In this document: piece after piece, positions 1 through 64,000 of the stretch
Layout: each line of letters opens with the position of its first letter
Position numbering within the stretch: position 1 is the stretch's first letter
From: Phycisphaerae bacterium
GTDB lineage: Bacteria > Planctomycetota > Phycisphaerae > Sedimentisphaerales > Anaerohalosphaeraceae
Assembly (NCBI GenBank): GCA_014859965.1
Contig: JACZKQ010000048.1
Span: 1 to 64,000, forward strand
Direction: 5' to 3'
Length of the DNA stretch: 64,000 nt
The notes under the pieces: generated by a model
Told to the model about the DNA's origin: nothing
Databases searched by the model: none
What the model saw: only the letters and a program-made list of their open reading frames with translations
Translations under genes and position numbers: made by a program

Positions 1-1
1 C

Positions 2-994
2 GTCGCAGGCGACATCGTCACCCTGGCCAAGCTCGAAGAGCTGCGCGTCGGCGACCTCATCCACGACGGCTCCGTCACCGGAATCATTCCGATGCCGCCG
101 CTGCCCCAGCCCATGTTTTCGCTCGCCCTGGAGCCCGCCTCGCGCGGCGACGAAGGAAAGATCAGCGGCGCCCTCGAAAAACTCTGCGACGAAGACCTCT
201 GCTTCAAAGTCGACCGCGACACGCAGACCAAGGAGCTCGTCATCAGCGGACTCGGCGACCTCCACCTCCGCGTCATGCTCTCCAAAATGGAAAAACGCTA
301 CAAGCTGGGCGTCAACACCAAAGCCCCCAAGATCCCCTACCGAGAAACCATCACCGGCAAAGCCGACGGCCACTACCGCCACAAGAAGCAGACCGGCGGC
401 GCCGGCCAGTTCGGCGAAGTCTACCTCAGCGTCGAGCCCGCCGAACGCGACAGCGATCCGCCCCTGCAGTACAGTTGGGACATCTTCGGCGGCGCCATCC
501 CCGGCCAGTACGAACCCGCCATCCTCAAGGGCATCAAGGACGTGATGGAATCCGGCGTCGTCGCGGGCTTCCCCATGCAGGACGTCAAGGTCTCGATCAC
601 AGACGGCAAGTATCACCCCGTCGACTCCAAAGAGGTCGCCTTCCGCTCCGCCGGCAAGGGCGCCTTCATGGACGCCATCTCAAAAGCCAAACCGGCCCTG
701 CTCGAACCCATCGTCAACATCGAAATCACCGCCCCCGCCGAAAACATGGGCGACATAACCGGCGACATGGCCTCGCGCCGCGGCCGCATCGGCGGCCAGG
801 ACGTGCTCCCCGGCGGCATGATGATCATCAAGGCCCAGGTCCCGCTCTCCGAGGTCACCCAGTACAATAGCCAGTTGAAAAGCGTCACCGGCGGCCAGGG
901 CAGCTACTCCATGGAACTGAGCCACTACGAACCGGTTCCGCCGAACGTCCAGCAGCAGATCGCCGCTCAGTACTCAAGGAAAGAGACCGAATAG
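2..994 (+). CDS. Elongation factor G-like protein (EF-G2 type), 3' part
   Basis: This is the C-terminal 330 residues of a translational GTPase whose start lies left of the window. The frame is open from base 2. The G domain is absent from view. Domain III is visible (SGLGDLHLRV), followed by domain IV opening with QTGGAGQFGEV and carrying the tip loop DGKYHPVDSKE with its histidine, then domain V ending in a short polar tail. The RHKKQTGGAGQFGEV form of the domain IV entry is typical of the EF-G2 paralogue rather than housekeeping FusA, so a role at the ribosome is likely but the exact step is uncertain. Codons are strongly C-ending. A hairpin without a T-run (CCTCCG-ACCAG-CGGAGG, 1028-1044) follows the stop codon. 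Confidence 0.9.
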   Translation, partial: VAGDIVTLAKLEELRVGDLIHDGSVTGIIPMPPLPQPMFSLALEPASRGDEGKISGALEKLCDEDLCFKVDRDTQTKELVISGLGDLHLRVMLSKMEKRYKLGVNTKAPKIPYRETITGKADGHYRHKKQTGGAGQFGEVYLSVEPAERDSDPPLQYSWDIFGGAIPGQYEPAILKGIKDVMESGVVAGFPMQDVKVSITDGKYHPVDSKEVAFRSAGKGAFMDAISKAKPALLEPIVNIEITAPAENMGDITGDMASRRGRIGGQDVLPGGMMIIKAQVPLSEVTQYNSQLKSVTGGQGSYSMELSHYEPVPPNVQQQIAAQYSRKETE

Positions 995-1082
995 CGCTCT
1001 AAGAAAAATCTCAGTTGCCTGTGCGGCCCTCCGACCAGCGGAGGAGGGCTGACGGTGTGAATATCAGGCGGTAGGGAGACCC

Positions 1083-2162
1083 ATGAGCCAGTCGCAACGG
1101 ATCGACATGCTGCAAACCAGGTGCGGGCAGTACAACATGCCCTTCGAAGCCGCATGGACAGCCGCCGACCTCATGCAGACCGACGTCAAGACGCTCACGC
1201 TCGACGACTCTGTAAAGAAGAGCCTCGACCTGATGCACGTCTGCAAAATCCGCCACATCCCCGTCATGGACACCCCCGAAGGCGGCGGCAAGCCCGTCTT
1301 CGTCGGCGTCATTTCGCAGCGCGACGTCCTGCGCCTCAAAACCCCCGAAGCCGGCGCCGCGGGCACCGACGACCTCGACCCGAAGGCCCTCCGCGAATTG
1401 CTCGCCCGCATCGTCACGCGCAATCCCATCACCGTCGAACCGGCCGCGCGCATCGAAGAAGTAATCACAACCCTGATCGCAAACCACATCGACATGCTCC
1501 CCGTCCTGCACGACGCAGCCGTCGTCGGCCTCATCACCGCCACTGATCTCGTCCGCCTGCTCACCCGTCTCGGCAAGACCCTCACCGAACTGCTCGCCCG
1601 AGAAAGCGGCGGCTCGATCCCGCTTCACGAGCGCCCCTCCGCCGAGTTGTGGGCGCTGTCGCAGACGACCGTCCAAAACGTGATGGCCCGCCAGGCCGCG
1701 TCCATGACCGAAGAGGAACCACTCCTCCAGGCCATCGAACTCCTCAAGAAACGCAAATTCCGCCATCTGCCCATCGTCGACGCGGCCAATCGCCTCGTCG
1801 GCATCGTTTCGGACCGCGACATCCTGCGCCGCCTCCCTTATATGGGCGTCCGCCCCGCCAGGACGCGCGAATTCCGGCAGGACCTCTTCCGCGTCGGCCC
1901 GCGCACCCGCAGCCTCGAACTCCGCATGGCCGACATCATGACGCGCGACGTCCACGTCGTCTCGCCCGACGAAAACATCTTTGAGGCCGCCCGCCTGATG
2001 CTGCGGCTAAAGGTAAGCTGCCTCCCCGCCGTCGCACCCGACAAAACACTCAACGGCATCCTCACCCAGACCGACCTCCTCAGATTCGTACTCGGCATCT
2101 ACGAAACCCCACCCCAAGAAGACGCCGCACCAAAAAGAGCAAAACTCCAATCCCACACATAA
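1083..2162 (+). CDS. Four-CBS-domain regulatory protein
   Basis: The 359-residue soluble protein consists almost only of CBS domains. Four repeats end in GVISQRDVLRL (about 75-85), GLITATDLVRLL (149-160), GIVSDRDILRR (240-250) and GILTQTDLLRF (325-335), making two Bateman modules. CBS pairs usually bind adenine nucleotides (AMP, ATP, SAM) and act as energy or ion sensors. No transporter, kinase or other effector domain is attached, so the partner is unknown. The start is supported by a purine-rich site (TAGGGAGACCC) just before the ATG. It is co-directional with the EF-G-like gene 88 bases upstream. Confidence 0.88.
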   Translation: MSQSQRIDMLQTRCGQYNMPFEAAWTAADLMQTDVKTLTLDDSVKKSLDLMHVCKIRHIPVMDTPEGGGKPVFVGVISQRDVLRLKTPEAGAAGTDDLDPKALRELLARIVTRNPITVEPAARIEEVITTLIANHIDMLPVLHDAAVVGLITATDLVRLLTRLGKTLTELLARESGGSIPLHERPSAELWALSQTTVQNVMARQAASMTEEEPLLQAIELLKKRKFRHLPIVDAANRLVGIVSDRDILRRLPYMGVRPARTREFRQDLFRVGPRTRSLELRMADIMTRDVHVVSPDENIFEAARLMLRLKVSCLPAVAPDKTLNGILTQTDLLRFVLGIYETPPQEDAAPKRAKLQSHT

Positions 2163-2233
2163 GCCCCGCCCAACTGTGCTGCCCGCCCGCCGCCAATCGC
2201 GCTGCCCTTCCATAGAAAACAGCAATTACAGCG

Positions 2234-2488
2234 TCATAGCCCCAGCGCCCCATCCTCGATCTCCAGCGCGACCGCCAGAGCCAGCGCATTGCGAAGCACA
2301 AACGCGCCATAATCCCGAGCCAGCCGCGCAACGGCCGCACTCCCCTCCGCCGTCCACCCGCACTGCGCGGAAAGCTGTTCTTCAACATCCTCCCAAACCC
2401 CCGCCCTGCCTTGCTCTCCTAAAACGCTCCTGTACTCCTCAACCAGCCCGCCCAGCGCAGCCTCTTCCTGAACATCGCTCCCACGCAT
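2234..2488 (-). CDS. Small conserved-looking protein of unknown function
   Basis: An 84-residue minus-strand gene. The internal ATG at 2488 is chosen over one ten codons upstream because it has an excellent Shine-Dalgarno sequence (AAGGAG, then 6 bases, 2493-2499 region). The product is acidic and probably all-helical, with a hydrophobic amphipathic C-terminal part (VLRNALALAVALEIEDG). There is no signal peptide or metal motif. The alanine/leucine-rich helix ending in EIEDGxLG looks like a conserved core, but I do not recognise a named family. An overlapping plus-strand frame (2176-2490) is basic, proline-rich and lacks a ribosome site, and is taken as its shadow. Confidence 0.6.
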   Translation of the reverse strand: MRGSDVQEEAALGGLVEEYRSVLGEQGRAGVWEDVEEQLSAQCGWTAEGSAAVARLARDYGAFVLRNALALAVALEIEDGALGL

Positions 2489-2717
2489 AACCGCTCCTTC
2501 CCGTCCTCTTGCACGCAAAGCGTGCGTACACCTTTCACATTTTCGCTACACCCATCTAATTTATACCCCGGAATCATCACCCGGCCGCCGAACGATTTCA
2601 ACAACATTCCACGAAAAAGCAAAGATTCAAAACCACTGAAAAAATCCCAACGTGACGCATAGTCCGTTGACCCACCCCCCAAACCCTGCTCTCATGGAAT
2701 CAAAAAAGGAGCCCCCA

Positions 2718-2972
2718 ATGACCGACCCGCTAAACGAAAAAATACTGACCCTTCGCCTCCCGTCCGGCATGGTAGGCCAAATCATCGACGCCTTGTGCGA
2801 AAGAATGCAAACGTGGCGAGCCACCGAACGCTACCTCAACGACCCCGACGCCCTCACCACCGAACTCATCGAAGAATGCTCAGACCCACAGGAAGCAAAA
2901 GCCATCGCGGACTGCTACCAGCAAATCATCGAAGAAATCCAATCCCAGCGCAAAGCCCAAACCCGCAGGTAA
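2718..2972 (+). CDS. Small hypothetical helical protein
   Basis: An 84-residue protein whose ATG at 2718 follows a strong ribosome site (AAAAGGAG then CCCCCA). An in-frame upstream start at 2652 would add a proline-rich stretch with no ribosome site. The sequence is acidic and helical, starting MTDPLNEKILTLRLP, and contains MVGQIIDALCERMQTW followed by a segment rich in E, D and A. It has a single cysteine pair, widely spaced, and no membrane segment. No function is recognised. It lies between the divergent small gene at 2234-2488 and the convergent nuclease-helicase gene at 3077. Confidence 0.6.
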   Translation: MTDPLNEKILTLRLPSGMVGQIIDALCERMQTWRATERYLNDPDALTTELIEECSDPQEAKAIADCYQQIIEEIQSQRKAQTRR

Positions 2973-3076
2973 CATTACCCCAGAAAAACCCGCTCCCGAT
3001 GATAAGCCATCGCACCAGCATCCGTCGAGACCTTAGTCCGGGATCACACCTTTTTAGTAAGCATGCCTAATGAAAA

Positions 3077-5053
3077 CTACAGCTCACGAAAACCGATGCC
3101 TTTAAGGTAGTCAAATGTGCAATCATAAAACTCAGGGGGCCGCGTCGGGTCTCCTGTGTCGCCTGGCGGTATAACAATGACCATGCCCTGTCGAGCGCGA
3201 GTAAGAAGAACCCGGTATGCATTCTTCAGGTACTGTTTTCGTTCAGTTTTTTTGATGCGGTTCCAACGATTCCCACGAAACGACCAATGCTCCCAGCCTT
3301 GTGACGAGTATCGAAAATCTGCATCCCACGTTACACATGCCCAATCAAGTTCCAGGCCTTGTACGTCGAATTCCGTGGCAACATCTTCAAGATAGTACGA
3401 CGAGCGAATATCTTCCTTGCTGTCGAGAAACCAATGAATGGGGTCCATGGGCGACTTGACATCGATTGCGTGTGGCTTCAAACGTTCGGCTTGCGACGAT
3501 ACTACGATGCCGTAACGCTCTGTTCCACGTGCCTGCCCCTTCAGCCATTGCTTTGCCTTAGCGAGATCACGAGTTATAACTATGGGATACTTGGCTTTTG
3601 CCTTCTGCAAGGCTAAGCGAGCCTCATCAATCTGACAGTCCAGCAACTGTTTCACCAGTAAAGACACATTCTCCGCACGAAAAGAACGCATAGACACAGC
3701 AAGATGCAGTTCGTCTTGATAGCATATATTCGCGTGGGTCGCGATTCTTTCCAACAGTTCACCTGCTCCGTACTCACTATCAGTAAGTCGCGATGATAAA
3801 TAAACGTCCCAATGGCGAAACGATCTCACAAGGGATTCTGCCCATTCATTTATGCCTGCTTCACCGGTATTGATTTCTTGGCCCCCGCCTACAAGACATA
3901 CAATAACAGCCCAATCCTGATGACGGTCAAGGCACGATATCAGAAACTCTGGTTCAGATTTATTGAAATCGAGTTTCTTTTTCTTTCGAAGCATGAAACT
4001 GCAAGTCTGCTCTAAATCCCAAGCTCGTTGAGCTTCGTCAAACAAGGCAACATGCTCAATAGGCGGCAAGTTTACATCGAGAAGGCATTCATCTCGAAAA
4101 TGATGGACATTTTGAACAAAGGCCTTTACTTCCCCAAACGCTTCACCTTTCCTAATCCTTTGCCCTAGCTCTTTCACACGGCGAACTTTATCGCGTGCAA
4201 GTGCTTCCCGGAGTATGGCCACGAGCGGTCCATTTCCGGAGAGAAACACGCTGTAGAGTTCGCTCGTTTTGTCAATGTGTGTCGTTGCGATATTAAGCCC
4301 CACCAAGGTCTTACCGGCCCCCGGCACGCCTGTCACAAAACAAATCGACTTGCGGGACTTTTCTTTAGAAGTACGTATAATGTTAGCGATCGCCGCGCTC
4401 GTTTCCGTGAGGTTCCTTGCGTTAGCGTCGCTCCGCGAAATATCTTTAACAGCATGACCATTATAAAGCGCTATCGCAGCTTCAATGATTGTTGGGGTCG
4501 GCTGATAACGCCCGCTCTCCCATTGGACGCGATTTATCGCAGGGCCTTCGGCAAATCGCAGTACATTTTTGAATACCTCCCCTAAGCAGTCAACGTTGCT
4601 CTTTATTACAAAAAGCATTTTGTCGTTGTGCGGTGTCGTGCGCACACACATGGCCATCGCAGGAGCCTTGGTAGCGACGAGGATTGGGGCAATAAACTGT
4701 TCATGACTCGTTTCATGAAAGTTTTTTAAATCCAAAGCGTAGTCCCAGACTTGGTCTATGGCACCAGCGGTGAATTCCTTCTCGCCAATTTTAAATTCCA
4801 GCACAAAAATAACGGCGCCGATGAGAACAATCGCGTCGATTCTACGGCCCATCCGGGGAATGGAATACTCGAGATAGACACTTCCGTGAAAACCCGGCAA
4901 AACCGTTTTCAAAATCGTGAGTTCTGCAAGCCACGCATCGCGCTGCTCAAGTCCCAGCGGGAAGTCATTATTCTGCGCCATTAGCCCAAGGATTTCTTCT
5001 GGTGTTGCTCTTAGGAACTCGTCAATCGAGCCGGCGTAGTATTCTCTTTTCAT
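3077..5053 (-). CDS. PD-(D/E)XK nuclease plus DUF2075/Schlafen-3-like helicase protein
   Basis: A 658-residue two-domain protein. Residues about 40-170 contain a restriction-nuclease-like core: [10 protein letters not shown] (Asp73) followed by VLEFKIG (Glu86, Lys88), i.e. D-x12-E-x-K. From about 235 on is a P-loop helicase-like domain of the DUF2075 (Schlafen group 3-like) type, with Walker [10 protein letters not shown] (241-249), Walker [12 protein letters not shown], a GGGQEIN motif and a C-terminal VLLTRARQG. Such proteins are thought to act in nucleic-acid restriction or antiviral defence; that role here is inference. The ATG at 5053 has GAAGG five bases upstream; an in-frame TTG at 5065 is an alternative. 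Base composition is clearly more AT-rich than the neighbours, which suggests acquisition by transfer. Confidence 0.85.
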
Positions 5054-5156
5054 CGATACCTTCAACTGTTACCTGAAAGACAGCACATTTAGACAACATT
5101 ACTCGTGCGATACTTCGGTACGCCCAGACGCCTGGGCTTGTCCAAACAGGCTGTCC

Positions 5157-5354
5157 GTGCCCGTGAGGCTTCCGCTGTCGCAGTTACACAACAACGGAAT
5201 CTCTCATTATATCCCCAGTCTTCTTTTCCGCAACCTTTGCGCACCCTTTCAGCGAAGGCCAAGGAAATTCGGCTGGCAAGTCCTCGTCATCTGGGAATGC
5301 CAAACCCGCGACCCCGGCCGACTCGAATCCCGCCTCCGCGCCTTCACGACCTGA
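5157..5354 (+). pseudogene. Remnant of a Vsr (very short patch repair) endonuclease, C-terminal end
   Basis: Only the last 25-35 codons of this 65-codon open frame are recognisable. They contain GWQVLVIWECQTRDP followed by GRLESRLRAF, matching the conserved C-terminal end of Vsr mismatch endonucleases (GWxVLVxWECE...LxxRLxxF). The upstream part has no catalytic Vsr motifs in any plus frame, so the gene is 5'-truncated or frameshifted. Vsr genes normally sit beside cytosine methyltransferases; none remains here. It lies next to the minus-strand nuclease-helicase gene, so both may come from one former defence island. The true limits of the remnant are uncertain. Confidence 0.6.
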
Positions 5355-5518
5355 CCTTCAACATCCACATTGCCCACTCGATCCGAGCAATTCCCAACCG
5401 GCCGAGACTACTACTTCGAGCCGGAACCTGAACAAACAAAGCCAAACAAGAGCTGCTAAGAGCTAAAACCTAACCCCTGAAACCTATTCCCGACATTTCC
5501 CACCTGCAGAAAACGTGT
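5355..5518. other. Non-coding gap between the Vsr remnant and the tandem repeat
   Basis: No gene with a ribosome site is visible here. A short open stretch in another frame ends in a peptide rich in E and P (YYFEPEPEQTKP) at about 5425-5460. It may be more gene debris but cannot be assigned. Confidence 0.4.
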
Positions 5519-5645
5519 CCTCACGCGTACCTGTTTTGCATTTTTTTTGCGTTTTTCCGCACTTTTTGGTCGTTTCTGCACCCTCACGCGTACCTAATTG
5601 GCGTTTTTTGCGTTTTTTTTGGGCCGTTTTGGTCGTTTCTGTACC
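5519..5645. repeat. Two-copy 63-bp tandem repeat, T-rich
   Basis: CCTCACGCGTACCT occurs at 5519-5532 and again at 5582-5595, exactly 63 bases apart. The rest of each unit also matches imperfectly: a run of T, then GCGTTTTT, ending GGTCGTTTCTG at 5568 and 5631. The plus strand is strongly T-rich. It lies in the gap before dxr. Its function is unknown; it could be slipped-strand duplication or a protein-binding array. Confidence 0.8.
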
Positions 5646-5746
5646 GAAGTAAACAATTATGATACATCGTCTTCACCCCCGAAACGGCACCTTTTCGGCC
5701 CCCGATACCCCCCGGCCGGCGCCGCCATTTCGATCAAAACACATCC

Positions 5747-5774
5747 TTGACAGCCCCCTTTTTTGTGCGATACT
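5747..5774 (+). promoter_or_regulatory. Sigma-70-like promoter for dxr
   Basis: A perfect -35 (TTGACA, 5747-5752) is followed after 16 bases by GATACT (5769-5774), which is preceded by TG as in an extended -10. Transcription would begin around 5781, only a few bases before the ATG at 5784, implying a leaderless or near-leaderless message. Confidence 0.6.
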
Positions 5775-5783
5775 GGTGCGCCT

Positions 5784-6944
5784 ATGTCTAAACGGATCGC
5801 GATTTTAGGCTCCACAGGCTCCATCGGCGCCAACGCGCTGCGCGTCATCGACGCGCTGGGCCCGGAATACGAAGTAACCGCCCTCAGCGCCCACAACAGC
5901 GTCGACCTCCTCGCCCAGCAGGCCCGCCAGTTCCAACCCCAATACGTCGCCCTCACCAACCCCGCTAAACTCCGGCAGCTAAAGGACTTACTGCAAGGCG
6001 AACACTGCGAAATCCTCCCCGGCCCCGACAGTCTCGCGACCCTCGCCGCCCTGCCGGAAGTCGACATCGTCATCACCGCCGTAGTAGGCGCCGCCGGCCT
6101 TTCAGCCGCCCTGGCGGCCGCAAAAAGCGGCAAACGCCTCGCAATAGCCAACAAAGAACCCCTCGTCATCGCTGGCCGACTGCTCACAGAAACGGCCCGC
6201 GCCAATAACGCCATAATTCTGCCCATAGACAGCGAACATTCGGCCATTTTCCAGGCCCTCCAGGCCGGCCAACCTGACGAAGTCCACAAAATAATCCTCA
6301 CCGCCTCCGGCGGCCCCTTCCGAAACGCCGCCCCCGACGAAATCCATAACGCCAGTGTAGAACAGGCTTTACAGCACCCAACATGGAACATGGGCCCCAA
6401 GATTACAGTCGATTGCGCCACCATGATGAACAAGGCCCTCGAAATCATCGAGGCCGTCTGGCTCTTCGCGACAAAAGTTGACAATATCGACGTTCTTGTC
6501 CATCCCGAATCGGTAATTCACTCGATGGTCGAATTTGTCGATGGTTCCATAGTGGCCCAGTTGGGCACGCCGGACATGTGCGTTCCGATACAATATGCCC
6601 TCACGTACCCAAAACGCCGAAAAGGCATTTCCAGCCACCTGAGGCTGGACCAGTTGGGCGCCTTGACGTTCGAAAAACCGAACCTGGACACGTTCAGGGC
6701 CTTAAAACTGGGTTTCGAGGTCGCGGCCCGCTCCGGCTCGGCCCCGGTGGTTTTCAACGCCGCCAACGAGGCGGCAGTAGAAGAATTCCTCGCCGGACGC
6801 ATAAAATTCGGAAGGATTGTCGAACTGATAGAGCATTGTCTGGATAAACATAATGACCGTTTGAGCCTGTCTTTAGAGGAATTGCTCGAAGTGGACGCAT
6901 GGGCGCGCCGCGAGGTCACTGCGCTTCTTTTATCAAAAACGTGA
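5784..6944 (+). CDS. dxr: 1-deoxy-D-xylulose 5-phosphate reductoisomerase
   Basis: This 386-residue cytoplasmic enzyme converts DXP to 2-C-methyl-D-erythritol 4-phosphate with NADPH, the committed step of the MEP isoprenoid pathway. It has the N-terminal Rossmann motif GSTGSIG, then AIANKEPLVIAG, the metal/substrate segment DSEHSAIFQ, SGGPFR, the flexible-loop region HPTWNMG, and HPESVIHSMVEF. Length is normal. The ATG at 5784 is preferred to an in-frame TTG seven codons upstream because the protein then begins directly at MSKRIAILG. No Shine-Dalgarno sequence is visible, consistent with the promoter lying almost on the start codon. It is followed by the site-2 protease gene, as often seen in bacteria (dxr-rseP). 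Confidence 0.97.
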   Translation: MSKRIAILGSTGSIGANALRVIDALGPEYEVTALSAHNSVDLLAQQARQFQPQYVALTNPAKLRQLKDLLQGEHCEILPGPDSLATLAALPEVDIVITAVVGAAGLSAALAAAKSGKRLAIANKEPLVIAGRLLTETARANNAIILPIDSEHSAIFQALQAGQPDEVHKIILTASGGPFRNAAPDEIHNASVEQALQHPTWNMGPKITVDCATMMNKALEIIEAVWLFATKVDNIDVLVHPESVIHSMVEFVDGSIVAQLGTPDMCVPIQYALTYPKRRKGISSHLRLDQLGALTFEKPNLDTFRALKLGFEVAARSGSAPVVFNAANEAAVEEFLAGRIKFGRIVELIEHCLDKHNDRLSLSLEELLEVDAWARREVTALLLSKT

Positions 6945-7008
6945 AGTACCCGTGACGGCGGCGATCGCCGTAACTGTCTGTGAATAAGCGAATTAGCGAG
7001 GTATTTGA

Positions 7009-9207
7009 ATGACCGAGGCAACCGAGCCAAAGCAAGCCGAAATCAAAAAGAAGCCGGCTTTGAAACCCATTCTGACCGGCGCCATACTCGTCCTGGGCGC
7101 CGTACTCATCTTCAATCATTTGCAGACCTTCTGGTATATTCTGCTCGTGGCCCTCGGTTTCGGCGCCGTCATCATGATCCATGAGTTCGGGCACTTCATC
7201 GTCGCCAAACTCTCAGGAATCAAGGTCGAAGCCTTCTCAATCGGCTTTCCGCCCACGCTTTTGGGCATCCAAAAGACCGAAGAAGGCCTCCGAATCCGCA
7301 TTTTGCCCGGTTCCCCCCCGCAACCCGCCGAGGACGATGCCAATGACAAGCCCGTCGAGCAAACGGAGACGGGAACCGTCTTTACGCTCGGCAAAGGCGG
7401 CGGCAAGCCCTCCGATACCGAGTATCGCGTGGGTCTGATCCCTTTCGGCGGATTCGTCAAAATGCTGGGCCAGGAGGACACCGGAGCCGTCGACAGCACC
7501 GACGACCCGCGTTCTTTCGCCAATAAGCCCGTTTCTGTGCGGATTGGCGTCGTGGCGGCGGGCGTTATCTTCAATGCCATCAGCGCGTTCCTGATCTTCA
7601 TGATTGTCTTTCTCGTGGGCATGGACCTTTCGCCGGCCGTAGTCGGCGACGTACAGTTGAATTCCCCCGCCGACCGGGCGGGAATCGTCGCAGGCGACCG
7701 GATCGTGAAGGTCAACCGCGAATCCTTCGTCGACTTTACAAACGTGGTTCTGGCGCCGGCGCTGTCAGCCAAGGGTGAAGAGATCACTTTCGGCGTCGAA
7801 AAAGCCGACGGCACACGAAAAACGGTCAGTCTCGTCGCTCAAAAGGGCGCCATGGCAGGCATGCCGCTTCGCACGCTGGGCATCGAGCGGGCGACTTCCA
7901 TGACCATCGAGCGGGGCATTAAAGACCCAGCCGCCGTACAATTGATATACGACACCTTCGGCGTGAAGCCCGGCGACGTGGCGACGACCGTTAACGGCGA
8001 AACTGTCGGCGCGTATTGGGATCTTGCCGGTAAAATCGAGAATTTGCTCCTGCCGAAGGCCTCGGTGGGATTCGATCGCGTCGACCCCGCAACAGGCGCG
8101 ACGGAAAAAATCAACGTGGACGTGCCCCTTTACTGGCCCGTCCGACGCGACAACTTCGAACTGGAATACGACATGGCGCACGTCGGGGGCATGGTGCCGC
8201 GCATCGAGGTCATCGGCGCCGAGGCGGGTTCGAGCTCCGGGTGGCTGGCACGACTTATGTCGCTGTTCAAAAAGGCGGACGTCGAAGCAGAGGCAGCGCC
8301 CCAGGTGGAAATCGGCGATATCATCGTGAAGATCGGCGACGTGGAGAACCCCACTTACAAGGAACTCCGCGAGGTTACGGTCGCGTACGAAGACAAAGAG
8401 ATGCCGGTTACCGTGCTGCGCGGCGAGGACACGTACATTACCTTCACCCGGACGCCGAAGAGACAGCGCGGCACGGATCGCGTTATCCTCGGCATCACGC
8501 CGGCGCTGGACGTTGCGCACCCCGTGATCGCGGGTATGCTCGAACCGGGCGATGGGCTGGAGACGCCCACTATCCCGAAAGGGGCGACGGTCACGGCGGT
8601 TGCCGGCGAGCCGGTTGCAAACTTTTATGATATTGCTCGCCTGATCCGCGACAACAAGGGCGAGACCGTCGAGATCGCCTATCAGCACGGCGAGGAACGT
8701 GCGGTGGCGTCGCTGGCCATCCCGCAGGACACCGCGCCTATCAATGCGGTCAGTCAACCGGCGATGGTGCTGCCGTTTGAATACCTTAAGGAAACATACA
8801 AGGCTTCCGGGCCGGTCGAGGCGGTCAAATGGGGCGTGAAGAAGACGCACATGTTCATCGCCCAGACCTATGTGACGCTGCAGCGGCTGATTACGCGTGA
8901 AGTGAGCCCCAAGGCGCTTTCGGGCCCGGTGGGGATCGTTTCGATGAGCTATAAGATCGCCAGTCAGTCGATTCCCGACTACATCTACTTTTTGGGGCTG
9001 ATCAGTTCTTGCATCGCGGTGATGAATCTGCTGCCGCTGCCGATTGTCGACGGCGGCGTGATTGTCCTGCTGATAATCGAAAAGCTCAAGGGCGGACCGA
9101 TCAGTCCGAAGTTGCAGGAAGCGATCAGCTATGCGGGCCTTGTCTTTTTGGGCACGGTATTTCTATGGCTGACGTACAACGATATTCTCAATCTGCTGAT
9201 CCACTGA
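7009..9207 (+). CDS. rseP: RseP-like site-2 zinc metalloprotease (M50)
   Basis: A 732-residue polytopic inner-membrane protease of the M50B family that would cut transmembrane segments such as anti-sigma factors or remnant signal peptides. The zinc motif HEFGH lies near residue 58 inside the first conserved membrane segment, and the second motif NLLPLPIVDGG near 673. Between them are PDZ-like segments (for example SPADRAGIVAGDRIV) and insertions that bring the protein to well above the roughly 450 residues of E. coli RseP. A further hydrophobic segment precedes the HEFGH helix. Downstream of dxr, 64 bases apart; that gap holds GCGATCGC (6961-6968) and TGTGAATAA (6979-6987). Confidence 0.93.
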   Translation: MTEATEPKQAEIKKKPALKPILTGAILVLGAVLIFNHLQTFWYILLVALGFGAVIMIHEFGHFIVAKLSGIKVEAFSIGFPPTLLGIQKTEEGLRIRILPGSPPQPAEDDANDKPVEQTETGTVFTLGKGGGKPSDTEYRVGLIPFGGFVKMLGQEDTGAVDSTDDPRSFANKPVSVRIGVVAAGVIFNAISAFLIFMIVFLVGMDLSPAVVGDVQLNSPADRAGIVAGDRIVKVNRESFVDFTNVVLAPALSAKGEEITFGVEKADGTRKTVSLVAQKGAMAGMPLRTLGIERATSMTIERGIKDPAAVQLIYDTFGVKPGDVATTVNGETVGAYWDLAGKIENLLLPKASVGFDRVDPATGATEKINVDVPLYWPVRRDNFELEYDMAHVGGMVPRIEVIGAEAGSSSGWLARLMSLFKKADVEAEAAPQVEIGDIIVKIGDVENPTYKELREVTVAYEDKEMPVTVLRGEDTYITFTRTPKRQRGTDRVILGITPALDVAHPVIAGMLEPGDGLETPTIPKGATVTAVAGEPVANFYDIARLIRDNKGETVEIAYQHGEERAVASLAIPQDTAPINAVSQPAMVLPFEYLKETYKASGPVEAVKWGVKKTHMFIAQTYVTLQRLITREVSPKALSGPVGIVSMSYKIASQSIPDYIYFLGLISSCIAVMNLLPLPIVDGGVIVLLIIEKLKGGPISPKLQEAISYAGLVFLGTVFLWLTYNDILNLLIH

Positions 9208-9237
9208 CGGTTTTTGAGCCGGTGACGGGCACGTGAC

Positions 9238-10227
9238 ATGGGCATGCGCATCAGTGTAGTGATCCCGGCTTATAACGCCGGCCGGTACATCGGCCGGGCG
9301 CTGGACAGCGTGCTGGCACAGACCCGCCCTGCCGATGAGATCATCGTTGTGGACGACGGTTCGACGGACAACACGGCCGAGGTCGTCGCCCCATACGGAG
9401 AGGCGGTCCGGTTCATTCAACAGGAGAACGCCGGGGCGAGCGTCGCCCGCAACACGGGCATAACGGCGGCCACGTGCGAGTGGATCGCGTTTTTGGACGC
9501 CGACGACGAATGGCTTGCCGATAAACTGCACCTTCAGGCGGAACACTTGCAGCGACACCCCGATCTGGCATGGACGACGGGCAATTACGTCCGGTGTTAC
9601 TGCGGCGCGGGGTATCGCGAACACGACTTGCAAGGCGACAAACTCGCCAACGTTGAGCGAATGCTGGGCGGCGGCGAGTCTTTCGACAGTTACTTCAGCG
9701 CGCATCGCTCGTTTGCGGGCGGCTGGACGGGGACGATGGTCATCCGGCGCGAGGCGATGAGAGAGGCCGGACTATTTCGGCCGGGGCAGTTGCGGATCAA
9801 CGACATGGATATGTGGTTTCAGATCGCCTACCGCCGACCGAAAATCGGATTCCTCACCCGACCACTGGCAATCTATCACACGGGTGTGCCTGCAAGTATT
9901 GTGAAGACGCACCGCGATCCGGCGGTGATTTGCGATTTCATCGACCGGCATCTGGCATTGTCGGCCGAGCACGGCGTGCTGGACGCGTTTGAGCCGTGCG
10001 CCGCGAAGATGGTCGGATGGTGGATTCACTGCTGCATCGTGGAACGCCGCGGGCGCGAGGTGCGGACGCTGCTCAAACGATACGGGCATTTGTACGGCGG
10101 CTACTACCGTGTGACGATGCTCGTCAAATCGTTCTTTCCGCGGACGGGGTTTTGGTACGATGACCTTAAATGCAGGCTGCGGGGCGGGCCGACGCCAACG
10201 AACGAACCCTTTATTTGCAGCGGATGA
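9238..10227 (+). CDS. Glycosyltransferase family 2
   Basis: A 329-residue GT-A fold glycosyltransferase probably working on an exopolysaccharide or glycan repeat unit at the cytoplasmic membrane face. It opens with RISVVIPAYNAGRYIGRAL, has IIVVDDGSTDNT for nucleotide-sugar binding, NAGASVARNTGI, and FLDADDEW as the metal-binding DxD-like motif. Donor and acceptor sugars cannot be read from the sequence. It starts 30 bases after the protease gene and is followed after 3 bases by a second GT2. It is clearly paralogous to the GT2 at 14876-15880, with the same motifs and similar C-terminal half. Confidence 0.93.
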   Translation: MGMRISVVIPAYNAGRYIGRALDSVLAQTRPADEIIVVDDGSTDNTAEVVAPYGEAVRFIQQENAGASVARNTGITAATCEWIAFLDADDEWLADKLHLQAEHLQRHPDLAWTTGNYVRCYCGAGYREHDLQGDKLANVERMLGGGESFDSYFSAHRSFAGGWTGTMVIRREAMREAGLFRPGQLRINDMDMWFQIAYRRPKIGFLTRPLAIYHTGVPASIVKTHRDPAVICDFIDRHLALSAEHGVLDAFEPCAAKMVGWWIHCCIVERRGREVRTLLKRYGHLYGGYYRVTMLVKSFFPRTGFWYDDLKCRLRGGPTPTNEPFICSG

Positions 10228-10230
10228 ATC

Positions 10231-11208
10231 ATGGCGCGTGTCGATATTGTCATTCCGCTGTACAACAAGGCCCGGTGCATCGGGCGGGCGATCCGCTCCA
10301 TTCTTAACCAGACCGTAAGCGATTGGCGTCTCATCGTTGTCGACGACGGCTCCACCGATGGCGGAGGCGAGATTGTACAGACCTTCGACGACGGCCGTAT
10401 CGAGATGATCCGTCAGGAGAACGCAGGCCCGGGCGCGGCGAGGAACGCGGGGATCGCGCGGGCAACGAGCAAGTACATCGCATTCCTGGATGCGGACGAT
10501 GAATGGCTGCCTTTCTACCTTGAGAATTCCTTGCAAGCTATCGAATCGCACAATGTCGGCCTGGTTGCCTGTATGTTTTATGAATCGCTGTTTCGGGCCG
10601 ACATGACATCGTACTGGGCGAAGCGCGGTGTCCAGATTGGAAGGCAATACGCCATCGACCCGCACACAGATCCGGTGCAAGCGGACTGGATTGTCTCGTT
10701 CCTGCACACAGACGCAGCGTTGATGCACACACATATCGCGCGGCGGTACGGCGGCTTCTATGATAAGGATCGCTGTACGTGCGGCGAAGATACAGTGCTG
10801 TTCATGCGGATCGCCATCAATGAATCTTACTTTGCTGTCGGCCCAACCGGGGTAATACATCACCGAGAGGACAGCGGACTGTCGCACACAGTCGAGCACC
10901 CCCTGCCGCCTTTTCTTCAGGATCCGAACATTATTCTTGATTACTGTCCAGGTGAAAAGAAAGAACTCGTCAGCAGAGTGATTGATCACATGGCCTTGCG
11001 GCATGCACAGATTCGCGCCCGTCACGGTCGCAAGGCAGAAGCAATCTCGCTTCTGGGCCGCTTTGCCGGCGCATCGGCTTTCGGAAGAGAGTACCGGCTT
11101 TGCCGCCGTACAATCGCAGTAAGCCGGTGGATGCCGCTTTGGGTACGCTTAAAGTGTTTTGGGGGCGCGTGCATGCGGCGGTTTCGGCGAACCAGACCAA
11201 CCTGCTAA
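10231..11208 (+). CDS. Glycosyltransferase family 2
   Basis: A 325-residue GT2 enzyme beginning MARVDIVIPLYNKARCIG, with LIVVDDGSTDGGG, ENAGPGAARNAGI and FLDADDEW. The C-terminal half, with several histidines and cysteines (HTHIARRYGG, CTCGEDTVLF), differs from the preceding GT2, so acceptor choice probably differs. It is translated with the upstream GT2 (3-base gap). A possible intrinsic terminator overlaps its stop codon. The sugar specificity is unknown. Confidence 0.92.
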   Translation: MARVDIVIPLYNKARCIGRAIRSILNQTVSDWRLIVVDDGSTDGGGEIVQTFDDGRIEMIRQENAGPGAARNAGIARATSKYIAFLDADDEWLPFYLENSLQAIESHNVGLVACMFYESLFRADMTSYWAKRGVQIGRQYAIDPHTDPVQADWIVSFLHTDAALMHTHIARRYGGFYDKDRCTCGEDTVLFMRIAINESYFAVGPTGVIHHREDSGLSHTVEHPLPPFLQDPNIILDYCPGEKKELVSRVIDHMALRHAQIRARHGRKAEAISLLGRFAGASAFGREYRLCRRTIAVSRWMPLWVRLKCFGGACMRRFRRTRPTC

Positions 11209-11240
11209 GCCTTAGAAGACAAGAAGCTTTAGTTTTTTTT
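11204..11240 (+). terminator. Candidate intrinsic terminator after the GT2 pair
   Basis: GCTAAGC (11204-11210) can pair with GCTTTAG (11226-11232) with one bulge, and eight T residues follow directly (11233-11240). The stem is weak but the T-run is clean. Confidence 0.5.
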
Positions 11241-11258
11241 CAATCTCTCCTTATTTCC

Positions 11259-11287
11259 TTGACTGGTCACCCGATGGCTGGTATTCT
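11259..11287 (+). promoter_or_regulatory. Sigma-70-like promoter for the PD40 protein gene
   Basis: TTGACT (11259-11264) and TATTCT (11282-11287) are separated by 17 bases. The start codon lies about 55 bases beyond the expected transcription start. This supports separate transcription from the GT2 pair. Confidence 0.6.
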
Positions 11288-11348
11288 GGCGTGTGAGTAA
11301 GGTTCTGAGCTTATTCGCGTAAAGGGGCCATATGGAAAGGAGAAAAGC

Positions 11349-12584
11349 ATGAACATTTTTCGAAGCATCGCAACACTTTTGATTCCGGTAGTTTTCTGCG
11401 CGGCGGCTGCATGCGCTGCATCCGGCGAATGGACCGAACCGGTGTTCCGGTCGGAACTGAACGATTTCCAGAACGGTTATTTTGCGGCTGAACCGACGGC
11501 ATCCAGCGACGGGCTGAGCATGATCTTCGCGCGAGAGGTGCCGCCGGCCAATTATCAGCTTTTTGAGGCTCGGCGGGAAACACCGGCGGGGAAGTTCACA
11601 AGCGAACGAGCACTGGTTGAACTAAACCCGCAGGCTACATGGATCAAGGGCCCGTGGTTATCGCGAGACGGGTTGCGGCTCTATTACAGCCAGGCACAAC
11701 CGGAGGGAGGTCACTGGGCAAGTTATCAAGTCATCAAAATGGCTACAAGGAACAGTCCTACAGGTTTTTGGGAAACGGTGCAAACGCTTGATGAACTGCA
11801 TATTCGCCGAACGGCGGATTTCGGCGCTGTTCTGACGGAGGATGAACTGACCATTATATGGTACTCGCGAAGGCCCAGTCCGTCGGCCGATTGGCGAATC
11901 TTTACTGCAAGCAGAAGCAGCGTTGAAGAGCCCTTCTCGGGAGAGCGGGAAGTGCCAGAACTCAAGGAAATGGGGGCATACGATCTGCACCTTTCTGGAG
12001 ACGGGCTGCGAGTGTACTTCACCGCGATCGATCCCGGCACCAGCAGGCCCAACCTTTTCACTGCCCGCCGTTTATCATTGGATGATGCTTTCGAGGGAGG
12101 TGAAGTCATGGGCTTCGGCAGCCCTGACGTGGGGGCAGGCAGAGCGTGGCTTAGTTCCGACGAGAAGACGATCTACTTCAACAGCAATCCCGGCGGCCAG
12201 TCCGGCATCTGGGTTTCTTACTGGATTGAGGATCTTTATTCTGTTGCGGTTGAGCGGATCGAGTCGGCCATTGCCGGTAAGCGTGAGCTATTGGCGTCTT
12301 TGACGGCCGCCCTTGGGGATGATCGTCTTGCTCTGGAGGCGCTGGAGGAACTTCGTGCGGCGGGCGAGGTTGACCCGGTGGCGATCCTTCAGGCGAAGCA
12401 GGATATCTTCCGGTCGATCCAGCGTCAGATCATGGCGATCAGGGAGTTGGAGCGGAGCATCGCACAACTCGAGCAGTCGCTTATTCACTTGCAGTCTGCG
12501 CCGCGTCGTAACCTGCCTCGCGAGGCGGAGAAGGTCAAGGACAAACCGGTGGGTCAGCCCGTATCGAAGATCAAGGGCAAGTGA
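11349..12584 (+). CDS. Exported PD40/TolB-like beta-propeller protein with coiled-coil tail
   Basis: A 411-residue protein with a signal peptide (MNIFRSIATLLIPVVFCAAAACA, cut near CAA-SG). The body has repeated WD40-like PD40 blades: LSRDGLRLYYSQ, LTEDELTIIWYS, LSGDGLRVYFTA and LSSDEKTIYFNS, each followed by a FTARR/FTASR-like strand. From about residue 300 it becomes a charged helix rich in E, L, R and Q, predicted as coiled coil, ending in a lysine-rich tail. It is probably periplasmic and binds protein or glycan; no enzyme motif is visible. The ATG follows a strong AAAGGAG site. It ends directly against the convergent methyltransferase gene (12584/12585). Confidence 0.85.
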   Translation: MNIFRSIATLLIPVVFCAAAACAASGEWTEPVFRSELNDFQNGYFAAEPTASSDGLSMIFAREVPPANYQLFEARRETPAGKFTSERALVELNPQATWIKGPWLSRDGLRLYYSQAQPEGGHWASYQVIKMATRNSPTGFWETVQTLDELHIRRTADFGAVLTEDELTIIWYSRRPSPSADWRIFTASRSSVEEPFSGEREVPELKEMGAYDLHLSGDGLRVYFTAIDPGTSRPNLFTARRLSLDDAFEGGEVMGFGSPDVGAGRAWLSSDEKTIYFNSNPGGQSGIWVSYWIEDLYSVAVERIESAIAGKRELLASLTAALGDDRLALEALEELRAAGEVDPVAILQAKQDIFRSIQRQIMAIRELERSIAQLEQSLIHLQSAPRRNLPREAEKVKDKPVGQPVSKIKGK

Positions 12585-13334
12585 TCAGCCCGGTTTTTTG
12601 CAGAGGAACAGTTTAGACTTGCGCAGGGCCATTCGTTTGCGCGCCTTTTCGGCGGCGACGTCCTCGGCCGTGATCGTTTCCACGTCAAAGCCCGCTCGGC
12701 GGAGGCGATCCACCACATCCGGTCCGTACTTTCGAACATGGTCTTCCTGGCCGAATCGGCGCAGGCGTTCGGCCGGGTCGGTAACGGAAGGGTCTTCCAC
12801 TGTCTGCTCGACATTAATGGGGACCATGATGAGTGCCCTGCCGCCGGGCTTCAAGACACGATAAAATTCGCGCATGGCCTTATTGTCGTCCGGCACGTGT
12901 TCGAGAACATGGCTGCAGTAGATGAGATCGAAGGCATTGTCCGGGTATTGAATCTGCTGGACGTCCATGCAGACCATCGCTTTGGAGGACTCCAGGTCAG
13001 CGGAGATATACTCTGCGCCGGGCACGCCTTTAAATCGCCTGGTGAGCAGGGCCTCGGGGGCGATGTGCAGAATTTTCGGATCAGGGCCGGCGAGCAGTTC
13101 CGGGCGGGCATCCAGAACGAGCCAGACAAACCGCAGCCGCTCGAAGGCCCCGCAGACGGGGCAACAGGCTTCGGGACGCACATGCACGCCGTAGGGCTTG
13201 AACCGCCGGACGTGGGCCCGGCAGACGGGGCAATATCGCGCAAACCCGAGGTGAGCGATTCGCCTTGAGTAGCGGAGCAGGCCAAAGGCCGCATCCCACA
13301 TGGGCCGCGGCAAGCAACGTCGGATTATTCCCAT
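12585..13334 (-). CDS. Class I SAM-dependent methyltransferase with N-terminal zinc ribbon
   Basis: A 249-residue protein. Near residues 35-65 are two CPVC knuckles (CPVCRAH and CCPVCGAF), likely a structural zinc site. The rest is a Rossmann methyltransferase: KILHIAPEALL as motif I region, ISADLESS, then DLIYCSHVLEHVPDD and VLKPGGRALIMVP. This type usually methylates small molecules or sugars; in this glycan cluster a sugar or lipid-carrier substrate is plausible but not shown. The ATG at 13334 has AAGGAG five bases upstream. It is divergent from the GT4 gene at 13582. Confidence 0.88.
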   Translation of the reverse strand: MGIIRRCLPRPMWDAAFGLLRYSRRIAHLGFARYCPVCRAHVRRFKPYGVHVRPEACCPVCGAFERLRFVWLVLDARPELLAGPDPKILHIAPEALLTRRFKGVPGAEYISADLESSKAMVCMDVQQIQYPDNAFDLIYCSHVLEHVPDDNKAMREFYRVLKPGGRALIMVPINVEQTVEDPSVTDPAERLRRFGQEDHVRKYGPDVVDRLRRAGFDVETITAEDVAAEKARKRMALRKSKLFLCKKPG

Positions 13335-13581
13335 CGCAACTCCTTGTTCACGTTTTCGGGCTCAGTATATCATCATCCGGCGGCGGCCGCAAGCTGTTGA
13401 TGCTGACAGTGGGAGGAAGAAACCTGCCCTGCAATCGGGATGGGCGGAATGTTTATGCGGTGAATGCCGCCCCGGAGTACTTTGTGAGCAAGGCGGCTGG
13501 TTTTGGCACTGGATTTTTTGGCTGCGGCGTATAGAATGTAACTGGAGTGTGCGTGTACGTTTCGTTGCTGATGAGGGCCGC

Positions 13582-14772
13582 ATGGCGGACAAACTGAATA
13601 TTGTGTTTATGGCGCAGGTGCAGTATCCGCGGGGGATGGCGGCCACGCGGCGGATTCAGAACTTCGTGAATTATCTGGCGCGGGACGGGCGGTTTACGGT
13701 GCGGGTTCTGGTTCTTCGCGGCGGGCGGGTGCGGCTTGCCGATGAGGCGATTTCGGGCGAGTGCGGCGGCGTGCCGTACGTCACTATCGGGGCGAATATC
13801 CGGCCGGGCGCGGGGGCTTTGCTGAAGGCGCCGAAGTACTACTGGGACGGCATCGCTTATCTGCGGCGGCATCGACGGGCCGACTGCAAGAACGTGCTCT
13901 ACGTATACGAGTACCCGAGTACAGACAATCTGCCGATGCTGATCTATGCCCGGATGGCGGGGTATCGGATTGTGTTCGACCTTGTGGAGGATATTGCGGT
14001 TCAGGGCTGCGCACCGGATGTGTTTGCACGGATCAAGCATTTTTCGGGGCGGCTGTTCTGCAGGACGCTGTGGATGTTCGCCGATGCGGTGCTGGTGATC
14101 TCCAGCCGGCTGATGGAGAAGATGCAGGCGGTCGCTAAGGGCCGTTTCGCGGTGGTACACTATCCCGTGAATATCGACATGGGGCGGGGGTTGCCGCCGA
14201 AGCCGTTCGGCGATCCCGTGCGGGTTTTCTACGGCGGCACGTTCGGGGGCAAGGATGCGGTCGAGACGCTGATCGAGGGCTTCGAGCGGGTCTGCGGGCG
14301 GCGGGACAATGTTCGGCTGATCCTGACGGGCAAGGGTGATCCGCACGATATGGATCGCATTCTCGAGCGGATCGCGAGGTCGCAGTACCGCGATCGCATC
14401 CTGTACATGGGTTATCTCGACGAGGATGCTTTCTATGGGCAACTGGCGGAAAGCGATATTTTGTGCATGACCCGTACGGCGTCGGCGTTTGCACACGCGG
14501 GGTTTCCTTTTAAGCTCGGCGAATATCTGGCCAGCGGGAGGCCGGTGATTGCCAGCCGCGTGGGGGACGTGGGGGATTACCTGGAGGATGGGCGGGACGC
14601 CCTGCTGGTGGCGCCGGACTCGGCAGGAGAGATTGCCGGTGCCATTGAGGCGCTGATCGCGGACCCGGACCGGGCGCGGCGGATTGGCGAACAAGGCCGG
14701 CGGGCGGCGATGCAGCACTTTGACGCGGCGGTCCTGGGGAGGAAGCTTGTGGAGCTGTTCGATACGCTCTGA
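13582..14772 (+). CDS. Glycosyltransferase family 4 (GT-B fold)
   Basis: A 396-residue GT-B enzyme starting MADKLNIVFMAQVQYPRGMA. The C-terminal half contains VRVFYGGTFGGKDAVE, LILTGKGD, the acceptor/donor region LCMTRTASAFAHAGFPFKLGEYLASGRPVIAS and DGRDALLV, the usual GT4 nucleotide-sugar site. The frame is open for another 94 codons upstream, but that extension is low-quality and this start gives the usual family N-terminus. Ribosome site is weak (GAGG). Coding strand is very G-rich compared with dxr. The role is glycan assembly; the specific sugar is unknown. Confidence 0.9.
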   Translation: MADKLNIVFMAQVQYPRGMAATRRIQNFVNYLARDGRFTVRVLVLRGGRVRLADEAISGECGGVPYVTIGANIRPGAGALLKAPKYYWDGIAYLRRHRRADCKNVLYVYEYPSTDNLPMLIYARMAGYRIVFDLVEDIAVQGCAPDVFARIKHFSGRLFCRTLWMFADAVLVISSRLMEKMQAVAKGRFAVVHYPVNIDMGRGLPPKPFGDPVRVFYGGTFGGKDAVETLIEGFERVCGRRDNVRLILTGKGDPHDMDRILERIARSQYRDRILYMGYLDEDAFYGQLAESDILCMTRTASAFAHAGFPFKLGEYLASGRPVIASRVGDVGDYLEDGRDALLVAPDSAGEIAGAIEALIADPDRARRIGEQGRRAAMQHFDAAVLGRKLVELFDTL

Positions 14773-14875
14773 CGGGCAGCACCATTCATATTTGCTGTTT
14801 TTTATGTCAGGCATCGCTTATAATGGCGGCATTCGTTTTGATGGGAGCATCTATATTTGATCAAAGGTGCAATCT

Positions 14876-15880
14876 GTGGCGTTGAACCTGAAAGATTCCT
14901 ATAGTATCAGTGTTGTCATACCGGCCTATAACTGCGGCAAGTATCTTGCAAGGGCGATTGACAGTGTACTTGCGCAGAGGCGCGCGGCGGATGAAATTAT
15001 TGTTGTTGACGACGGATCGACCGACAACACGGCGGAAGTTGCCGCACGTTATGGGGGGCGCATTCGGTTTCTTCAGCAGGCCAATGCAGGCGCCAGCGCT
15101 GCGCGGAATACGGGCATCGAGGCGGCAATGGGTGAGTGGGTCGCGTTTCTGGATGCCGACGACGAGTGGCTGCCGACGAAGCTGCAGATGCAGGCGGCGG
15201 TTCTCGAACGCCATCCCCAACTTGCGTGGGCGACAGGCAACTATATCGGATGCACGTGCCTGACGGAGCAGAGGTCGGCACACGTGCCGGTGGAAAAAGC
15301 CAGAGCCCTTACGCGGGGAGAAGAGGTGGTCGATTTTTTTGGGGCGACCGTGAAGGATATCTGGGGGTGTACAGATACGATGCTCGTCAGACGGCACGCC
15401 TTGCTGGAGGCCGGGTTATTCACACCCGGGCTGGCTTGGGGAGAAGACTTCGATATGTGGTGGCGGATCGCGTACCGGTATCCGAAGATCGGGTATGTGG
15501 CGGAGCCGCTGGCGGTGTACCATTTGGATGTGGAAGGGAGCGTCATTCGCACGTATCAGGATGCGGCGGCGACGTGCGCGTTGATCGAGCGGCACCTGGG
15601 GTTGTCGCGCGAGCACGGGCGACTGGCGGCGTTTGAGCCTTGTGCGGCGTTTCTGCTGCGGCGGTGGATGCGGTCGATGCTGTTCGAGGCCCGCGGCCGG
15701 GAGGTGCGGGGCATGCTGAAGCAGTTCGGCGGGCTGCTGCCGGGGTGGTATAAGGCGTTCATGGGGCTGTTTGCGGCGTTTCCCAAGGCGACGGCGGCGG
15801 GCTGCCGGGGGATTTCGTGGTTTGTGCGGACGTTTAAGTTGCGGAAAAGCCCGGTGCGGAGCCGCCGTGCGGCCGATTAG
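14876..15880 (+). CDS. Glycosyltransferase family 2
   Basis: A 334-residue GT2 enzyme closely related to the one at 9238-10227: ISVVIPAYNCGKYLARAIDS, IIVVDDGSTDNT, NAGASAARNTGI and FLDADDEWLP occur at matching positions. The C-terminal half also aligns (LAWATGNYIGC, AVYHLDVEGS, SREHGRLAAFEPCAAF). The GTG at 14876 is chosen because AAAGG lies eight bases upstream; a GTG at 14867 is the alternative. The last 30 residues are very basic. Likely duplicated from, or with, the first GT2 and diverged in acceptor use. Confidence 0.92.
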   Translation: MALNLKDSYSISVVIPAYNCGKYLARAIDSVLAQRRAADEIIVVDDGSTDNTAEVAARYGGRIRFLQQANAGASAARNTGIEAAMGEWVAFLDADDEWLPTKLQMQAAVLERHPQLAWATGNYIGCTCLTEQRSAHVPVEKARALTRGEEVVDFFGATVKDIWGCTDTMLVRRHALLEAGLFTPGLAWGEDFDMWWRIAYRYPKIGYVAEPLAVYHLDVEGSVIRTYQDAAATCALIERHLGLSREHGRLAAFEPCAAFLLRRWMRSMLFEARGREVRGMLKQFGGLLPGWYKAFMGLFAAFPKATAAGCRGISWFVRTFKLRKSPVRSRRAAD

Positions 15881-15904
15881 CAACGCCAGGCGTTCAGCGG
15901 GCCG

Positions 15905-17728
15905 CTATTTCAACCATTGCTTGTACCACAGGTTGAACATGATGATCGTCCAGAAGATTCGCGAGTAGTCCGAACGTTTCGCCTGGTGGCGGTCCCAGTA
16001 ATGCCTGATCCGGCTTTTGTCGTAGTAGTCATATTCATCGAAGTCGAAGATCGCCTGATACGCAAAGTCCTTGAGTTCCTTGCGGAGGTAATGCACGAGG
16101 GGAACACCAAAGCCCTGTTTTCTTCGGTACAGGATTTCACGCGGCAGGACGTCCTCATAGGCCTTCTTGAGCAGGTATTTCTTTTGTCCCCTTCTGATCT
16201 TCATGTCGGGCGGCAGTGCGGCCGCGAACTCGACGAGTTCATGATCGAGGAAAGGGACCCTTGCTTCGAGGCTCACCGCCATGGAGGCGCGATCCTCTTT
16301 GACGAGCAGGTCGGCCGGGAGGTATTCGTTGAGGTCGAAGGACATGAGACGGGTCTGATCGTCGGTGTGGTGGAAGTGGCGGCCGTACTCTGCGAATGCG
16401 GCTAATTGCGAGGGCTGCTCGCTCTTGTCGCGGAACATGTAGCTGAAGAGCATGAGGTAAAGCGAGGTATCGTCGAGCCTGGCGCCGAGGAAACATCGCA
16501 GCTTGTTCAGCTTGTCGTTTTTGAGGAAAAGATTGGCCCCTGCGACCGCCGGATCGAGCAATGCCTTCAGGGCGGCCGGCAAGTGGTTGAGCCTTTTTAG
16601 GAGCGGATACTCGGTGTAGCGCGGGTATCCGCCGAAAATCTCGTCGCTGCCGGTGCCGGAGAGGCTTACTGTCACGTGCTCGCGGGCGACCTTCGAAACC
16701 AGATACGTGGGGATCATCGAACAGTCCGCAAACGGCTCGTCGTAATAATGGACGAGTTTCGGGATCAGGTCGCAGACGTCGGCCGCGGCAAAGGCGATCT
16801 CGTGGTGCAGCGTGTTAAATTGGCGCGACACCATCTCGGCGTAACGCGATTCGTTGAAGTCCTCATAGTCGAAGCGGATGGAAAACGTTCTCAAATCCGT
16901 AACGTACTTGCGCATGATCGAGACGAGAATGGAACTGTCTACGCCGCCGGAGAGAAACGCGCCCAGCGGCACATCGCTGACCAGTTGGCGGCGGACGCTG
17001 GCGTCGAGGAGTTCCCTGAGCCTCAGGATCATCTCGTCTTCGGTGGAATCCAGGCGGGGTTCGTAATGCACTTGCCAGTAGGGTTCGCAGGAGGCGACGC
17101 AGCGATTGTCGAGGTCGTATTCGAGATAATGGCCCGGCAGGAGCTGCCGGACGTGCCGGAGCATGCTGCTTCCGTTGGGCACATAACCGAACAGAAGATA
17201 GTGATCGAGGGACCGCTGGTCGATTTGGGTGTCGATGCCGCTTCGGAGAAGGACCTTGAGTTCGGAGCCGAATATAAACCGGCCGGCGTGGTCGCAGTAG
17301 TACAGGGGCTTGATGCCGAGCCGGTCCCTGCCCAGGAAGAGGCGTTTTCGACGCCCATCGTAGATACAGAAGGCGAACTGGCCGTTCATTTTCTTCAGGA
17401 CCTCGGCCCCCCACTGCTCGTAGCCGTGCAGCACGACCTCCGTGTCGGTATCAGAAATAAACGTGTGGCCGAGCTTTTCGAGTTCCTGCCGCAATTGCTG
17501 GAAGTTGAAGGTCTCGCCGTTGTAGACGATGCACATGGAGCGGTCTTCGCTGTAGATCGGCTGGGCCGCCCTTTCGGAGAGGTCGAGTATGCAGAGTCGC
17601 TTGTGGCCCAGCGAGATACCGTCGGCGACATGAAACCCCTGCTGTTCGGGGCCCCTGTGGGCGAGCAGGTCGGCAAGCTGCCGAATGCTGTCGTTATCCT
17701 GCCAGTTGAATCCCACGATGCCGCACAT
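15905..17728 (-). CDS. asnB: Asparagine synthase (glutamine-hydrolysing) family protein
   Basis: A 607-residue two-domain amidotransferase. The ATG at 17728 (GAGGG upstream) places catalytic Cys at position 2 (MCGIVGF), needed for the N-terminal glutaminase; an in-frame start four codons earlier would mask it. The glutaminase has SLGHKRLCILDLS and YNGETFNF. The synthetase part has the ATP pyrophosphatase loop FLSGGVDSS, then DEPFADCSMIPTYLVS and SGTGSDEIFGGYPRY. In exopolysaccharide clusters such proteins often amidate sugar acids or modify glycopeptides rather than make free asparagine, and that is plausible here. It lies 26 bases downstream of the minus-strand GT4 and is probably co-transcribed with it. 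Confidence 0.92.
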   Translation of the reverse strand: MCGIVGFNWQDNDSIRQLADLLAHRGPEQQGFHVADGISLGHKRLCILDLSERAAQPIYSEDRSMCIVYNGETFNFQQLRQELEKLGHTFISDTDTEVVLHGYEQWGAEVLKKMNGQFAFCIYDGRRKRLFLGRDRLGIKPLYYCDHAGRFIFGSELKVLLRSGIDTQIDQRSLDHYLLFGYVPNGSSMLRHVRQLLPGHYLEYDLDNRCVASCEPYWQVHYEPRLDSTEDEMILRLRELLDASVRRQLVSDVPLGAFLSGGVDSSILVSIMRKYVTDLRTFSIRFDYEDFNESRYAEMVSRQFNTLHHEIAFAAADVCDLIPKLVHYYDEPFADCSMIPTYLVSKVAREHVTVSLSGTGSDEIFGGYPRYTEYPLLKRLNHLPAALKALLDPAVAGANLFLKNDKLNKLRCFLGARLDDTSLYLMLFSYMFRDKSEQPSQLAAFAEYGRHFHHTDDQTRLMSFDLNEYLPADLLVKEDRASMAVSLEARVPFLDHELVEFAAALPPDMKIRRGQKKYLLKKAYEDVLPREILYRRKQGFGVPLVHYLRKELKDFAYQAIFDFDEYDYYDKSRIRHYWDRHQAKRSDYSRIFWTIIMFNLWYKQWLK

Positions 17729-17754
17729 AGTTGCCCTCAATGCCGCCGGAGCGG

Positions 17755-18855
17755 TTAAACCAGTTTGCGAAAAAGTTCCTTGTAAACATCGACGATTTTC
17801 GTGATGTCATGGTTGGCCTCGGCGTATTTTCTCGCGTTTTGGCCAATCTCGACGTACCGGTCGCTTTCGAGGAGAGCACGCAGCCCTTGCGCGAGGCGGT
17901 TTTCGTCGCTGTGGCAGCAGATGCCGCAGGACCAGCGGTTGAGGAAATCGTCGGGATTGACGTTTAGCGATAAGATGGGCACGGCCCACCTACAGGCCTG
18001 TATGAAGGTGTTCGAGAAGCCCTCCGAATCGCTGGTATTGACCAGAACGCGGGCCGCCTGAAAATATGCGTCCGTCTGATGAAACGGCACCCTCTCGATG
18101 AAAGTCAGGTTGCCGATCTCTTCAGCCTGCTGAACGAGGCCGCCGTAGGACGCGTCGCCCGTGGCGCGCTGGCAGATCATTACGAACCGCTCGCAAGGCG
18201 TTCGACGGGCGAGTTCGATGAACTTTTGCGGGCCTTTGACCGGATCACTTCGCCCCACCCAGAGGACGCTATCGCGCCTGCCATTTTGGGCGGCTTCCAG
18301 ACGGTGGCCATTGCGGACCATAACCGACCTTAGATGCGACGTCGACATGAGATTGTCACAATCCACCTGGTTTTGTGTAAAGATGAGGTCGGCCCGCTTT
18401 AAAGACCATAAGAATAGCTTGCCCATGGTGCGATGGCGGTGAACGTACTGACCGTTGCTCTCCAAGGCACTCGCGGTTCGATACACAAAAGCCTTGCCAT
18501 AGTGCCTGCAAAACCATGCAACAAGCGGCACGCCCATTGAAACGGTCTTGAGCATGTAAATCTCAGCATCGGCCTGCTTCATCGCCTGCCACAACTTAAG
18601 TGCACCTGCAAGCGGACCCCTTTTGAAATCTAAACCCCGGATGAGCGTGACGCCCTCTGCATGCATTTGGGCAGGTTGGCCGTAATCGGCTGCGACAAAG
18701 CTCACGTCAAATGCAGGATCCTTTGCCAGTTCCGTACCAAGGTTGTACAGATCGACCTCAGCGCCGCCGAACACCTCCGCGCAGGCTGAATCGAAGATGG
18801 GATACACCTTCGGACAGACAAAACACACTTTAATCGGATCGTTTCCAGAAACCAT
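17755..18855 (-). CDS. Glycosyltransferase family 4
   Basis: A 366-residue GT-B enzyme. It begins IKVCFVCPKVYPIF with EVFGGAEVDLYNLGTELAK, the acceptor-side pocket of GT4 enzymes. The C-terminal half has VLWVGRSDPVKGPQKFIEL, LTFIERVPFHQTDAYFQ and NTSDSEGFSNTFIQACRWAVPILS, the E-x7-E-type donor motif region. A TATAAT (18907-18912 on the minus strand) upstream could be its -10, though no good -35 is visible. It leads into the asparagine synthase-like gene. Substrate is unknown. Confidence 0.9.
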   Translation of the reverse strand: MVSGNDPIKVCFVCPKVYPIFDSACAEVFGGAEVDLYNLGTELAKDPAFDVSFVAADYGQPAQMHAEGVTLIRGLDFKRGPLAGALKLWQAMKQADAEIYMLKTVSMGVPLVAWFCRHYGKAFVYRTASALESNGQYVHRHRTMGKLFLWSLKRADLIFTQNQVDCDNLMSTSHLRSVMVRNGHRLEAAQNGRRDSVLWVGRSDPVKGPQKFIELARRTPCERFVMICQRATGDASYGGLVQQAEEIGNLTFIERVPFHQTDAYFQAARVLVNTSDSEGFSNTFIQACRWAVPILSLNVNPDDFLNRWSCGICCHSDENRLAQGLRALLESDRYVEIGQNARKYAEANHDITKIVDVYKELFRKLV

Positions 18856-18925
18856 TACTTTAAGACCTTATCAGTTCGTTCGCATTGTAACGCCCGGGCT
18901 TGCGCTATTATATCTTATTCCAAAG

Positions 18926-18960
18926 AAAAAGGGCACAACCGGCCTGCCGGAATGTGCCCC
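18926..18960 (-). terminator. Intrinsic terminator of the PEP-CTERM gene
   Basis: On the minus strand GGGCACA pairs with TGTGCCC with an inner CCGG/CCGG pair, followed by TTTTTC. It lies 27 bases past the stop codon of the gene at 18987-19994. Confidence 0.8.
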
Positions 18961-18986
18961 AAAAGGTATGTCAAGGCTTTCAGCGG

Positions 18987-19994
18987 TCAGCGTCTGCGCC
19001 GCAATACCAGACCGCCCAGTGCAAAAAGTATAAGCGAAGCCGGCTCGGGAACGAATACGCGGCTGATCACAGTAGTATCGTTCAAGACTTCGGCCACGTA
19101 CATGGCGCCATCCGGGCCAAACGTAAAGACTCCATTCAAAACATAGGCCAATGCCTCAGTGGATCCGTCTTCTGCTACCCTCCAGATGCGCCGGCCGTAA
19201 CCGGCTCCACCATAAGCGTATAATGCGCCACCAAACATCAACCCTGTCGTATCAAATTCAAGACTATGAGCCAGTATGAGTTCGGGGGCAAATGCACTGA
19301 ACGTTCCATCCGGCTGAAACGCCAGTATGCCACTAATCGCTCTGTCGTCTGGGAACTCAGTAGCCACGTACATGAGACCACCATAGGCATTCTGAGGGGC
19401 AAAGGCAATGTCCCAAGGAGTGCCCGCGATTGCGTATGCTCCAAAGTAGTGAAACAATTCTGTCGAACCGTCGGACGTTACACGATATATGGAGTCGCTG
19501 ACCCCGGTGCCTACGTACATTGATCCTCCGAAGTTTCCATACCGATCAATCGCAACCGGCGTAGGCTGGTTGAAGCCTTGACCGGCAAACGGCGATTTTG
19601 TGCCATCCAGACTTATACGGGTTACCTCTCCTTTGGTCCAATTCGTTTTTTCGAACTTGTCAGCCACATAGAGGTAATCACCATAGGCGGTGCCGCCGCC
19701 CCAAGTAATTGTCTTTGGATCTACAAGCCCATCCGCAAACAGGCTTGCAGTGCGATCAGGCGAAACCTTGTAGATGACTCCATCGCGTCCGTACTCGATT
19801 TGTTCCTGATAAGTGACATATAGATCACCGCCAGGCGCAAAGGTCATATCGGTAGGTGACGTTCCGCCTTTAAAGACGGCATAGGTCTGCATGAGATAAT
19901 CGGAACTAAATAGCGTTACCCCCTGCACCGGGGCACATGCCCCAAGCAACAGTACCATCCCTGCAACCACCCAGTTGATCTTGTGCTGTCCCAT
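18987..19994 (-). CDS. PEP-CTERM-anchored secreted beta-propeller-like protein
   Basis: A 335-residue exported protein. The ATG at 19994 has GGGAGG eight bases upstream and gives a clean signal peptide (KINWVVAGMVLLLGACAPVQG). The body has repeated blades of about 45 residues with phrases such as GGDLYVTYQEQ, YGDYLYVADKF, GGSMYVGTG, YGGLMYVATEF and GPDGAMYVAEV, resembling NHL/SMP-30 propellers. The end is a textbook PEP-CTERM sorting tag: VPEPASLILFALGGLVLRRRR minus its last residue in length terms, i.e. VPEP, hydrophobic helix, arginine cluster. It is likely processed by an exosortase/archaeosortase and linked to exopolysaccharide export, fitting the surrounding glycosyltransferases. It has its own promoter and terminator. 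Confidence 0.92.
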   Translation of the reverse strand: MGQHKINWVVAGMVLLLGACAPVQGVTLFSSDYLMQTYAVFKGGTSPTDMTFAPGGDLYVTYQEQIEYGRDGVIYKVSPDRTASLFADGLVDPKTITWGGGTAYGDYLYVADKFEKTNWTKGEVTRISLDGTKSPFAGQGFNQPTPVAIDRYGNFGGSMYVGTGVSDSIYRVTSDGSTELFHYFGAYAIAGTPWDIAFAPQNAYGGLMYVATEFPDDRAISGILAFQPDGTFSAFAPELILAHSLEFDTTGLMFGGALYAYGGAGYGRRIWRVAEDGSTEALAYVLNGVFTFGPDGAMYVAEVLNDTTVISRVFVPEPASLILFALGGLVLRRRR

Positions 19995-20112
19995 TTTCTC
20001 GGCCTCCCAATTGGTTCCTATTGTGCACACGCCCCACTGGCATGTACTCAGGTGGTCGCCTTGAGATAAAAACTCCAGAAGACCACAATGTATGCCAATT
20101 CGTATATGAGCC

Positions 20113-20141
20113 ATTAGACCAAAAGCTCACCCAATTGTCAA
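20113..20141 (-). promoter_or_regulatory. Sigma-70-like promoter for the PEP-CTERM gene
   Basis: On the minus strand TTGACA (20136-20141) and TCTAAT (20113-20118) are 17 bases apart. The implied 5' leader is roughly 110 bases. Confidence 0.7.
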
Positions 20142-20254
20142 CAGAAAATGTTGCTAAAAACAAAATTGAGCGAGATCTTCGGTAAGCAAGGGCGGGAGGA
20201 TTCGATGAGACGGCACCAAATACCACTCTGCGGGTCACTTGCGTGTAATCGGCC

Positions 20255-21382
20255 TCACGTTATGACTTGGCGATAGCAGTCGAGATACGCCTCGGCTGTC
20301 TGCTGCCAAGTGAATCGTTCGACTCGCGCCCTCGCCGCCGCAGACATCGCCTTATAGCGAGACTGCTCCTGCACAAGGCAAATCGCATCGGCAATGCATC
20401 GCGGGTGCGGTTCTTCGACAATTAAACCGTTGTCGACGACCAATTCGTCAACACCCTCGCAGCGTGCCGTCACGATCGGCAACCCTGAGGCCATGGCTTC
20501 GAGCATGGCGTTACTGAGGCCCTCACGGACGCTGCTGCTGACGAAGATATCGCTGTCGCGGTACAGTTGCGGCATGGCCTCAGCGTCTACCGGTCCGAGC
20601 AAACGGACATGTTCATTAAGACCGCGCTGTTGAACGAGTTGTTTGAGAGGTTCGGCCAGCCGGCCTCCACCAGCGACCGTCAATTGCACATCCACGCCCT
20701 CCTGTTTGAGCAAACCCACGGCCTCGATAAGCACGTCGATGCGTTTGGTCGCCACAAGGCGCGAAGCCGTCACCAATCGTATGGTCTTACTATCCGCCCG
20801 GACGGCAGGTGGGTGAAATCTTGTGGCGTCAACTCCGGTGTAGATAATAGGATAGTGCAGCTCGGGCATGAAGACGCGGGCCCGTTGCGTAAGGCCGGCG
20901 CTGTTGACAACTACCAGGGCGGATGATTCCCATATGCGCCGAAAGAGCGGGCCCAGCAGTCTGTAATCCAGCGTGAGCCGCGCATTGTGACCGGGCACAT
21001 CGGAGCCCAGCAGTGATAGAATGTAGGGCATGTTTGCGCGGGTGCGCCAGCAGAGCCAGCCTGTTGGAAATGCGGAGAATGCGTGGGCGAGGTCGTATTG
21101 GTTGGTTTTTATGAGGCGGCGGTAATGGGCGGGGGCTTTGAGGAGCCATTCGAGGACTTCGCTTCGCCGCCAGTGGTGCAGATTGCGTTTGCGGATTCCG
21201 ACTTTGTAGAGCGTGATGTTCTCGGCGAAGCGCTCGACCGTGAGCCCGCGTCCGCAGCAGGAGGTGACCACGTCGACCGTGATTTCCGGATTGTCCGCAA
21301 ACTGGCGGAGGAGGTTCAGGTGGGCCAGGCCCGCGCCGCCGCCGATCGGCGGGAATTCGTAATTGCTCATCAGTACGCGCAT
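20255..21382 (-). CDS. Glycosyltransferase family 4
   Basis: A 375-residue GT-B enzyme with the N-terminal glycine loop SNYEFPPIGGGAGLAHLNLL, typical of GT4 enzymes. Later motifs are YILSLLGSDVPGH, IIYTGVDATRFHP, RLVTASRLVATKRIDVLIEA and FVSSSVREGLSNAMLEAMASGLPIV (given in part), with the conserved E-x7-E. It lies 13 bases downstream of the GT39-like membrane gene and should be co-transcribed with it and with the GT2 at 23562-24536. The product is expected on the cytoplasmic face of the membrane. Confidence 0.92.
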   Translation of the reverse strand: MRVLMSNYEFPPIGGGAGLAHLNLLRQFADNPEITVDVVTSCCGRGLTVERFAENITLYKVGIRKRNLHHWRRSEVLEWLLKAPAHYRRLIKTNQYDLAHAFSAFPTGWLCWRTRANMPYILSLLGSDVPGHNARLTLDYRLLGPLFRRIWESSALVVVNSAGLTQRARVFMPELHYPIIYTGVDATRFHPPAVRADSKTIRLVTASRLVATKRIDVLIEAVGLLKQEGVDVQLTVAGGGRLAEPLKQLVQQRGLNEHVRLLGPVDAEAMPQLYRDSDIFVSSSVREGLSNAMLEAMASGLPIVTARCEGVDELVVDNGLIVEEPHPRCIADAICLVQEQSRYKAMSAAARARVERFTWQQTAEAYLDCYRQVIT

Positions 21383-21395
21383 TGCGGGATTATCC

Positions 21396-23489
21396 TCAAG
21401 GGGCCGCCGGGGCGGTTTTCCTGACGAACAAAACGTGCTGGCCGTATACGCCAGCCACGGAGTAATTGGCCATGACGTACTCGCGGAACGGGGCCATGGC
21501 TTCGTAGCGCTGGGCTTCGGTCGGGTTCACTCGTTCGGCAAGCGCCTTTGCATACCCCTGGTCGTAGACGGCGACTGCCTGCGGGTCGGTCGGGAGGAAC
21601 TGTTCGCGCGGTGCGCCCATGAAGCCGGCGGGCGCCTGCGGCCATAATTCCAGCGGCGGGCGGCCGGCGGGGAAGTGCCGCTTTCGCGTGTCGACGATGA
21701 ATCGCGGCGGGCGTTCGGCGAAGCTGTTCAACAATTGCCGCACTTTGTACGACAGTCCCGCGGGGGTGGTTACGTGCATTTCACTTTCGAACGCATTGGG
21801 CGCCGGACAAAACCGCTGGGCCCGCACGTAAATCCCAGGCACCCAGCCCCACACGTAGATGAGGTCGTCGGCGGTGCTGTTCTGGCGAATGTGATCGCCG
21901 ACCGCCTCCCACGGCTGTGCCTGGCCGCGTCGCCTTTGCGATGCCTCATCAAGCCGCTGTGCGTAGCCGCGCCTGCGTCCGCCGTAATCACTGCCGGTAT
22001 CCGGGCTGCGGGTCTGGCCGGCGAAAATGGGCCAGACCAGTGCGACCATTACGAAGGCGAACACGGCGCCGCCGATTGCCCACGGCATTTTGTTTCTGGC
22101 CGCGGCGAGGCCGTGGGCGAACAGGCCGACAACATAGGCCGCCAGCATGGCCGCGGAGGCATTGAGCGGCAGATAGTACTGCTCATAAGACCGCGGGCTG
22201 ACCCAGATGAATGCCATATCCAGTATCCACCAGACGGCCAGGAGCAATACGATGTGGTCTGCGCCCTGACTCGTCTGCGTCTTATTCAGTCGCGCCCATA
22301 CGGATCGCGCCAGGGCGACCACTACGGCCGTCGCGGCGAGCACGATGGGAAGCAGCAGCACGTTGTAGTATCGCAGTATCTGTGGGGCCACTTGCGAGAG
22401 ACTGGTTTGTGCCCAGCCTTCGCCCACGTAGCCCTGTAAAATCAGCCTTGAACTCTGCACGGCCATTTCGACCTGCAGCTTCGTCCACAGGACGGCTTTG
22501 ATGAACGGAATGTCGCTCAAGTACGACAGCAGATCGCCCGTGGAGATGAAATAAATAGTAAACGGCGTCAGCACAAGGAGCATGGCGACAGCACCAGCAA
22601 TCCAGATTGAGCGATCGACCAGGCGGAGTGCCTGCCCTGCGTCATAGCGACGCCACAAGCGGAATGCGGCGACCGCCGCCGAAGATGCGGCGAGAATCGC
22701 CACCGCAAACCAGATGCCTCGGACGGGGGCCGTCTGCAGTAACGCCTCTGACTGACCCTGCCAGAAATGCAGAATGGCCAGCGGTATGAGACCGATGATT
22801 GCGCCGCTGGTGAGCAGCATGAAATCGCACGCGGTGTCGCGCCATGAACGGTTCCTGAGCAAGGGCTGCGCCAACACGTAGACGGCAATGGCGACCACGA
22901 CCGAAACGCCGGTCGGTTTGAAGTAGTAGGCATTCACGGCGGCCGCAGCGGCACAGACGGCCAGCCACCATCGGTCGGTTTGCCGGTACAAAAGAAAACA
23001 GCACGCCCCGATGACCATGAAGGCGATCATGTGCTGTTCTTTGACGTTGCCGAATTTGGCGATGACCGGGGCCGAGAGATAGATGGAGGCAATCGCCACC
23101 GATAGCACGGCCGCGGCAGCGCCGAAGAGCCGACGCATCGTGTAAAACATCAGCACCAGTGCCGTCGCTTGAAGAAGGGCCTGGATGAGTTTGGGCCCTG
23201 TTTCATTGAAACCAAAGAGCGCCACTCCGACGACGTTCACCAGGAGGGTGCCGGGCTGGGCGCTTGCGGCTTCGTCCACACCAAGACGCGCCCCCTTCAG
23301 CAGATGCTCCGCTGAATAGACATACGCGCCGCTATCGAAGGGGTCGGGCGAATTGAACTCCATGTACTTGCCCAGCACAAACGGCACACCCGCCAGGATC
23401 ACCGCCAGCGCAATGGCCCACGGCAGCGGCCGCCGCTCCTGTGAGATGGAGGGACCCTTTGGAACGATTCGTCGCTTTCTACGACTCAT
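21396..23489 (-). CDS. GT39/ArnT-like multi-pass membrane glycosyltransferase
   Basis: A 697-residue integral membrane protein with about ten hydrophobic segments after a basic N-terminus (MSRRKRR). The first periplasmic loop carries FNSPDPFDSGAYVYSAEHLLKG, an acidic motif like that of GT-C enzymes of the PMT/ArnT class that use polyprenyl-linked sugars. A soluble C-terminal domain of about 170 residues follows the last membrane segment (IYVWGWVPGIYV, RFIVDTRKRHF). The ATG at 23489 is preferred for AGGGAG upstream; the frame extends 23 codons further. Middle gene of a GT2-GT39-GT4 operon, a common arrangement for glycolipid or protein glycosylation. Confidence 0.85.
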   Translation of the reverse strand: MSRRKRRIVPKGPSISQERRPLPWAIALAVILAGVPFVLGKYMEFNSPDPFDSGAYVYSAEHLLKGARLGVDEAASAQPGTLLVNVVGVALFGFNETGPKLIQALLQATALVLMFYTMRRLFGAAAAVLSVAIASIYLSAPVIAKFGNVKEQHMIAFMVIGACCFLLYRQTDRWWLAVCAAAAAVNAYYFKPTGVSVVVAIAVYVLAQPLLRNRSWRDTACDFMLLTSGAIIGLIPLAILHFWQGQSEALLQTAPVRGIWFAVAILAASSAAVAAFRLWRRYDAGQALRLVDRSIWIAGAVAMLLVLTPFTIYFISTGDLLSYLSDIPFIKAVLWTKLQVEMAVQSSRLILQGYVGEGWAQTSLSQVAPQILRYYNVLLLPIVLAATAVVVALARSVWARLNKTQTSQGADHIVLLLAVWWILDMAFIWVSPRSYEQYYLPLNASAAMLAAYVVGLFAHGLAAARNKMPWAIGGAVFAFVMVALVWPIFAGQTRSPDTGSDYGGRRRGYAQRLDEASQRRRGQAQPWEAVGDHIRQNSTADDLIYVWGWVPGIYVRAQRFCPAPNAFESEMHVTTPAGLSYKVRQLLNSFAERPPRFIVDTRKRHFPAGRPPLELWPQAPAGFMGAPREQFLPTDPQAVAVYDQGYAKALAERVNPTEAQRYEAMAPFREYVMANYSVAGVYGQHVLFVRKTAPAAP

Positions 23490-23561
23490 ATATCGACTGC
23501 TCCCTGAAGCGCGCACATCGAAACGGTCTCTGCCCTTCATAGGCAGGCTGCCGTGCACATT

Positions 23562-24536
23562 TTAGTCCTGGTCGCCGGATTGCAGCACTCTGTCGATCAG
23601 GTAAATCTCTCTACCCTGAGACTCATGATAGGTTCGCACGAGAATTTCCGCCAGCAACCCCATCAGAATAAACTGAATCGCGGTGGTGAACAACATCATA
23701 CTTAGTATAAGGAGCGGGTTTCTGTTCAGCGGTATCATGGGCGATGCGAGATATTTGAAGTACAAGAGGCCGAGAGAAGAGAGGAAGGACCCGAGAAAGC
23801 TGACCACTCCGAGGCCCCCGAACACGTAAATCGGCTTGGTGGAGAAGGACGCCAGGAACTTAATGGTCATCAAATCGAGTATCACCTTAAAGGTGCGGCT
23901 GAGGCCGTACTTGGCTTCTCCGCGGGTTCGGGGTCTGTGGTTTACGACCATCTCCGCGACGCGTTCGCCCCCCCAACTGGCCAGGGCGGGAATGAACCTG
24001 TGCATTTCACCGTAGAGGCGTATGGGTTTGAGCGAGTCGGCGCGGTAGGCTTTGAGGGTGCATCCGAAATCGTGCAGTCTTACACCGGTAATCCTGGCGA
24101 TGACCCAGTTGGCGACGCGCGAGGGAAACGTCCGGGTGACGACATTGTCGTGTCTTCTGCGGCGCCAGCCGCTGACAATATCAAAACCAGATTCGAGTTT
24201 CTGGACGAGCCGCGGGATGTCGGCCGGGTCGTTTTGGCCGTCAGCGTCCATCGGGATAATGATTCTGCCGCGGGCGTGCTTGAAGCCTGCGCTCAGGGCA
24301 GCGGTCTGCCCGAAGTTGCGCCGAAAGCAGATCACCCGAACTTTTGGGTCGCTCGCCTGTATAGTTGAAAGCACGGCGATGCTGTCGTCCGTGCTGCCGT
24401 CGTCAATATAGATAATTTCATAACTGCCGCCGCCGGACAGCGCACTGGTGATTTCGTCGTATAGAGGCTGAAGGTTGTCCTGTTCATTCAAAACGGGCAG
24501 CACAATGGAAAGCTCAACCTTATAGTTATCGGTCAT
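23562..24536 (-). CDS. Dolichol/polyprenyl-phosphate glycosyltransferase-like GT2 with two membrane helices
   Basis: A 324-residue enzyme of the DPM1/ArnC/GtrB type. The GT2 domain contains LSIVLPVLNEQDNLQPLYDE, IIYIDDGSTDDS, RNFGQTAALSAGF and IIPMDADGQNDP, followed by FDIVSGWRRRRHD. Two C-terminal membrane helices lie at about 240-300 (YVFGGLGVVSFLGSFL and LLILSMMLFTTAIQFIL). It probably charges undecaprenyl phosphate with a sugar, which the GT39-like enzyme encoded next would then use. Ribosome site CAGGAG is six bases before the ATG, and a good promoter lies upstream. Confidence 0.94.
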   Translation of the reverse strand: MTDNYKVELSIVLPVLNEQDNLQPLYDEITSALSGGGSYEIIYIDDGSTDDSIAVLSTIQASDPKVRVICFRRNFGQTAALSAGFKHARGRIIIPMDADGQNDPADIPRLVQKLESGFDIVSGWRRRRHDNVVTRTFPSRVANWVIARITGVRLHDFGCTLKAYRADSLKPIRLYGEMHRFIPALASWGGERVAEMVVNHRPRTRGEAKYGLSRTFKVILDLMTIKFLASFSTKPIYVFGGLGVVSFLGSFLSSLGLLYFKYLASPMIPLNRNPLLILSMMLFTTAIQFILMGLLAEILVRTYHESQGREIYLIDRVLQSGDQD

Positions 24537-24574
24537 AACAAACTCCTGAACGGGTTCGGGCTGAAAGACATTCT

Positions 24575-24603
24575 ATTGTAGCTGTAAGTGACGCCCTTGT
24601 AAA
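24575..24603 (-). promoter_or_regulatory. Sigma-70-like promoter for the GT2-GT39-GT4 operon
   Basis: On the minus strand TTTACA (24598-24603) and TACAAT (24575-24580) are 17 bases apart. It is back-to-back with the plus-strand promoter at 24633-24661. Confidence 0.65.
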
Positions 24604-24632
24604 GATATAAGTCATTCGGACCGAAAAGACTG

Positions 24633-24661
24633 TTGATTCGATGCATTGCTTGTGTTAGGAT
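24633..24661 (+). promoter_or_regulatory. Possible promoter for the DUF1573/cytochrome genes
   Basis: TTGATT (24633-24638) and TAGGAT (24656-24661) are separated by 17 bases; each matches four of six consensus positions. Confidence 0.45.
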
Positions 24662-24718
24662 TAACTATCGGTATTTGTCACCTCAGAAACCTTATGAATT
24701 CTAAGCGAGAGACAAAAA

Positions 24719-25810
24719 ATGAACACGAGGCAGGCGGTCTTTTTGATTGCGGCAATCGGCGTGGGGGTCCTCTTTCAGTCGGGCTGCGGTGAATCCAGGA
24801 AGCGACCCGCGAAAACCCCCGGCGACCCGCAGATTACTCAGGCGACTACCTCTCAGGACGTAACGGCCGTACAAACGAAAAAAGGCGGGCCGAAAATTGA
24901 GATGGAAAATCCAGTCCACGATTTCGGTACGATCGGCCCTAACAAGAAGGTCAAATGTGAGTTCACATTCAAGAACGTTGGCACCGAAGAGCTCGTCATC
25001 GACCGCGTTCTCAGCACGTGCCAGTGTTCTATCCCGGAAGTTGAACCCAAGAATTATGCGCCGGGGCAATCGGGAACGATTCATGTGACCTATCTGTCGG
25101 GAACCCTGCCGGGCGCCGTTGAGAAACACCTGCATATCCTCAGTAACGACAAGAGCAATCCGCGCTATGAATTTACTATCAAGGGCCGCGTCGAGCTGAA
25201 GGTGGTTGCGGACCCGTCGAGCACGATAGACCTGTTCCTTAATCAGCCGAATGCCGGTATCAAGCCGATTACCCTCAAGAGCAAGGACGGCAAGGCCTTT
25301 GCAATCCGGAGCTTCACCTCCTCTCATGATACGGTCACGGCGAAATTCGACACGGGCGCCGAGCAAAGTGAGTTTATTATCACACCTGAGGTGGATATCG
25401 AGAAACTCAAGGCCAATTTGACAGGCTCGATTCAAATCGGCCTGTCGCATCCGGACACCACTCAAATCAGCCTGACCTACACCGCCCTGCCGACCTATAC
25501 CGTGACGCCTCCGCGGCTGATTGTCCAGGACGCGCAGCCCGGAAAGCATGTCGACCGGGAACTGTGGGTCAAGAACAACTACGGCGGGAAGGTGGAGGTC
25601 GCATCCATCACGTCGATGAACGGAGACATGAGCGTCACTGAACAGGATGAACAAGGCGCCAGTGTCCGAATGACGGTCCGTGTCACGCCCCCGCCGCAGG
25701 AAGGCAAGAACCGCCGGTATATGTCCGACCGGCTGACGATCAAGATGAAAGACGGCGAAGAAATCTCCGTCACGTGCAGCGGGTGGTACGCACTGAACGC
25801 ATTAAAATAG
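24719..25810 (+). CDS. DUF1573 lipoprotein
   Basis: A 363-residue lipoprotein. The N-terminus has a hydrophobic segment and lipobox (VLFQSGC, acylated Cys near 22). Residues about 60-160 form a DUF1573 domain, an Ig-like fold: NPVHDFGTIGPNKKVKCEF, FKNVGTEELVI and STCQCSIPEVEP with its conserved CxC. The C-terminal half looks like further Ig-like strands. DUF1573 proteins are abundant in Planctomycetota and Bacteroidota, are usually envelope-located, and have no established activity. The cytochrome lipoprotein gene begins 20 bases downstream, so the pair is likely an operon. Confidence 0.88.
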   Translation: MNTRQAVFLIAAIGVGVLFQSGCGESRKRPAKTPGDPQITQATTSQDVTAVQTKKGGPKIEMENPVHDFGTIGPNKKVKCEFTFKNVGTEELVIDRVLSTCQCSIPEVEPKNYAPGQSGTIHVTYLSGTLPGAVEKHLHILSNDKSNPRYEFTIKGRVELKVVADPSSTIDLFLNQPNAGIKPITLKSKDGKAFAIRSFTSSHDTVTAKFDTGAEQSEFIITPEVDIEKLKANLTGSIQIGLSHPDTTQISLTYTALPTYTVTPPRLIVQDAQPGKHVDRELWVKNNYGGKVEVASITSMNGDMSVTEQDEQGASVRMTVRVTPPPQEGKNRRYMSDRLTIKMKDGEEISVTCSGWYALNALK

Positions 25811-25830
25811 AGCAGGTTGCACGGCAAGCT

Positions 25831-27174
25831 ATGAAATTTTCCAGCGTTTTTTCTTACCGGATCGTCCTGGCCGCCTTCATGGTGGGGGTCGGGTGTACGC
25901 CCAGAGGGTCCTCGAACGGCCGTTTGCCCGATTCGACTCCGCCGGGCGCCGCCGTTTCAGGCGAAACCCTGACAGTCTTCATGACAGGCAATGTGCTGAG
26001 CACGCTGCAGCCGTGCGGGTGCTCGTCGGGGCAGTTGGGCGGGTTGGACCGCCGGGGTGCGGTTCTGGCGACAGCGCCCGCCGATCAGAGACTTGTACTG
26101 GACACGGGTAATCTGTTGGCCGGCCACAAGCCGCAGGACATGATCAAGTTGGGTGTCCTGTTTCAGGCTATGTCCATGCTGGAATACGACCTTGTGCACC
26201 TCACGCCGGAGGATCTCGCCGCCGTCACCAATCTGGGCCTTGCCCAGGGGGGAACTTTCCCGCTCATCACGCCCGACGGCGAAGCCTCCTGTTCGAAGAA
26301 GTTCACGGTCGCCGGGCAGCCGCTGACCGTTACGGTGGCCTCGGCACGGGCCGACTCGCTGGACATTGATTCGCTGGAATCGCTTTTCGAGCAGCGCCAA
26401 GCCCTCGGACTCAACATCCTCATCATCGACGATGCCTCGGATGATGTGGTGGCTAAGTTGGCGACCCTCCGTGCCTTGGACGTGGTCATCTGCCCGACGG
26501 CAGCGGATGAGCCGCGTATTATTGACAAAGGGCGACAGAAGCCATTGCTGGTTTCGGTCGGCCGGCTCGGCAAGTATGTTGCGCGACTGACCGCCCGGCC
26601 GGCGGGTGACGGCACGCTGGGTCTGGATTTCGATAAGGTAGCCGTTGATGAAAGCCTTGCCCAGGACGAACATTTGGCGCAGTTGTATAAGGATTACCAG
26701 GTGATGGTAAAGGAAGAACGGCTGCTTGAAGGTCATCCGCGGGTGCCCCTGCCCGACGGCCTGAAGTATCTCGGCAATGAGAGTTGCCGCTCGTGCCACT
26801 CTTACGAGTACGACAAGTGGTCCAAAAATCCTCACGCCCATGCCTACGAGACCCTCGTCAATGTTGGCGCCCAGTATGATCCGGAATGCGTGAAGTGCCA
26901 TGTCGTGGGTTTCGGATACGAATCCGGCTTCATATCTGAAGAGAGCCCCAAAGACCTGCGGGACGTCGGCTGCGAAGTGTGTCACGGGCCGGGATCGGAA
27001 CACCTCAAATCGCTGACCACCGGCCGAGGCGGCACGGGCATTTCAGAGCCCATGGCCAAGTGTATCGACTGCCACAATCCCGATCATAGCCCCGGTTACC
27101 AGGGTCACGAAGAAGAGTATCTGCGAAAAATCATTCATTGGCGGGAACCTGAAGCCGCCGGCGATGTCAAATAA
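25831..27174 (+). CDS. Tetrahaem cytochrome c554-like lipoprotein with degenerate 5'-nucleotidase-type domain
   Basis: A 447-residue lipoprotein (lipobox VGVGC). Residues about 50-290 resemble the N-terminal UshA-like metallophosphatase fold, with LTVFMTGNVLSTLQPCGCSSG then LGGLDRRGAVL, but the usual Asp/His metal ligands are missing (TGNVL in place of a D-x-H motif). Residues about 305-430 form a cytochrome c554-type region with four CxxCH haem sites: CRSCH, CVKCH, CEVCH and CIDCH, the third followed by GPGSEH. It probably transfers electrons at the membrane surface. Start chosen at the ATG giving a direct signal sequence; an upstream in-frame start would overlap the DUF1573 gene. Confidence 0.85.
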   Translation: MKFSSVFSYRIVLAAFMVGVGCTPRGSSNGRLPDSTPPGAAVSGETLTVFMTGNVLSTLQPCGCSSGQLGGLDRRGAVLATAPADQRLVLDTGNLLAGHKPQDMIKLGVLFQAMSMLEYDLVHLTPEDLAAVTNLGLAQGGTFPLITPDGEASCSKKFTVAGQPLTVTVASARADSLDIDSLESLFEQRQALGLNILIIDDASDDVVAKLATLRALDVVICPTAADEPRIIDKGRQKPLLVSVGRLGKYVARLTARPAGDGTLGLDFDKVAVDESLAQDEHLAQLYKDYQVMVKEERLLEGHPRVPLPDGLKYLGNESCRSCHSYEYDKWSKNPHAHAYETLVNVGAQYDPECVKCHVVGFGYESGFISEESPKDLRDVGCEVCHGPGSEHLKSLTTGRGGTGISEPMAKCIDCHNPDHSPGYQGHEEEYLRKIIHWREPEAAGDVK

Positions 27175-27273
27175 TACGGACATCGCAAACTGATTAAGTG
27201 TGCAGGTGCGGATTTCCGATGATGTTTGAAGGCCAATCCACAGGCTCACAACATTGGAGCACCAGGAGTCGAA

Positions 27274-28296
27274 ATGATCCGAACATTAAAGATAACCACG
27301 ATTGTCGCCGCCATTCTCTGCATATCGCTGGTTGGGTTTGTGGCCGTGTTTGGTCTTCGCGGTAATCCGGAGATCGAAAACTTCATCAATTCACCCCGGA
27401 TCGTCCAGGAATTCAAGAACCTTGTCACCAAGGCCCCTTCGAATGAAGGGCAGATCTCGCCGCTGGTCAGAGAGGCCCAGAAGTTTGCGCTTCGCATTGA
27501 TCCGCCGCCGCCGCCGGTGACGATTCAGCCGCCAGTAACGAGAGGCCCCTCCGACATTCCAACACCGAAAGCACCGCCAGTAACCGAGGCGGTTGTAGTC
27601 GAACCGCCCCGCTTCGCCAGATTCGATCTGATCGCCACCTGCCGGTACGAGGACAGCCCATCTAAGTCCATGGTCTTGCTCGATTTACCGGGAAAGGGGC
27701 AGAAGTGGTTTCGCGTGGGTGAAAACGTTGAGCACCTGGTCATCGCCGACGTTCTGGACGGCAGCGTAGTCATGTCTCAAAGTGGACGAAACCCCCAGAC
27801 GATTGCCTTGAAGCAGCAGCCTCCGCTGGCCCGCTCTTTGCTTTTGGCGGAGGGTCAAACACTGGAGGCTCCCGTTGCCGGCAGGATCAGTTATGAGCCG
27901 GTTTCTATCCCGGCGACGCCTGCTTCGTCTCTGGGCCGGGGAAATGCTTACTTTGTACCCGAAGGCGGCACACGTGCCCCTCGCACAGCGGCGGTTTCGC
28001 CACTGCGACAGCCGCCCTCTATCCCGCCGCGGTCAGTACCTTTGCCGGCCACTCGGCCGCGGACCGTCGCGGCGCCACCCAGTACTGAGCAGCGTAAGGC
28101 CGTACTCGACGAGAATATTGCCGACCTGAAAAGTATCATGACTCAGACTGTCGCTGACGCCTCCAAGGCAGAAGTGGCCGAGGAGCAAAAGGCGCTTGCC
28201 AAACTCCTCGAAATTCTCGAGCAGGAGAAAAAGCTGGCTGACCAGCAATCCAAGGTCACTACAGCGGATAGCGGCGGGTCCACCCTGGGCGAATAG
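27274..28296 (+). CDS. gspC: Type II secretion GspC-like protein
   Basis: A 340-residue bitopic protein: one N-terminal membrane helix (ITTIVAAILCISLVGFVAVF), a proline-rich linker (PPPPPVTIQPPV), then an HR-like domain at about 125-195 (FDLIATCRYEDS, KWFRVGENVEHLVIADVLDG, VVMSQSGRNPQTIAL), the part of GspC that contacts the secretin N0 domain. The C-terminus is long, with proline/threonine-rich stretches and a final charged helix (coiled coil, EVAEEQKALAKLLEILEQEKK), unlike the PDZ end of classic GspC. The ATG has CAGGAG five bases upstream. First gene of the type II operon. Confidence 0.75.
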   Translation: MIRTLKITTIVAAILCISLVGFVAVFGLRGNPEIENFINSPRIVQEFKNLVTKAPSNEGQISPLVREAQKFALRIDPPPPPVTIQPPVTRGPSDIPTPKAPPVTEAVVVEPPRFARFDLIATCRYEDSPSKSMVLLDLPGKGQKWFRVGENVEHLVIADVLDGSVVMSQSGRNPQTIALKQQPPLARSLLLAEGQTLEAPVAGRISYEPVSIPATPASSLGRGNAYFVPEGGTRAPRTAAVSPLRQPPSIPPRSVPLPATRPRTVAAPPSTEQRKAVLDENIADLKSIMTQTVADASKAEVAEEQKALAKLLEILEQEKKLADQQSKVTTADSGGSTLGE

Positions 28297-28467
28297 GCCC
28301 GATAAACCTCAGACCCCATACAATCCATGATTTTTCCGCCTCTTTATACGAACGGCCGGGAACTTTTTGCGCCCCGCCGCGGTCTAAAGTGCAGGTGTAT
28401 TCGGCGCGGCCGATATCTCGTTAAAATAAGCTCAGTCGGGGCCCTTTCTTTCCGATGAACCTTGATA

Positions 28468-28698
28468 ATGGCCCCAAAACAGGGAAGAAAGAGCTTATCG
28501 CGACTTTTATACACCTTACTTTTGAGCGGGTGCGGTATTTTAATCATTCCCGCCTCAGAAAAGGACTACGCCGGGTCTGCGGTCGTTTTCAGGACACGAC
28601 CGCGTGGGACGGTTGGAGAATGTGGGATTCGCACGGAGGGTGTGATGAATTCCGGACAGTCAAAGGGAAAATTCCTGGAGTGTCGAGCATGCTTTTAG
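28468..28698 (+). CDS. Possible small lipoprotein overlapping the gspD start
   Basis: A 76-codon open frame starting at ATG 28468. It begins with a basic stretch, then LLYTLLLSGC, a good lipobox, and would give a mature peptide of about 53 residues. Its stop (28696-28698) overlaps the first codons of gspD by 10 bases, which would suit translational coupling. There is no clear Shine-Dalgarno sequence and the mature part matches no family I know. Secretins often need a small lipoprotein pilotin, so the position is suggestive, but the frame could be chance. Confidence 0.3.
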   Translation: MAPKQGRKSLSRLLYTLLLSGCGILIIPASEKDYAGSAVVFRTRPRGTVGECGIRTEGVMNSGQSKGKFLECRACF

Positions 28699-31600
28699 GA
28701 CGATTCGGTAGGATGGGTACCAAAGGGAGAGTGTTCTTTCTCCTGGTTTTCGGGTTGGTCGGTGTTTTAATGGCGGGCGCATATGCACGCGCCTGGGCCG
28801 AGGACGACTCGGGCGCTGCTGCGCTCAGGAGCCGCGCATTCCGCATGCGGCATTTGTCCAACGCCGAAGCCAAGGCCCGCCTTGAAAGCCTGAAGATCGG
28901 CGCCAGTATTGACCTGCTGCCGCACAATTCACTGATCGTCACCGCCAAAGATGTCAATGACCTCGTCAAGGCATCCAGTCTTCTGAAACTGGCGGATTCC
29001 GCGGACGCCTACCGGGTTGAGGTGATTGCTGACTGGGCGGGAACCAGCGTACTGCCCTCCACTGAGCAGATTTCAAGCCGGGGCGGGCTGAGCAACGTCG
29101 GCACCCTGTTGGCCCCGCCATCGGCCACAGACGGGATCATCATCGACGTACACAACGGAAAAATCATTGCAGCGGCGCCTTCGAGCCAGTTTGAAAGGGT
29201 CAAGGGCGTTTTCGCGGCAATGGCCGGATTGTCCATTCCGGGCGCAGTGGCTGTGGCGTCTGCAAACGAAGCCGGTTCGCCGTTGGAGCTGGCAGCCCTA
29301 CCGGCCCGGGTCAGGACCGGGCCGCCGGCCCCAGCGGCAACGGCCGCCGTTGATAAGGACGCGATGCAGAAGCAATTGCTTCAGACACTTTCCGCGCCGC
29401 AGAAACCGGCGCCGAGCGAAGTAGCAACGGCCGAGCAAGAGGCGGCTGAAGCCCTTGCCAAGGCGATCAGGGCAGAGGAACTGGCCCAGCAGAAACAACA
29501 GCAGGCCTCCGAAGCTGCGCTGGCCGTTAAGGCTGAGGAGAAGGCGGCAGCCATACAAACCAGAGGGGGCGTGTTCAGCGGCTGGGGGCCCACCGTGGCG
29601 TCGGCGCAACCTATGCCGACCCCCATCAGCAGCCCGCGGATTATCCCGCTGGCCGCCGAAGTTGAAATAGAAATGCCTGCCGCAGAGGCAGGCCTTGAGG
29701 CCGGCGCCGAGGGCGAGGACACCATTGAGGCCGATGTCGAAGGAGAGGCCGCCATGGAAGGGGTTGCCGAGGACGCGGGCGATATGGAGGGCGATGCGGA
29801 GACAGACGGCGACGCTGAGGCTGGCGAAGAGGACCCGATGCCGGGCGACGAGGAACCTGCGGAGCCGGCGGTCACCGACGTACCGGTAAGCGATGACGAC
29901 ACCGCAAAATTTATGGAACTTGTCAAGCTGCTCCAGCAGTCAGCGGCGGCCGAAGAGTCTGCGGCGGACCAGAATGAGACCGGGAATGCGGCAGCTGATG
30001 AACCCATCACAGCGCAGGAAACGGCCGCACCGCCGGTTATCACAGCACCCGTAAGACCCGCCCTGCCGGCGCCGAGGGGACCGGCCGGCTCGCGTATACC
30101 CCCGCAGACAACGGTCGCACCGGCAAAGATAGAGACGCTGACCGATGCCGCAACGGGACCGGACATTATACCCGATGCGGAAAAGGAACTTCAGACCGTA
30201 ATCGTTCTGCCGGAGAAGGTCGAGATTCTGGCGCTGATCGAGATGGTCGGCAAGCAGTTGGGTCTGAATTACATGTTCGACCCCAAGAATGTGGCCGGCG
30301 ACGTGATGCTGAAGATTCACGACGGCAAGATCAAGGTTAAGGACATGTACGCGCTGCTGGAAAGCGTGCTGCGATTCCGGAATCTTGCGATGACCCGGCG
30401 AGGCAACCTCGTTACGATTATGCCGGCCGCCGAGGCCTCTGCTTACGATCCTGTACTGTGGCGTGACAGCGGCGATGTGCCTCAGCCCGGCAACGTAATC
30501 GCGACGACCATTTACCAACTCAAAAATATCGATACCGGCACCGCACAGTTGATGCTGACGAACATGAAGTTAGGCATCACCTTTAACGCCATCGAGGAGA
30601 CGCAGACGCTCATCGTGACGGACTACGCCTATCGTATGAGCCGCATCGAAGAGATTCTCAAGCTGGTGGACGTCAAAGGCAAGATGCGCAAGTACCACTC
30701 ACGCAAGCTCGAATACCTGACGCCGAGCGAAATGGCTTCCAAGGTTATGGCGATCGCGCAGCAAATGGGCACGCTGTCGATCACCGTCAGCCAGGAGGTG
30801 ACAGCGGCGCCTGTCACGGCCGCACCCGCGGTGCCGGGACGGGCGGTTCCCGCGACCGTCCGCCCGCCGACCCCCGTGAGGCCGGCGCCCACGGCGAGGA
30901 GCGGCGGCGATGCGGGTGTCTACATAGAGGTGGACGATCGGACCAACCGGATCCTTATGGTCGGTCTGGAAGAGGATATCATAACCGTCAATATGATCAT
31001 CGACAGTCTGGATGTCGAGAAGTACGGGCTTAAGGCGATCCGGGAATATCCCATGCAATACGTCGAAGCCACCGACCTGCTGGATACGCTGTATGAACTG
31101 GGCATCATCAGCAGCCAGCCGACCGCCAGAACGAGCGCGCTTCCTTCCCGCATGGGCGCGACAACACAACGCACAGCGACGGTGCCGGCAGGAGTACGCC
31201 AGCCGGTAACCACTCCGGCGGGCACCTACACACCGGTCGCTGCAGCGGCGGGCGAACCGCAGATTTCAGTGCGTCTGAGCACCAATTCGCTCCTGGTCAA
31301 CGCCACACTCGAACATCACCGTGAGATCGAAATGCTGATTCGTTTCGTGGACATCGAGCAGCAGGATGTCCGCACGGTGCACCAGTACGAAATTCAGTAC
31401 GTCGATATTCATGAAGTGGTGAAGACATTGGGCGATCTGGGCATCGTCGAGCAGCAAAGTACGGGGGGCTCGACGCCCAGACGAGCGGGCACAACCACCA
31501 CCCAGGGTCGTGTTCCCACGGCCCCCGGAATGGCGCCGGTCGCGGCCGGTGCAGGCGAGGGCCCGGGGCCGACGACGACATTCGAAGCGACGACGGGCGC

Positions 31601-33110
31601 CGAGATCACCTCGAACCAGCCGCAGATCGCCGTCCTGGAATCGACCAATTCACTTCTGGTGTACGCGACTCCGAAACAGCACGAGACGATCAATCTGGTG
31701 GTCACGCACGTCGACCGGGAACTGACTTCGACGTCAACGCCGTACGTGGTGTACGCCTTGGAGAACCAGGACCCGGAGGAGTTGGCCGCGACGCTGAATG
31801 AAATCGTGCAAGCGACTCTTAAGGACACAGCGAAATCGCCGGATAGTAAAATACAGACGGCCGCGAGCACGGGCGGTGCAATCATTCCGCCGAAACGCGA
31901 AAAGAACGAAGTCCAGATCGTCGCCGATCCCAAGACCTACTCTATCATTGTTTACGCAGATAAGAAGAACCAGCAGTGGATCAGTGACCTCATCCAGGAA
32001 TTGGATGCCTACCGGCCGCAGGTGCTGCTCGACGTAACCCTCGTCGAGATAAGCAAGACCGACAAATTTGCATTTGACCTGCAAACCGCCGTCAGGAGCG
32101 CCGGCAGCAGCGCCTTCGAAGTCCTGACGCCGGAATTCACCGGAAGCCTGCTGACCGGCCTTCTGCCGAACAAAGCCGTCAGCGAAGCCGCTGTCATTTC
32201 CGGGCAAGGTTTTGGGTTCTTCGCCGATAAGCATGTCGAAATGCTTCTCACCGCAATACAAGCAAAGAGTTATGGTCGTATTCTGGCGCGTCCCACACTG
32301 CTTGTGGACGACAATCAGGAAGGAACACTGGACGCCAAGACGATCACATACATACCCTTGACGCGAACCACGTACGTTCCCGCGGTGGGAACCGGAGGAA
32401 ATCCGGTGTCGACTCCCGTTCAGGATACGGAGTACCAGCCCTATGAAGCGGGCCTGTCATTAGCAATCAAGCCGCATATCAGCAAGGGTGATAACCTGAG
32501 TCTTGACATTACGTTGACGCGGTCCGATTTTCTGAATCTTGACTCTTCGACAAGCAAGCCGCCGAATACGGTGACGAACGACATAGTCACCAAGGTCACT
32601 GTACCTGACAGCGCAACGATTATTCTGGGCGGTCTGGAAAGAATCAACCAGAGTAAAGGCGGCAGCAAGGTGCCCATACTCGGCGATATACCTCTGATCG
32701 GCGGTCTCTTCCGCAGCACGGACAACAGGGATGAGCAATCGAAGCTGTACGTTTTCATCAAGGCCCACATTCTGAGGCCGGGCAGCGATCTCACAAGTCG
32801 TGCAGTCATCGATATATCGAATAAGAATCGCCGCGCTTTTGAGAAAAAGGAAACCGAGATGCAGGAGTATCAGGACTGGCCGGGAGCCAAGCCGAAGCCG
32901 ATGGATCCCCTGCATGTTCTGGAGCAGGACGATGCCGCGGGTGCGCCTAAGAGGATTCTCGAGGACGATGAATACCGCAGGCTGAACGCAGAGCCCACAG
33001 ACAAGCCGCTTACCAAAGCCAGGCGGAAAGAGGATGCGGTTACTGTTGAGGTGAATTTGGACGCGCCGCCTCAATCGTCGCCCTGGGATATTGTGGATGA
33101 CGCATATTAG
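28689..33110 (+). CDS. gspD: Giant type II secretin (GspD family)
   Basis: An outer-membrane secretin of about 1473 residues, twice the usual size. The ATG at 28689 (GGAG eight bases upstream) gives a signal peptide (VFFLLVFGLVGVLMAGAYARAWA). Residues 40-200 hold N-module-like segments (FRMRHLSNAEAKARLESL). Residues 200-480 are Ala/Glu/Pro-rich and very acidic. An N0-like domain (about 500-590, LIEMVGKQLGLNYMFDP) precedes five secretin-N modules near 608, 668, 785, 898 and 1019 (for example STNSLLVNATLEHH, STNSLLVYATPKQH). The secretin core starts near 1113 (LLDVTLVEISK), with GRILARPTLLVDD, VTVPDSATIILGGLE and VPILGDIPLIGGLF. A charged tail of about 100 residues follows. Confidence 0.93.
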   Translation: MLLGRFGRMGTKGRVFFLLVFGLVGVLMAGAYARAWAEDDSGAAALRSRAFRMRHLSNAEAKARLESLKIGASIDLLPHNSLIVTAKDVNDLVKASSLLKLADSADAYRVEVIADWAGTSVLPSTEQISSRGGLSNVGTLLAPPSATDGIIIDVHNGKIIAAAPSSQFERVKGVFAAMAGLSIPGAVAVASANEAGSPLELAALPARVRTGPPAPAATAAVDKDAMQKQLLQTLSAPQKPAPSEVATAEQEAAEALAKAIRAEELAQQKQQQASEAALAVKAEEKAAAIQTRGGVFSGWGPTVASAQPMPTPISSPRIIPLAAEVEIEMPAAEAGLEAGAEGEDTIEADVEGEAAMEGVAEDAGDMEGDAETDGDAEAGEEDPMPGDEEPAEPAVTDVPVSDDDTAKFMELVKLLQQSAAAEESAADQNETGNAAADEPITAQETAAPPVITAPVRPALPAPRGPAGSRIPPQTTVAPAKIETLTDAATGPDIIPDAEKELQTVIVLPEKVEILALIEMVGKQLGLNYMFDPKNVAGDVMLKIHDGKIKVKDMYALLESVLRFRNLAMTRRGNLVTIMPAAEASAYDPVLWRDSGDVPQPGNVIATTIYQLKNIDTGTAQLMLTNMKLGITFNAIEETQTLIVTDYAYRMSRIEEILKLVDVKGKMRKYHSRKLEYLTPSEMASKVMAIAQQMGTLSITVSQEVTAAPVTAAPAVPGRAVPATVRPPTPVRPAPTARSGGDAGVYIEVDDRTNRILMVGLEEDIITVNMIIDSLDVEKYGLKAIREYPMQYVEATDLLDTLYELGIISSQPTARTSALPSRMGATTQRTATVPAGVRQPVTTPAGTYTPVAAAAGEPQISVRLSTNSLLVNATLEHHREIEMLIRFVDIEQQDVRTVHQYEIQYVDIHEVVKTLGDLGIVEQQSTGGSTPRRAGTTTTQGRVPTAPGMAPVAAGAGEGPGPTTTFEATTGAEITSNQPQIAVLESTNSLLVYATPKQHETINLVVTHVDRELTSTSTPYVVYALENQDPEELAATLNEIVQATLKDTAKSPDSKIQTAASTGGAIIPPKREKNEVQIVADPKTYSIIVYADKKNQQWISDLIQELDAYRPQVLLDVTLVEISKTDKFAFDLQTAVRSAGSSAFEVLTPEFTGSLLTGLLPNKAVSEAAVISGQGFGFFADKHVEMLLTAIQAKSYGRILARPTLLVDDNQEGTLDAKTITYIPLTRTTYVPAVGTGGNPVSTPVQDTEYQPYEAGLSLAIKPHISKGDNLSLDITLTRSDFLNLDSSTSKPPNTVTNDIVTKVTVPDSATIILGGLERINQSKGGSKVPILGDIPLIGGLFRSTDNRDEQSKLYVFIKAHILRPGSDLTSRAVIDISNKNRRAFEKKETEMQEYQDWPGAKPKPMDPLHVLEQDDAAGAPKRILEDDEYRRLNAEPTDKPLTKARRKEDAVTVEVNLDAPPQSSPWDIVDDAY

Positions 33111-33149
33111 TTCGAGCATGCGGAAACGGCCGCGAGTCGCTGGGATACT

Positions 33150-34853
33150 ATGAAGCAATTGTTATTACAAACGGCGGAGCGGACGGGGGTGGTGAGCGTC
33201 GAAACGCTGCAGCGGTATTTCGACGCCAACGGGGGCGATCCGCGCCGGGTGGACGAACTTCTGCTGAAGTGCCCGGATTTGACAGAGGATCGGGTGCTGC
33301 GGCTGTTCGCCGAAGCGCTGGGCATCCCGTATCTGGCGGAAATCGCGGCCGATGACGTGCCGAAGGAGTTCATCGAATCGGTCGCCGCAACTTATGCTCA
33401 GCACCACTACCTCATCGGTCTCCGTACAAACGGCGACGAGACGATCACCGTGGTGCTGGCCCAGCCGCTAAACACCAGCGCTATTGACAACGTCTCGAAG
33501 ATGTTAGGGGCGCCCGTCAACGTGGCGCTGTCGTCCCGGGCGGCGATTACCGCCGCTATCGACGTGGCGTACGAGCAGAAGAACACCGTCATGGAAGAGG
33601 TGGCCGAGGAACTGGACGCCCAGAACCTGGACCAGCTTGTCGACGAGGTCGCCTCGTCGGACGACCTGCTGGACGTGGTGAACCGCCCGCCGGTGATTCG
33701 CCTTGTCAACGATATTCTGTTTCGGGCCCTGCAAATGCGGGCCAGCGACATCCATATTCACCCGTACGAAACAAAGATTCAGATCCGCTACCGCGTCGAC
33801 GGTATCCTGTACGACACGTTGACCCTGAACCGCAATGTGCTGTCGCTGGTGATTTCGCGCGTCAAGGTGATGGCGGGCATGGACATCGCCGAGCGCCGCA
33901 TGCCGCAGGACGGCCGGTGCAGCGTGCGCGTCGGTCAGCGCGAGATCGATCTTCGCGTCAGCACCGTGCCGACCAGCTACGGCGAACGGGCGGTGCTGCG
34001 TATTCTCGACAAGAGCACAGGGCTTCTTACTTTAAACGAATTGGGGCTCTTCAAAGACGATCTGGAGAAATTCGACCGGCTTATCAACCGGAGCCACGGG
34101 GTCATGTTCGTCACGGGACCGACCGGAAGCGGCAAGAGCACGACCCTGTACGCATGCCTCAATCGCATCGACAGCCGGCAGAAAAACGTGATGACCATCG
34201 AGGACCCGATCGAGTACCAGCTCGACGGCATCAGCCAGATGCAGGTGGCGGCCAAGAAGGGCATGACGTTTATCAACGCCCTGCGGCACGTGCTGCGGCA
34301 GGATCCGGACGTCATCATGGTGGGCGAGGTCCGTGACGAAGAAACCGCCAATATGGCGATTCAATCGTCGCTGACGGGCCATCTGGTGTTCAGTACGCTG
34401 CACACCAACGACGCGGCCGGGGCGGTAAGCCGTTTGCTGGACTTCAATGTGGAGCCCTACCTGGTCAGCTCATCGCTGATTGGCGTGCTGGCCCAGCGGC
34501 TCGTGCGGCGGATATGTCCGGACTGCAAACAGCCGTATCATCCGACGCAGCGAGAACTGCGCGAGATCGGCATCGGGGACAATAACGTTGAAGGTGAAAC
34601 GCTCTTCGTCGGCGCCGGCTGCACCAAGTGCTTTGACACCGGCTACCGCGGGCGGATCGGCATTTACGAACTCATGCTCATCAACGACGACATTCGCGAC
34701 CGGATCTGCCGCCGGGAAAGCGCCGGCATTATCAAGAATCGTGCGATCGAATACGGCATGCAGACGCTGCGAATGGACGGCGCCAGGAAGGTGCTTAGCG
34801 GAATGACAACAGTGGCCGAAGTGCTGCGTGTGACCCAGGCGGACACCTTGTGA
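33150..34853 (+). CDS. gspE: Type II secretion assembly ATPase
   Basis: A 567-residue hexameric cytoplasmic ATPase that powers pseudopilus assembly. An N-terminal GspE-N domain (about 1-140) is followed by the core with DIHIHPYETKIQIRYRVDG, Walker A GPTGSGKSTTLYA, the Asp box IEDPIEYQ, Walker B region DPDVIMVGEVRDEETA and the His box TGHLVFSTLHTND. A zinc-binding CPDC...CTKC pair lies near the C-terminus, as in true GspE/PilB. No clear Shine-Dalgarno sequence. 39 bases after gspD. Confidence 0.96.
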   Translation: MKQLLLQTAERTGVVSVETLQRYFDANGGDPRRVDELLLKCPDLTEDRVLRLFAEALGIPYLAEIAADDVPKEFIESVAATYAQHHYLIGLRTNGDETITVVLAQPLNTSAIDNVSKMLGAPVNVALSSRAAITAAIDVAYEQKNTVMEEVAEELDAQNLDQLVDEVASSDDLLDVVNRPPVIRLVNDILFRALQMRASDIHIHPYETKIQIRYRVDGILYDTLTLNRNVLSLVISRVKVMAGMDIAERRMPQDGRCSVRVGQREIDLRVSTVPTSYGERAVLRILDKSTGLLTLNELGLFKDDLEKFDRLINRSHGVMFVTGPTGSGKSTTLYACLNRIDSRQKNVMTIEDPIEYQLDGISQMQVAAKKGMTFINALRHVLRQDPDVIMVGEVRDEETANMAIQSSLTGHLVFSTLHTNDAAGAVSRLLDFNVEPYLVSSSLIGVLAQRLVRRICPDCKQPYHPTQRELREIGIGDNNVEGETLFVGAGCTKCFDTGYRGRIGIYELMLINDDIRDRICRRESAGIIKNRAIEYGMQTLRMDGARKVLSGMTTVAEVLRVTQADTL

Positions 34854-34932
34854 TTTACTATTTTCGATTTCTCGCAAGACCGCTCGCCGGAAGACACATA
34901 GCAAATAGTGAATAGAAAATCGTCAATAGAAG
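34854..34932. other. AT-rich imperfect inverted repeat between gspE and gspF
   Basis: The 79-base gap is much more AT-rich than the flanking genes. CTATTTTCGATTTCT near its left end is an imperfect inverted match to the AATAGTGAATAGAAAATCG region near its right end. It could form a hairpin in the operon message. It carries no gene. Confidence 0.4.
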
Positions 34933-36147
34933 ATGCCAAGATACAGTTACATTGCGATTGATCAGAAGCACAAGTCGGCCAAGGGGACGGTTACGGCCGA
35001 GAGCCCCTACGCCGCCCGGAAGCATCTGCGCGCCAAGGGCCTGCACCCTACCGATATCCGGGAGATGCGTACCGCTCGCGAAGGCGGCGGTATCGGGCTC
35101 GTGTTCGGCAAGAGCAAGAAGAACCAGGTTGCCGACTTCACCAAGCAGTTGGCGACCATGCTCAAGGCCGGCATCAAGCTGACCGAGGCCCTCGGTGTGC
35201 TCGTTCAGCAGATCAGCGACCCGCGGCTTCGCAATACGGTGACCGACATTCGCGACCGTGTGGTCACGGGGGAATCGTTCGCCGACGCGCTGGGCGAATA
35301 CGACAATTATTTCGACGTTATCTTTGTAAGCATGGTGCGTGTCGGCGAAGTGACGGGCACGCTCGAAGGGAGCCTTCTGACAATCGCGGCCTTCATGGAA
35401 AAACGCCAGCGCATGGAGTCCAAGATGATCACGGCCATGATCTATCCGGCTATCCTGATCTGCTTTTGTATCGGGGCGGTCATCTTTCTGACGATCAAGG
35501 TCATTCCGGTTATCGCCGCGCAGATCGAGAAGACCGGTCAACAACTGCCGGGGGTCACTCGTCTGCTGGTCGCTTTCAGCAATATCCTGACAAGCTGGCG
35601 GCTGCTGGTCGTTATCGCCGTCATCGCGCTGATCGTCTGGGGGGTCCGCGTGTTTGTCAGGACCCAGCGAGGCGCGTATCTGCGCGACAAACTGCTGCTG
35701 GCGCTGCCGGTTTTCGGTCCTCTGGTCAAGCAGCGGATCGTGGCGCGGTTTGCGTCCACGCTGTCGACGCTTTTGAGTTCGGGCCTTTCGATGGCCGAAT
35801 CGTTGAAGGTCGTCGCCCAGGTTACAGGCAACACTATCATGAACACCGCGGTGAAGCAGGCCCGAGACCGCATTCTCAGCGGCGCCGACATCGCCACGCC
35901 CCTTCGCGAAAGCGGGGTCATCGATCCGGCCATCGGCCATATGGTCGCCGTCGGCGAAAAAAGCGGCGAACTCGAACACATGCTCAAGACCATCAGCGAG
36001 AACCTCGAATCCTCCACGGATATCGTCATTGAACGCTTGAGCGCCGCCATTGAGCCGGTTATCATTGTCTTTATGGCGTTTATCGTCGGCGTTATCGCGT
36101 ATGCGACGCTGCTGCCCATATTGCGTTTTTCCTCCGGGCAGATGTAG
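34933..36147 (+). CDS. gspF: Type II secretion inner-membrane platform protein
   Basis: A 404-residue protein with two GspF domains, each a helix bundle followed by membrane segments. It begins PRYSYIAIDQ, the usual GspF start. Domain 1 has FTKQLATMLKAGIKLTEAL and membrane segment YPAILICFCIGAVIFLTIKVI; domain 2 has RFASTLSTLLSSGLSMAESL and GHMVAVGEKSGELEHML. The last membrane segment (IEPVIIVFMAFIVGVIAYA) is at the C-terminus. Length and layout match canonical GspF/PilC. It anchors the GspE ATPase to the pseudopilus base. Confidence 0.96.
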   Translation: MPRYSYIAIDQKHKSAKGTVTAESPYAARKHLRAKGLHPTDIREMRTAREGGGIGLVFGKSKKNQVADFTKQLATMLKAGIKLTEALGVLVQQISDPRLRNTVTDIRDRVVTGESFADALGEYDNYFDVIFVSMVRVGEVTGTLEGSLLTIAAFMEKRQRMESKMITAMIYPAILICFCIGAVIFLTIKVIPVIAAQIEKTGQQLPGVTRLLVAFSNILTSWRLLVVIAVIALIVWGVRVFVRTQRGAYLRDKLLLALPVFGPLVKQRIVARFASTLSTLLSSGLSMAESLKVVAQVTGNTIMNTAVKQARDRILSGADIATPLRESGVIDPAIGHMVAVGEKSGELEHMLKTISENLESSTDIVIERLSAAIEPVIIVFMAFIVGVIAYATLLPILRFSSGQM

Positions 36148-36189
36148 AAATAAAGTACTCAAGATTATGACATGAAAGGCTGGGCACCC

Positions 36190-36633
36190 ATGGACAATAA
36201 GAACGAAAGAAAACGAAGGCAAGGTTTCACCATGGTCGAACTTATGGCTGTCCTGATTATCCTGGGCCTGCTGGCCGCGGTCGTTGCGCAATCTTTCATG
36301 GGCCACACGGACAAGGCGCGTGTCGTCACGACGAAGGCCAGCCTGAAAACCCTTCACAACGCCGTCGTTCAGTTCAAATTTGACACGGGCAGGTACCCTT
36401 CCGAGGAAGAGGGCTTGTGGGAATTGCTCGAGGAGCCAACCGACGTCACGGGTTGGAATCTGGGCGGTTATCTCGAAACCACCGAGATCCCCCCGGACGC
36501 GTGGGGACGGGAATTCGTGTACTTTCTAAACCCCGAGAGCGGAAAGCCTTTCGTTATCATCAGCTTCGGCGCAGATGGTGAAGAAGGCGGGGAGGGGTAC
36601 GATGCCGACCTTTACAGTACCGATGCCAATTGA
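36190..36633 (+). CDS. gspG: Major pseudopilin GspG
   Basis: A 147-residue pseudopilin, the main subunit of the type II pseudopilus. Leader MDNKNERKRRQG is cut before FTMVELMAVLIIL, with Glu5 present. The C-terminal calcium-binding region DAWGREFVY...SFGADGEEGGEGYDADL is the diagnostic signature separating GspG from type IV pilins. Start at 36190 is chosen for a short basic leader and AAAGG ten bases upstream; an ATG at 36172 would add six residues. It needs a prepilin peptidase, which is not encoded in this window. Confidence 0.95.
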   Translation: MDNKNERKRRQGFTMVELMAVLIILGLLAAVVAQSFMGHTDKARVVTTKASLKTLHNAVVQFKFDTGRYPSEEEGLWELLEEPTDVTGWNLGGYLETTEIPPDAWGREFVYFLNPESGKPFVIISFGADGEEGGEGYDADLYSTDAN

Positions 36634-37195
36634 TCGTCGGCAGGCCGGGCCGCGACGGGGGCTGGTGCTGACGGAGCTGATCGTGGTCGTCATGATTATC
36701 GGCATGATGACGAGTTTGGCCATGCTGAGCCTGACGGGGGTGTTCGGCCAGAAAAAGTTCGAGCAGGAGGCTTATGCGATTGTGGACGTCTTGAGAAAGG
36801 CGTCTCACGCCTCGGCCGAAACGGACCGGCGCTATGCGGTCGTTTTTGATTTTATCCAAGGGGCCTACGTTCTGAGGCAGTTTGTCACACTCGACCTGCA
36901 GACGCTGCCGGAGGACGAGGCGATTATCTCGGTGGGGCATTTTTCGAAGTACTGCGTGCTGGACTATGTCCTGTTTGACGATTTTATGGACACGCGGGAC
37001 GAAGGCGACAGTATCAGCGAGGCCCGTTTTATCGCCGGCCGCGGCGGCTGGCAATACGGCGGCAAGATCGTGCTGCGGGATTTGGACGGAAACCCTTATT
37101 CGATCGTAGTCAACCGGCTGTGCGGCAATGTGAAGCTTGTGCCGGGAGATGCGGATATTCTTGTGCCGGTGGATGCAGGTGAATTGCGATTTTAG
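36602..37195 (+). CDS. gspH: Minor pseudopilin GspH-like
   Basis: A 197-residue pseudopilin. The ATG at 36602 lies behind a purine-rich GGGGAGGGG inside the end of gspG (32-base overlap), pointing to coupled translation. Leader ends QAGPRRG and is followed by LVLTELIVVVMIIGMM, where +1 is Leu instead of Phe/Met, with Glu5 kept. The rest is a beta-rich globular domain without cysteine pairs. Fits GspH by position and size; assignment to GspH rather than another minor subunit is by gene order. Confidence 0.8.
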   Translation: MPTFTVPMPIDRRQAGPRRGLVLTELIVVVMIIGMMTSLAMLSLTGVFGQKKFEQEAYAIVDVLRKASHASAETDRRYAVVFDFIQGAYVLRQFVTLDLQTLPEDEAIISVGHFSKYCVLDYVLFDDFMDTRDEGDSISEARFIAGRGGWQYGGKIVLRDLDGNPYSIVVNRLCGNVKLVPGDADILVPVDAGELRF

Positions 37196-37199
37196 AAAC

Positions 37200-38183
37200 A
37201 TGAGTTGCGGCGTTTCATCGCGGAGCCATACGGGCTTCACGCTGATGGAGGCGGTCACTGCGCTGGCGATTCTGGCGGTGATTATCAGCGGCGTTCTCGT
37301 GGCGGTCAACCAGAACATCGCCGTCATGATCGATAACCGCTCCCGTGTGCAGGCCTTCGAGTTGGTGCGGGAGAATATGGAGCGGCTGTTGGGATCGGAT
37401 TCGGTGACCGACACGACTGAATTCGGGGTGCACGAACTCACCGACGACATTCAATGGCAGAATGTGGTCGAGTCCTTCAATGAGCCGGTCAATTCGGCCA
37501 TGTGGATTCGAGCAGTCTGCTCAGCAAGCTACACGGACCGTGACGGCGAGCGCCAGACGATCTCGCTGACACATTGGATTACGGACTTGACCAAGGCTCA
37601 GGAGAAACAGATTCTCGACCAGAAGAAGCGCGAGCAGGACTTTATCGAAGAGATGGACGGCAATCCCTTCGGCGAAGACCCGGACGGCTTGATGCAATAC
37701 GCCAACGCGCTGGCGGGGATGGGCGATTACGCGCGGGCGGCGGAGACCGCTTCACAACTGATTTTGAATTATCCGGGCGAACCGCAGGCGGCGGCGGCCT
37801 GGCCCAGATTGCTCAAGTACCCTGAACTCGCCTTGGCGGAAGGCGACACTATGACTGCCGGAAAAATTCTGGACCGAATCGCAGAGAACCACAGGAACAA
37901 GCCGGAGGTTGAAAAAATTAATACGAGACTCCGGCCGTACATTGTATCAGGCCAGCCTTATGTCGCCTCGACAGGCAGCGGCAGCGGAGGGACCACCGGA
38001 AGCAGTACATCGGCGGGCAGCACCTCACAAGGCGGCAACACGGCCGGTTCTGGAAGTTCCGGTGCGGGGAACAGCGGACAAAACACGGGTTCCGCTGCTG
38101 CACAACCAGATGTGTGGGATTATCCGAACCCGAACTGGAGCCCCGAGCAGAAAAAAATCTGGGATGCGTTCAGGAATCTTTAG
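37200..38183 (+). CDS. gspI: Minor pseudopilin GspI-like with long low-complexity tail
   Basis: A 327-residue pseudopilin, far longer than typical GspI (about 120). Leader MSCGVSSRSHTG precedes FTLMEAVTALAILAVII. The usual small pseudopilin domain runs to about 150. A helical region follows with TPR-like character (LMQYANALAGMGDYARAAETA) up to about 260, then a Gly/Ser/Thr-rich linker (STGSGSGGTTGSS) and a short end NPNWSPEQKKIWDAF. The start at 37200 leaves a 4-base gap to gspH; an ATG at 37173 inside gspH is the alternative. The extra domains may bind secreted substrates or the secretin; this is inference. Confidence 0.8.
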   Translation: MSCGVSSRSHTGFTLMEAVTALAILAVIISGVLVAVNQNIAVMIDNRSRVQAFELVRENMERLLGSDSVTDTTEFGVHELTDDIQWQNVVESFNEPVNSAMWIRAVCSASYTDRDGERQTISLTHWITDLTKAQEKQILDQKKREQDFIEEMDGNPFGEDPDGLMQYANALAGMGDYARAAETASQLILNYPGEPQAAAAWPRLLKYPELALAEGDTMTAGKILDRIAENHRNKPEVEKINTRLRPYIVSGQPYVASTGSGSGGTTGSSTSAGSTSQGGNTAGSGSSGAGNSGQNTGSAAAQPDVWDYPNPNWSPEQKKIWDAFRNL

Positions 38184-38204
38184 CAGGGAACAGTAACAAC
38201 GGAC

Positions 38205-39131
38205 ATGAAACCGGGCATCTGCGACAATTTAGTTCGGCGGGGGTTTTCGCTGATCGAGACGCTGGCGGCGTTGACCATCACTGCGATGATCATTATCGCA
38301 ACGATCAACGTCTATGGACGGATCCGCTCTGTCGCTGCATCGGTCGAGCGTCGTGTGGACGACGCCCTGCTGCCCAACGAAATCGTGCAGCGGATCGCGC
38401 AGGATATCGACCGGCTGACGCTGCCGGGCCTGGAGACGACTCTCGCCATCGCCAACAAGTTCGACGGCCGGTACAATCTTTGCCGAATGGAAATCGTTAC
38501 GCGGTTCTATGACGGCAGCGAGCCGCCGAAGCCGCAGATCTACGAGAAAGTGGTCTGGCAGAGCGATTACGATCCTGTCGTCGATGCCGTTATTCTCTAC
38601 CGCTCCCACAGCGGGCTCAATCTCGAAGACAAGCTCGTCGACAAGGATCTCGACGCCCTCCAGCAAGGCGGCCGTGAGATGTTCATTCCCGTCAGCACCG
38701 GCATCACCTTTTTTGAAATTATTGTTCCCCAGGGGGATAACGAGTTCCGGGAGTGGCGGCTCAACAGCCTGCCGCGCGCCGTGCGAGTGCGCGTCTCGTT
38801 CGCCCAGCCGCGAGAAGACTTTGAAACGGGTGAGTGGCTCGTCTTTGACGAGGATAAGGTCGTCCGCACGATTGCCATAGACCGGACGCGCAAGCTCCGC
38901 TACAGATTCATCCGCAAAGAGTTTGAGCTGGCCGAGGACGACCCGAACACCGTCCTCGAAGGCAGCGAGGGTATGGGCGACGAAGGCGCCGGGGAGGGCG
39001 AGGGGACCGGTATCGGGGAGGGCGAGGGCCCAGGTGAAGGTCCCGGACCCGAAGGGCCCGGACCCGGCAGCGAGGGTCCCGGTCCCGAAGGGCCCGGCCC
39101 CGCATCACCCAGAAGACCAGGACGAGAATGA
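38205..39131 (+). CDS. gspJ: Minor pseudopilin GspJ-like with Gly/Pro/Glu-rich tail
   Basis: A 308-residue pseudopilin. Leader MKPGICDNLVRRG is followed by FSLIETLAALTITAMII. The globular part to about 245 has the GspJ pattern (EIVQRIAQDIDRL, YNLCRMEIVTRFYDG, RVRVSFAQPREDF). The last 50 or so residues are a repeat of GEGEG, GPGPEGPGP and related blocks, encoded by near-repeated DNA at about 38970-39115. No other function motif is seen. The stop overlaps the gspK start (ATGA). Confidence 0.83.
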   Translation: MKPGICDNLVRRGFSLIETLAALTITAMIIIATINVYGRIRSVAASVERRVDDALLPNEIVQRIAQDIDRLTLPGLETTLAIANKFDGRYNLCRMEIVTRFYDGSEPPKPQIYEKVVWQSDYDPVVDAVILYRSHSGLNLEDKLVDKDLDALQQGGREMFIPVSTGITFFEIIVPQGDNEFREWRLNSLPRAVRVRVSFAQPREDFETGEWLVFDEDKVVRTIAIDRTRKLRYRFIRKEFELAEDDPNTVLEGSEGMGDEGAGEGEGTGIGEGEGPGEGPGPEGPGPGSEGPGPEGPGPASPRRPGRE

Positions 39132-40492
39132 CCAACGCACCATTTACATCTTGTTTTGCTCGGCAAACCGGCGGCTCAAGACGTTCCGGGCTGGCCCTGA
39201 TTCTGACGGTCGTCGTTCTGGTCGTTCTGTCGACGGTGTGCTACACGTTGACCGCACGCATATCCATGCTTAAGCGTCGGCAGGAGTACATGATCAACTA
39301 TCAGAAATCGCGTTACGCCTGCGACTCGGCCGTCAAGCTTGCACTGAGCACCGTTCAGCGGATTCCTTTGAACCTCATTATTCGAAAGGGCGAGCCGGAC
39401 TTCTCCGATCTGTTCACCATGGACCACGAAGAGTATGAGCTGTTCCTGGCCGAATGGGCCGAGCGCAAAGCCGCGGAGATGGCCGAGGAAACTGCCGCCG
39501 ACGGCGGTCTGTCCGCCACGGCGGACGAGTTGCTCTCGGGGCTGCTCGGCTCGGCGGCAGATCCGAATTCCGACGATCCCAACGGATCGGATGTCTACGA
39601 TTCGTTTAACCCGGAGGCGACAGGGCTGGACCCTGGCACGATCACAATACCCGGTCCGTACGGGTCTGACTGGCCGCTGGTGCACGCGGCGATTGAATTC
39701 GATATCGGCGATTCGCGCGTGGTTATTCGCATTGAAGATGAAAACGCGAAGATGCCGCTGATATGGGCAATGACAACAAACGCCTCGCAGAATCGGGAAG
39801 CTGAAGCGGCGTTCGAGACGTTCTGCGAATGGATGCAGATGTATCCGACGGAGGTCGACGACCTCAAAAAGCAGGTCAGCGCACTGAGTAAGTACAAAAC
39901 GTTCGCACTGGAACTGAAGCCCGTCGTCTACACCGAGCAGACTGAGGTCGTCAACCGGGCGACCCCTACTTCGCGGACGGCCCAACCAGCCCGAACGGCC
40001 ATTTCGCGAACGACCACCCGCACAGTGCTGAAGACGCGTCCCGCCATCGCCCACACGACCGACTTCGCCAAGCTGCTGCACAGCTCGGTTCTCGACACGG
40101 ACCGCCTGGCGTGGGCCCTGCCCAATACCGGCAGCCGCTATGAGGCCCCGCTGAAATACCTGGCCCTTTGGGGATCGCAGCGGGTCAACATCAACACAGC
40201 GCCGCGGCACGTGCTGGAGGCGGCCTTTACTTTCGGTGGGGATGCCCGCGAGATCGCCCAGGAGATCATCCTCATGCGGCAGGACAAGCCATTTAAAGAT
40301 ATCAATGAACTCAAGTCGAAGCTGTACCGATACAGCGATTCGATTCGGAAGGTCGAGCCTTACATCACGACCCGCAGCACGTTTTTTTCGGTGAAGGTGA
40401 CGGCAACGACCGGCAGCGCCAGGGCTTCGACGGTGGCGACAGTGGTGCGCGAGGGAACGAACGTCCAGAGAATCGCCTTGCTGGCTTTTTGA
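39128..40492 (+). CDS. gspK: Minor pseudopilin GspK
   Basis: A 454-residue protein, the large minor pseudopilin that caps the pseudopilus tip with GspI and GspJ. After a basic leader (GGSRRSG) comes the membrane helix LALILTVVVLVVLSTVCYTL, without Glu5, as expected for GspK. A helix-hairpin-helix-like stretch near 350 (VNINTAPRHVLEAAF) and the following RQDKPFKDINELKS are characteristic of GspK. A threonine/arginine-rich insertion (TSRTAQPARTAISRTTTRT) is unusual. Start overlaps gspJ by four bases. Confidence 0.9.
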   Translation: MTNAPFTSCFARQTGGSRRSGLALILTVVVLVVLSTVCYTLTARISMLKRRQEYMINYQKSRYACDSAVKLALSTVQRIPLNLIIRKGEPDFSDLFTMDHEEYELFLAEWAERKAAEMAEETAADGGLSATADELLSGLLGSAADPNSDDPNGSDVYDSFNPEATGLDPGTITIPGPYGSDWPLVHAAIEFDIGDSRVVIRIEDENAKMPLIWAMTTNASQNREAEAAFETFCEWMQMYPTEVDDLKKQVSALSKYKTFALELKPVVYTEQTEVVNRATPTSRTAQPARTAISRTTTRTVLKTRPAIAHTTDFAKLLHSSVLDTDRLAWALPNTGSRYEAPLKYLALWGSQRVNINTAPRHVLEAAFTFGGDAREIAQEIILMRQDKPFKDINELKSKLYRYSDSIRKVEPYITTRSTFFSVKVTATTGSARASTVATVVREGTNVQRIALLAF

Positions 40493-40533
40493 CGCCGGCG
40501 GGCCGGAGCGCGACCATGCTCGTAAAAGAAGAA

Positions 40534-40551
40534 GGCAAGGCAGGCCTTGCC
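40534..40551. other. Hairpin between gspK and gspL
   Basis: GGCAAGG (40534-40540) and CCTTGCC (40545-40551) form a perfect 7-bp stem with a CAGG loop. A TATAAT follows at 40554-40559 but has no matching -35. There is no T-run, so it is more likely a message-stability or attenuation structure than a terminator. Confidence 0.45.
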
Positions 40552-40575
40552 CGTATAATGCACGGAGACTATTGA

Positions 40576-42048
40576 GTGGAACAGAACAATTGTTTAGGCA
40601 TATATCTTTCGCGGTCAAAAGCGACGGCGGTGCTGCTGTCATCCAACGCCGCACATCCGGCGGTGCTCGGGTCGTTCAGCATTGCAAAGGAAACGCCCGA
40701 GAGTGCCGACGGCGCTCCGCCGCACGACATATCCCTTGCCAGTCAGCTCGCCGCTCAGCTTGCGGCCTCCGGGTTTCGTTACGGCGATGTGTGCGTAAGC
40801 CTCGATTGCACGCTGTACACACAGCACAATCTGCGGTCCGATTTTACCGAGCACAAGCAGATCGCCAATACCATTATGTTCGATGCAGAAGAGGCCCTGG
40901 CCCGCGACGCCACGGAGATGGCGCTGACGTTCAACATCAGCGGCTCCGACGACAGAGGGTCGCACGTCACGGTCTTCACCGCCGACCGCACCTTCCTCAG
41001 CACGACGCTGTCTGAACTGCAGGGCGAAAACCTTGACCCAACGGCGATCGAGCCGGACATCCTGTGCCTTGCCCGATTTCTCGAACATAATTTTCCGCTG
41101 CCCAAAGCGGCCCATCCGCTGTTCGTGATCCTTACGGGTGAAGCGTGTCACATGATTCATCCACAGGCGCACCACCAGAGTCCCCTGGTCCGCAGTTTTA
41201 TCATGGGACGTTCGCAAAACGCAACGTCGGTGCTGCAGCGAGAAATCCCGCTGACGTTAGCGGCCATGAATCTTGCCGAACCGATTGATGCTGTGTTCGT
41301 TGCCGGCCTGGCGGATGCGCCGGACACCGGCAAGCTCAGCGAGACGACCGGCTTGCAGGTCCATGCCATGGATCTTGCCGCACTGGTCGGCGACGGCCAA
41401 ACACCTGCGGCCGACGACATCTCACCCACGGAGTTCGCCATGGCGTACGGGGCCGCTTTGAGCGAAGTCAAACATATCCGTGCCAGCGACTTTCGCCAGA
41501 GTTTCGCCCCCTACCAGGGCAAACGCCTCATCCTGCAGAAAACTTTGCGGGCGATCAGCGTCATGGTCACCATATCGATGGTCGTTCTCGGCATTTACAT
41601 GCAGCTTAAGGTCTTCAGGAAGCACAATTATATCTCGCAGCTTGAGAAAAACCTTACCGAAGATTACCGCACGATCATGTACGGTGTCGACCCGCCGCGC
41701 AACATGCCGGTACTGACAAAGCTGGGAAGTGTCTACAGCCAGGTGCTGAAAATCCGCGGCGGAGAGATCGGCGACGAAAGCTCCATCCCCGCGAAACTCA
41801 CCTATATGCTCCAGTCCATCAATGAAACACCTGAGAGTATCGACGTCAACATAGCGAGCATCGATGTGACCGGCAACCGCATGAGCCTCGGCGGCGACAC
41901 CAACCGTCGCGCCAGCACCCTGGCCCTCTTCAATTCGTTCACAGCACATCCTAAACTCCAGAAGGTCTCCGAACGTCTTGACCAAAAGGGCAATCGCGAC
42001 GTTTTCACCATCGATCTCGAACTCAAGAAAGGCAAGATCGCCAAATGA
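40576..42048 (+). CDS. gspL: GspL-like protein (PilM/PilN fusion type)
   Basis: A 490-residue protein. Residues 1-320 form an actin-like cytoplasmic domain (GIYLSRSKATAVLLSS, CVSLDCTLYTQHN, FNISGSDDRGSHVTVF) as in PilM and the GspL N-terminus, which bind the assembly ATPase. One membrane helix follows (ISVMVTISMVVLGIYMQL), then a periplasmic ferredoxin-like part as in PilN. The start is GTG with GGAG eight bases upstream. Together with the next gene it forms the GspL-GspM inner-membrane scaffold. Confidence 0.85.
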   Translation: MEQNNCLGIYLSRSKATAVLLSSNAAHPAVLGSFSIAKETPESADGAPPHDISLASQLAAQLAASGFRYGDVCVSLDCTLYTQHNLRSDFTEHKQIANTIMFDAEEALARDATEMALTFNISGSDDRGSHVTVFTADRTFLSTTLSELQGENLDPTAIEPDILCLARFLEHNFPLPKAAHPLFVILTGEACHMIHPQAHHQSPLVRSFIMGRSQNATSVLQREIPLTLAAMNLAEPIDAVFVAGLADAPDTGKLSETTGLQVHAMDLAALVGDGQTPAADDISPTEFAMAYGAALSEVKHIRASDFRQSFAPYQGKRLILQKTLRAISVMVTISMVVLGIYMQLKVFRKHNYISQLEKNLTEDYRTIMYGVDPPRNMPVLTKLGSVYSQVLKIRGGEIGDESSIPAKLTYMLQSINETPESIDVNIASIDVTGNRMSLGGDTNRRASTLALFNSFTAHPKLQKVSERLDQKGNRDVFTIDLELKKGKIAK

Positions 42049-42548
42049 AAGCCTATCTGAAAAATCTAAACCTTTATTATTTGTGTGTTCCGGCCGCGAC
42101 GATTCTCTGGGTCGTCTTCATCATGACAGTTTCGCTGCCTGCCGCGGACAAAAAATGGGACAAGGCACAGAGCGACTTCAACAAGGCCCAGGATATCATC
42201 GCCAAGATTGCCGCGCTCGATCCCGACCGCCTCAACTACAAGGCCGAAAAAGCCGGCGGCGGCAAGTTCGACTATTCGAGCGCCATTGAGGAAATCGCCA
42301 AGGTAGTCGCTATTCCGTCATCGAGCTACTCGCTTGTCGCACGACGGCCCGTAGTCAGCGGGGGCAAGGAAAAGAAGAGCGCCGACGTGACCATCAGCAC
42401 CGTTGACATTGAAACTCTGGCTAAATTCATTTCCCAGATGCTCCTGCGATGGTCCGATCTCGAGTGCGATCTGCTTTCGATTGATCGGCTGCCGGCGGGT
42501 AAAAACAACTGGAAGGCAGTAATGAAGTTCACCTATGCCCCGAAATAA
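42045..42548 (+). CDS. gspM: GspM/PilO-like inner-membrane scaffold protein
   Basis: A 167-residue bitopic protein overlapping gspL by four bases (ATGA). A membrane helix near residues 10-30 (YYLCVPAATILWVVFIMTVSL) is followed by a helical stretch and a small ferredoxin-like domain (STVDIETLAKFISQMLLRWSDLE in part). It matches GspM/PilO by size, topology and position rather than by strong motifs. It is the last gene of the type II operon; no gspN or prepilin peptidase gene follows. Confidence 0.7.
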   Translation: MKAYLKNLNLYYLCVPAATILWVVFIMTVSLPAADKKWDKAQSDFNKAQDIIAKIAALDPDRLNYKAEKAGGGKFDYSSAIEEIAKVVAIPSSSYSLVARRPVVSGGKEKKSADVTISTVDIETLAKFISQMLLRWSDLECDLLSIDRLPAGKNNWKAVMKFTYAPK

Positions 42549-42733
42549 CCCGCATCCGTTCGCAAATTTTGTCGCCGTATGAGAATCTGATCGCGCCGAA
42601 TCCCCCCCGCCAAAGACATCGGCCTGTATGGATAGCTTACAACCCCGTTGAATTTCTGACATCGCCCCCTCCTGCCGAGCCGCTTCTCGGCAAAAACATG
42701 TGATAATCGGCCAAAAACGCTCACCAGCCGATA

Positions 42734-42750
42734 CTGGCACACCTGTTGCA
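42734..42750 (+). promoter_or_regulatory. Sigma-54 (-24/-12) promoter of the flagellar block
   Basis: CTGGCACACCTGTTGCA matches the sigma-54 consensus YTGGCACGRNNNTTGCW at all fixed positions except two, with GG (42736-42737) and GC (42748-42749) exactly ten bases apart. It lies in the gap after gspM and about 70 bases before the TPR gene that leads the flagellar genes. The sigma-54 activator encoded at 46029-47441 is the obvious candidate regulator. Confidence 0.75.
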
Positions 42751-42819
42751 TCCAACCGGACAGAATGCTGTATTTCCGCAGTGACAATGCGGACACGGAA
42801 AATACTGTTAGCGAAAAAG

Positions 42820-45255
42820 ATGGATAAAAACAAGAAAAACAAGCCTGTTACGGACCAACCGTTTGACGAGCCGACCTTTTCTGAGGTCTTTGCCAAAGAG
42901 CCTGTGGCCAACCCGGGTGTTCACGACGTCTTCGCCGGAGCAGGCAGGCCTTCGCGGGGGCCTTCGCGGCCGTCATTTCTTTCACCGGGCCCTGCCCGAA
43001 CACGCAATGCCGCGGGCATTCCTTTTACCCACATCTTGTTTGCGATAAACCTCGTCGTTATTACTGCGATTCTGTGTTACATGGTATTCAAGCCGCCCGT
43101 AGTCAATATAGCTGCGGAAAACACCTCACCTTTGGTTCCATCGTCGTTGCGCGGCGAGGGCCATATCGAACCGGCACCGCAGTCACACCGGAGCCCCGCC
43201 GCCGGCAGGCCTGCCGAGCAGTCTGTCTCATGGAAAATGGCGGAAATGCTGTATCGGTCCGAGTCGTACGAACAAGCCCTGCGCGTCTTCCAAACGCTGG
43301 CAGACCATCTGCCCGTGAATGTCGAAGGCAACGACGCCCTCCGGGACTACCTGCAGTTGATGATGGCCTTGTGCATGGAGAACATGCCGGGTAACCAGAA
43401 CTCCGGCCCGTTCTTCACCGCCGCGCTTCAAAGCCGCTCTCCGCTGGTCAGGGCGCTGGCCAATTACCGCCTGGCCCTCATTGAGAATCGCAACGGGCAG
43501 TTTCTAGACGTCAGAAAACGTGCTTATCGCACGATTGCCCTCATAAAAACCTTCGAAAACCGGTTCCCCCAGACCATGGAGGCGGACTCCTACTTTATGG
43601 CGGCCGAGGCCCTTACTCGCCAGGTGCTTGTGCTGAATAACGCTTCGGCCGTTCTCCCGGGACAGTTGTGGTCGGACAGTCTTAGAGCCGAGACCATCCC
43701 GCCGATGGAGCAGACCGAATTGCGTGCTTTGCTGCAGACCGGCATCGCCGAACTGGCCGCCGCCGCGGTCGGTCCCAAAGTTGAAAAGCAGGAGCACCTC
43801 AGTGTCGGCATAAGGTGGTCCGCGGTATCCATGGATGCGCCCCTGCACGAACTTGCGGCGCGCATCGCGTCGACGGCGGGCGTAAACCTCATGTGGGCCG
43901 ACGCCTCGGATGCTGTACGAACAAAGGCGGTCACCCTGTGTCTCGCCAACTCCTCGGAACAATTTGTCAGTGAGGTCGCCGTCGGCTGCGCGGGAGCCGT
44001 CGCCCGATTTGACAATCAAACGACAATAATACACGATCTGCAATCCTACGACAATTTCACAGAATATAAGAACCTGTTGATCAATGAGGCCATCGCGGTT
44101 TGGCGGCGCTTCACATTGCGTTACCGAGGGGACCACCGAATGGCCAATGCACATTTCGCCCTTGGATTGCTCCTGGATTACGCCGGCCAGACAGGCACGG
44201 CCCTGGGGGAGTACAAACTCGTGGTCGGCCGCTATTCCAGCAATCCGCTGGCGCCTTTCGCCCTTCTGAACGCAAGCATTATAAAGACGAATTTACGTGA
44301 CTATACCGGCGCGAGGCAGGATCTAACCGAACTGGTCATCCAGTACCCCGACTGCAAAGTCATCGACACGGCTTCCCTGTACATGGCCGAAGCGACCATG
44401 CAGAGCGGGATGTATGACGAAGCCGTTAAGATGTTCAAGCGAGTGTACAATAAGAATATGAATAACCCTTCCCGCCGCGAGGCCGCCCATGGACTCGGGC
44501 GATGTTACTATGAGACAAAGGAATACGACCACGCGGCACAATGGCTCACCACCGCCATCGAACTCACTGAGGAGGCCGACCAGCGGCTTCGAAATGCCAG
44601 CTTCATGTTAGGCCAATGCTTCATCAAGCTGAATCGGTTTGCCGAGGCATCCGGAGCACTTGTCAACGCCATTGACGACAGCGCTTCGCGGGAGGAGTTT
44701 GTCAAGGTCGCTCTTGAACTCGTTAAGGCCGAGAGCGGGAGACAGGATTTTGTCGCCGCGCTTAACATACTTGAAAACGTTCCGCTGGACCGTTTGAGCC
44801 AGGAAGATTCCTGCGCTATTCTGCGAGCTACGGCTGGAGTCCTGGTCGAGATTGGTCTCCTGGATACCGCAACGACACTCCTGCGGCGAAAAATCGGGTT
44901 TATCGCCGACTCTACATTGCGGGCCCAACTGAGTCTTGAGCTGGCGCGGTGCTATGGAGCCGCAGGCGACCTGCGGCTGGCGCGAAAAGAGGTCAGCGAG
45001 GCGCTGCTCGACATGCCGGTTGACGGCGAACGCCAGCAGGCCGCTATCTTCCTGGCGGAACTCTGTTACCGCCTGAACGATTACGATCACGCGGCCGACG
45101 TGTGTCTCGGCCTGCTCCGGCAGAAGATCGCAGACAAGACGATCTCCGAAAAGGCGAACGAAATTCTGGGCTCCTGCTACACAGAGATGAAGCAGTATGA
45201 AAAGGCCGCGCTCGCCTATGCCGGTGTCCATGACGTTGCAGCAGGAGGCCTGTAG
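42820..45255 (+). CDS. Membrane-anchored TPR protein with STN-like insert
   Basis: An 811-residue protein with a charged cytoplasmic N-terminus, one membrane helix near 68-90 (ITHILFAINLVVITAILCYM) and a large periplasmic part. Two TPR-type repeats precede an STN-like module at about 335-410 (LHELAARIASTAGVNLMWAD, with VTLCLANSSEQFVSEVAVG), the short domain found at the N-terminus of secretins and TonB receptors. Many TPR repeats follow to the end (AHFALGLLLDYAGQTGTALGEY, AHGLGRCYYETKEYDHAAQWL). No enzyme motif. It heads the flagellar genes behind the sigma-54 promoter. Function is unknown; scaffold or assembly factor is plausible. The start at 42820 is one of three in-frame ATGs. Confidence 0.75.
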   Translation: MDKNKKNKPVTDQPFDEPTFSEVFAKEPVANPGVHDVFAGAGRPSRGPSRPSFLSPGPARTRNAAGIPFTHILFAINLVVITAILCYMVFKPPVVNIAAENTSPLVPSSLRGEGHIEPAPQSHRSPAAGRPAEQSVSWKMAEMLYRSESYEQALRVFQTLADHLPVNVEGNDALRDYLQLMMALCMENMPGNQNSGPFFTAALQSRSPLVRALANYRLALIENRNGQFLDVRKRAYRTIALIKTFENRFPQTMEADSYFMAAEALTRQVLVLNNASAVLPGQLWSDSLRAETIPPMEQTELRALLQTGIAELAAAAVGPKVEKQEHLSVGIRWSAVSMDAPLHELAARIASTAGVNLMWADASDAVRTKAVTLCLANSSEQFVSEVAVGCAGAVARFDNQTTIIHDLQSYDNFTEYKNLLINEAIAVWRRFTLRYRGDHRMANAHFALGLLLDYAGQTGTALGEYKLVVGRYSSNPLAPFALLNASIIKTNLRDYTGARQDLTELVIQYPDCKVIDTASLYMAEATMQSGMYDEAVKMFKRVYNKNMNNPSRREAAHGLGRCYYETKEYDHAAQWLTTAIELTEEADQRLRNASFMLGQCFIKLNRFAEASGALVNAIDDSASREEFVKVALELVKAESGRQDFVAALNILENVPLDRLSQEDSCAILRATAGVLVEIGLLDTATTLLRRKIGFIADSTLRAQLSLELARCYGAAGDLRLARKEVSEALLDMPVDGERQQAAIFLAELCYRLNDYDHAADVCLGLLRQKIADKTISEKANEILGSCYTEMKQYEKAALAYAGVHDVAAGGL

Positions 45256-45259
45256 CAGC

Positions 45260-46054
45260 ATGAGAACACCAATGCATCTGGCATTTGTGACCATTCTGGC
45301 CGCAACGGCGGCAGTAACCCCGTCGTGGGCCGCGGACACTGTTGTGCCGACTGCACCAAAGACCATAAGCGGTGTCTTGCCTGAAACGGCGTCATCCGCA
45401 CATGAGGCGGCCGAGGTAATTTCAGCTTCGCGGGCCCTTCGCCGCAAATTGAATCGCGTGGGTATCGCCTCGGTGGCTGCCGAAAACGATCCCAATGCAA
45501 GCGACGACCTCATGAGCTATGTCCGGCAACTCGGATCGCTTCAATTGCCTCAGCCGAAACCGCAGCAGGCGTCCGCCAAGGCTGAACCCGGCCGGAACCC
45601 CTCGCCGTCCAAATTGCCCTTTACCGCAACGGCCGTACCCGGCGGGAGCGAACCGAACCAGGTGTCGTCCGGCAAAAAATACGCTGACCAACTGATCTCT
45701 CTGCTCGGCAATCCGTCGGCCGTTATTCATGCCTTTGCCGCTGCTGAGATTCTGTATCGGGCCGGCGATTACAAACACGCCGCTGCGTTTTATCGCATAG
45801 CACTGGACCGTATGAACGAACAGAAGCATGCTGAACCCGAGAAGATCGCATGGACGCTGTACCAGGTCGCCAACTGCCTTCGCGTCGATGATCCCGTCGG
45901 TGCGGCGGACTTTTACACGCAACTCATAACGCAGTATCCCAACTCCCCATGGACGCCCGCGGCGGCCGTGCAGCAACAAGTAATTAGCTGGTATGAAAAG
46001 AATCGCCCGGACAAGCTCCTGGAGAAACATGCACACGACCCCAACAGCCTGTGA
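45260..46054 (+). CDS. Exported TPR protein
   Basis: A 264-residue exported protein. The ATG at 45260 has GGAGG eleven bases upstream and gives a signal peptide (LAFVTILAATAAVTPSWA). A low-complexity middle (KPQQASAKAEPG, PSPSKLP) leads to two or three TPR units at 155-245 (AAEILYRAGDYKHAAAFYRIAL, VGAADFYTQLITQYPNSPW), similar to YbgF-like periplasmic TPRs. It follows the large TPR gene by 4 bases and overlaps the activator gene by 26 bases, so the three are transcribed and probably translated together. Function is unknown. Confidence 0.75.
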   Translation: MRTPMHLAFVTILAATAAVTPSWAADTVVPTAPKTISGVLPETASSAHEAAEVISASRALRRKLNRVGIASVAAENDPNASDDLMSYVRQLGSLQLPQPKPQQASAKAEPGRNPSPSKLPFTATAVPGGSEPNQVSSGKKYADQLISLLGNPSAVIHAFAAAEILYRAGDYKHAAAFYRIALDRMNEQKHAEPEKIAWTLYQVANCLRVDDPVGAADFYTQLITQYPNSPWTPAAAVQQQVISWYEKNRPDKLLEKHAHDPNSL

Positions 46055-47441
46055 CAACAAAGATCTGCATGTGCTGATCGTAGATGACGACCCGCAAGTG
46101 GCCCGCATGGTCCTTGAGGCGCTTGCCCGGCGGTCGATTCGCGGCACCGTCGCCTGCAGCGAAGGCAAGGCCGTCGCTTATGCCGACCAGAAGGTGTGGC
46201 GGCTTTTGCTGATCAATCCCGCGTTCGCAGGCCGGTTCACCGGGGCCACACTGCGTCAGGTGATTGGACGTGCCCGTTTGCGCAATCCTGAATTGACTGT
46301 TATCGCCCTGCAGGAACAAGATGCCGATGCGTCCTCCAACGATACCTCGTATAGCGGTTTTGCCGACACGATCACAACGCCTCTGTCTGCGGCACAGGTC
46401 GAGCGATTGCTCGACACGTTCGTACCCAATCATGAGATAGAAGCGCTCGCATGGTCAGACCGCGACCATGACTGCCGTTATCGTATTGTCGGCTGCAGCG
46501 CTCCGCTGGCCCGCACGGTCGAACTCGCTCGAAAGGCAGCGCCGACCTCCGCGGCGGTTCTTATCGCCGGTGAAAGCGGAACGGGCAAGGAACTGATCGC
46601 CCAACTAATACACGCCGAAAGCCGACGGTCGGCGGGGCCTTTTGTGAAGGTAAACTGTGCCGCGCTCAGCGATGCACTGCTCGAAAGTGAACTCTTCGGG
46701 CACGAAAAAGGCGCCTTCACCGGCGCAAGCCGGACGCACCAGGGCCGTTTTGAGCGGGCTCACGGCGGCACCCTGCTGCTCGACGAGATCACCGAGACAC
46801 AGCCGGCGTTTCAGGCCAAGCTCCTGCGCGTGCTCGAGCAGATGCACTTTGAGCGGGTCGGCGGTGGTGAAAACATCGAGGTCAACGTACGCATCATCAG
46901 CACCACCAATATGCCCATCCAGGAAGAAGTTCGGCAGAAGCGCTTCCGCGGCGATCTCTATTATCGTCTTGCCGCCGTGACGCTGCATGTGCCGCCGCTG
47001 CGGTCTCGGCGGGAGGACGTGGCGCCTCTGGCCTGGCTTTTTGTGAACCAGTTTGCCCACGAAACCGCACGCCGGATTACGGCCATCGACACGGCCACGC
47101 TGGACATGTTTCGGCGCTGCGATTGGCCCGGCAATGTGCGTCAACTGCGGAACATTGTTCGCACCGCCCTGATTTTCGGGGAAGGCGACGTGTTGTCATT
47201 ATCTGACGTCCCATGGCTCATCGAACAGCTTCAGCCGCAGCGTCTGGTCGAGTTCGATGACGCACCCGAGGACGCCGGCGAAAGCCTTCAGACCATCGAG
47301 CGCAGAGCTATTCTGGCAGCCCTCCAGCGCAGCGACGGCAATCAGACGCGGGCAGCCAGGGTGCTCGGTATCACCGACCGGACACTCCGCGAAAAGATGA
47401 AACGGTATCGAAATGAAATGGAACCTCTGGCGGCGCGCTGA
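46029..47441 (+). CDS. Sigma-54-dependent activator with degenerate receiver domain
   Basis: A 470-residue NtrC/FlrC-type regulator. Residues about 12-130 look like a receiver (LHVLIVDDDPQVARM), but the phospho-acceptor Asp is replaced by Asn (LLLINPAF) and the conserved Lys-Pro by Thr-Pro (ITTPLS). The AAA+ domain has Walker A GESGTGKE, the sigma-54 contact loop GAFTGA, Walker B GGTLLLDEITE and the R-finger region. A Fis-type helix-turn-helix closes the protein (GNQTRAARVLGITDRTLREKM). The ATG at 46029 (GGAG upstream) lies inside the preceding gene. It most likely drives the sigma-54 promoter at 42734 and other flagellar promoters. Confidence 0.93.
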   Translation: MHTTPTACDNKDLHVLIVDDDPQVARMVLEALARRSIRGTVACSEGKAVAYADQKVWRLLLINPAFAGRFTGATLRQVIGRARLRNPELTVIALQEQDADASSNDTSYSGFADTITTPLSAAQVERLLDTFVPNHEIEALAWSDRDHDCRYRIVGCSAPLARTVELARKAAPTSAAVLIAGESGTGKELIAQLIHAESRRSAGPFVKVNCAALSDALLESELFGHEKGAFTGASRTHQGRFERAHGGTLLLDEITETQPAFQAKLLRVLEQMHFERVGGGENIEVNVRIISTTNMPIQEEVRQKRFRGDLYYRLAAVTLHVPPLRSRREDVAPLAWLFVNQFAHETARRITAIDTATLDMFRRCDWPGNVRQLRNIVRTALIFGEGDVLSLSDVPWLIEQLQPQRLVEFDDAPEDAGESLQTIERRAILAALQRSDGNQTRAARVLGITDRTLREKMKRYRNEMEPLAAR

Positions 47442-47476
47442 ATGCGCGCCTTCGCGTGATTGACGGAGCAGGCACC

Positions 47477-48031
47477 ATGGCCGATCAGGAAAACACCGAT
47501 CAACAACAGTCCGGCAGCGCTCGAGGCGACCGCAAACCATCGGCCACCCAGGGCCTCTTCACGTGGGTGATTACGCTGGCTATTGTCGTCGGCGGCGCCG
47601 TCGGCGGCTTTGCCCTTGCGCAGCTTATCGCGGGGGCGGGCCCGAAGGACGTCAAGGCCAGGCCCACGGCTCCCGAGGAGGATTTCTTTGCCACGCCCGA
47701 CTCTCCGGGAACCGCCCCTTGGCAATATAATCTGGAGACAGTCATCGCCAACCTTGACGAGCCGGGCGTCACGCGGTTTTTAAGGGTGACTATTACGCTG
47801 GTGATGGCCCCTGAAACCAAAGGCCGGGTTCTACTCGATGACTTAAAGGCTCCCGTTCTGACCGATTTTGTCAGCAGCTACATTGCGGGCCTGACGCTTG
47901 AGCGCGTTCGCGGCCAAGGCAACCGCAACCGCATCAAGAGGGAGATACAGGACGGCTTCAACGAGATTCTGTTTCCCAACAGCAAGCCTTACGTGCGAGA
48001 TATTCTCTTTAGGGAGTTTGCCGTACAATGA
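47477..48031 (+). CDS. fliL: Flagellar basal body-associated protein FliL
   Basis: A 184-residue bitopic protein. A short charged N-terminus is followed by one membrane helix (GLFTWVITLAIVVGGAVGGFALAQL in part, residues 25-48) and a periplasmic stomatin-like domain with LETVIANLDEPGVTRFLRVTI and the C-terminal VRDILFREFAVQ. It supports stator function at the flagellar motor. ATG at 47477 has GGAG eight bases upstream; a GTG seven codons earlier is less likely. Overlaps fliM by four bases. Confidence 0.92.
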   Translation: MADQENTDQQQSGSARGDRKPSATQGLFTWVITLAIVVGGAVGGFALAQLIAGAGPKDVKARPTAPEEDFFATPDSPGTAPWQYNLETVIANLDEPGVTRFLRVTITLVMAPETKGRVLLDDLKAPVLTDFVSSYIAGLTLERVRGQGNRNRIKREIQDGFNEILFPNSKPYVRDILFREFAVQ

Positions 48032-48996
48032 CCCCCGCACCTGTCTCAAACACACTGACTCGTGAAAAACTGCGGCGTCTGATTAGTCTGGCCCGCAGCC
48101 ATCCGGCGCCCGAGCCGGCGTCTGTGGAATCGACTGATTTCGATTGGACACGGCCCCACCATTTCCGCCCGGAGCACCTTGCCGCCCTGGATTTGTTCCG
48201 GCGCAAGACCGTCGACAAGATCACCGACACATTCGAGGCACTCTGCCCGGGGCCGTTCACCGTCACCGCCGAACCGGTAGAACAGTACTTTGCGTCTTTC
48301 CTCGCCGCCAGAATCGGCGCGCATCAGCAGAATGACTATTTCCTTGTACTCAATACGCCCGAAGAGAAACATTGTGGATTCCTCTGCTTCACAACGGATG
48401 CAGCCACACGTTTGATTGCCATGATGCTCCGGGAAGCTGAATACATCGAGGCGCCCGAGCGAAAACTCTCCACGCTCGAAGAGTCCATTCTCATGGACAT
48501 CGCCGGCGCGGTGACAGACAGCTTCATGGAAGTCTTGCAGCGATTCGGCGGGTCATCTCTCATCAAAGATCGAAGTTTTGCCAAAGGGGTATGGCCGCTC
48601 AATTTTGAAGGCTTCAACGATCTGGCCTGCCTGCGGTATCGAGTACAGTACCCCCAAGGCTCGCTGGACTTGACGTACACACTCTTGGCCGGCGTACTCG
48701 AACCCGCCGCGGGATTCGAAGCCAGCAACCGCAAACCAGCCACGGCGCAGGAACTCTCCGAAAAAATGATGCGCAACATGCACAAGGTGCCGATCGCCCT
48801 GGCCGCTCGCCTGTGTTGCGGCGCAATCGAACTCGACGATGTCATGAACCTGCGGCCCGGCGATGTCCTTCTGCTGCCTAAAAAAGTTGCCGAACCTATG
48901 GACATCCTGCTGAATGAGAAGAAAACGTTCAATGCCTATCCGGCGACTTTCTACGGCAAATACGCGGCCGTCATCGCTCCGCCGGACCACGAATGA
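48028..48996 (+). CDS. fliM: Flagellar motor switch protein FliM
   Basis: A 322-residue C-ring protein. The middle domain begins FDWTRPHHF (canonical YDFxRPxxF) with ALDLFRRKTVDKI and continues through a two-layer fold (SFLAARI, ILMDIAGAVTDSFMEVL); the C-terminal SpoA-like domain holds IALAARLCCGAIELDDVMNLRPGDVLLL. The N-terminal CheY-binding peptide (usually LSQxEIDALL) is replaced by LTREKLRRLISLA, lacking the acidic-Ile-Asp core. This suggests altered or absent CheY-P control. Overlaps fliL by four bases. Confidence 0.9.
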   Translation: MTPAPVSNTLTREKLRRLISLARSHPAPEPASVESTDFDWTRPHHFRPEHLAALDLFRRKTVDKITDTFEALCPGPFTVTAEPVEQYFASFLAARIGAHQQNDYFLVLNTPEEKHCGFLCFTTDAATRLIAMMLREAEYIEAPERKLSTLEESILMDIAGAVTDSFMEVLQRFGGSSLIKDRSFAKGVWPLNFEGFNDLACLRYRVQYPQGSLDLTYTLLAGVLEPAAGFEASNRKPATAQELSEKMMRNMHKVPIALAARLCCGAIELDDVMNLRPGDVLLLPKKVAEPMDILLNEKKTFNAYPATFYGKYAAVIAPPDHE

Positions 48997-49023
48997 GCAA
49001 TACGATTGAGAGGAACAGCCGGT

Positions 49024-49410
49024 ATGGCAACGACCCAGTCCGTTGAACAGGAACAAGACGCCGCACAGCAGGGTTCGGCCGCGGCCGAGGTCAGCAAAGC
49101 GGAATTCACCGAAGCCCGGGAAACGGATGTCGCGCCCGGTGAAGAGAACCTGGATTTGCTTCTGGATGTTCAGATGCCGCTGACGGTCATCATGGGCAGA
49201 ACCATCATGTCCTTTAAAAAGCTGCTTCAGCTTGGACCCGGGTCCGTCATTCAGCTCGACAAGACGGTCGGCCAGCCCGCCGATCTTTATATTCAGGATA
49301 TTCGGTTCGCTACCGCCGATCTGGTCGTCGTGGACGACTGCTTCGCGGTGCGCATCAAGGAAATCCTCGGTGTCGACCAGAACGAACTGAGAGGCACGCA
49401 GCAAGCCTGA
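49024..49410 (+). CDS. fliN: Flagellar motor switch protein FliN
   Basis: A 128-residue C-ring protein. A polar N-terminus (about 45 residues, rich in Ala, Glu and Gln) precedes one SpoA domain: LLLDVQMPLTVIMGRTIMS, LLQLGPGSVIQLDKTVGQPADLYI and FAVRIKEIL. The ATG at 49024 has GAGAGGAA eight bases upstream; an in-frame TTG lies six codons earlier. It forms the cytoplasmic ring with FliM and links to the export apparatus. Confidence 0.95.
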   Translation: MATTQSVEQEQDAAQQGSAAAEVSKAEFTEARETDVAPGEENLDLLLDVQMPLTVIMGRTIMSFKKLLQLGPGSVIQLDKTVGQPADLYIQDIRFATADLVVVDDCFAVRIKEILGVDQNELRGTQQA

Positions 49411-49450
49411 TTGATGTCGCGACATGCGACCGCAGAAAAGAACAATACAT

Positions 49451-51574
49451 ATGGCCCGGACAGACCTGACAACGCGTTCCGATTCGCTGACCAACATGCT
49501 GGCGACGCGCAGCAATTTTATATTTGCCGCCGGGCTCGTGGGCGTTTTAGCCACATTGCTCATTCCGCTGCCCACGTTCCTGCTGGATCTGGGCCTGGCC
49601 TGCAGCATCTCATTGGCGATTTCTGTTCTCGTTATTGTTCTGGCTACCAATGAACCCATCGAATTGTCCACGTTCCCCTCACTCCTGCTGTTCACCACGC
49701 TGTTTCGGCTGGCCTTGAACGTGGCGTCCACCCGGCTGATTCTCCTGCAGGGAAACGCCGGCACGATCATCAACACCTTCGGCAGTGTTGTCGCCGGCGG
49801 CAGCCTCGTTGTCGGCCTGGTTATGTTCATCATCATCGTCGTCATCCAGTTCATCGTCATCACCAAAGGCGCCACGCGCATCAGCGAAGTCAGCGCCCGC
49901 TTCGTTCTCGACGCCATGCCCGGAAAACAAATGGCTATCGACGCCGACCTGAACGCCGGCCACATCACCGAAAAAGAGGCAAAGGAACGACGCCAGAAAA
50001 TTGTCAAGGAAAGCGAATTCTACGGGGCCATGGACGGTGCAAGCAAATTCATCCAGGGCGACGCCAAAGCCGGCCTGATCATTACCGCCGTCAACCTCAT
50101 CGGCGGCATCATTCTCGGCTACACCCACGGCATGACCGTACTTGACGCCTGCAAGCACTATTCCATTCTCTCCATCGGCGATGGTCTTGTCAGCCAGATC
50201 CCTTCTATTATCATCGCCATCAGCTCCGGCTTCCTCGTCAGCAAGATCCGCTCACAACACACTGTCAGCTACGATCTGACGCGTCAGTTGCTGAAGAACG
50301 CGCAACCCCTGGCGATCGCTGCTGTTGTCATCGGGGCCTTTGCCCTGATCCCGGGTTTTCCAAAGATCCCGTTTCTTGTACTGGCCGCCGGCTGCGGTTA
50401 CACAGCTTACAGCACCCGCAAGTCCCCAGAGGCCGGTGACGAGGCATCGGCTGTTCCGACCGTGCCGGGGGCGCAGTCGGAACAGGAAAAACCGGAAGAA
50501 TTTCTCGAAGTGGACCTGCTATCCATTCTCGTCGGCGTGCGGCTGATCGGCCTGGTCGATCCCAGGAAAAAGAGCAGCGTTTTCGACAGAATCGGCGCCC
50601 TTCGTAAAAAATTCGCTCAGCAGCTTGGCCTCATCATCCCCCTCGTTCGCCTGCGCGACAACATCAATCTCGAGCCGAACGCTTACGAAATACGCCTGTA
50701 CGATCATGTGATCGCGGCCGGACGTATCGAACCGGACCGGTTCCTGGCGATGGATTCGGGGACGGTGGACAGACCCATTGCCGGACAGCCGACGAAAGAA
50801 CCTGTTTACGGTCTGCCCGCCCTGTGGGTTACCGCGGCCGACAAAGAAGAGGCCGAGATCAACGGCTACACCGTTATCGATCCGGAAAGCGTTCTCATCA
50901 CGCATCTGTCTGAAACCCTGAAGACGCATGCCCATGAACTCCTCTCGCGCGAAGATGTCCAGCAGCTTGTCGACCGGCTGCGTCGCAATCAGCCTTCGCT
51001 CGTCGGTGAAGTCGTGGGGGAGCAGATCAGCATCGGCACGCTGCAGCGCATTCTCCAGAACCTCCTCAAAGAGGGCATCTCCATACGCGACCTGCCCCTT
51101 ATTTTGGAGGCCGTTGGCGAGAATGCCTCGCGAACCAAGCATGTCGCCCTCCTCACCGAGGTTGCGCGCAAGTCGCTCAAACGCGCCATTACCGAACAGT
51201 TCAAAGACGCCAGCGGCGCCATCATCGCACTGGCCCTGGACCCTGCCGTGGAGCATTATCTCCTGTCACATTTGGAGCAAAGCGCCGACCGGATCAGCCT
51301 GGCAATCATGCCCGAAACAGCCATGGAACTTAACCGAAACATTGCCGGCGCGTGGAAGGGCGCCATGGATAAAGGCTGCGACAGTGTCGTGCTGCTCTGC
51401 GACGCAAGAATTCGCGTGGCCCTCTATGGCATGATTGAAAGGACATTGACGCGGCTGCCTGTTGTCGCTTATGACGAAATCGTTTCTCAGACGCGTATTG
51501 AACCGATCGAAACCATCACCCTTTCCGACACCGCTGCCCTGCTGTCTGAGCGACACCAGCCGGTCGGCGTCTGA
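49451..51574 (+). CDS. flhA: Flagellar type III export gate protein FlhA
   Basis: A 707-residue FHIPEP-family protein with about eight N-terminal membrane helices (for example FIFAAGLVGVLATLLIPLP) and the FHIPEP-type stretch NVASTRLILLQG. The cytoplasmic loop carries DAMPGKQMAIDADLNAG. The C-terminal cytosolic domain (about 340-707) docks substrate-chaperone complexes. Length and motifs are canonical. The usual fliOPQR-flhB block is not between fliN and flhA and must lie elsewhere. Start at 49451 is one of two ATGs; a purine-rich AGAAAAGAA is nearby. Confidence 0.97.
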   Translation: MARTDLTTRSDSLTNMLATRSNFIFAAGLVGVLATLLIPLPTFLLDLGLACSISLAISVLVIVLATNEPIELSTFPSLLLFTTLFRLALNVASTRLILLQGNAGTIINTFGSVVAGGSLVVGLVMFIIIVVIQFIVITKGATRISEVSARFVLDAMPGKQMAIDADLNAGHITEKEAKERRQKIVKESEFYGAMDGASKFIQGDAKAGLIITAVNLIGGIILGYTHGMTVLDACKHYSILSIGDGLVSQIPSIIIAISSGFLVSKIRSQHTVSYDLTRQLLKNAQPLAIAAVVIGAFALIPGFPKIPFLVLAAGCGYTAYSTRKSPEAGDEASAVPTVPGAQSEQEKPEEFLEVDLLSILVGVRLIGLVDPRKKSSVFDRIGALRKKFAQQLGLIIPLVRLRDNINLEPNAYEIRLYDHVIAAGRIEPDRFLAMDSGTVDRPIAGQPTKEPVYGLPALWVTAADKEEAEINGYTVIDPESVLITHLSETLKTHAHELLSREDVQQLVDRLRRNQPSLVGEVVGEQISIGTLQRILQNLLKEGISIRDLPLILEAVGENASRTKHVALLTEVARKSLKRAITEQFKDASGAIIALALDPAVEHYLLSHLEQSADRISLAIMPETAMELNRNIAGAWKGAMDKGCDSVVLLCDARIRVALYGMIERTLTRLPVVAYDEIVSQTRIEPIETITLSDTAALLSERHQPVGV

Positions 51575-51596
51575 TGAGGCGACAGGATAAACCGGC

Positions 51597-51833
51597 ATGA
51601 CTAAAACCATTCGATCCGTTGCTGTATATTTTGCCGTCATGATATTTTTTATCATGTCGCTGGTTGGCTGGTTTTCGGGATGTTCGCCGGCCACCTGCTG
51701 CAACCGCGCTTTTACCGGCGCCGTCATCACTTATCTGGCGGTGTCCTGGGCCGGAAGGGTTGTTCTTAAAATCATGCTCGACGCCCTGATCTCAAACCGC
51801 GCCCGCAAGGCGGCCGGCAAGGATAGCACGTAA
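51597..51833 (+). CDS. Small two-helix membrane protein of unknown function
   Basis: A 78-residue protein with two hydrophobic segments, VAVYFAVMIFFIMSLVGWF and AVITYLAVSWAGRVVLKIML, joined by a short loop with a cysteine group (SGCSPATCC). The C-terminus is basic. It lies 22 bases after flhA in the same orientation and is likely the last gene of that transcript. No family is recognised. The cysteines could bind metal or be lipid-modified, but no lipobox is clear. Confidence 0.6.
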   Translation: MTKTIRSVAVYFAVMIFFIMSLVGWFSGCSPATCCNRAFTGAVITYLAVSWAGRVVLKIMLDALISNRARKAAGKDST

Positions 51834-52009
51834 TCAGTCACAGAGGTGCTGCACGTCACCGTATCGTGGATCAGCCAGTTGCACGCCGCCGCTGTGCGCC
51901 TTGCGGCCAAACAAAACGTTTTCCGATAGCGACGCCGTCCGAGAACAGCCCGCCCTTCGGCAAAATTTCAAGCATTCGGCCCAAAAGCCCTGAAAACTTG
52001 AAAAAACCT

Positions 52010-52037
52010 TAAAGTTCACCGACGCCGCCGCGACAAT
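52010..52037 (+). promoter_or_regulatory. Sigma-28 (FliA)-like promoter for the FlgM-like gene
   Basis: TAAAGTTC (52010-52017) matches the sigma-28 -35 TAAAGTTT at 7 of 8 bases. Eleven bases later CGCGACAA (52029-52036) matches GCCGATAA at 5 of 8 with the right spacing. Transcription would start near 52043, about 20 bases before the gene. Confidence 0.5.
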
Positions 52038-52063
52038 ACTCTCGGATAAGGGCTCTGTTTGGA

Positions 52064-52351
52064 ATGATGAGGATCGACGTGGGTACCAACGGCATAGACA
52101 CAATTGCGTTCGGCAATGCAGACGGCGAATGGCTGCGGACCTCCAGGTCGACGCGCAAGGCCGCCGCCGCCGAAAACGCCGATGCCGCCCTCCGCGTCGA
52201 CTATGCCGCTGCGATCCGAAAGGCCCTCCAACTCAGCGACGAAGACACCGCAGTCATCGAGGCCGCCAGAAAGGCCATCGAACAGGACACCCTCGAAAGC
52301 CCCCAAAACATTCGGGCCGCCGCCGAGAATCTCCTGACATTCGGCATATAA
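52064..52351 (+). CDS. flgM: FlgM-like anti-sigma-28 factor (probable)
   Basis: A 95-residue soluble protein with a disordered, polar N-terminal half and a helical C-terminus. The final pattern VIEAARKAIEQDTLESPQNI then RAAAENLLTFGI matches the FlgM layout of helix, (D/G)T-x-(S/T)P-E-x-I, helix. FlgM binds FliA and keeps late flagellar genes off until hook completion, then is exported. Two Met codons start the gene; the first is used. A sigma-28-like promoter precedes it and a strong terminator follows, so it forms its own unit after the flhA genes. FlgM is low-conservation, so the call is moderate. Confidence 0.55.
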   Translation: MMRIDVGTNGIDTIAFGNADGEWLRTSRSTRKAAAAENADAALRVDYAAAIRKALQLSDEDTAVIEAARKAIEQDTLESPQNIRAAAENLLTFGI

Positions 52352-52420
52352 AATAATGAAGAGGTAGTTACGAATGAGCCATGGACGGCTCAAGACATAA
52401 GTAAGGGATTATTTGAAATC

Positions 52421-52468
52421 TGGCGAGGAAGTATGGCTATCCCGCTAATGCCATTCCTCGCCATTTTT
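52421..52468 (+). terminator. Intrinsic terminator after the FlgM-like gene
   Basis: TGGCGAGGA (52421-52429) pairs with TCCTCGCCA (52455-52463); ATGGC/GCCAT pairs inside. A run of T follows (52463-52468). Strong stem of about 14 bp in total. Confidence 0.85.
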
Positions 52469-52980
52469 CATGCGCCCGTCACAATATCTTCAGGCCACGA
52501 AATCCACCACCAATCCGAACGGCACGTCGCGTGCCGTTCGGTAAGACGGCCTTGCCGTAAAGGGCCGGCCCACCTGCATGCGACAATTTAAAAGGTCCGC
52601 CCTTACCCTGTGTCTTATCGCAAGAGGCTCAGTCCCATCATGATTTTCCGTTGGCCGTAAACTGCCGGCCAGCACAATTTGCGCGGGCCTGGATGCGATC
52701 ACTTTGCACGATATCATTCGGCTCATCTCTTAGCCCCCCGCACCGGGCGGGCAACTAATTCGGCCCGCTGCCAATAGATCGGCTGCATCACATGTCCCCC
52801 TGTCCAGCCCCATTAAACCTGCGAATACCCGTACTGTTCAGCCGCATTATAGCAGAATCGTGGCCTGATTTCAAGGTTTTTTTGTGCCTTACGCAGAAAC
52901 ATTCGCGTCACGGATGGTCCCAAAACATCTTGCATTTGACATTACCATGCGGTACAAGACCGCGTACAAGGAGACATGGT
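52469..52980. other. Gap without a supported gene
   Basis: About 510 bases between the terminator and the zinc-ribbon gene. A 78-codon minus-strand frame (52490-52726) is open, but it uses AGG/AGA for five of its eleven arginines, unlike nearby genes, and has no clear ribosome site. A TTGCAT...TACAAG pair with 17-base spacing (52931-52959) is a weak candidate promoter for the next gene. Confidence 0.35.
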
Positions 52981-53181
52981 ATGCAGTTGCTTGCAAGGTG
53001 CCCGAAATGCGGGCAGGTATTAAAGTTGGATGTGTCGGCCGCCGACCGGCGTATCGGTTGTCCTGCGTGCGGGCGAAAGTTTCGTGTGCCCGACATCAAT
53101 AACTTTGACCGCGCGATGGCCGTTGCGCGGAACGCGCGCAGCAAAGTCTATATTGACGAAGAAGGCAACACCTATGCGTAA
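52981..53181 (+). CDS. Small MJ0042-type zinc-ribbon protein
   Basis: A 66-residue protein. Residues 7-35 form a zinc ribbon of MJ0042 type: CPKCGQVLKLDV then RIGCPACGRKF, two CxxC knuckles 17 residues apart. A short charged helix (DRAMAVARNARSKVYID) completes it. Ribosome site AGGAG lies seven bases before the ATG; the longer frame upstream has no support. MJ0042 ribbons are common in Planctomycetota, often at the N-terminus of larger proteins. Partner and role are unknown. It lies between the flagellar block and the convergent sulfur operon. Confidence 0.8.
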   Translation: MQLLARCPKCGQVLKLDVSAADRRIGCPACGRKFRVPDINNFDRAMAVARNARSKVYIDEEGNTYA

Positions 53182-53248
53182 AACCTCCTGTCTCGTTTAA
53201 CATTACACCAGTCAACGAGTCACAGGCCTGATGTTTCCACCGCCAGAT

Positions 53249-54412
53249 TTACGCGGTTACAAACGGGCTCAGTTCGCGAAGACGATTGACGACAGGCGCC
53301 ATCTTCTCGACAACGAAGTCGACCTCTGCTTCCGTGTTGTAGCGGCTCAAGCTGAATCGGATTGACCCGTGCGCAGCGGTAAACGGAACGCCCATCGCCC
53401 GGAGGACGTGCGAAGGCTCCAGTGATCCTGACGTACATGCCGAGCCGCTGCTTGCGCAGATGCCGAAACGATTCAGCATAAGCAGGATCGCCTCGCCCTC
53501 AATATACTCGAAGCTGATATTGGTCGTGTTCGGCAGGCGATTCTCTGGGTCGCCGTTGACCATACTGCCGGGACATGTCTCAAGAATGCCGGCTTCCAGT
53601 CTGTCCCGGAGCTGCCGCACACGCGTATTTTCGTCGGCAATAGTCGCCCCGGCCAGTTCACATGCCTTGCCCAGCGCGATTATGCCCGGCACGTTTTCTG
53701 TGCCCGCCCGCCGGCCGGACTCCTGATGGCCTCCCAGCATAAACGGAGAAAGCCGCGTGCCTTTCCGCACGTACAGCACCCCCACGCCTTTGGGTGCATG
53801 CAGCTTATGGCCGGAAAGGCTCAGAATATCAATCGGCAAATCGCTCAATTGCATGGGCAGTTTGCCGACCGCCTGCACGGCGTCGGTGTGACAAACAATT
53901 CCTTTGCTGCGCACCAGCCCGCCAATCTGTTCGATGGGAAAAACCGTCCCGGTTTCGTTGTTGGCCCACATGACGGAAACAATCGCAACATCATCGGTGA
54001 GGCAGTCGGCCAGTTGGTCTATGTCCAGCCGCCCCTGCTTGTCGACGCCGATCTCAAGGATCGTATAGCCGTGCCGTTCCAGTTGGCGGCACGTGCTCAG
54101 CACAGCCGGATGTTCCACGCGCGTCGTCACTACGGTCCGCCGCTGCGGCATACTTTCCAGCGCCCCTCGGATGGCGGTATTGTCGCTTTCGGTACCGCAA
54201 CTGGTGAAGATGATCTCCTCCGGCAGACACCCCAGGAGCCGCGCCACTCGTGCGCGCGCCTCGCCGAGTTTGCCGCCGACCTGCCCGCCGAACGTATGCA
54301 TGCTCGACGGATTACCATACAGCCTGCCCAGATAGGGTGTCATCTCCGCGATTACTTCTTCTGCGACCATGGTGGTGGCGTTGTTGTCCATATAGATCAC
54401 GGCGCTCATCAT
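53249..54412 (-). CDS. nifS: Cysteine desulfurase NifS/IscS
   Basis: A 387-residue PLP enzyme that takes sulfur from cysteine for Fe-S assembly, giving alanine. It begins VIYMDNNATT, has TSCGTESDN, EHPAVLSTC, the PLP Lys in SLSGHKLHAPKG, and the catalytic Cys in CASSGSACTSGSLEPSH. The 12-residue insertion separating group I enzymes is of the NifS/IscS type. It overlaps nifU by four bases and is the last gene of the seven-gene operon. The two are the matched scaffold-desulfurase pair. Confidence 0.96.
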   Translation of the reverse strand: MMSAVIYMDNNATTMVAEEVIAEMTPYLGRLYGNPSSMHTFGGQVGGKLGEARARVARLLGCLPEEIIFTSCGTESDNTAIRGALESMPQRRTVVTTRVEHPAVLSTCRQLERHGYTILEIGVDKQGRLDIDQLADCLTDDVAIVSVMWANNETGTVFPIEQIGGLVRSKGIVCHTDAVQAVGKLPMQLSDLPIDILSLSGHKLHAPKGVGVLYVRKGTRLSPFMLGGHQESGRRAGTENVPGIIALGKACELAGATIADENTRVRQLRDRLEAGILETCPGSMVNGDPENRLPNTTNISFEYIEGEAILLMLNRFGICASSGSACTSGSLEPSHVLRAMGVPFTAAHGSIRFSLSRYNTEAEVDFVVEKMAPVVNRLRELSPFVTA

Positions 54413-55296
54413 GCGTTCTCCTCTCGATGTACATGAACTGTCGGCTGGCTGCTGCGGTCTTCCTCCACCAACAAATCCTCACTGACAAACTCCCTGAGTT
54501 TCGCCTGCACTACGTCCTTCATCGTCCACTCGGCCATCTTGCACTGGGCGCACATGCCGCGAAACGCCACGATCACCCGGTCGCCGTCCACGTCGATCAA
54601 CTCCATGTCGCCGCCATCGGCGCGAAGCTTCGGCCTAATCTGCTCATTGATGGTCTGCTGAATAAGTTGTATCTTCTGAATGTTCGTCAGCTTCCGGGGC
54701 TGTGCGGGAGCGGCGGCCTGCGTTTTGGCCTTGTCGCCCTGGATGTCCTCGATTAGCCGCCGGATCTCGCCATGGCAGCCGCCGCAACCGCCGCCGGCCT
54801 TGCAGTAATTGGTCACCTGCTCAACTGTGGTCAAATCGTTCTCGCGAATTACCTTCTTGATCTCCTCGTCCGTAACACCGAAACATGTACAGACGACAGT
54901 CCCGTGCTTTTCATGGGCGGGCTCGCCCTTGCCGCGGTAGTGTGCGATCGCGGCGGTAAGCGCTTCCTGGCCCATCACCGAGCAGTGCATCTTCTGCTCG
55001 GGAAGCCCGCCCAGCCTCCGGGCAATATCCTGGTTGGTCACCGCCTCGGCCTCCTCTAAGGTCATGCCTTTGATAATTTCCGTCAAGACCGACGATGACG
55101 CCACTGCGCTGGCGCAGCCAAATGTCTTGAACTTTGCGTCGGCAATGCGTCCCTGGGCATCGAGTTTGAACGTCAGCGTCAGCGCGTCACCGCACGCCAG
55201 AGAGCCTACCTCCCCCACGCCGTCGGCGTCTTCAATAAACCCGACATTCCGCGGGTTCATGAAATGGTCCATTACCTTGTCTGTATAATCCCACAT
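54409..55296 (-). CDS. nifU: Fe-S cluster scaffold protein NifU (three-domain)
   Basis: A 295-residue full-length NifU. The N-terminal IscU-like domain has the three ligand cysteines (SLACGDALT, FGCASAVASSS, MHCSVMGQEAL). A central BFD-like [2Fe-2S] domain follows (CTCFGVT...CKAGGGCGGC). The C-terminal Nfu-like domain has LRADGGDMELID and CAQCKMAE. Full-length NifU is typical of anaerobes and nitrogen fixers, but no nif genes are near, so general Fe-S assembly is likely. Overlaps nifS. Confidence 0.96.
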   Translation of the reverse strand: MWDYTDKVMDHFMNPRNVGFIEDADGVGEVGSLACGDALTLTFKLDAQGRIADAKFKTFGCASAVASSSVLTEIIKGMTLEEAEAVTNQDIARRLGGLPEQKMHCSVMGQEALTAAIAHYRGKGEPAHEKHGTVVCTCFGVTDEEIKKVIRENDLTTVEQVTNYCKAGGGCGGCHGEIRRLIEDIQGDKAKTQAAAPAQPRKLTNIQKIQLIQQTINEQIRPKLRADGGDMELIDVDGDRVIVAFRGMCAQCKMAEWTMKDVVQAKLREFVSEDLLVEEDRSSQPTVHVHREENA

Positions 55297-55384
55297 CGGC
55301 CAAATATCCCTTCACGTTCTGATTCTCCCCCCGCCAAAAAAATATACACCTCCGGACATCTTTTTGTTCGATCCTGCAGGCGCC

Positions 55385-56674
55385 TCAAGACTGACTGGTC
55401 TTGAGCGCCTGATCCACATCGGCGATGATATCGGCGATGTGCTCGGTTCCCACCGAAATACGAATGAAATCAGGCGTCACGCCCGCGGCCAACTGCTCGG
55501 CGGCGCTCAACTGCTGGTGGGTCGTTGTCGCCGGATGAATCACCAGTGTTTTGCTGTCGAGAACGTTGGCCAGGTGACTGGCCAGTTTCACATGGTTGAT
55601 GAATTTGGCGCCGGCATCGGGGCCGCCCTTGATCCCGAAGCCCAGGATTGCGCCCTGCCCCTGCGGCAGGTATTTCATCGCCCGTTCATAATCTCGATGC
55701 GACGGCAGACCCGGATAGTTCACCCATGTGACCGCCTCGTGCTTTTCCAGAAACGCGGCCAGCGCCAACGCATTTTCGCAATGGCGCGGCGCCCGTAAAT
55801 GGATTGTCTCCAGGCCCATCAGGAACAGAAACGCATTAAACGGCGACATGCAGGCCCCCATGTCCCGCAGCAGTTGCGTTCGGGCCTTGATAATGTACGC
55901 CAGCGGCCCCACCGCCTCTACGTACCTGACCCCATGATAACTCGGGTCCGGCTCGGTCAATTCAGGGAATTTGCCGTTGCTCCAATCAAATTTGCCCGAA
56001 TCCACAATCACCCCGCCGATGCTGTTACCGTGGCCGCCGATCATTTTCGTGCAACTGTGTACGACGATGTCGATGCCATGCTCGAACGGCCTGAACAACA
56101 TCGGCGACGTCACCGTGTTGTCGCAGATAACCGGAATGCCCCGTGCATGCGCTGCTTTCGCGACAGCCTCAAAGTCCATAATGTCGTTCTTCGGATTGCC
56201 GATCGTTTCAATGTAGACGAACCGCGTGTTGTCCTTAATGGCATCGGCGAAATTCCGCGGATCGTTGGGCTCCACGAACGTTACGTCGATACCGAGCTTC
56301 GGCAGCGTCTGGCTGAACAGCGTATACGTGCCGCCATAAAGTGAATTGGATGCAACGAAATGTTGCCCCGCCTGGCAGATATTCAACACCGCCGCCGTGA
56401 TCGCCGCCATGCCCGAGCTGAAGGCAAGGCCGCCGACGCCCCCTTCCATGGCCGTTAAACGTTTTTCCAGAACGTCCGTAGTAGGATTCATCAATCGCGT
56501 GTAGATGTTGCCGAATTCTCGCAGCGCAAAAAGGTTCGCTGCGTGTTCCGTATCCCGAAACACATAGCTGCTCGTCTGATAAATCGGCACCGCACGGCTG
56601 CCCGTATCCGTATCGACGGGCTGACCTGCATGAAGCGCCAGCGTTTCGAGATGGTAATTATATTCCTGCGTCAT
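55385..56674 (-). CDS. metY: O-acetylhomoserine sulfhydrylase
   Basis: A 429-residue Cys/Met-metabolism PLP enzyme. It has [12 protein letters not shown] at the start, [15 protein letters not shown], the PLP-binding [16 protein letters not shown], and the [18 protein letters not shown] end typical of MetY. It makes homocysteine directly from sulfide and O-acetylhomoserine; many family members can also make cysteine from O-acetylserine. With cysK and cysE in the same operon it would spread sulfide into both methionine and cysteine. Length matches MetY rather than the shorter MetB/MetC. Confidence 0.93.
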
Positions 56675-56717
56675 CGCTGCTTCCTTGTCGTAAAATAGGT
56701 CTCTGAATTCCCACCAA

Positions 56718-57632
56718 TCATGTCGGTGTCACTTCCAGCATCCGGTCCAGCGACAGGCGGGCACGCACGCGGACATCCTCGGGTACGGTGATGCGGTACT
56801 GCATGTCTTCCAGGGACCATAGCACTTTTTCCAATGTGATCTTCTTCATATTTCGGCACGCCGCCGCATCCGAAACCGGAATAAACGTCTTGTCGGGACA
56901 GGCTTTTTTCAGCGAATGAATGATCCCGACCTCCGTGACGACGATGAAGCGCCGATAATCACTCATGCCTGCGAACTTCAACATCTGGCCTGTGCTGAGC
57001 AGTTCATCCGAAGCCGCCCGCACCTCGCTGCTGCATTCCGGGTGCGACATGACGACCGCATCCGGAAATTTCGCTCTGGCGGCGGCCACTTCCTCGGTCG
57101 TAATCCGCGCATGCGTCAGGCAGTAACCCGGCCACAGGATCATGTCGCGGCCCGTTTGGTCAATGATATACTGCCCCAGATTGCGGTCCGGAACAAAAAT
57201 AATCTCGCGGTCCTCCGGAAGCCGCCGCACGAGTTGCAGTGCGTTGCTGCTCGTGCAGCAATAATCGCTCAACGCCTTGACTTCCGCAGTCGTATTCACA
57301 TAGCAGACCACCAGGGCATTCGGATGACGCTTCTTCAAATCCGCTAACTGCTTCGCATCGATCATATCCGCCATCGGGCATCCCGCCGTCGCATCGGGAA
57401 GCAGCACCGTTTTATCCGGCGAAAGGATTGCTGCCGTCTCGGCCATGAAGCGAACGCCGCAGAATACGATCGTCGCCGCGTCCGTTTTGGAGGCTTCAAT
57501 GCTCAAACCCAATGAGTCGCCCGTAAAATCCGCAATGTCCTGCACCTCGCCTATTTGATAATTGTGCGCAAGGACTACCGCCCGCCGCTGCCGCTTCAAA
57601 GTTGCTATTTTTTCTATGATCTCGCCGGACAT
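56718..57632 (-). CDS. nadA: Quinolinate synthase NadA
   Basis: A 304-residue [4Fe-4S] enzyme that makes quinolinate from iminoaspartate and DHAP for NAD. It has [65 protein letters not shown], and the cluster ligands in the three usual segments (the last is [16 protein letters not shown]). The ATG at 57632 has GGGAG three bases upstream; a longer frame would overlap cysE. An oxygen-sensitive Fe-S enzyme inside an Fe-S assembly operon suggests that cluster supply and NAD synthesis are co-regulated. Confidence 0.95.
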
Positions 57633-57654
57633 GTGCTCCCGCCGTATTAAGTTA

Positions 57655-58599
57655 CTATTCGTCTTTCTTATGCTCTTTGTGGGCGCCATGTTTGTCCCTG
57701 TGGTGCTTCACCTGCACTTCGGGCATCGCCATCGTCACGGTGACGCCGGGCGGCACATCCTGCCGCACCCATGCATTGGCCCCAATCACCGCCCCCCTGC
57801 CAACCGTCACGTTGCCCAGGATCGTCGCTTCCGCATAGATCGTGACATCGTCCTCGATCGTCGGATGGCGCTTGACCCCCCGGATCCTCTGCGCGTCTCT
57901 GGGAATGCTGATCGCCACCAGCGATACGCCCTGGTAAAACTTGACATTGTCGCCGATCACGGCCGTCTCACCCACTACGACGCCCGTGCCATGATCGATG
58001 AAAAAGTGCCTGCCGATTTTCGCGCCGGGATGTATATCGATGCCGGTCTTCGCGTGAGCGCTTTCACTCATAATCCGAGGGATCAACGGCACTTCCATCA
58101 AGTGCAACTCATGTGCGATCCGGTGGATCGTAATTGCCGCTATATAGGGATAACTGATTACGATTTCTTCCAGCGATTTCGCCGCCGGATCACCGTTGAA
58201 CGCTGCCTGGACGTCTGTCTTCAACAACTCTCTTATCTGCGGAAGCCTGGCAATCAGTTTTTCGGTAATGTCCGCCGCCATTGTGGCACAATCGCATGTC
58301 ACGCAATTCTTCAAACGGCATTCGTGACGCAATGCCAGACAAATCTGCTCAGTCAGGTCGGACCGGAGTTTGCACAGGATATCTCCCACGATATACCGGA
58401 TATTCTCCTTCCTGACGACACGTTTGCCGGTATACCCCGGAAAAAGGAGTTCCAGCAAGTCTTCCAGCAACATCATGATTTTTTCACGAACGGGGAGATT
58501 CGTCACATCAATAAAGTTGGTCCCCGAATCGCCGTCGTATGTGGCGACGATTGCCTCAATGATGTCTTCGATCCGATCTTTTTCTTTACGCTCGTCCAT
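57655..58599 (-). CDS. cysE: Serine O-acetyltransferase (EpsC type)
   Basis: A 314-residue enzyme that makes O-acetylserine from serine and acetyl-CoA. The N-terminal helical half (about 1-165) has several cysteines (CRLKNCVTCDC). The left-handed beta-helix holds GIDIHPGAKIGRHFFIDHGTGVVVGE (in part), GDNVKFYQGV and RHPTIEDDVTIYAEATILG. The C-terminus is His/Lys-rich (HHRDKHGAHKEHKKDE) and lacks the terminal Ile of E. coli CysE that docks into CysK, so a stable CysE-CysK complex is doubtful. Upstream cysK is 18 bases away. Confidence 0.92.
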   Translation of the reverse strand: MDERKEKDRIEDIIEAIVATYDGDSGTNFIDVTNLPVREKIMMLLEDLLELLFPGYTGKRVVRKENIRYIVGDILCKLRSDLTEQICLALRHECRLKNCVTCDCATMAADITEKLIARLPQIRELLKTDVQAAFNGDPAAKSLEEIVISYPYIAAITIHRIAHELHLMEVPLIPRIMSESAHAKTGIDIHPGAKIGRHFFIDHGTGVVVGETAVIGDNVKFYQGVSLVAISIPRDAQRIRGVKRHPTIEDDVTIYAEATILGNVTVGRGAVIGANAWVRQDVPPGVTVTMAMPEVQVKHHRDKHGAHKEHKKDE

Positions 58600-58617
58600 C
58601 CAGGCCGCTCCACTCGA

Positions 58618-59538
58618 TCAGGCAAATAGTTCCGTTGACAGATAACGCTCGCCCGTATCCGGGAGAATCACCACGATTACCTTGCCCTTGTTCTCCGGCC
58701 GCCTGGAAACCTCCATCGCCGCGTACATCGCGGCCCCGGAACTGATGCCGGCAAGTATCCCCTCGCTTGACGCCAGGCGTCGCGCCGTCTCCACCGCCTC
58801 TTCGTTGGTCACCTTGAACACCTCATCAATGAGATCGCGATTCAGCACGTCGGGTATGAATCCCGCACCGATACCCTGAATCTTGTGAGGCCCCGGCCGC
58901 TCCCCTGACAGAACCGCTGAGTCCGACGGCTCCACGGCAATAGCGCGGACCTCCGGATTGCGGGTCTTGAGCACCTCGCTGCACCCGGTGATCGTGCCGC
59001 CTGTTCCCACTCCCGCCACGAACACGTCCACCCTGCCGTCCGTGTCGCTCCATATCTCCTCGGCTGTGGTGCGCCGGTGCACGTCAGGGTTGGCCGCATT
59101 TGTGAACTGTTGCGGCACGAAAACGTTTCCATTTTCCTTCTTTATCCGTTCCGCTTCATCAACCGCGCCGCGCATCCCCAACTCCGCCGGCGTCAGCACA
59201 ATCTCGGCGCCAAGTATCCGCAACAGCTTCCTCCGTTCGACACTCATCGACTCCGGCATCGTCAGCTTCAGCTTGTACCCCTTCGCTGCGCACACCAGCG
59301 CAAGACCGATGCCGGTATTGCCACTCGTCGGCTCTACAATGAGCGTGCTTGGGCCTACAAGTCCCTTGCGTTCGGCCTCGTCAATCATCGCCAGAGCAAT
59401 GCGGTCCTTGACGCTGCCGCAAGGATTGAATGCCTCAAGTTTGGCCAGAATTGTGGCGTCTCGGCTTCCGAGTTTGTTGATCTTGACCAGCGGTGTTTCT
59501 CCAATCGTCGCCGTGATATCCGCATAAATCCTGCTCAT
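58618..59538 (-). CDS. cysK: Cysteine synthase A
   Basis: A 306-residue O-acetylserine sulfhydrylase, PLP-dependent. PLP Lys is in [11 protein letters not shown]; phosphate/substrate loops are [14 protein letters not shown] and [26 protein letters not shown] and [12 protein letters not shown]-type ends are present ([15 protein letters not shown]). The ATG at 59538 has AAGGGGG about nine bases upstream; the frame extends 22 codons further without support. First structural gene after the Rrf2 regulator. Confidence 0.95.
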
Positions 59539-59554
59539 CTCGTTATGACCCCCT

Positions 59555-59992
59555 TCAAATCTGATAATGATCCGACGAATCGCCCTGTTTTGCCTTGTCC
59601 ACAAGATCCTGCAGAGTCAGTGATTCGAGAACACCCATCATGGCCGACTGCATTTTCGCCCATACCTGACGTGTCACGCAATCCATACACCGGGGACAAT
59701 GTTCCGGATGCTCCAGGCACTCCACGGAAATCGGCGGCCCCTCCAGCGTCATGAAGATGTCGTCAAGCTTAACCTCCGCCGGGGGCCGAGTCAACTCATA
59801 GCCTCCGTGCGGGCCCCGCACGCTTCGAACCAGACCTGACGACTTAAGCAGGGAAATCAACTGCTCAAGGTACTTATTCGATATGTCCTCCCTCTCTGCA
59901 ATCGTTTTAATCTGCAGGGGTCCTTTGCCATAGTCGATGGCAAGCTCCAAAATTGCCCTAAAACCATATCGGCTTCTGGATGATAATTTCAT
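59555..59992 (-). CDS. Rrf2-family transcriptional regulator (IscR/CymR-like)
   Basis: A 145-residue winged-helix regulator starting [18 protein letters not shown], with [19 protein letters not shown] as the recognition region and [14 protein letters not shown] as the wing. A cysteine group [15 protein letters not shown] near 95-110 has the spacing seen in cluster-binding IscR-like members, so it may sense Fe-S or redox status; CymR-like proteins without cysteines sense cysteine metabolism instead. AGGAG is six bases before the ATG. It heads the operon it probably controls, and a perfect dyad overlaps its promoter. Confidence 0.92.
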
Positions 59993-60010
59993 AAGCTTCT
60001 CCTAATTTCC

Positions 60011-60052
60011 TACTGCTTCAGTAGTCTAACCTTAACTACAGAACATGTCAAC
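60011..60052 (-). promoter_or_regulatory. Promoter and candidate Rrf2 operator of the sulfur/Fe-S operon
   Basis: On the minus strand TTGACA (60047-60052) and TAGACT (60024-60029) are 17 bases apart. A perfect dyad CTACTG-AAG-CAGTAG (60011-60025) overlaps the end of the -10 and the start site, a classic place for a repressor. The Rrf2 ATG is about 20 bases further on. Confidence 0.75.
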
Positions 60053-60175
60053 AGATTGTGCCGATAAAAAGCATTATATTTGATTTCGGGGGTTGCTGAA
60101 CGGCATTGATTTCATTAAATAAGGCAGATGTGAAATACAGGTCAATTTTTCATAGTAATTGCGTGATATTTGTGC

Positions 60176-60204
60176 TTGACGCAAGTCATCGTCTCCTTTA
60201 CAAT
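60176..60204 (+). promoter_or_regulatory. Sigma-70-like promoter for the GT4-toroid fusion gene
   Basis: TTGACG (60176-60181) and TACAAT (60199-60204) are separated by 17 bases. It points away from the Rrf2 operon, with AT-rich sequence between the two promoters. Confidence 0.7.
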
Positions 60205-60245
60205 TGGGGAGTAAAAATCATCACTTTAAGGCAGGGAGGCATACC

Positions 60246-62621
60246 ATGGCCAGAGCGCCAGCCAAAAAAATAGCTTTCATTGCTTCTTATCCACCCAGGC
60301 AGTGCGGCATCGCGACATTTACGTCCGATCTCACAAAACATATCAGGGGCGCCGGGGGCCGGGGGTTTGAACCTCTGGTCGTTGCCATGCAGTCCAATGG
60401 CAGCTATCAATACAGCGATCCCGTCAAATTTGAGATCCGCTGCAACGTTAAAAACGATTATATCAGCGCGGCCGACTACATTAACTTCAGCCACGTCGAT
60501 GTCGTTTCCGTGCAGCATGAGTTCGGCCTGTTCGGCGGCAGCGCCGGCTCGCATCTCAATCTTCTCCTCCGACGACTCAGTGCCCCCGCCATCACCACCA
60601 TGCATACCGTTCTGGATGAACCTGAAAGGGATTATTACCGCGCGACAGTCGACCTCTGTGAGTTGTCCCACAAGATCGTCGTAATGAATCGTCGCGGCAT
60701 CACCATGCTCCGGGACATCTACGGCGTGCCGGAAAAGAAGATTCAATTTATTCCTCACGGCATACCGGACCTTCCATTCGTCGACAGCAGTTATTACAAA
60801 CATAAATTTGCAATGGAGGGCCGCAGGACCATTCTTACTTTCGGCCTGCTCGGAAGGGGCAAGGGCATCGATAACATGCTCAGAGCCATGCCCGCCATCG
60901 TCGCCGCGGAGCCATCTGTTCTCTATATCATCCTGGGCGCAACCCACCCCGACATCATTCGCAGCGAAGGCGAGCAATACCGTTTCAGCCTCAAGCATAT
61001 GGTCAAAGAACTCGGCATACAGGACAACGTCATTTTTCACAACCGATTCGTTAACGAAGAGGAACTTCACAATTTCCTTTGCGCCGCGGACATCTACGTA
61101 ACCCCGTACCAACAGCGTCAGCAACTCACCAGCGGCACGCTGGCTTACGCAGTAGGCACGGGAAAGGCGGTTGTCTCCACCCCCTACTGGGCGGCCGAAG
61201 AATTGCTCGCGGACGGCCGCGGAAAACTCGTTCCTTTCAATAGCACTCAGAATATGAGCGACGCCATTATCGACCTGCTCAGGAACAACACCCAGTTCAA
61301 TACCTTAAGACGCATGGCTTACGACTTCGGCCGCAGTATGACCTGGCCCGTTGTCGGAAAGATGTATTGGAAAATGTTCAATGAGAAGCAGTTGCCGCCG
61401 CACATTCCCGGCCGCACCGTCACCACCACACAGGCCATTTCAATTCTCGAGGTGCCGGAACCGCCGCTGGATCACCTGAAAAGACTCACTGACGATACCG
61501 GCCTGATTCAGCATGCCAAGTTCACGATTCCAAACCGGGAGTACGGTTACTGCACAGACGACAACGCCCGCGCCGTTGTCGCCATGACGAAGTATTTTGC
61601 ACAATACGCAGAACCTCAGGCGCTGCGGCTTTTCGATATCTACCTTTCGTTCATATACCATGCCCAGCAGTCCGACGGGACCATTAACAACCTGATGAGC
61701 TATGACCGCCGATGGGTCGAGGACGACCCCCCCCACGAGGCCCTCGGAAGGACATTGTGGGCCTTCGGCACTGTGATAGCCAAACCCCCGCTGCCGCGCT
61801 ATCTGCCAATAATTAAAGATTGTTTCGACCACTCCGTGCGCCATGTGCCCGCCCTGCCGATCCGCGGCAAGGCGTACGCCATTCTGGGGATGGCCGACTA
61901 TCTGACCCAGTTCCCCGGCGCAAGCGACATCAAAAGGTTTCTGGCCTCGGCCGCGGACGACATTGCTGCACATTTCCGCCGCACTGAGGGGCACGATTGG
62001 CACTGGTTCGAGGATGAGTTCACCTATGATAATGCGATACTCCCCCTGGCGATGTACGTCGCCGGCATGGCCATCTCTGAACCAAAATACATCGATGTAG
62101 CCAATAAGACGGCGGCCTTTCTCCTGGAAAATACCTACGACGGCTCTCATTTCAGTTTCGTCGGCTGCAATGGCTGGTTTCGTCGCGGGCAGAAACGGGC
62201 ACGCTTCGATCAGCAACCCATCGAGGTGACAACCACGGTCATGATGCTTCGGGCTGCCTGGGATGCGACCGGTGAAAAACAGTTTATGAGACTCCAAAAG
62301 AAGGCGTTCGACTGGTTTCTCGGGGAAAACGACCTTGGCACCCCCGTTTACGATTTCAAGACGAAAGGGTGCTCCGACGGGCTCATGCAGAATGGTCTTA
62401 ATCTGAATCAAGGAGCCGAAAGCCTTGTGAGCTTTCTCATCAGTCTGCTTTGCATCCTCGAAAGCTACGCCGCCACCGGAGTTCAGCGTGAAGGGCCGGA
62501 AACGCCTGTTGCCGACAAGGTTGCGAACATTACTTTGAACGCAGTGAAGGATATTCTCGCCCATAAGGAAATGCTCGCAGGCGATCCCTCCGAAGCCATG
62601 GTCGCGGAAGAAATCGGTTAA
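60246..62621 (+). CDS. GT4 glycosyltransferase fused to an alpha/alpha-toroid domain
   Basis: A 791-residue protein. Residues 1-390 are a GT4 enzyme: IAFIASYPPRQCGIATFT, SVQHEFGLFGG, TLLTFGLLGRGKGID-like ILTFGLLGRGKGIDNML, YVTPYQQRQQLTSGTLAYAVG and VSTPYWAAEELLADG. From about 410 on is an all-helical domain: HLKRLTDDTGLIQHAKFT, YGYCTDDNARAVVAMTKYF, GHDWHWFEDEFTYDNAILPLAM and QQPIEVTTTVMMLRAAWD, looking like an (alpha/alpha)6 toroid. This fusion is found near GH130-type mannan phosphorylases in other genomes (recalled, not checked). The ATG at 60246 has GGGAGG upstream. It may make or trim a beta-mannoside or storage glycan; substrate is unknown. Confidence 0.85.
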   Translation: MARAPAKKIAFIASYPPRQCGIATFTSDLTKHIRGAGGRGFEPLVVAMQSNGSYQYSDPVKFEIRCNVKNDYISAADYINFSHVDVVSVQHEFGLFGGSAGSHLNLLLRRLSAPAITTMHTVLDEPERDYYRATVDLCELSHKIVVMNRRGITMLRDIYGVPEKKIQFIPHGIPDLPFVDSSYYKHKFAMEGRRTILTFGLLGRGKGIDNMLRAMPAIVAAEPSVLYIILGATHPDIIRSEGEQYRFSLKHMVKELGIQDNVIFHNRFVNEEELHNFLCAADIYVTPYQQRQQLTSGTLAYAVGTGKAVVSTPYWAAEELLADGRGKLVPFNSTQNMSDAIIDLLRNNTQFNTLRRMAYDFGRSMTWPVVGKMYWKMFNEKQLPPHIPGRTVTTTQAISILEVPEPPLDHLKRLTDDTGLIQHAKFTIPNREYGYCTDDNARAVVAMTKYFAQYAEPQALRLFDIYLSFIYHAQQSDGTINNLMSYDRRWVEDDPPHEALGRTLWAFGTVIAKPPLPRYLPIIKDCFDHSVRHVPALPIRGKAYAILGMADYLTQFPGASDIKRFLASAADDIAAHFRRTEGHDWHWFEDEFTYDNAILPLAMYVAGMAISEPKYIDVANKTAAFLLENTYDGSHFSFVGCNGWFRRGQKRARFDQQPIEVTTTVMMLRAAWDATGEKQFMRLQKKAFDWFLGENDLGTPVYDFKTKGCSDGLMQNGLNLNQGAESLVSFLISLLCILESYAATGVQREGPETPVADKVANITLNAVKDILAHKEMLAGDPSEAMVAEEIG

Positions 62622-62655
62622 GGATTGAATACGGACACCTTGCCCGCGGACGTGA

Positions 62656-62681
62656 ACCGCCCCCCGTTAGCGAGGGGCGGT
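62656..62681. terminator. Hairpin between convergent genes, possible bidirectional terminator
   Basis: ACCGCCCC (62656-62663) pairs perfectly with GGGGCGGT (62674-62681) around a 10-base loop. It lies between the convergent GT4-toroid and DUF2892-like genes. No T-run follows on either strand. Confidence 0.45.
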
Positions 62682-62728
62682 AATCCTCCTCCGGCGTCCG
62701 ATGCGTATCTGATATGCCTGAAACCGCG

Positions 62729-63187
62729 TCACACGTTTTGAACGGCAATCAGAGCGGCCTGGACTTTCTGTTCCGGCGGCTGACCAGAACCGATCGCGTC
62801 GAAGTCGCCCCGCAACGCCTTCAGCGCGTACCGTTCACTGTTGATCTCGGAGGTCGTCCGAATGCCCAGTTTGCGAAATATCGGCACCGGCGGACACCAC
62901 CCCTGGAGCGCATGCTGCATGAGGAAACCGGCAACCGCAAACGGCAGAATGAGCCATTTGCGGTTGCGGCTTGCCATGAGTATGCCAAAAAGGCTAAGGC
63001 CGGCGGCATTGGCCTCGAGAACCCGTTCGATGTCCCACTCCGCGTCCAGTTCTTTAAGTCTGCCATCAATCAGATCAGGATTGTTGGCGAAATACAAGAT
63101 CCGAGCTTCCAGTTCGCGACGTAAACACATGTTAATCTCTTCGCTGGTGTTTTCGACCACGCGGGTTTCCGTGTTTGGCAACGCCAT
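62729..63187 (-). CDS. DUF2892-like small membrane protein
   Basis: A 152-residue protein. A polar N-terminal part (LRRELEARILYFANNPDLID) precedes WDIERVLEANAAGLSLFGILMA and a hydrophobic pair ending WLILPFAVAGFLMQHALQGWCPPVPIFRKLG, the DUF2892 (YgaP-type membrane tail) pattern with its CPP motif. The C-terminus is a short polar tail (RTTSEINSERYALKAL). The ribosome site AAGGAG is seven bases before the ATG. Function is not established for the family; some members carry rhodanese domains, absent here. Confidence 0.75.
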   Translation of the reverse strand: MALPNTETRVVENTSEEINMCLRRELEARILYFANNPDLIDGRLKELDAEWDIERVLEANAAGLSLFGILMASRNRKWLILPFAVAGFLMQHALQGWCPPVPIFRKLGIRTTSEINSERYALKALRGDFDAIGSGQPPEQKVQAALIAVQNV

Positions 63188-63215
63188 GGCAGTTCTCCTT
63201 TTTACAGTTGGCTGT

Positions 63216-63527
63216 TCAGCTCTTCAACATGCCTCGACCGACCAGATAGATGATCAAGGCGATCAGCAGAAGGAAGGCACCCAGGATAAACGCCGACGCC
63301 GCCGGACCCGTCACCAGTGAAAGCACCAGATGAACGCCCCACATGATCAGGCTTAATCCACCGATCGCCAGGAAGACCGCCGTCAGGGCGATCACGAGCC
63401 ACGCCAGCAGCCTGGCGAGCATCTGCCCGTAGAGTTCGGTCAGTTGCCTGAGTTGACAGTTGACCAGATCATCGATAATCTGGCTGATGTCCTTGGCGAT
63501 GGCCACAATATCCTGAATGCTACCCAT
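63216..63527 (-). CDS. Holin-like/YqjE-like two-helix membrane protein
   Basis: A 103-residue protein with an amphipathic N-terminal helix (IVAIAKDISQIIDDLV) and two long membrane helices (LLAWLVIALTAVFLAIGGL and FILGAFLLLIALIIYLVG). The layout resembles the YqjE/phage-holin-X superfamily. In gammaproteobacteria the yqjD-yqjE pair is stress-induced and stationary-phase; a similar role is inferred from the neighbour at 63520. Overlaps that gene by 8 bases. GGAAGG is seven bases before the ATG. Confidence 0.65.
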   Translation of the reverse strand: MGSIQDIVAIAKDISQIIDDLVNCQLRQLTELYGQMLARLLAWLVIALTAVFLAIGGLSLIMWGVHLVLSLVTGPAASAFILGAFLLLIALIIYLVGRGMLKS

Positions 63528-63852
63528 GATTTCGCCTTCCCAGAAGAGCCGCCGTCACCGCTCCGGCGCCGAACGAAACAGCCATCGTGGTAAACGGTTT
63601 CTTCGTAGCCGCTTCACGCGAGGCCTTCACGACGCTGCCGCACCGATGGCACACCGTTTCATTGATGCGCGCCATTCTCCTGTGCGCGGTGTTGCCAAAA
63701 TCCTCCATGGCGGACTTCAGCCGTTCCTTGGTGGCGTGCAGTTTCTCCTCGCTGTAGTTACCCACATCCGACATCGTCGAATTGAGATAATCCCGAAATT
63801 TGCCCAGATCGTTTTTGAGCGTTTCTATGTCTTTTTCCAGTGTGCTACCCAT
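63520..63852 (-). CDS. ElaB/YqjD-like (DUF883) protein
   Basis: A 110-residue protein. A long charged helix (LEKDIETLKNDLGKFRDYLNST, in part) is followed by a short linker with CHRCG, then a glycine-rich C-terminal membrane segment (FTTMAVSFGAGAVTAALLGRR) as in ElaB/YqjD. Such proteins bind ribosomes and sit in the inner membrane in stationary phase; role here is by similarity only. The CHRC pair is unusual for the family and could bind zinc. GAAAGGG lies eleven bases before the ATG. Confidence 0.72.
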   Translation of the reverse strand: MGSTLEKDIETLKNDLGKFRDYLNSTMSDVGNYSEEKLHATKERLKSAMEDFGNTAHRRMARINETVCHRCGSVVKASREAATKKPFTTMAVSFGAGAVTAALLGRRNHG

Positions 63853-63908
63853 TTTTCACCATACCCTTTCTCGATTAAACTGCTATTGCCGTTTTAAGGT
63901 GCTGACGG

Positions 63909-64000
63909 TCACAAAAAACTCATCACCAGCAACACAACAAAGACCGCTATAAAAATGAAAAACAAAACCTTCGCGATTGCGGCCGAAGCCGCCGCAACAC
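63909..64000 (-). CDS. DUF1328-like small membrane protein, 3' part
   Basis: The last 29 residues of a minus-strand gene whose start is right of the window. The visible end, ASAAIAKVLFFIFIAVFVVL then LVMSFL, matches the second half of DUF1328 (YtjA) proteins (GxAxxAKILFFIFLVLF). Such proteins are about 55 residues with two membrane helices and often lie with ElaB/YqjD-like genes. Stop TGA is at 63909-63911. Confidence 0.6.
   Translation of the reverse strand, partial: VAAASAAIAKVLFFIFIAVFVVLLVMSFL

Follow-up and report, generated by a model that had tools for sequence, protein, structure and literature searches.

A PDC-S41 nuclease-helicase with invariant active sites, a candidate defence gene recurrently found beside truncated vsr genes

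Nhi (nuclease-helicase immunity) is an experimentally tested defence system in which a single gene supplies both the nuclease and the helicase (PMC12904381). Restriction-modification loci of the dcm-vsr-MORC-AIPR kind carry other helicases (Iyer et al. 2008; PMC2292703), and the linker domain of vertebrate Schlafen proteins has been termed "of unknown function" in published accounts (PMC8789055). PADLOC holds a further family, PDC-S41; in the literature searched we located no paper that names it or gives an experimental record for it. Here we describe a PDC-S41 gene in a 64,000-nucleotide stretch of a Phycisphaerae bacterium (contig JACZKQ010000048.1; the window). The protein matches the PADLOC profile end to end (residues 5-662 on profile positions 1-653 of 657, E 4.9e-284) and is a member of this already known family, not of a new one. 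The first-pass annotation had called it a candidate defence gene, in keeping with the place that PADLOC already gives the family.

The gene lies on the minus strand at 3077-5053 and encodes 658 amino acids from an ATG (ORF list and PADLOC match). The ORF is also intact from an alternative TTG start at 5065 (3077-5065, the 662-aa reading), and most homologues use the ATG. The C-terminal half is an SF1 helicase domain (3167-4351, minus strand; Pfam and structural matches) of PF09848, the former DUF2075, which covers residues 239-633 of the 662-aa reading (E 3.8e-84). Its score of 283 bits against a curated cut-off of 24 places it in Schlafen group 3. No other Pfam family exceeds its cut-off in the protein, no match falls before residue 220, and NCBIfam has no model for the nuclease-helicase. 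The N-terminal PD-(D/E)XK nuclease domain (4457-5053, minus strand; residues 1-199) carries D73, E86, K88, Q101 and Y105. Numbered from the ATG, D73-x12-E86-x-K88 is invariant in all 85 full-length sequences from many phyla, and so is Q101-x3-Y105 (QxxxY) after the E-x-K; the helicase motifs, i.e. Walker A (GVPGAGKT), DEAQ, GGGQE, RSFR, QGLE and YRVLLTRAR, show no or almost no variation in the same set. Since the nuclease triad, QxxxY and all SF1 motifs are invariant, both activities are evidently under selection.

AlphaFold models of the whole protein and of the N-terminal 200 residues (AF2) are fair (pLDDT 75.6) and good (pLDDT 89.2), respectively. The predicted nuclease core reads helix-strand-strand-strand-helix-strand with the catalytic residues on strands 70-78 and 81-88, and the two models together support a PD-(D/E)XK fold for the first 200 residues as well as the helicase fold. 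The best structural matches of the isolated N-terminal domain are PD-(D/E)XK nucleases (Can2, Z 8.8; Cdn1, 8.5; McrC, 7.8; NucS, 7.8; Hjc, 6.6), with Shedu SduA and AdnA as further matches, and the helicase matches UvrD (Z 12.5), Dda (11.8), Pif1 (11.0) and SLFN11 (10.6). Sequence searches of the PDB returned no credible homologue. The earlier proposal that a restriction-type nuclease core is joined to a Schlafen-3-like P-loop domain in one chain thus agrees with PF09848, the invariant triad and the predicted folds. The term "restriction-type" holds for the PD-(D/E)XK core, but the motif is nearer the RecB/Cas4 type, with its QxxxY, than a classical restriction enzyme.

The nuclease domain (4457-5053) also matches residues 400-555 of SLFN14, the linker domain (Z 6.7, rmsd 4.1, 126 aligned), which occupies the same position ahead of the helicase. 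Whole-model alignments to SLFN11 and SLFN14 span residue 7-10 to 627 with poor rmsd. The linker likeness is a lead, as a Z of 6.7 falls where a common arrangement alone may explain the match; no paper that ascribes a nuclease fold to this linker was located in the literature searched. An RNA-directed, Schlafen-like abortive enzyme, cutting host or phage RNA after sensing infection, would share its helicase family with vertebrate SLFN group III and would account for the resemblance to the SLFN14 linker. It appears improbable to us, however, because the Schlafen core RNase domain has no Pfam match in the protein and E-x-K together with QxxxY in a PD-(D/E)XK domain is characteristic of DNases.

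The family is spread across phyla. Among the best 80 loci in one scan of genome contigs, identities of 59-74% extend over nearly the whole length, and identity is 60-74% across Planctomycetota, Bacteroidota, Chloroflexota, Nitrospirota, Patescibacteria and Pseudomonadota. The tree mixes phyla and is at odds with taxonomy; the rows nearest to the window gene come from Nitrospirota, Ignavibacteriota and Planctomycetota. Presence is patchy: a homologue occurs in 8 of the 40 near relatives and in 44 of the 294 genomes sampled from the phylum (about 15%). With a GC content of 48.5% and a GC3 of 48.9% the gene has the lowest GC of the 43 ORFs of at least 150 aa in the window (medians 58.0% and 69.9%), and in most hosts its GC is lower than that of the flanks. 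The transfer postulated earlier on base composition is therefore well supported by identity, tree and GC alike, as is horizontal spread of the family in general. The contrast originally quoted (45% against 68% in dxr) was overstated in size, the whole gene having 48.5% and the whole of dxr 58.0%. The second-lowest GC of the 43 ORFs (52%) belongs to 18990-20114 (minus strand). The hosts are for the most part metagenome-assembled genomes, which may contain contamination or chimeras, and gene calls come from a simple ORF picker.

This distribution also speaks to an ordinary DNA repair or recombination helicase-nuclease of the Dna2/AddAB type that moves horizontally by chance. A RecB/Cas4-type motif beside an SF1 motor and the strong conservation would suit such an enzyme. 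Patchy presence, single copies in variable spots, restriction-modification and toxin-antitoxin neighbours and a phylum-mixing tree would not, and we give the repair reading little credence.

Upstream of the gene, at 5262-5354 on the plus strand and thus divergent from it, lies a C-terminal remnant of vsr that is broken on its gene-facing side (six-frame reading and Vsr HMM). The Vsr remnant noted in the first-pass annotation is hence confirmed, although it is short, with about 27 C-terminal residues of Vsr (WQVLVIWECQTRDPGRLESRLRAFTT, ending at a stop; E 2e-4, HMM positions 107-134 of 143). Between it and dxr, two AT-rich tandem copies of 63 bp, 78% identical, occupy 5519-5644. The remnant is not a local accident. 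Of 115 PDC-S41 loci, 18 give matches to the Vsr HMM, 21 pieces in all, and every piece is no more than 700 bp from the gene; the 1.06 Mb of flank beyond has none (Fisher p 3e-19). Some loci are related pairs (L058/L062, L065/L078 and L011/L026), which leaves at least 12 cases that are independent. The complete sequences of 46 host genomes (180 Mb) hold 18 Vsr matches, and 10 of them fall no farther than 700 bp from a PDC-S41 gene, with 0.006 expected. When coordinates in the 294 genomes are compared by eye, 3 of some 47 PDC-S41 matches have a Vsr match no more than 300 bp away; as a control, none of the roughly 155 AbiEii matches listed lies within 50 kb of one. Recurrent, directional truncation of vsr is the new and surprising part of our results. 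In the literature searched, neither a link between PDC-S41 and vsr nor vsr fragments as insertion scars were found described.

The pieces belong to different vsr subtypes and lie in both orientations on either side of the gene, in three topologies: an N-terminal piece upstream on the same strand; a C-terminal piece downstream on the same strand (L002, L020 and L027); and a C-terminal piece upstream on the opposite strand (the window, L008 and L093). These are the topologies that would be expected for arrival inside vsr in either orientation. In L002 and L027 an N-terminal piece of dcm also survives upstream. We reject one ancestral insertion event in vsr, given that N-terminal pieces reach profile position 72 or beyond and C-terminal pieces start at 41. 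Within the stretch read, the second half of the same vsr was never found flanking the gene, which makes insertion with deletion, or replacement of a neighbouring gene, likelier than clean insertion. No clean empty site was found, and the region upstream of dxr has no shared neighbour across the family.

Could the gene be an element that moves itself by homing into vsr (or dcm), with the nuclease there for this spread instead of for defence? Of the 19 truncated pieces, 18 have lost more of their gene-facing end, vsr coding picks up again at the stop codon of the nuclease-helicase gene in L002 and L020, and close relatives often have little in common beyond the ORF. Against this, the two halves of one vsr never frame the gene within the stretch read, the break points are not constant, vsr is lacking beside most copies, and similar vsr scars occur at toxin-antitoxin pairs. 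Mobility of the bare ORF is itself weakened by L044 and L045, which share 6.9 kb upstream: their differing immediate flanks reflect turnover at one locus, and bare-ORF homology elsewhere may have the same origin. Homing is accordingly very improbable in our view.

The scars that lack PDC-S41 occur in family f52, from the same phylum, where toxin-antitoxin pairs separated by 5' vsr pieces precede intact vsr-dcm operons. Most of these scars measure 70-130 bp and most open with the vsr start codon; their identity to the vsr that follows is 73-94% (L128, L129 and L137); in L135 the following vsr is itself cut short. With their repeated 5' pieces the toxin-antitoxin arrays of L128, L129, L135 and L137 (G235, G297, G276 and G328) resemble a cassette array; the pairs, named from sequence by eye, are DUF433/DUF5615-like and PIN-like. 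At L012:8300-10060 there are three consecutive 5' vsr scars, and behind the first lies an older, truncated copy of the PDC-S41 5' end. A similar joint follows the vsr scar upstream of the gene in L058/L062 and in the scars of L129, L135 and L137 (ATAAATTAAAGTTTTTAAAT-like, in different phyla), which may be AT-rich chance. Taken together, the vsr pattern suggests exchange of defence genes at dcm-vsr loci that are in decay.

No partner gene is conserved across PDC-S41 loci. Adjacent genes include C5 methylases, Vsr, HpaII, AIPR, DUF4420, HipA, Fic, YhcG, TOTE and ResIII, and PADLOC model families matched number 107 and 232 at ±1-2 genes versus 83 at ±6-7, counts of redundant models and not of proteins. 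Housekeeping neighbours (dxr, RecA, aconitase) are common as well, also for the window copy. A search of the neighbourhoods for defence islands, as recommended at the outset, hence gave a divided answer: restriction-modification and toxin-antitoxin neighbours are there, but housekeeping contexts are also frequent. Two small ORFs lie near the window gene. ORF-B (2694-2972, plus strand; motif EECSDxxEAxxIAD) is convergent with it, 105 bp downstream, and occurs in 4 of 40 relatives, in 3 of them beside PDC-S41, and beside PDC-S41 in L043 too. ORF-A (2234-2488, minus strand; motifs GxFxLRNALALA and EDG) occurs in 3 of the 40, in 2 of them near PDC-S41, and beside it in L043 and L056 too. Both look like companions of decayed restriction-modification loci. 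Where they occur away from PDC-S41, their neighbours are an HNH-like protein (L200, named by eye) or, in L203, restriction-type genes together with a truncated vsr.

One locus, L131, forms an operon in the order vsr-dcm-PDC-S41-DUF4420-AIPR, the same composition as in MORC/AIPR restriction-modification loci already known (PMC2292703). PDC-S41 might then be the restriction-like effector of MORC/AIPR-type dcm-vsr systems, with lone copies left as orphans after decay of methylase and vsr. Further loci would fit: an intact vsr followed by a PDC-S41 remnant (L133), dcm, an IS, PDC-S41 and an intact vsr (L031), and a C5 methylase just downstream (L053 and L081); comparable loci with other helicases have also been described (PMC2292703). 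However, neither a methylase nor vsr occurs at the majority of the 115 loci, intact full-length copies that stand alone have kept every active-site residue, and the mixed subtypes, orientations and sides of the vsr pieces are not predicted by a single ancestral operon. We regard the orphaned-effector explanation as unlikely, if worth keeping in mind.

Our preferred reading, which we consider probable, is that of a stand-alone DNase that is driven by its helicase and directed against foreign DNA; as mobile cargo, it would repeatedly enter dcm-vsr loci or take the place of parts of them. We infer DNA as substrate, coupling of helicase and nuclease, and defence against phages or plasmids. The SF1 motor would load on nucleic acid and move along the strand, and the fused RecB/Cas4-type domain would cut it; incoming phage or plasmid DNA would be destroyed, or the cell stopped, without a partner protein. 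By analogy with Nhi, the trigger could be a phage SSB or a replication intermediate. The gene would spread horizontally with little beyond its own ORF and settle recurrently in variable spots, preferentially in or beside dcm-vsr restriction-modification loci whose vsr and dcm become truncated or replaced. A defence function is likely but inferred. Housekeeping neighbours in many homologues count against it, as do the near absence of phage or plasmid copies (one unannotated "phage" scaffold and four plasmids turned up in searches of phages, plasmids and viral contigs, with none among the viral contigs) and a high conservation that many arms-race genes lack. RNA can be the target of Schlafen relatives, so the substrate may be other than DNA. 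As a well-conserved single gene in about 15% of the sampled phylum genomes and in many other phyla, the nuclease-helicase is an easy first functional target.

A bolder combination of both leads is possible but tentative. Here vsr would be a recurrent insertion landmark, an entry door for defence cassettes, and the linker "of unknown function" of group III Schlafens would be a degenerate PD-(D/E)XK nuclease, such that the linker-helicase half of SLFN5/11/14 would descend from a bacterial nuclease-helicase of PDC-S41 type. If the linker were a dead nuclease, these bacterial proteins would be a natural model for the origin of a vertebrate antiviral factor.

Compared with known systems, the protein shares with Schlafen group III (SLFN5/11/14) the helicase family PF09848 and possibly a linker at the nuclease position; it differs from Schlafens proper in that their core RNase domain has no counterpart in it and its nuclease triad is intact. 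Dna2, AddAB and RecB likewise link a RecB-type nuclease (QxxxY) to an SF1 motor, and in Dna2 the nuclease is also placed before the helicase. Their helicases are of another family, however, the patchy mobile distribution is a feature of PDC-S41, and none of the positions in the nuclease domain that are invariant or nearly so is a cysteine, in contrast to the four Fe-S cysteines of Cas4, AddB and Dna2. With dcm-vsr-MORC-AIPR loci the family has a recurrent neighbourhood in common, L131 being a full operon of this kind; those loci have an SF2 helicase and MORC, whereas here an SF1 nuclease-helicase mostly stands alone, and the window has only the vsr remnant and no methylase beside the gene. Nhi is likewise a single-gene nuclease-helicase and acts on phage DNA, but its model matches only the Walker A region (residues 219-273, E 7.6e-5) and not the whole length. 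The same length, the same architecture and a whole-length match are found in PADLOC PDC-S41, a single-gene phage defence candidate.
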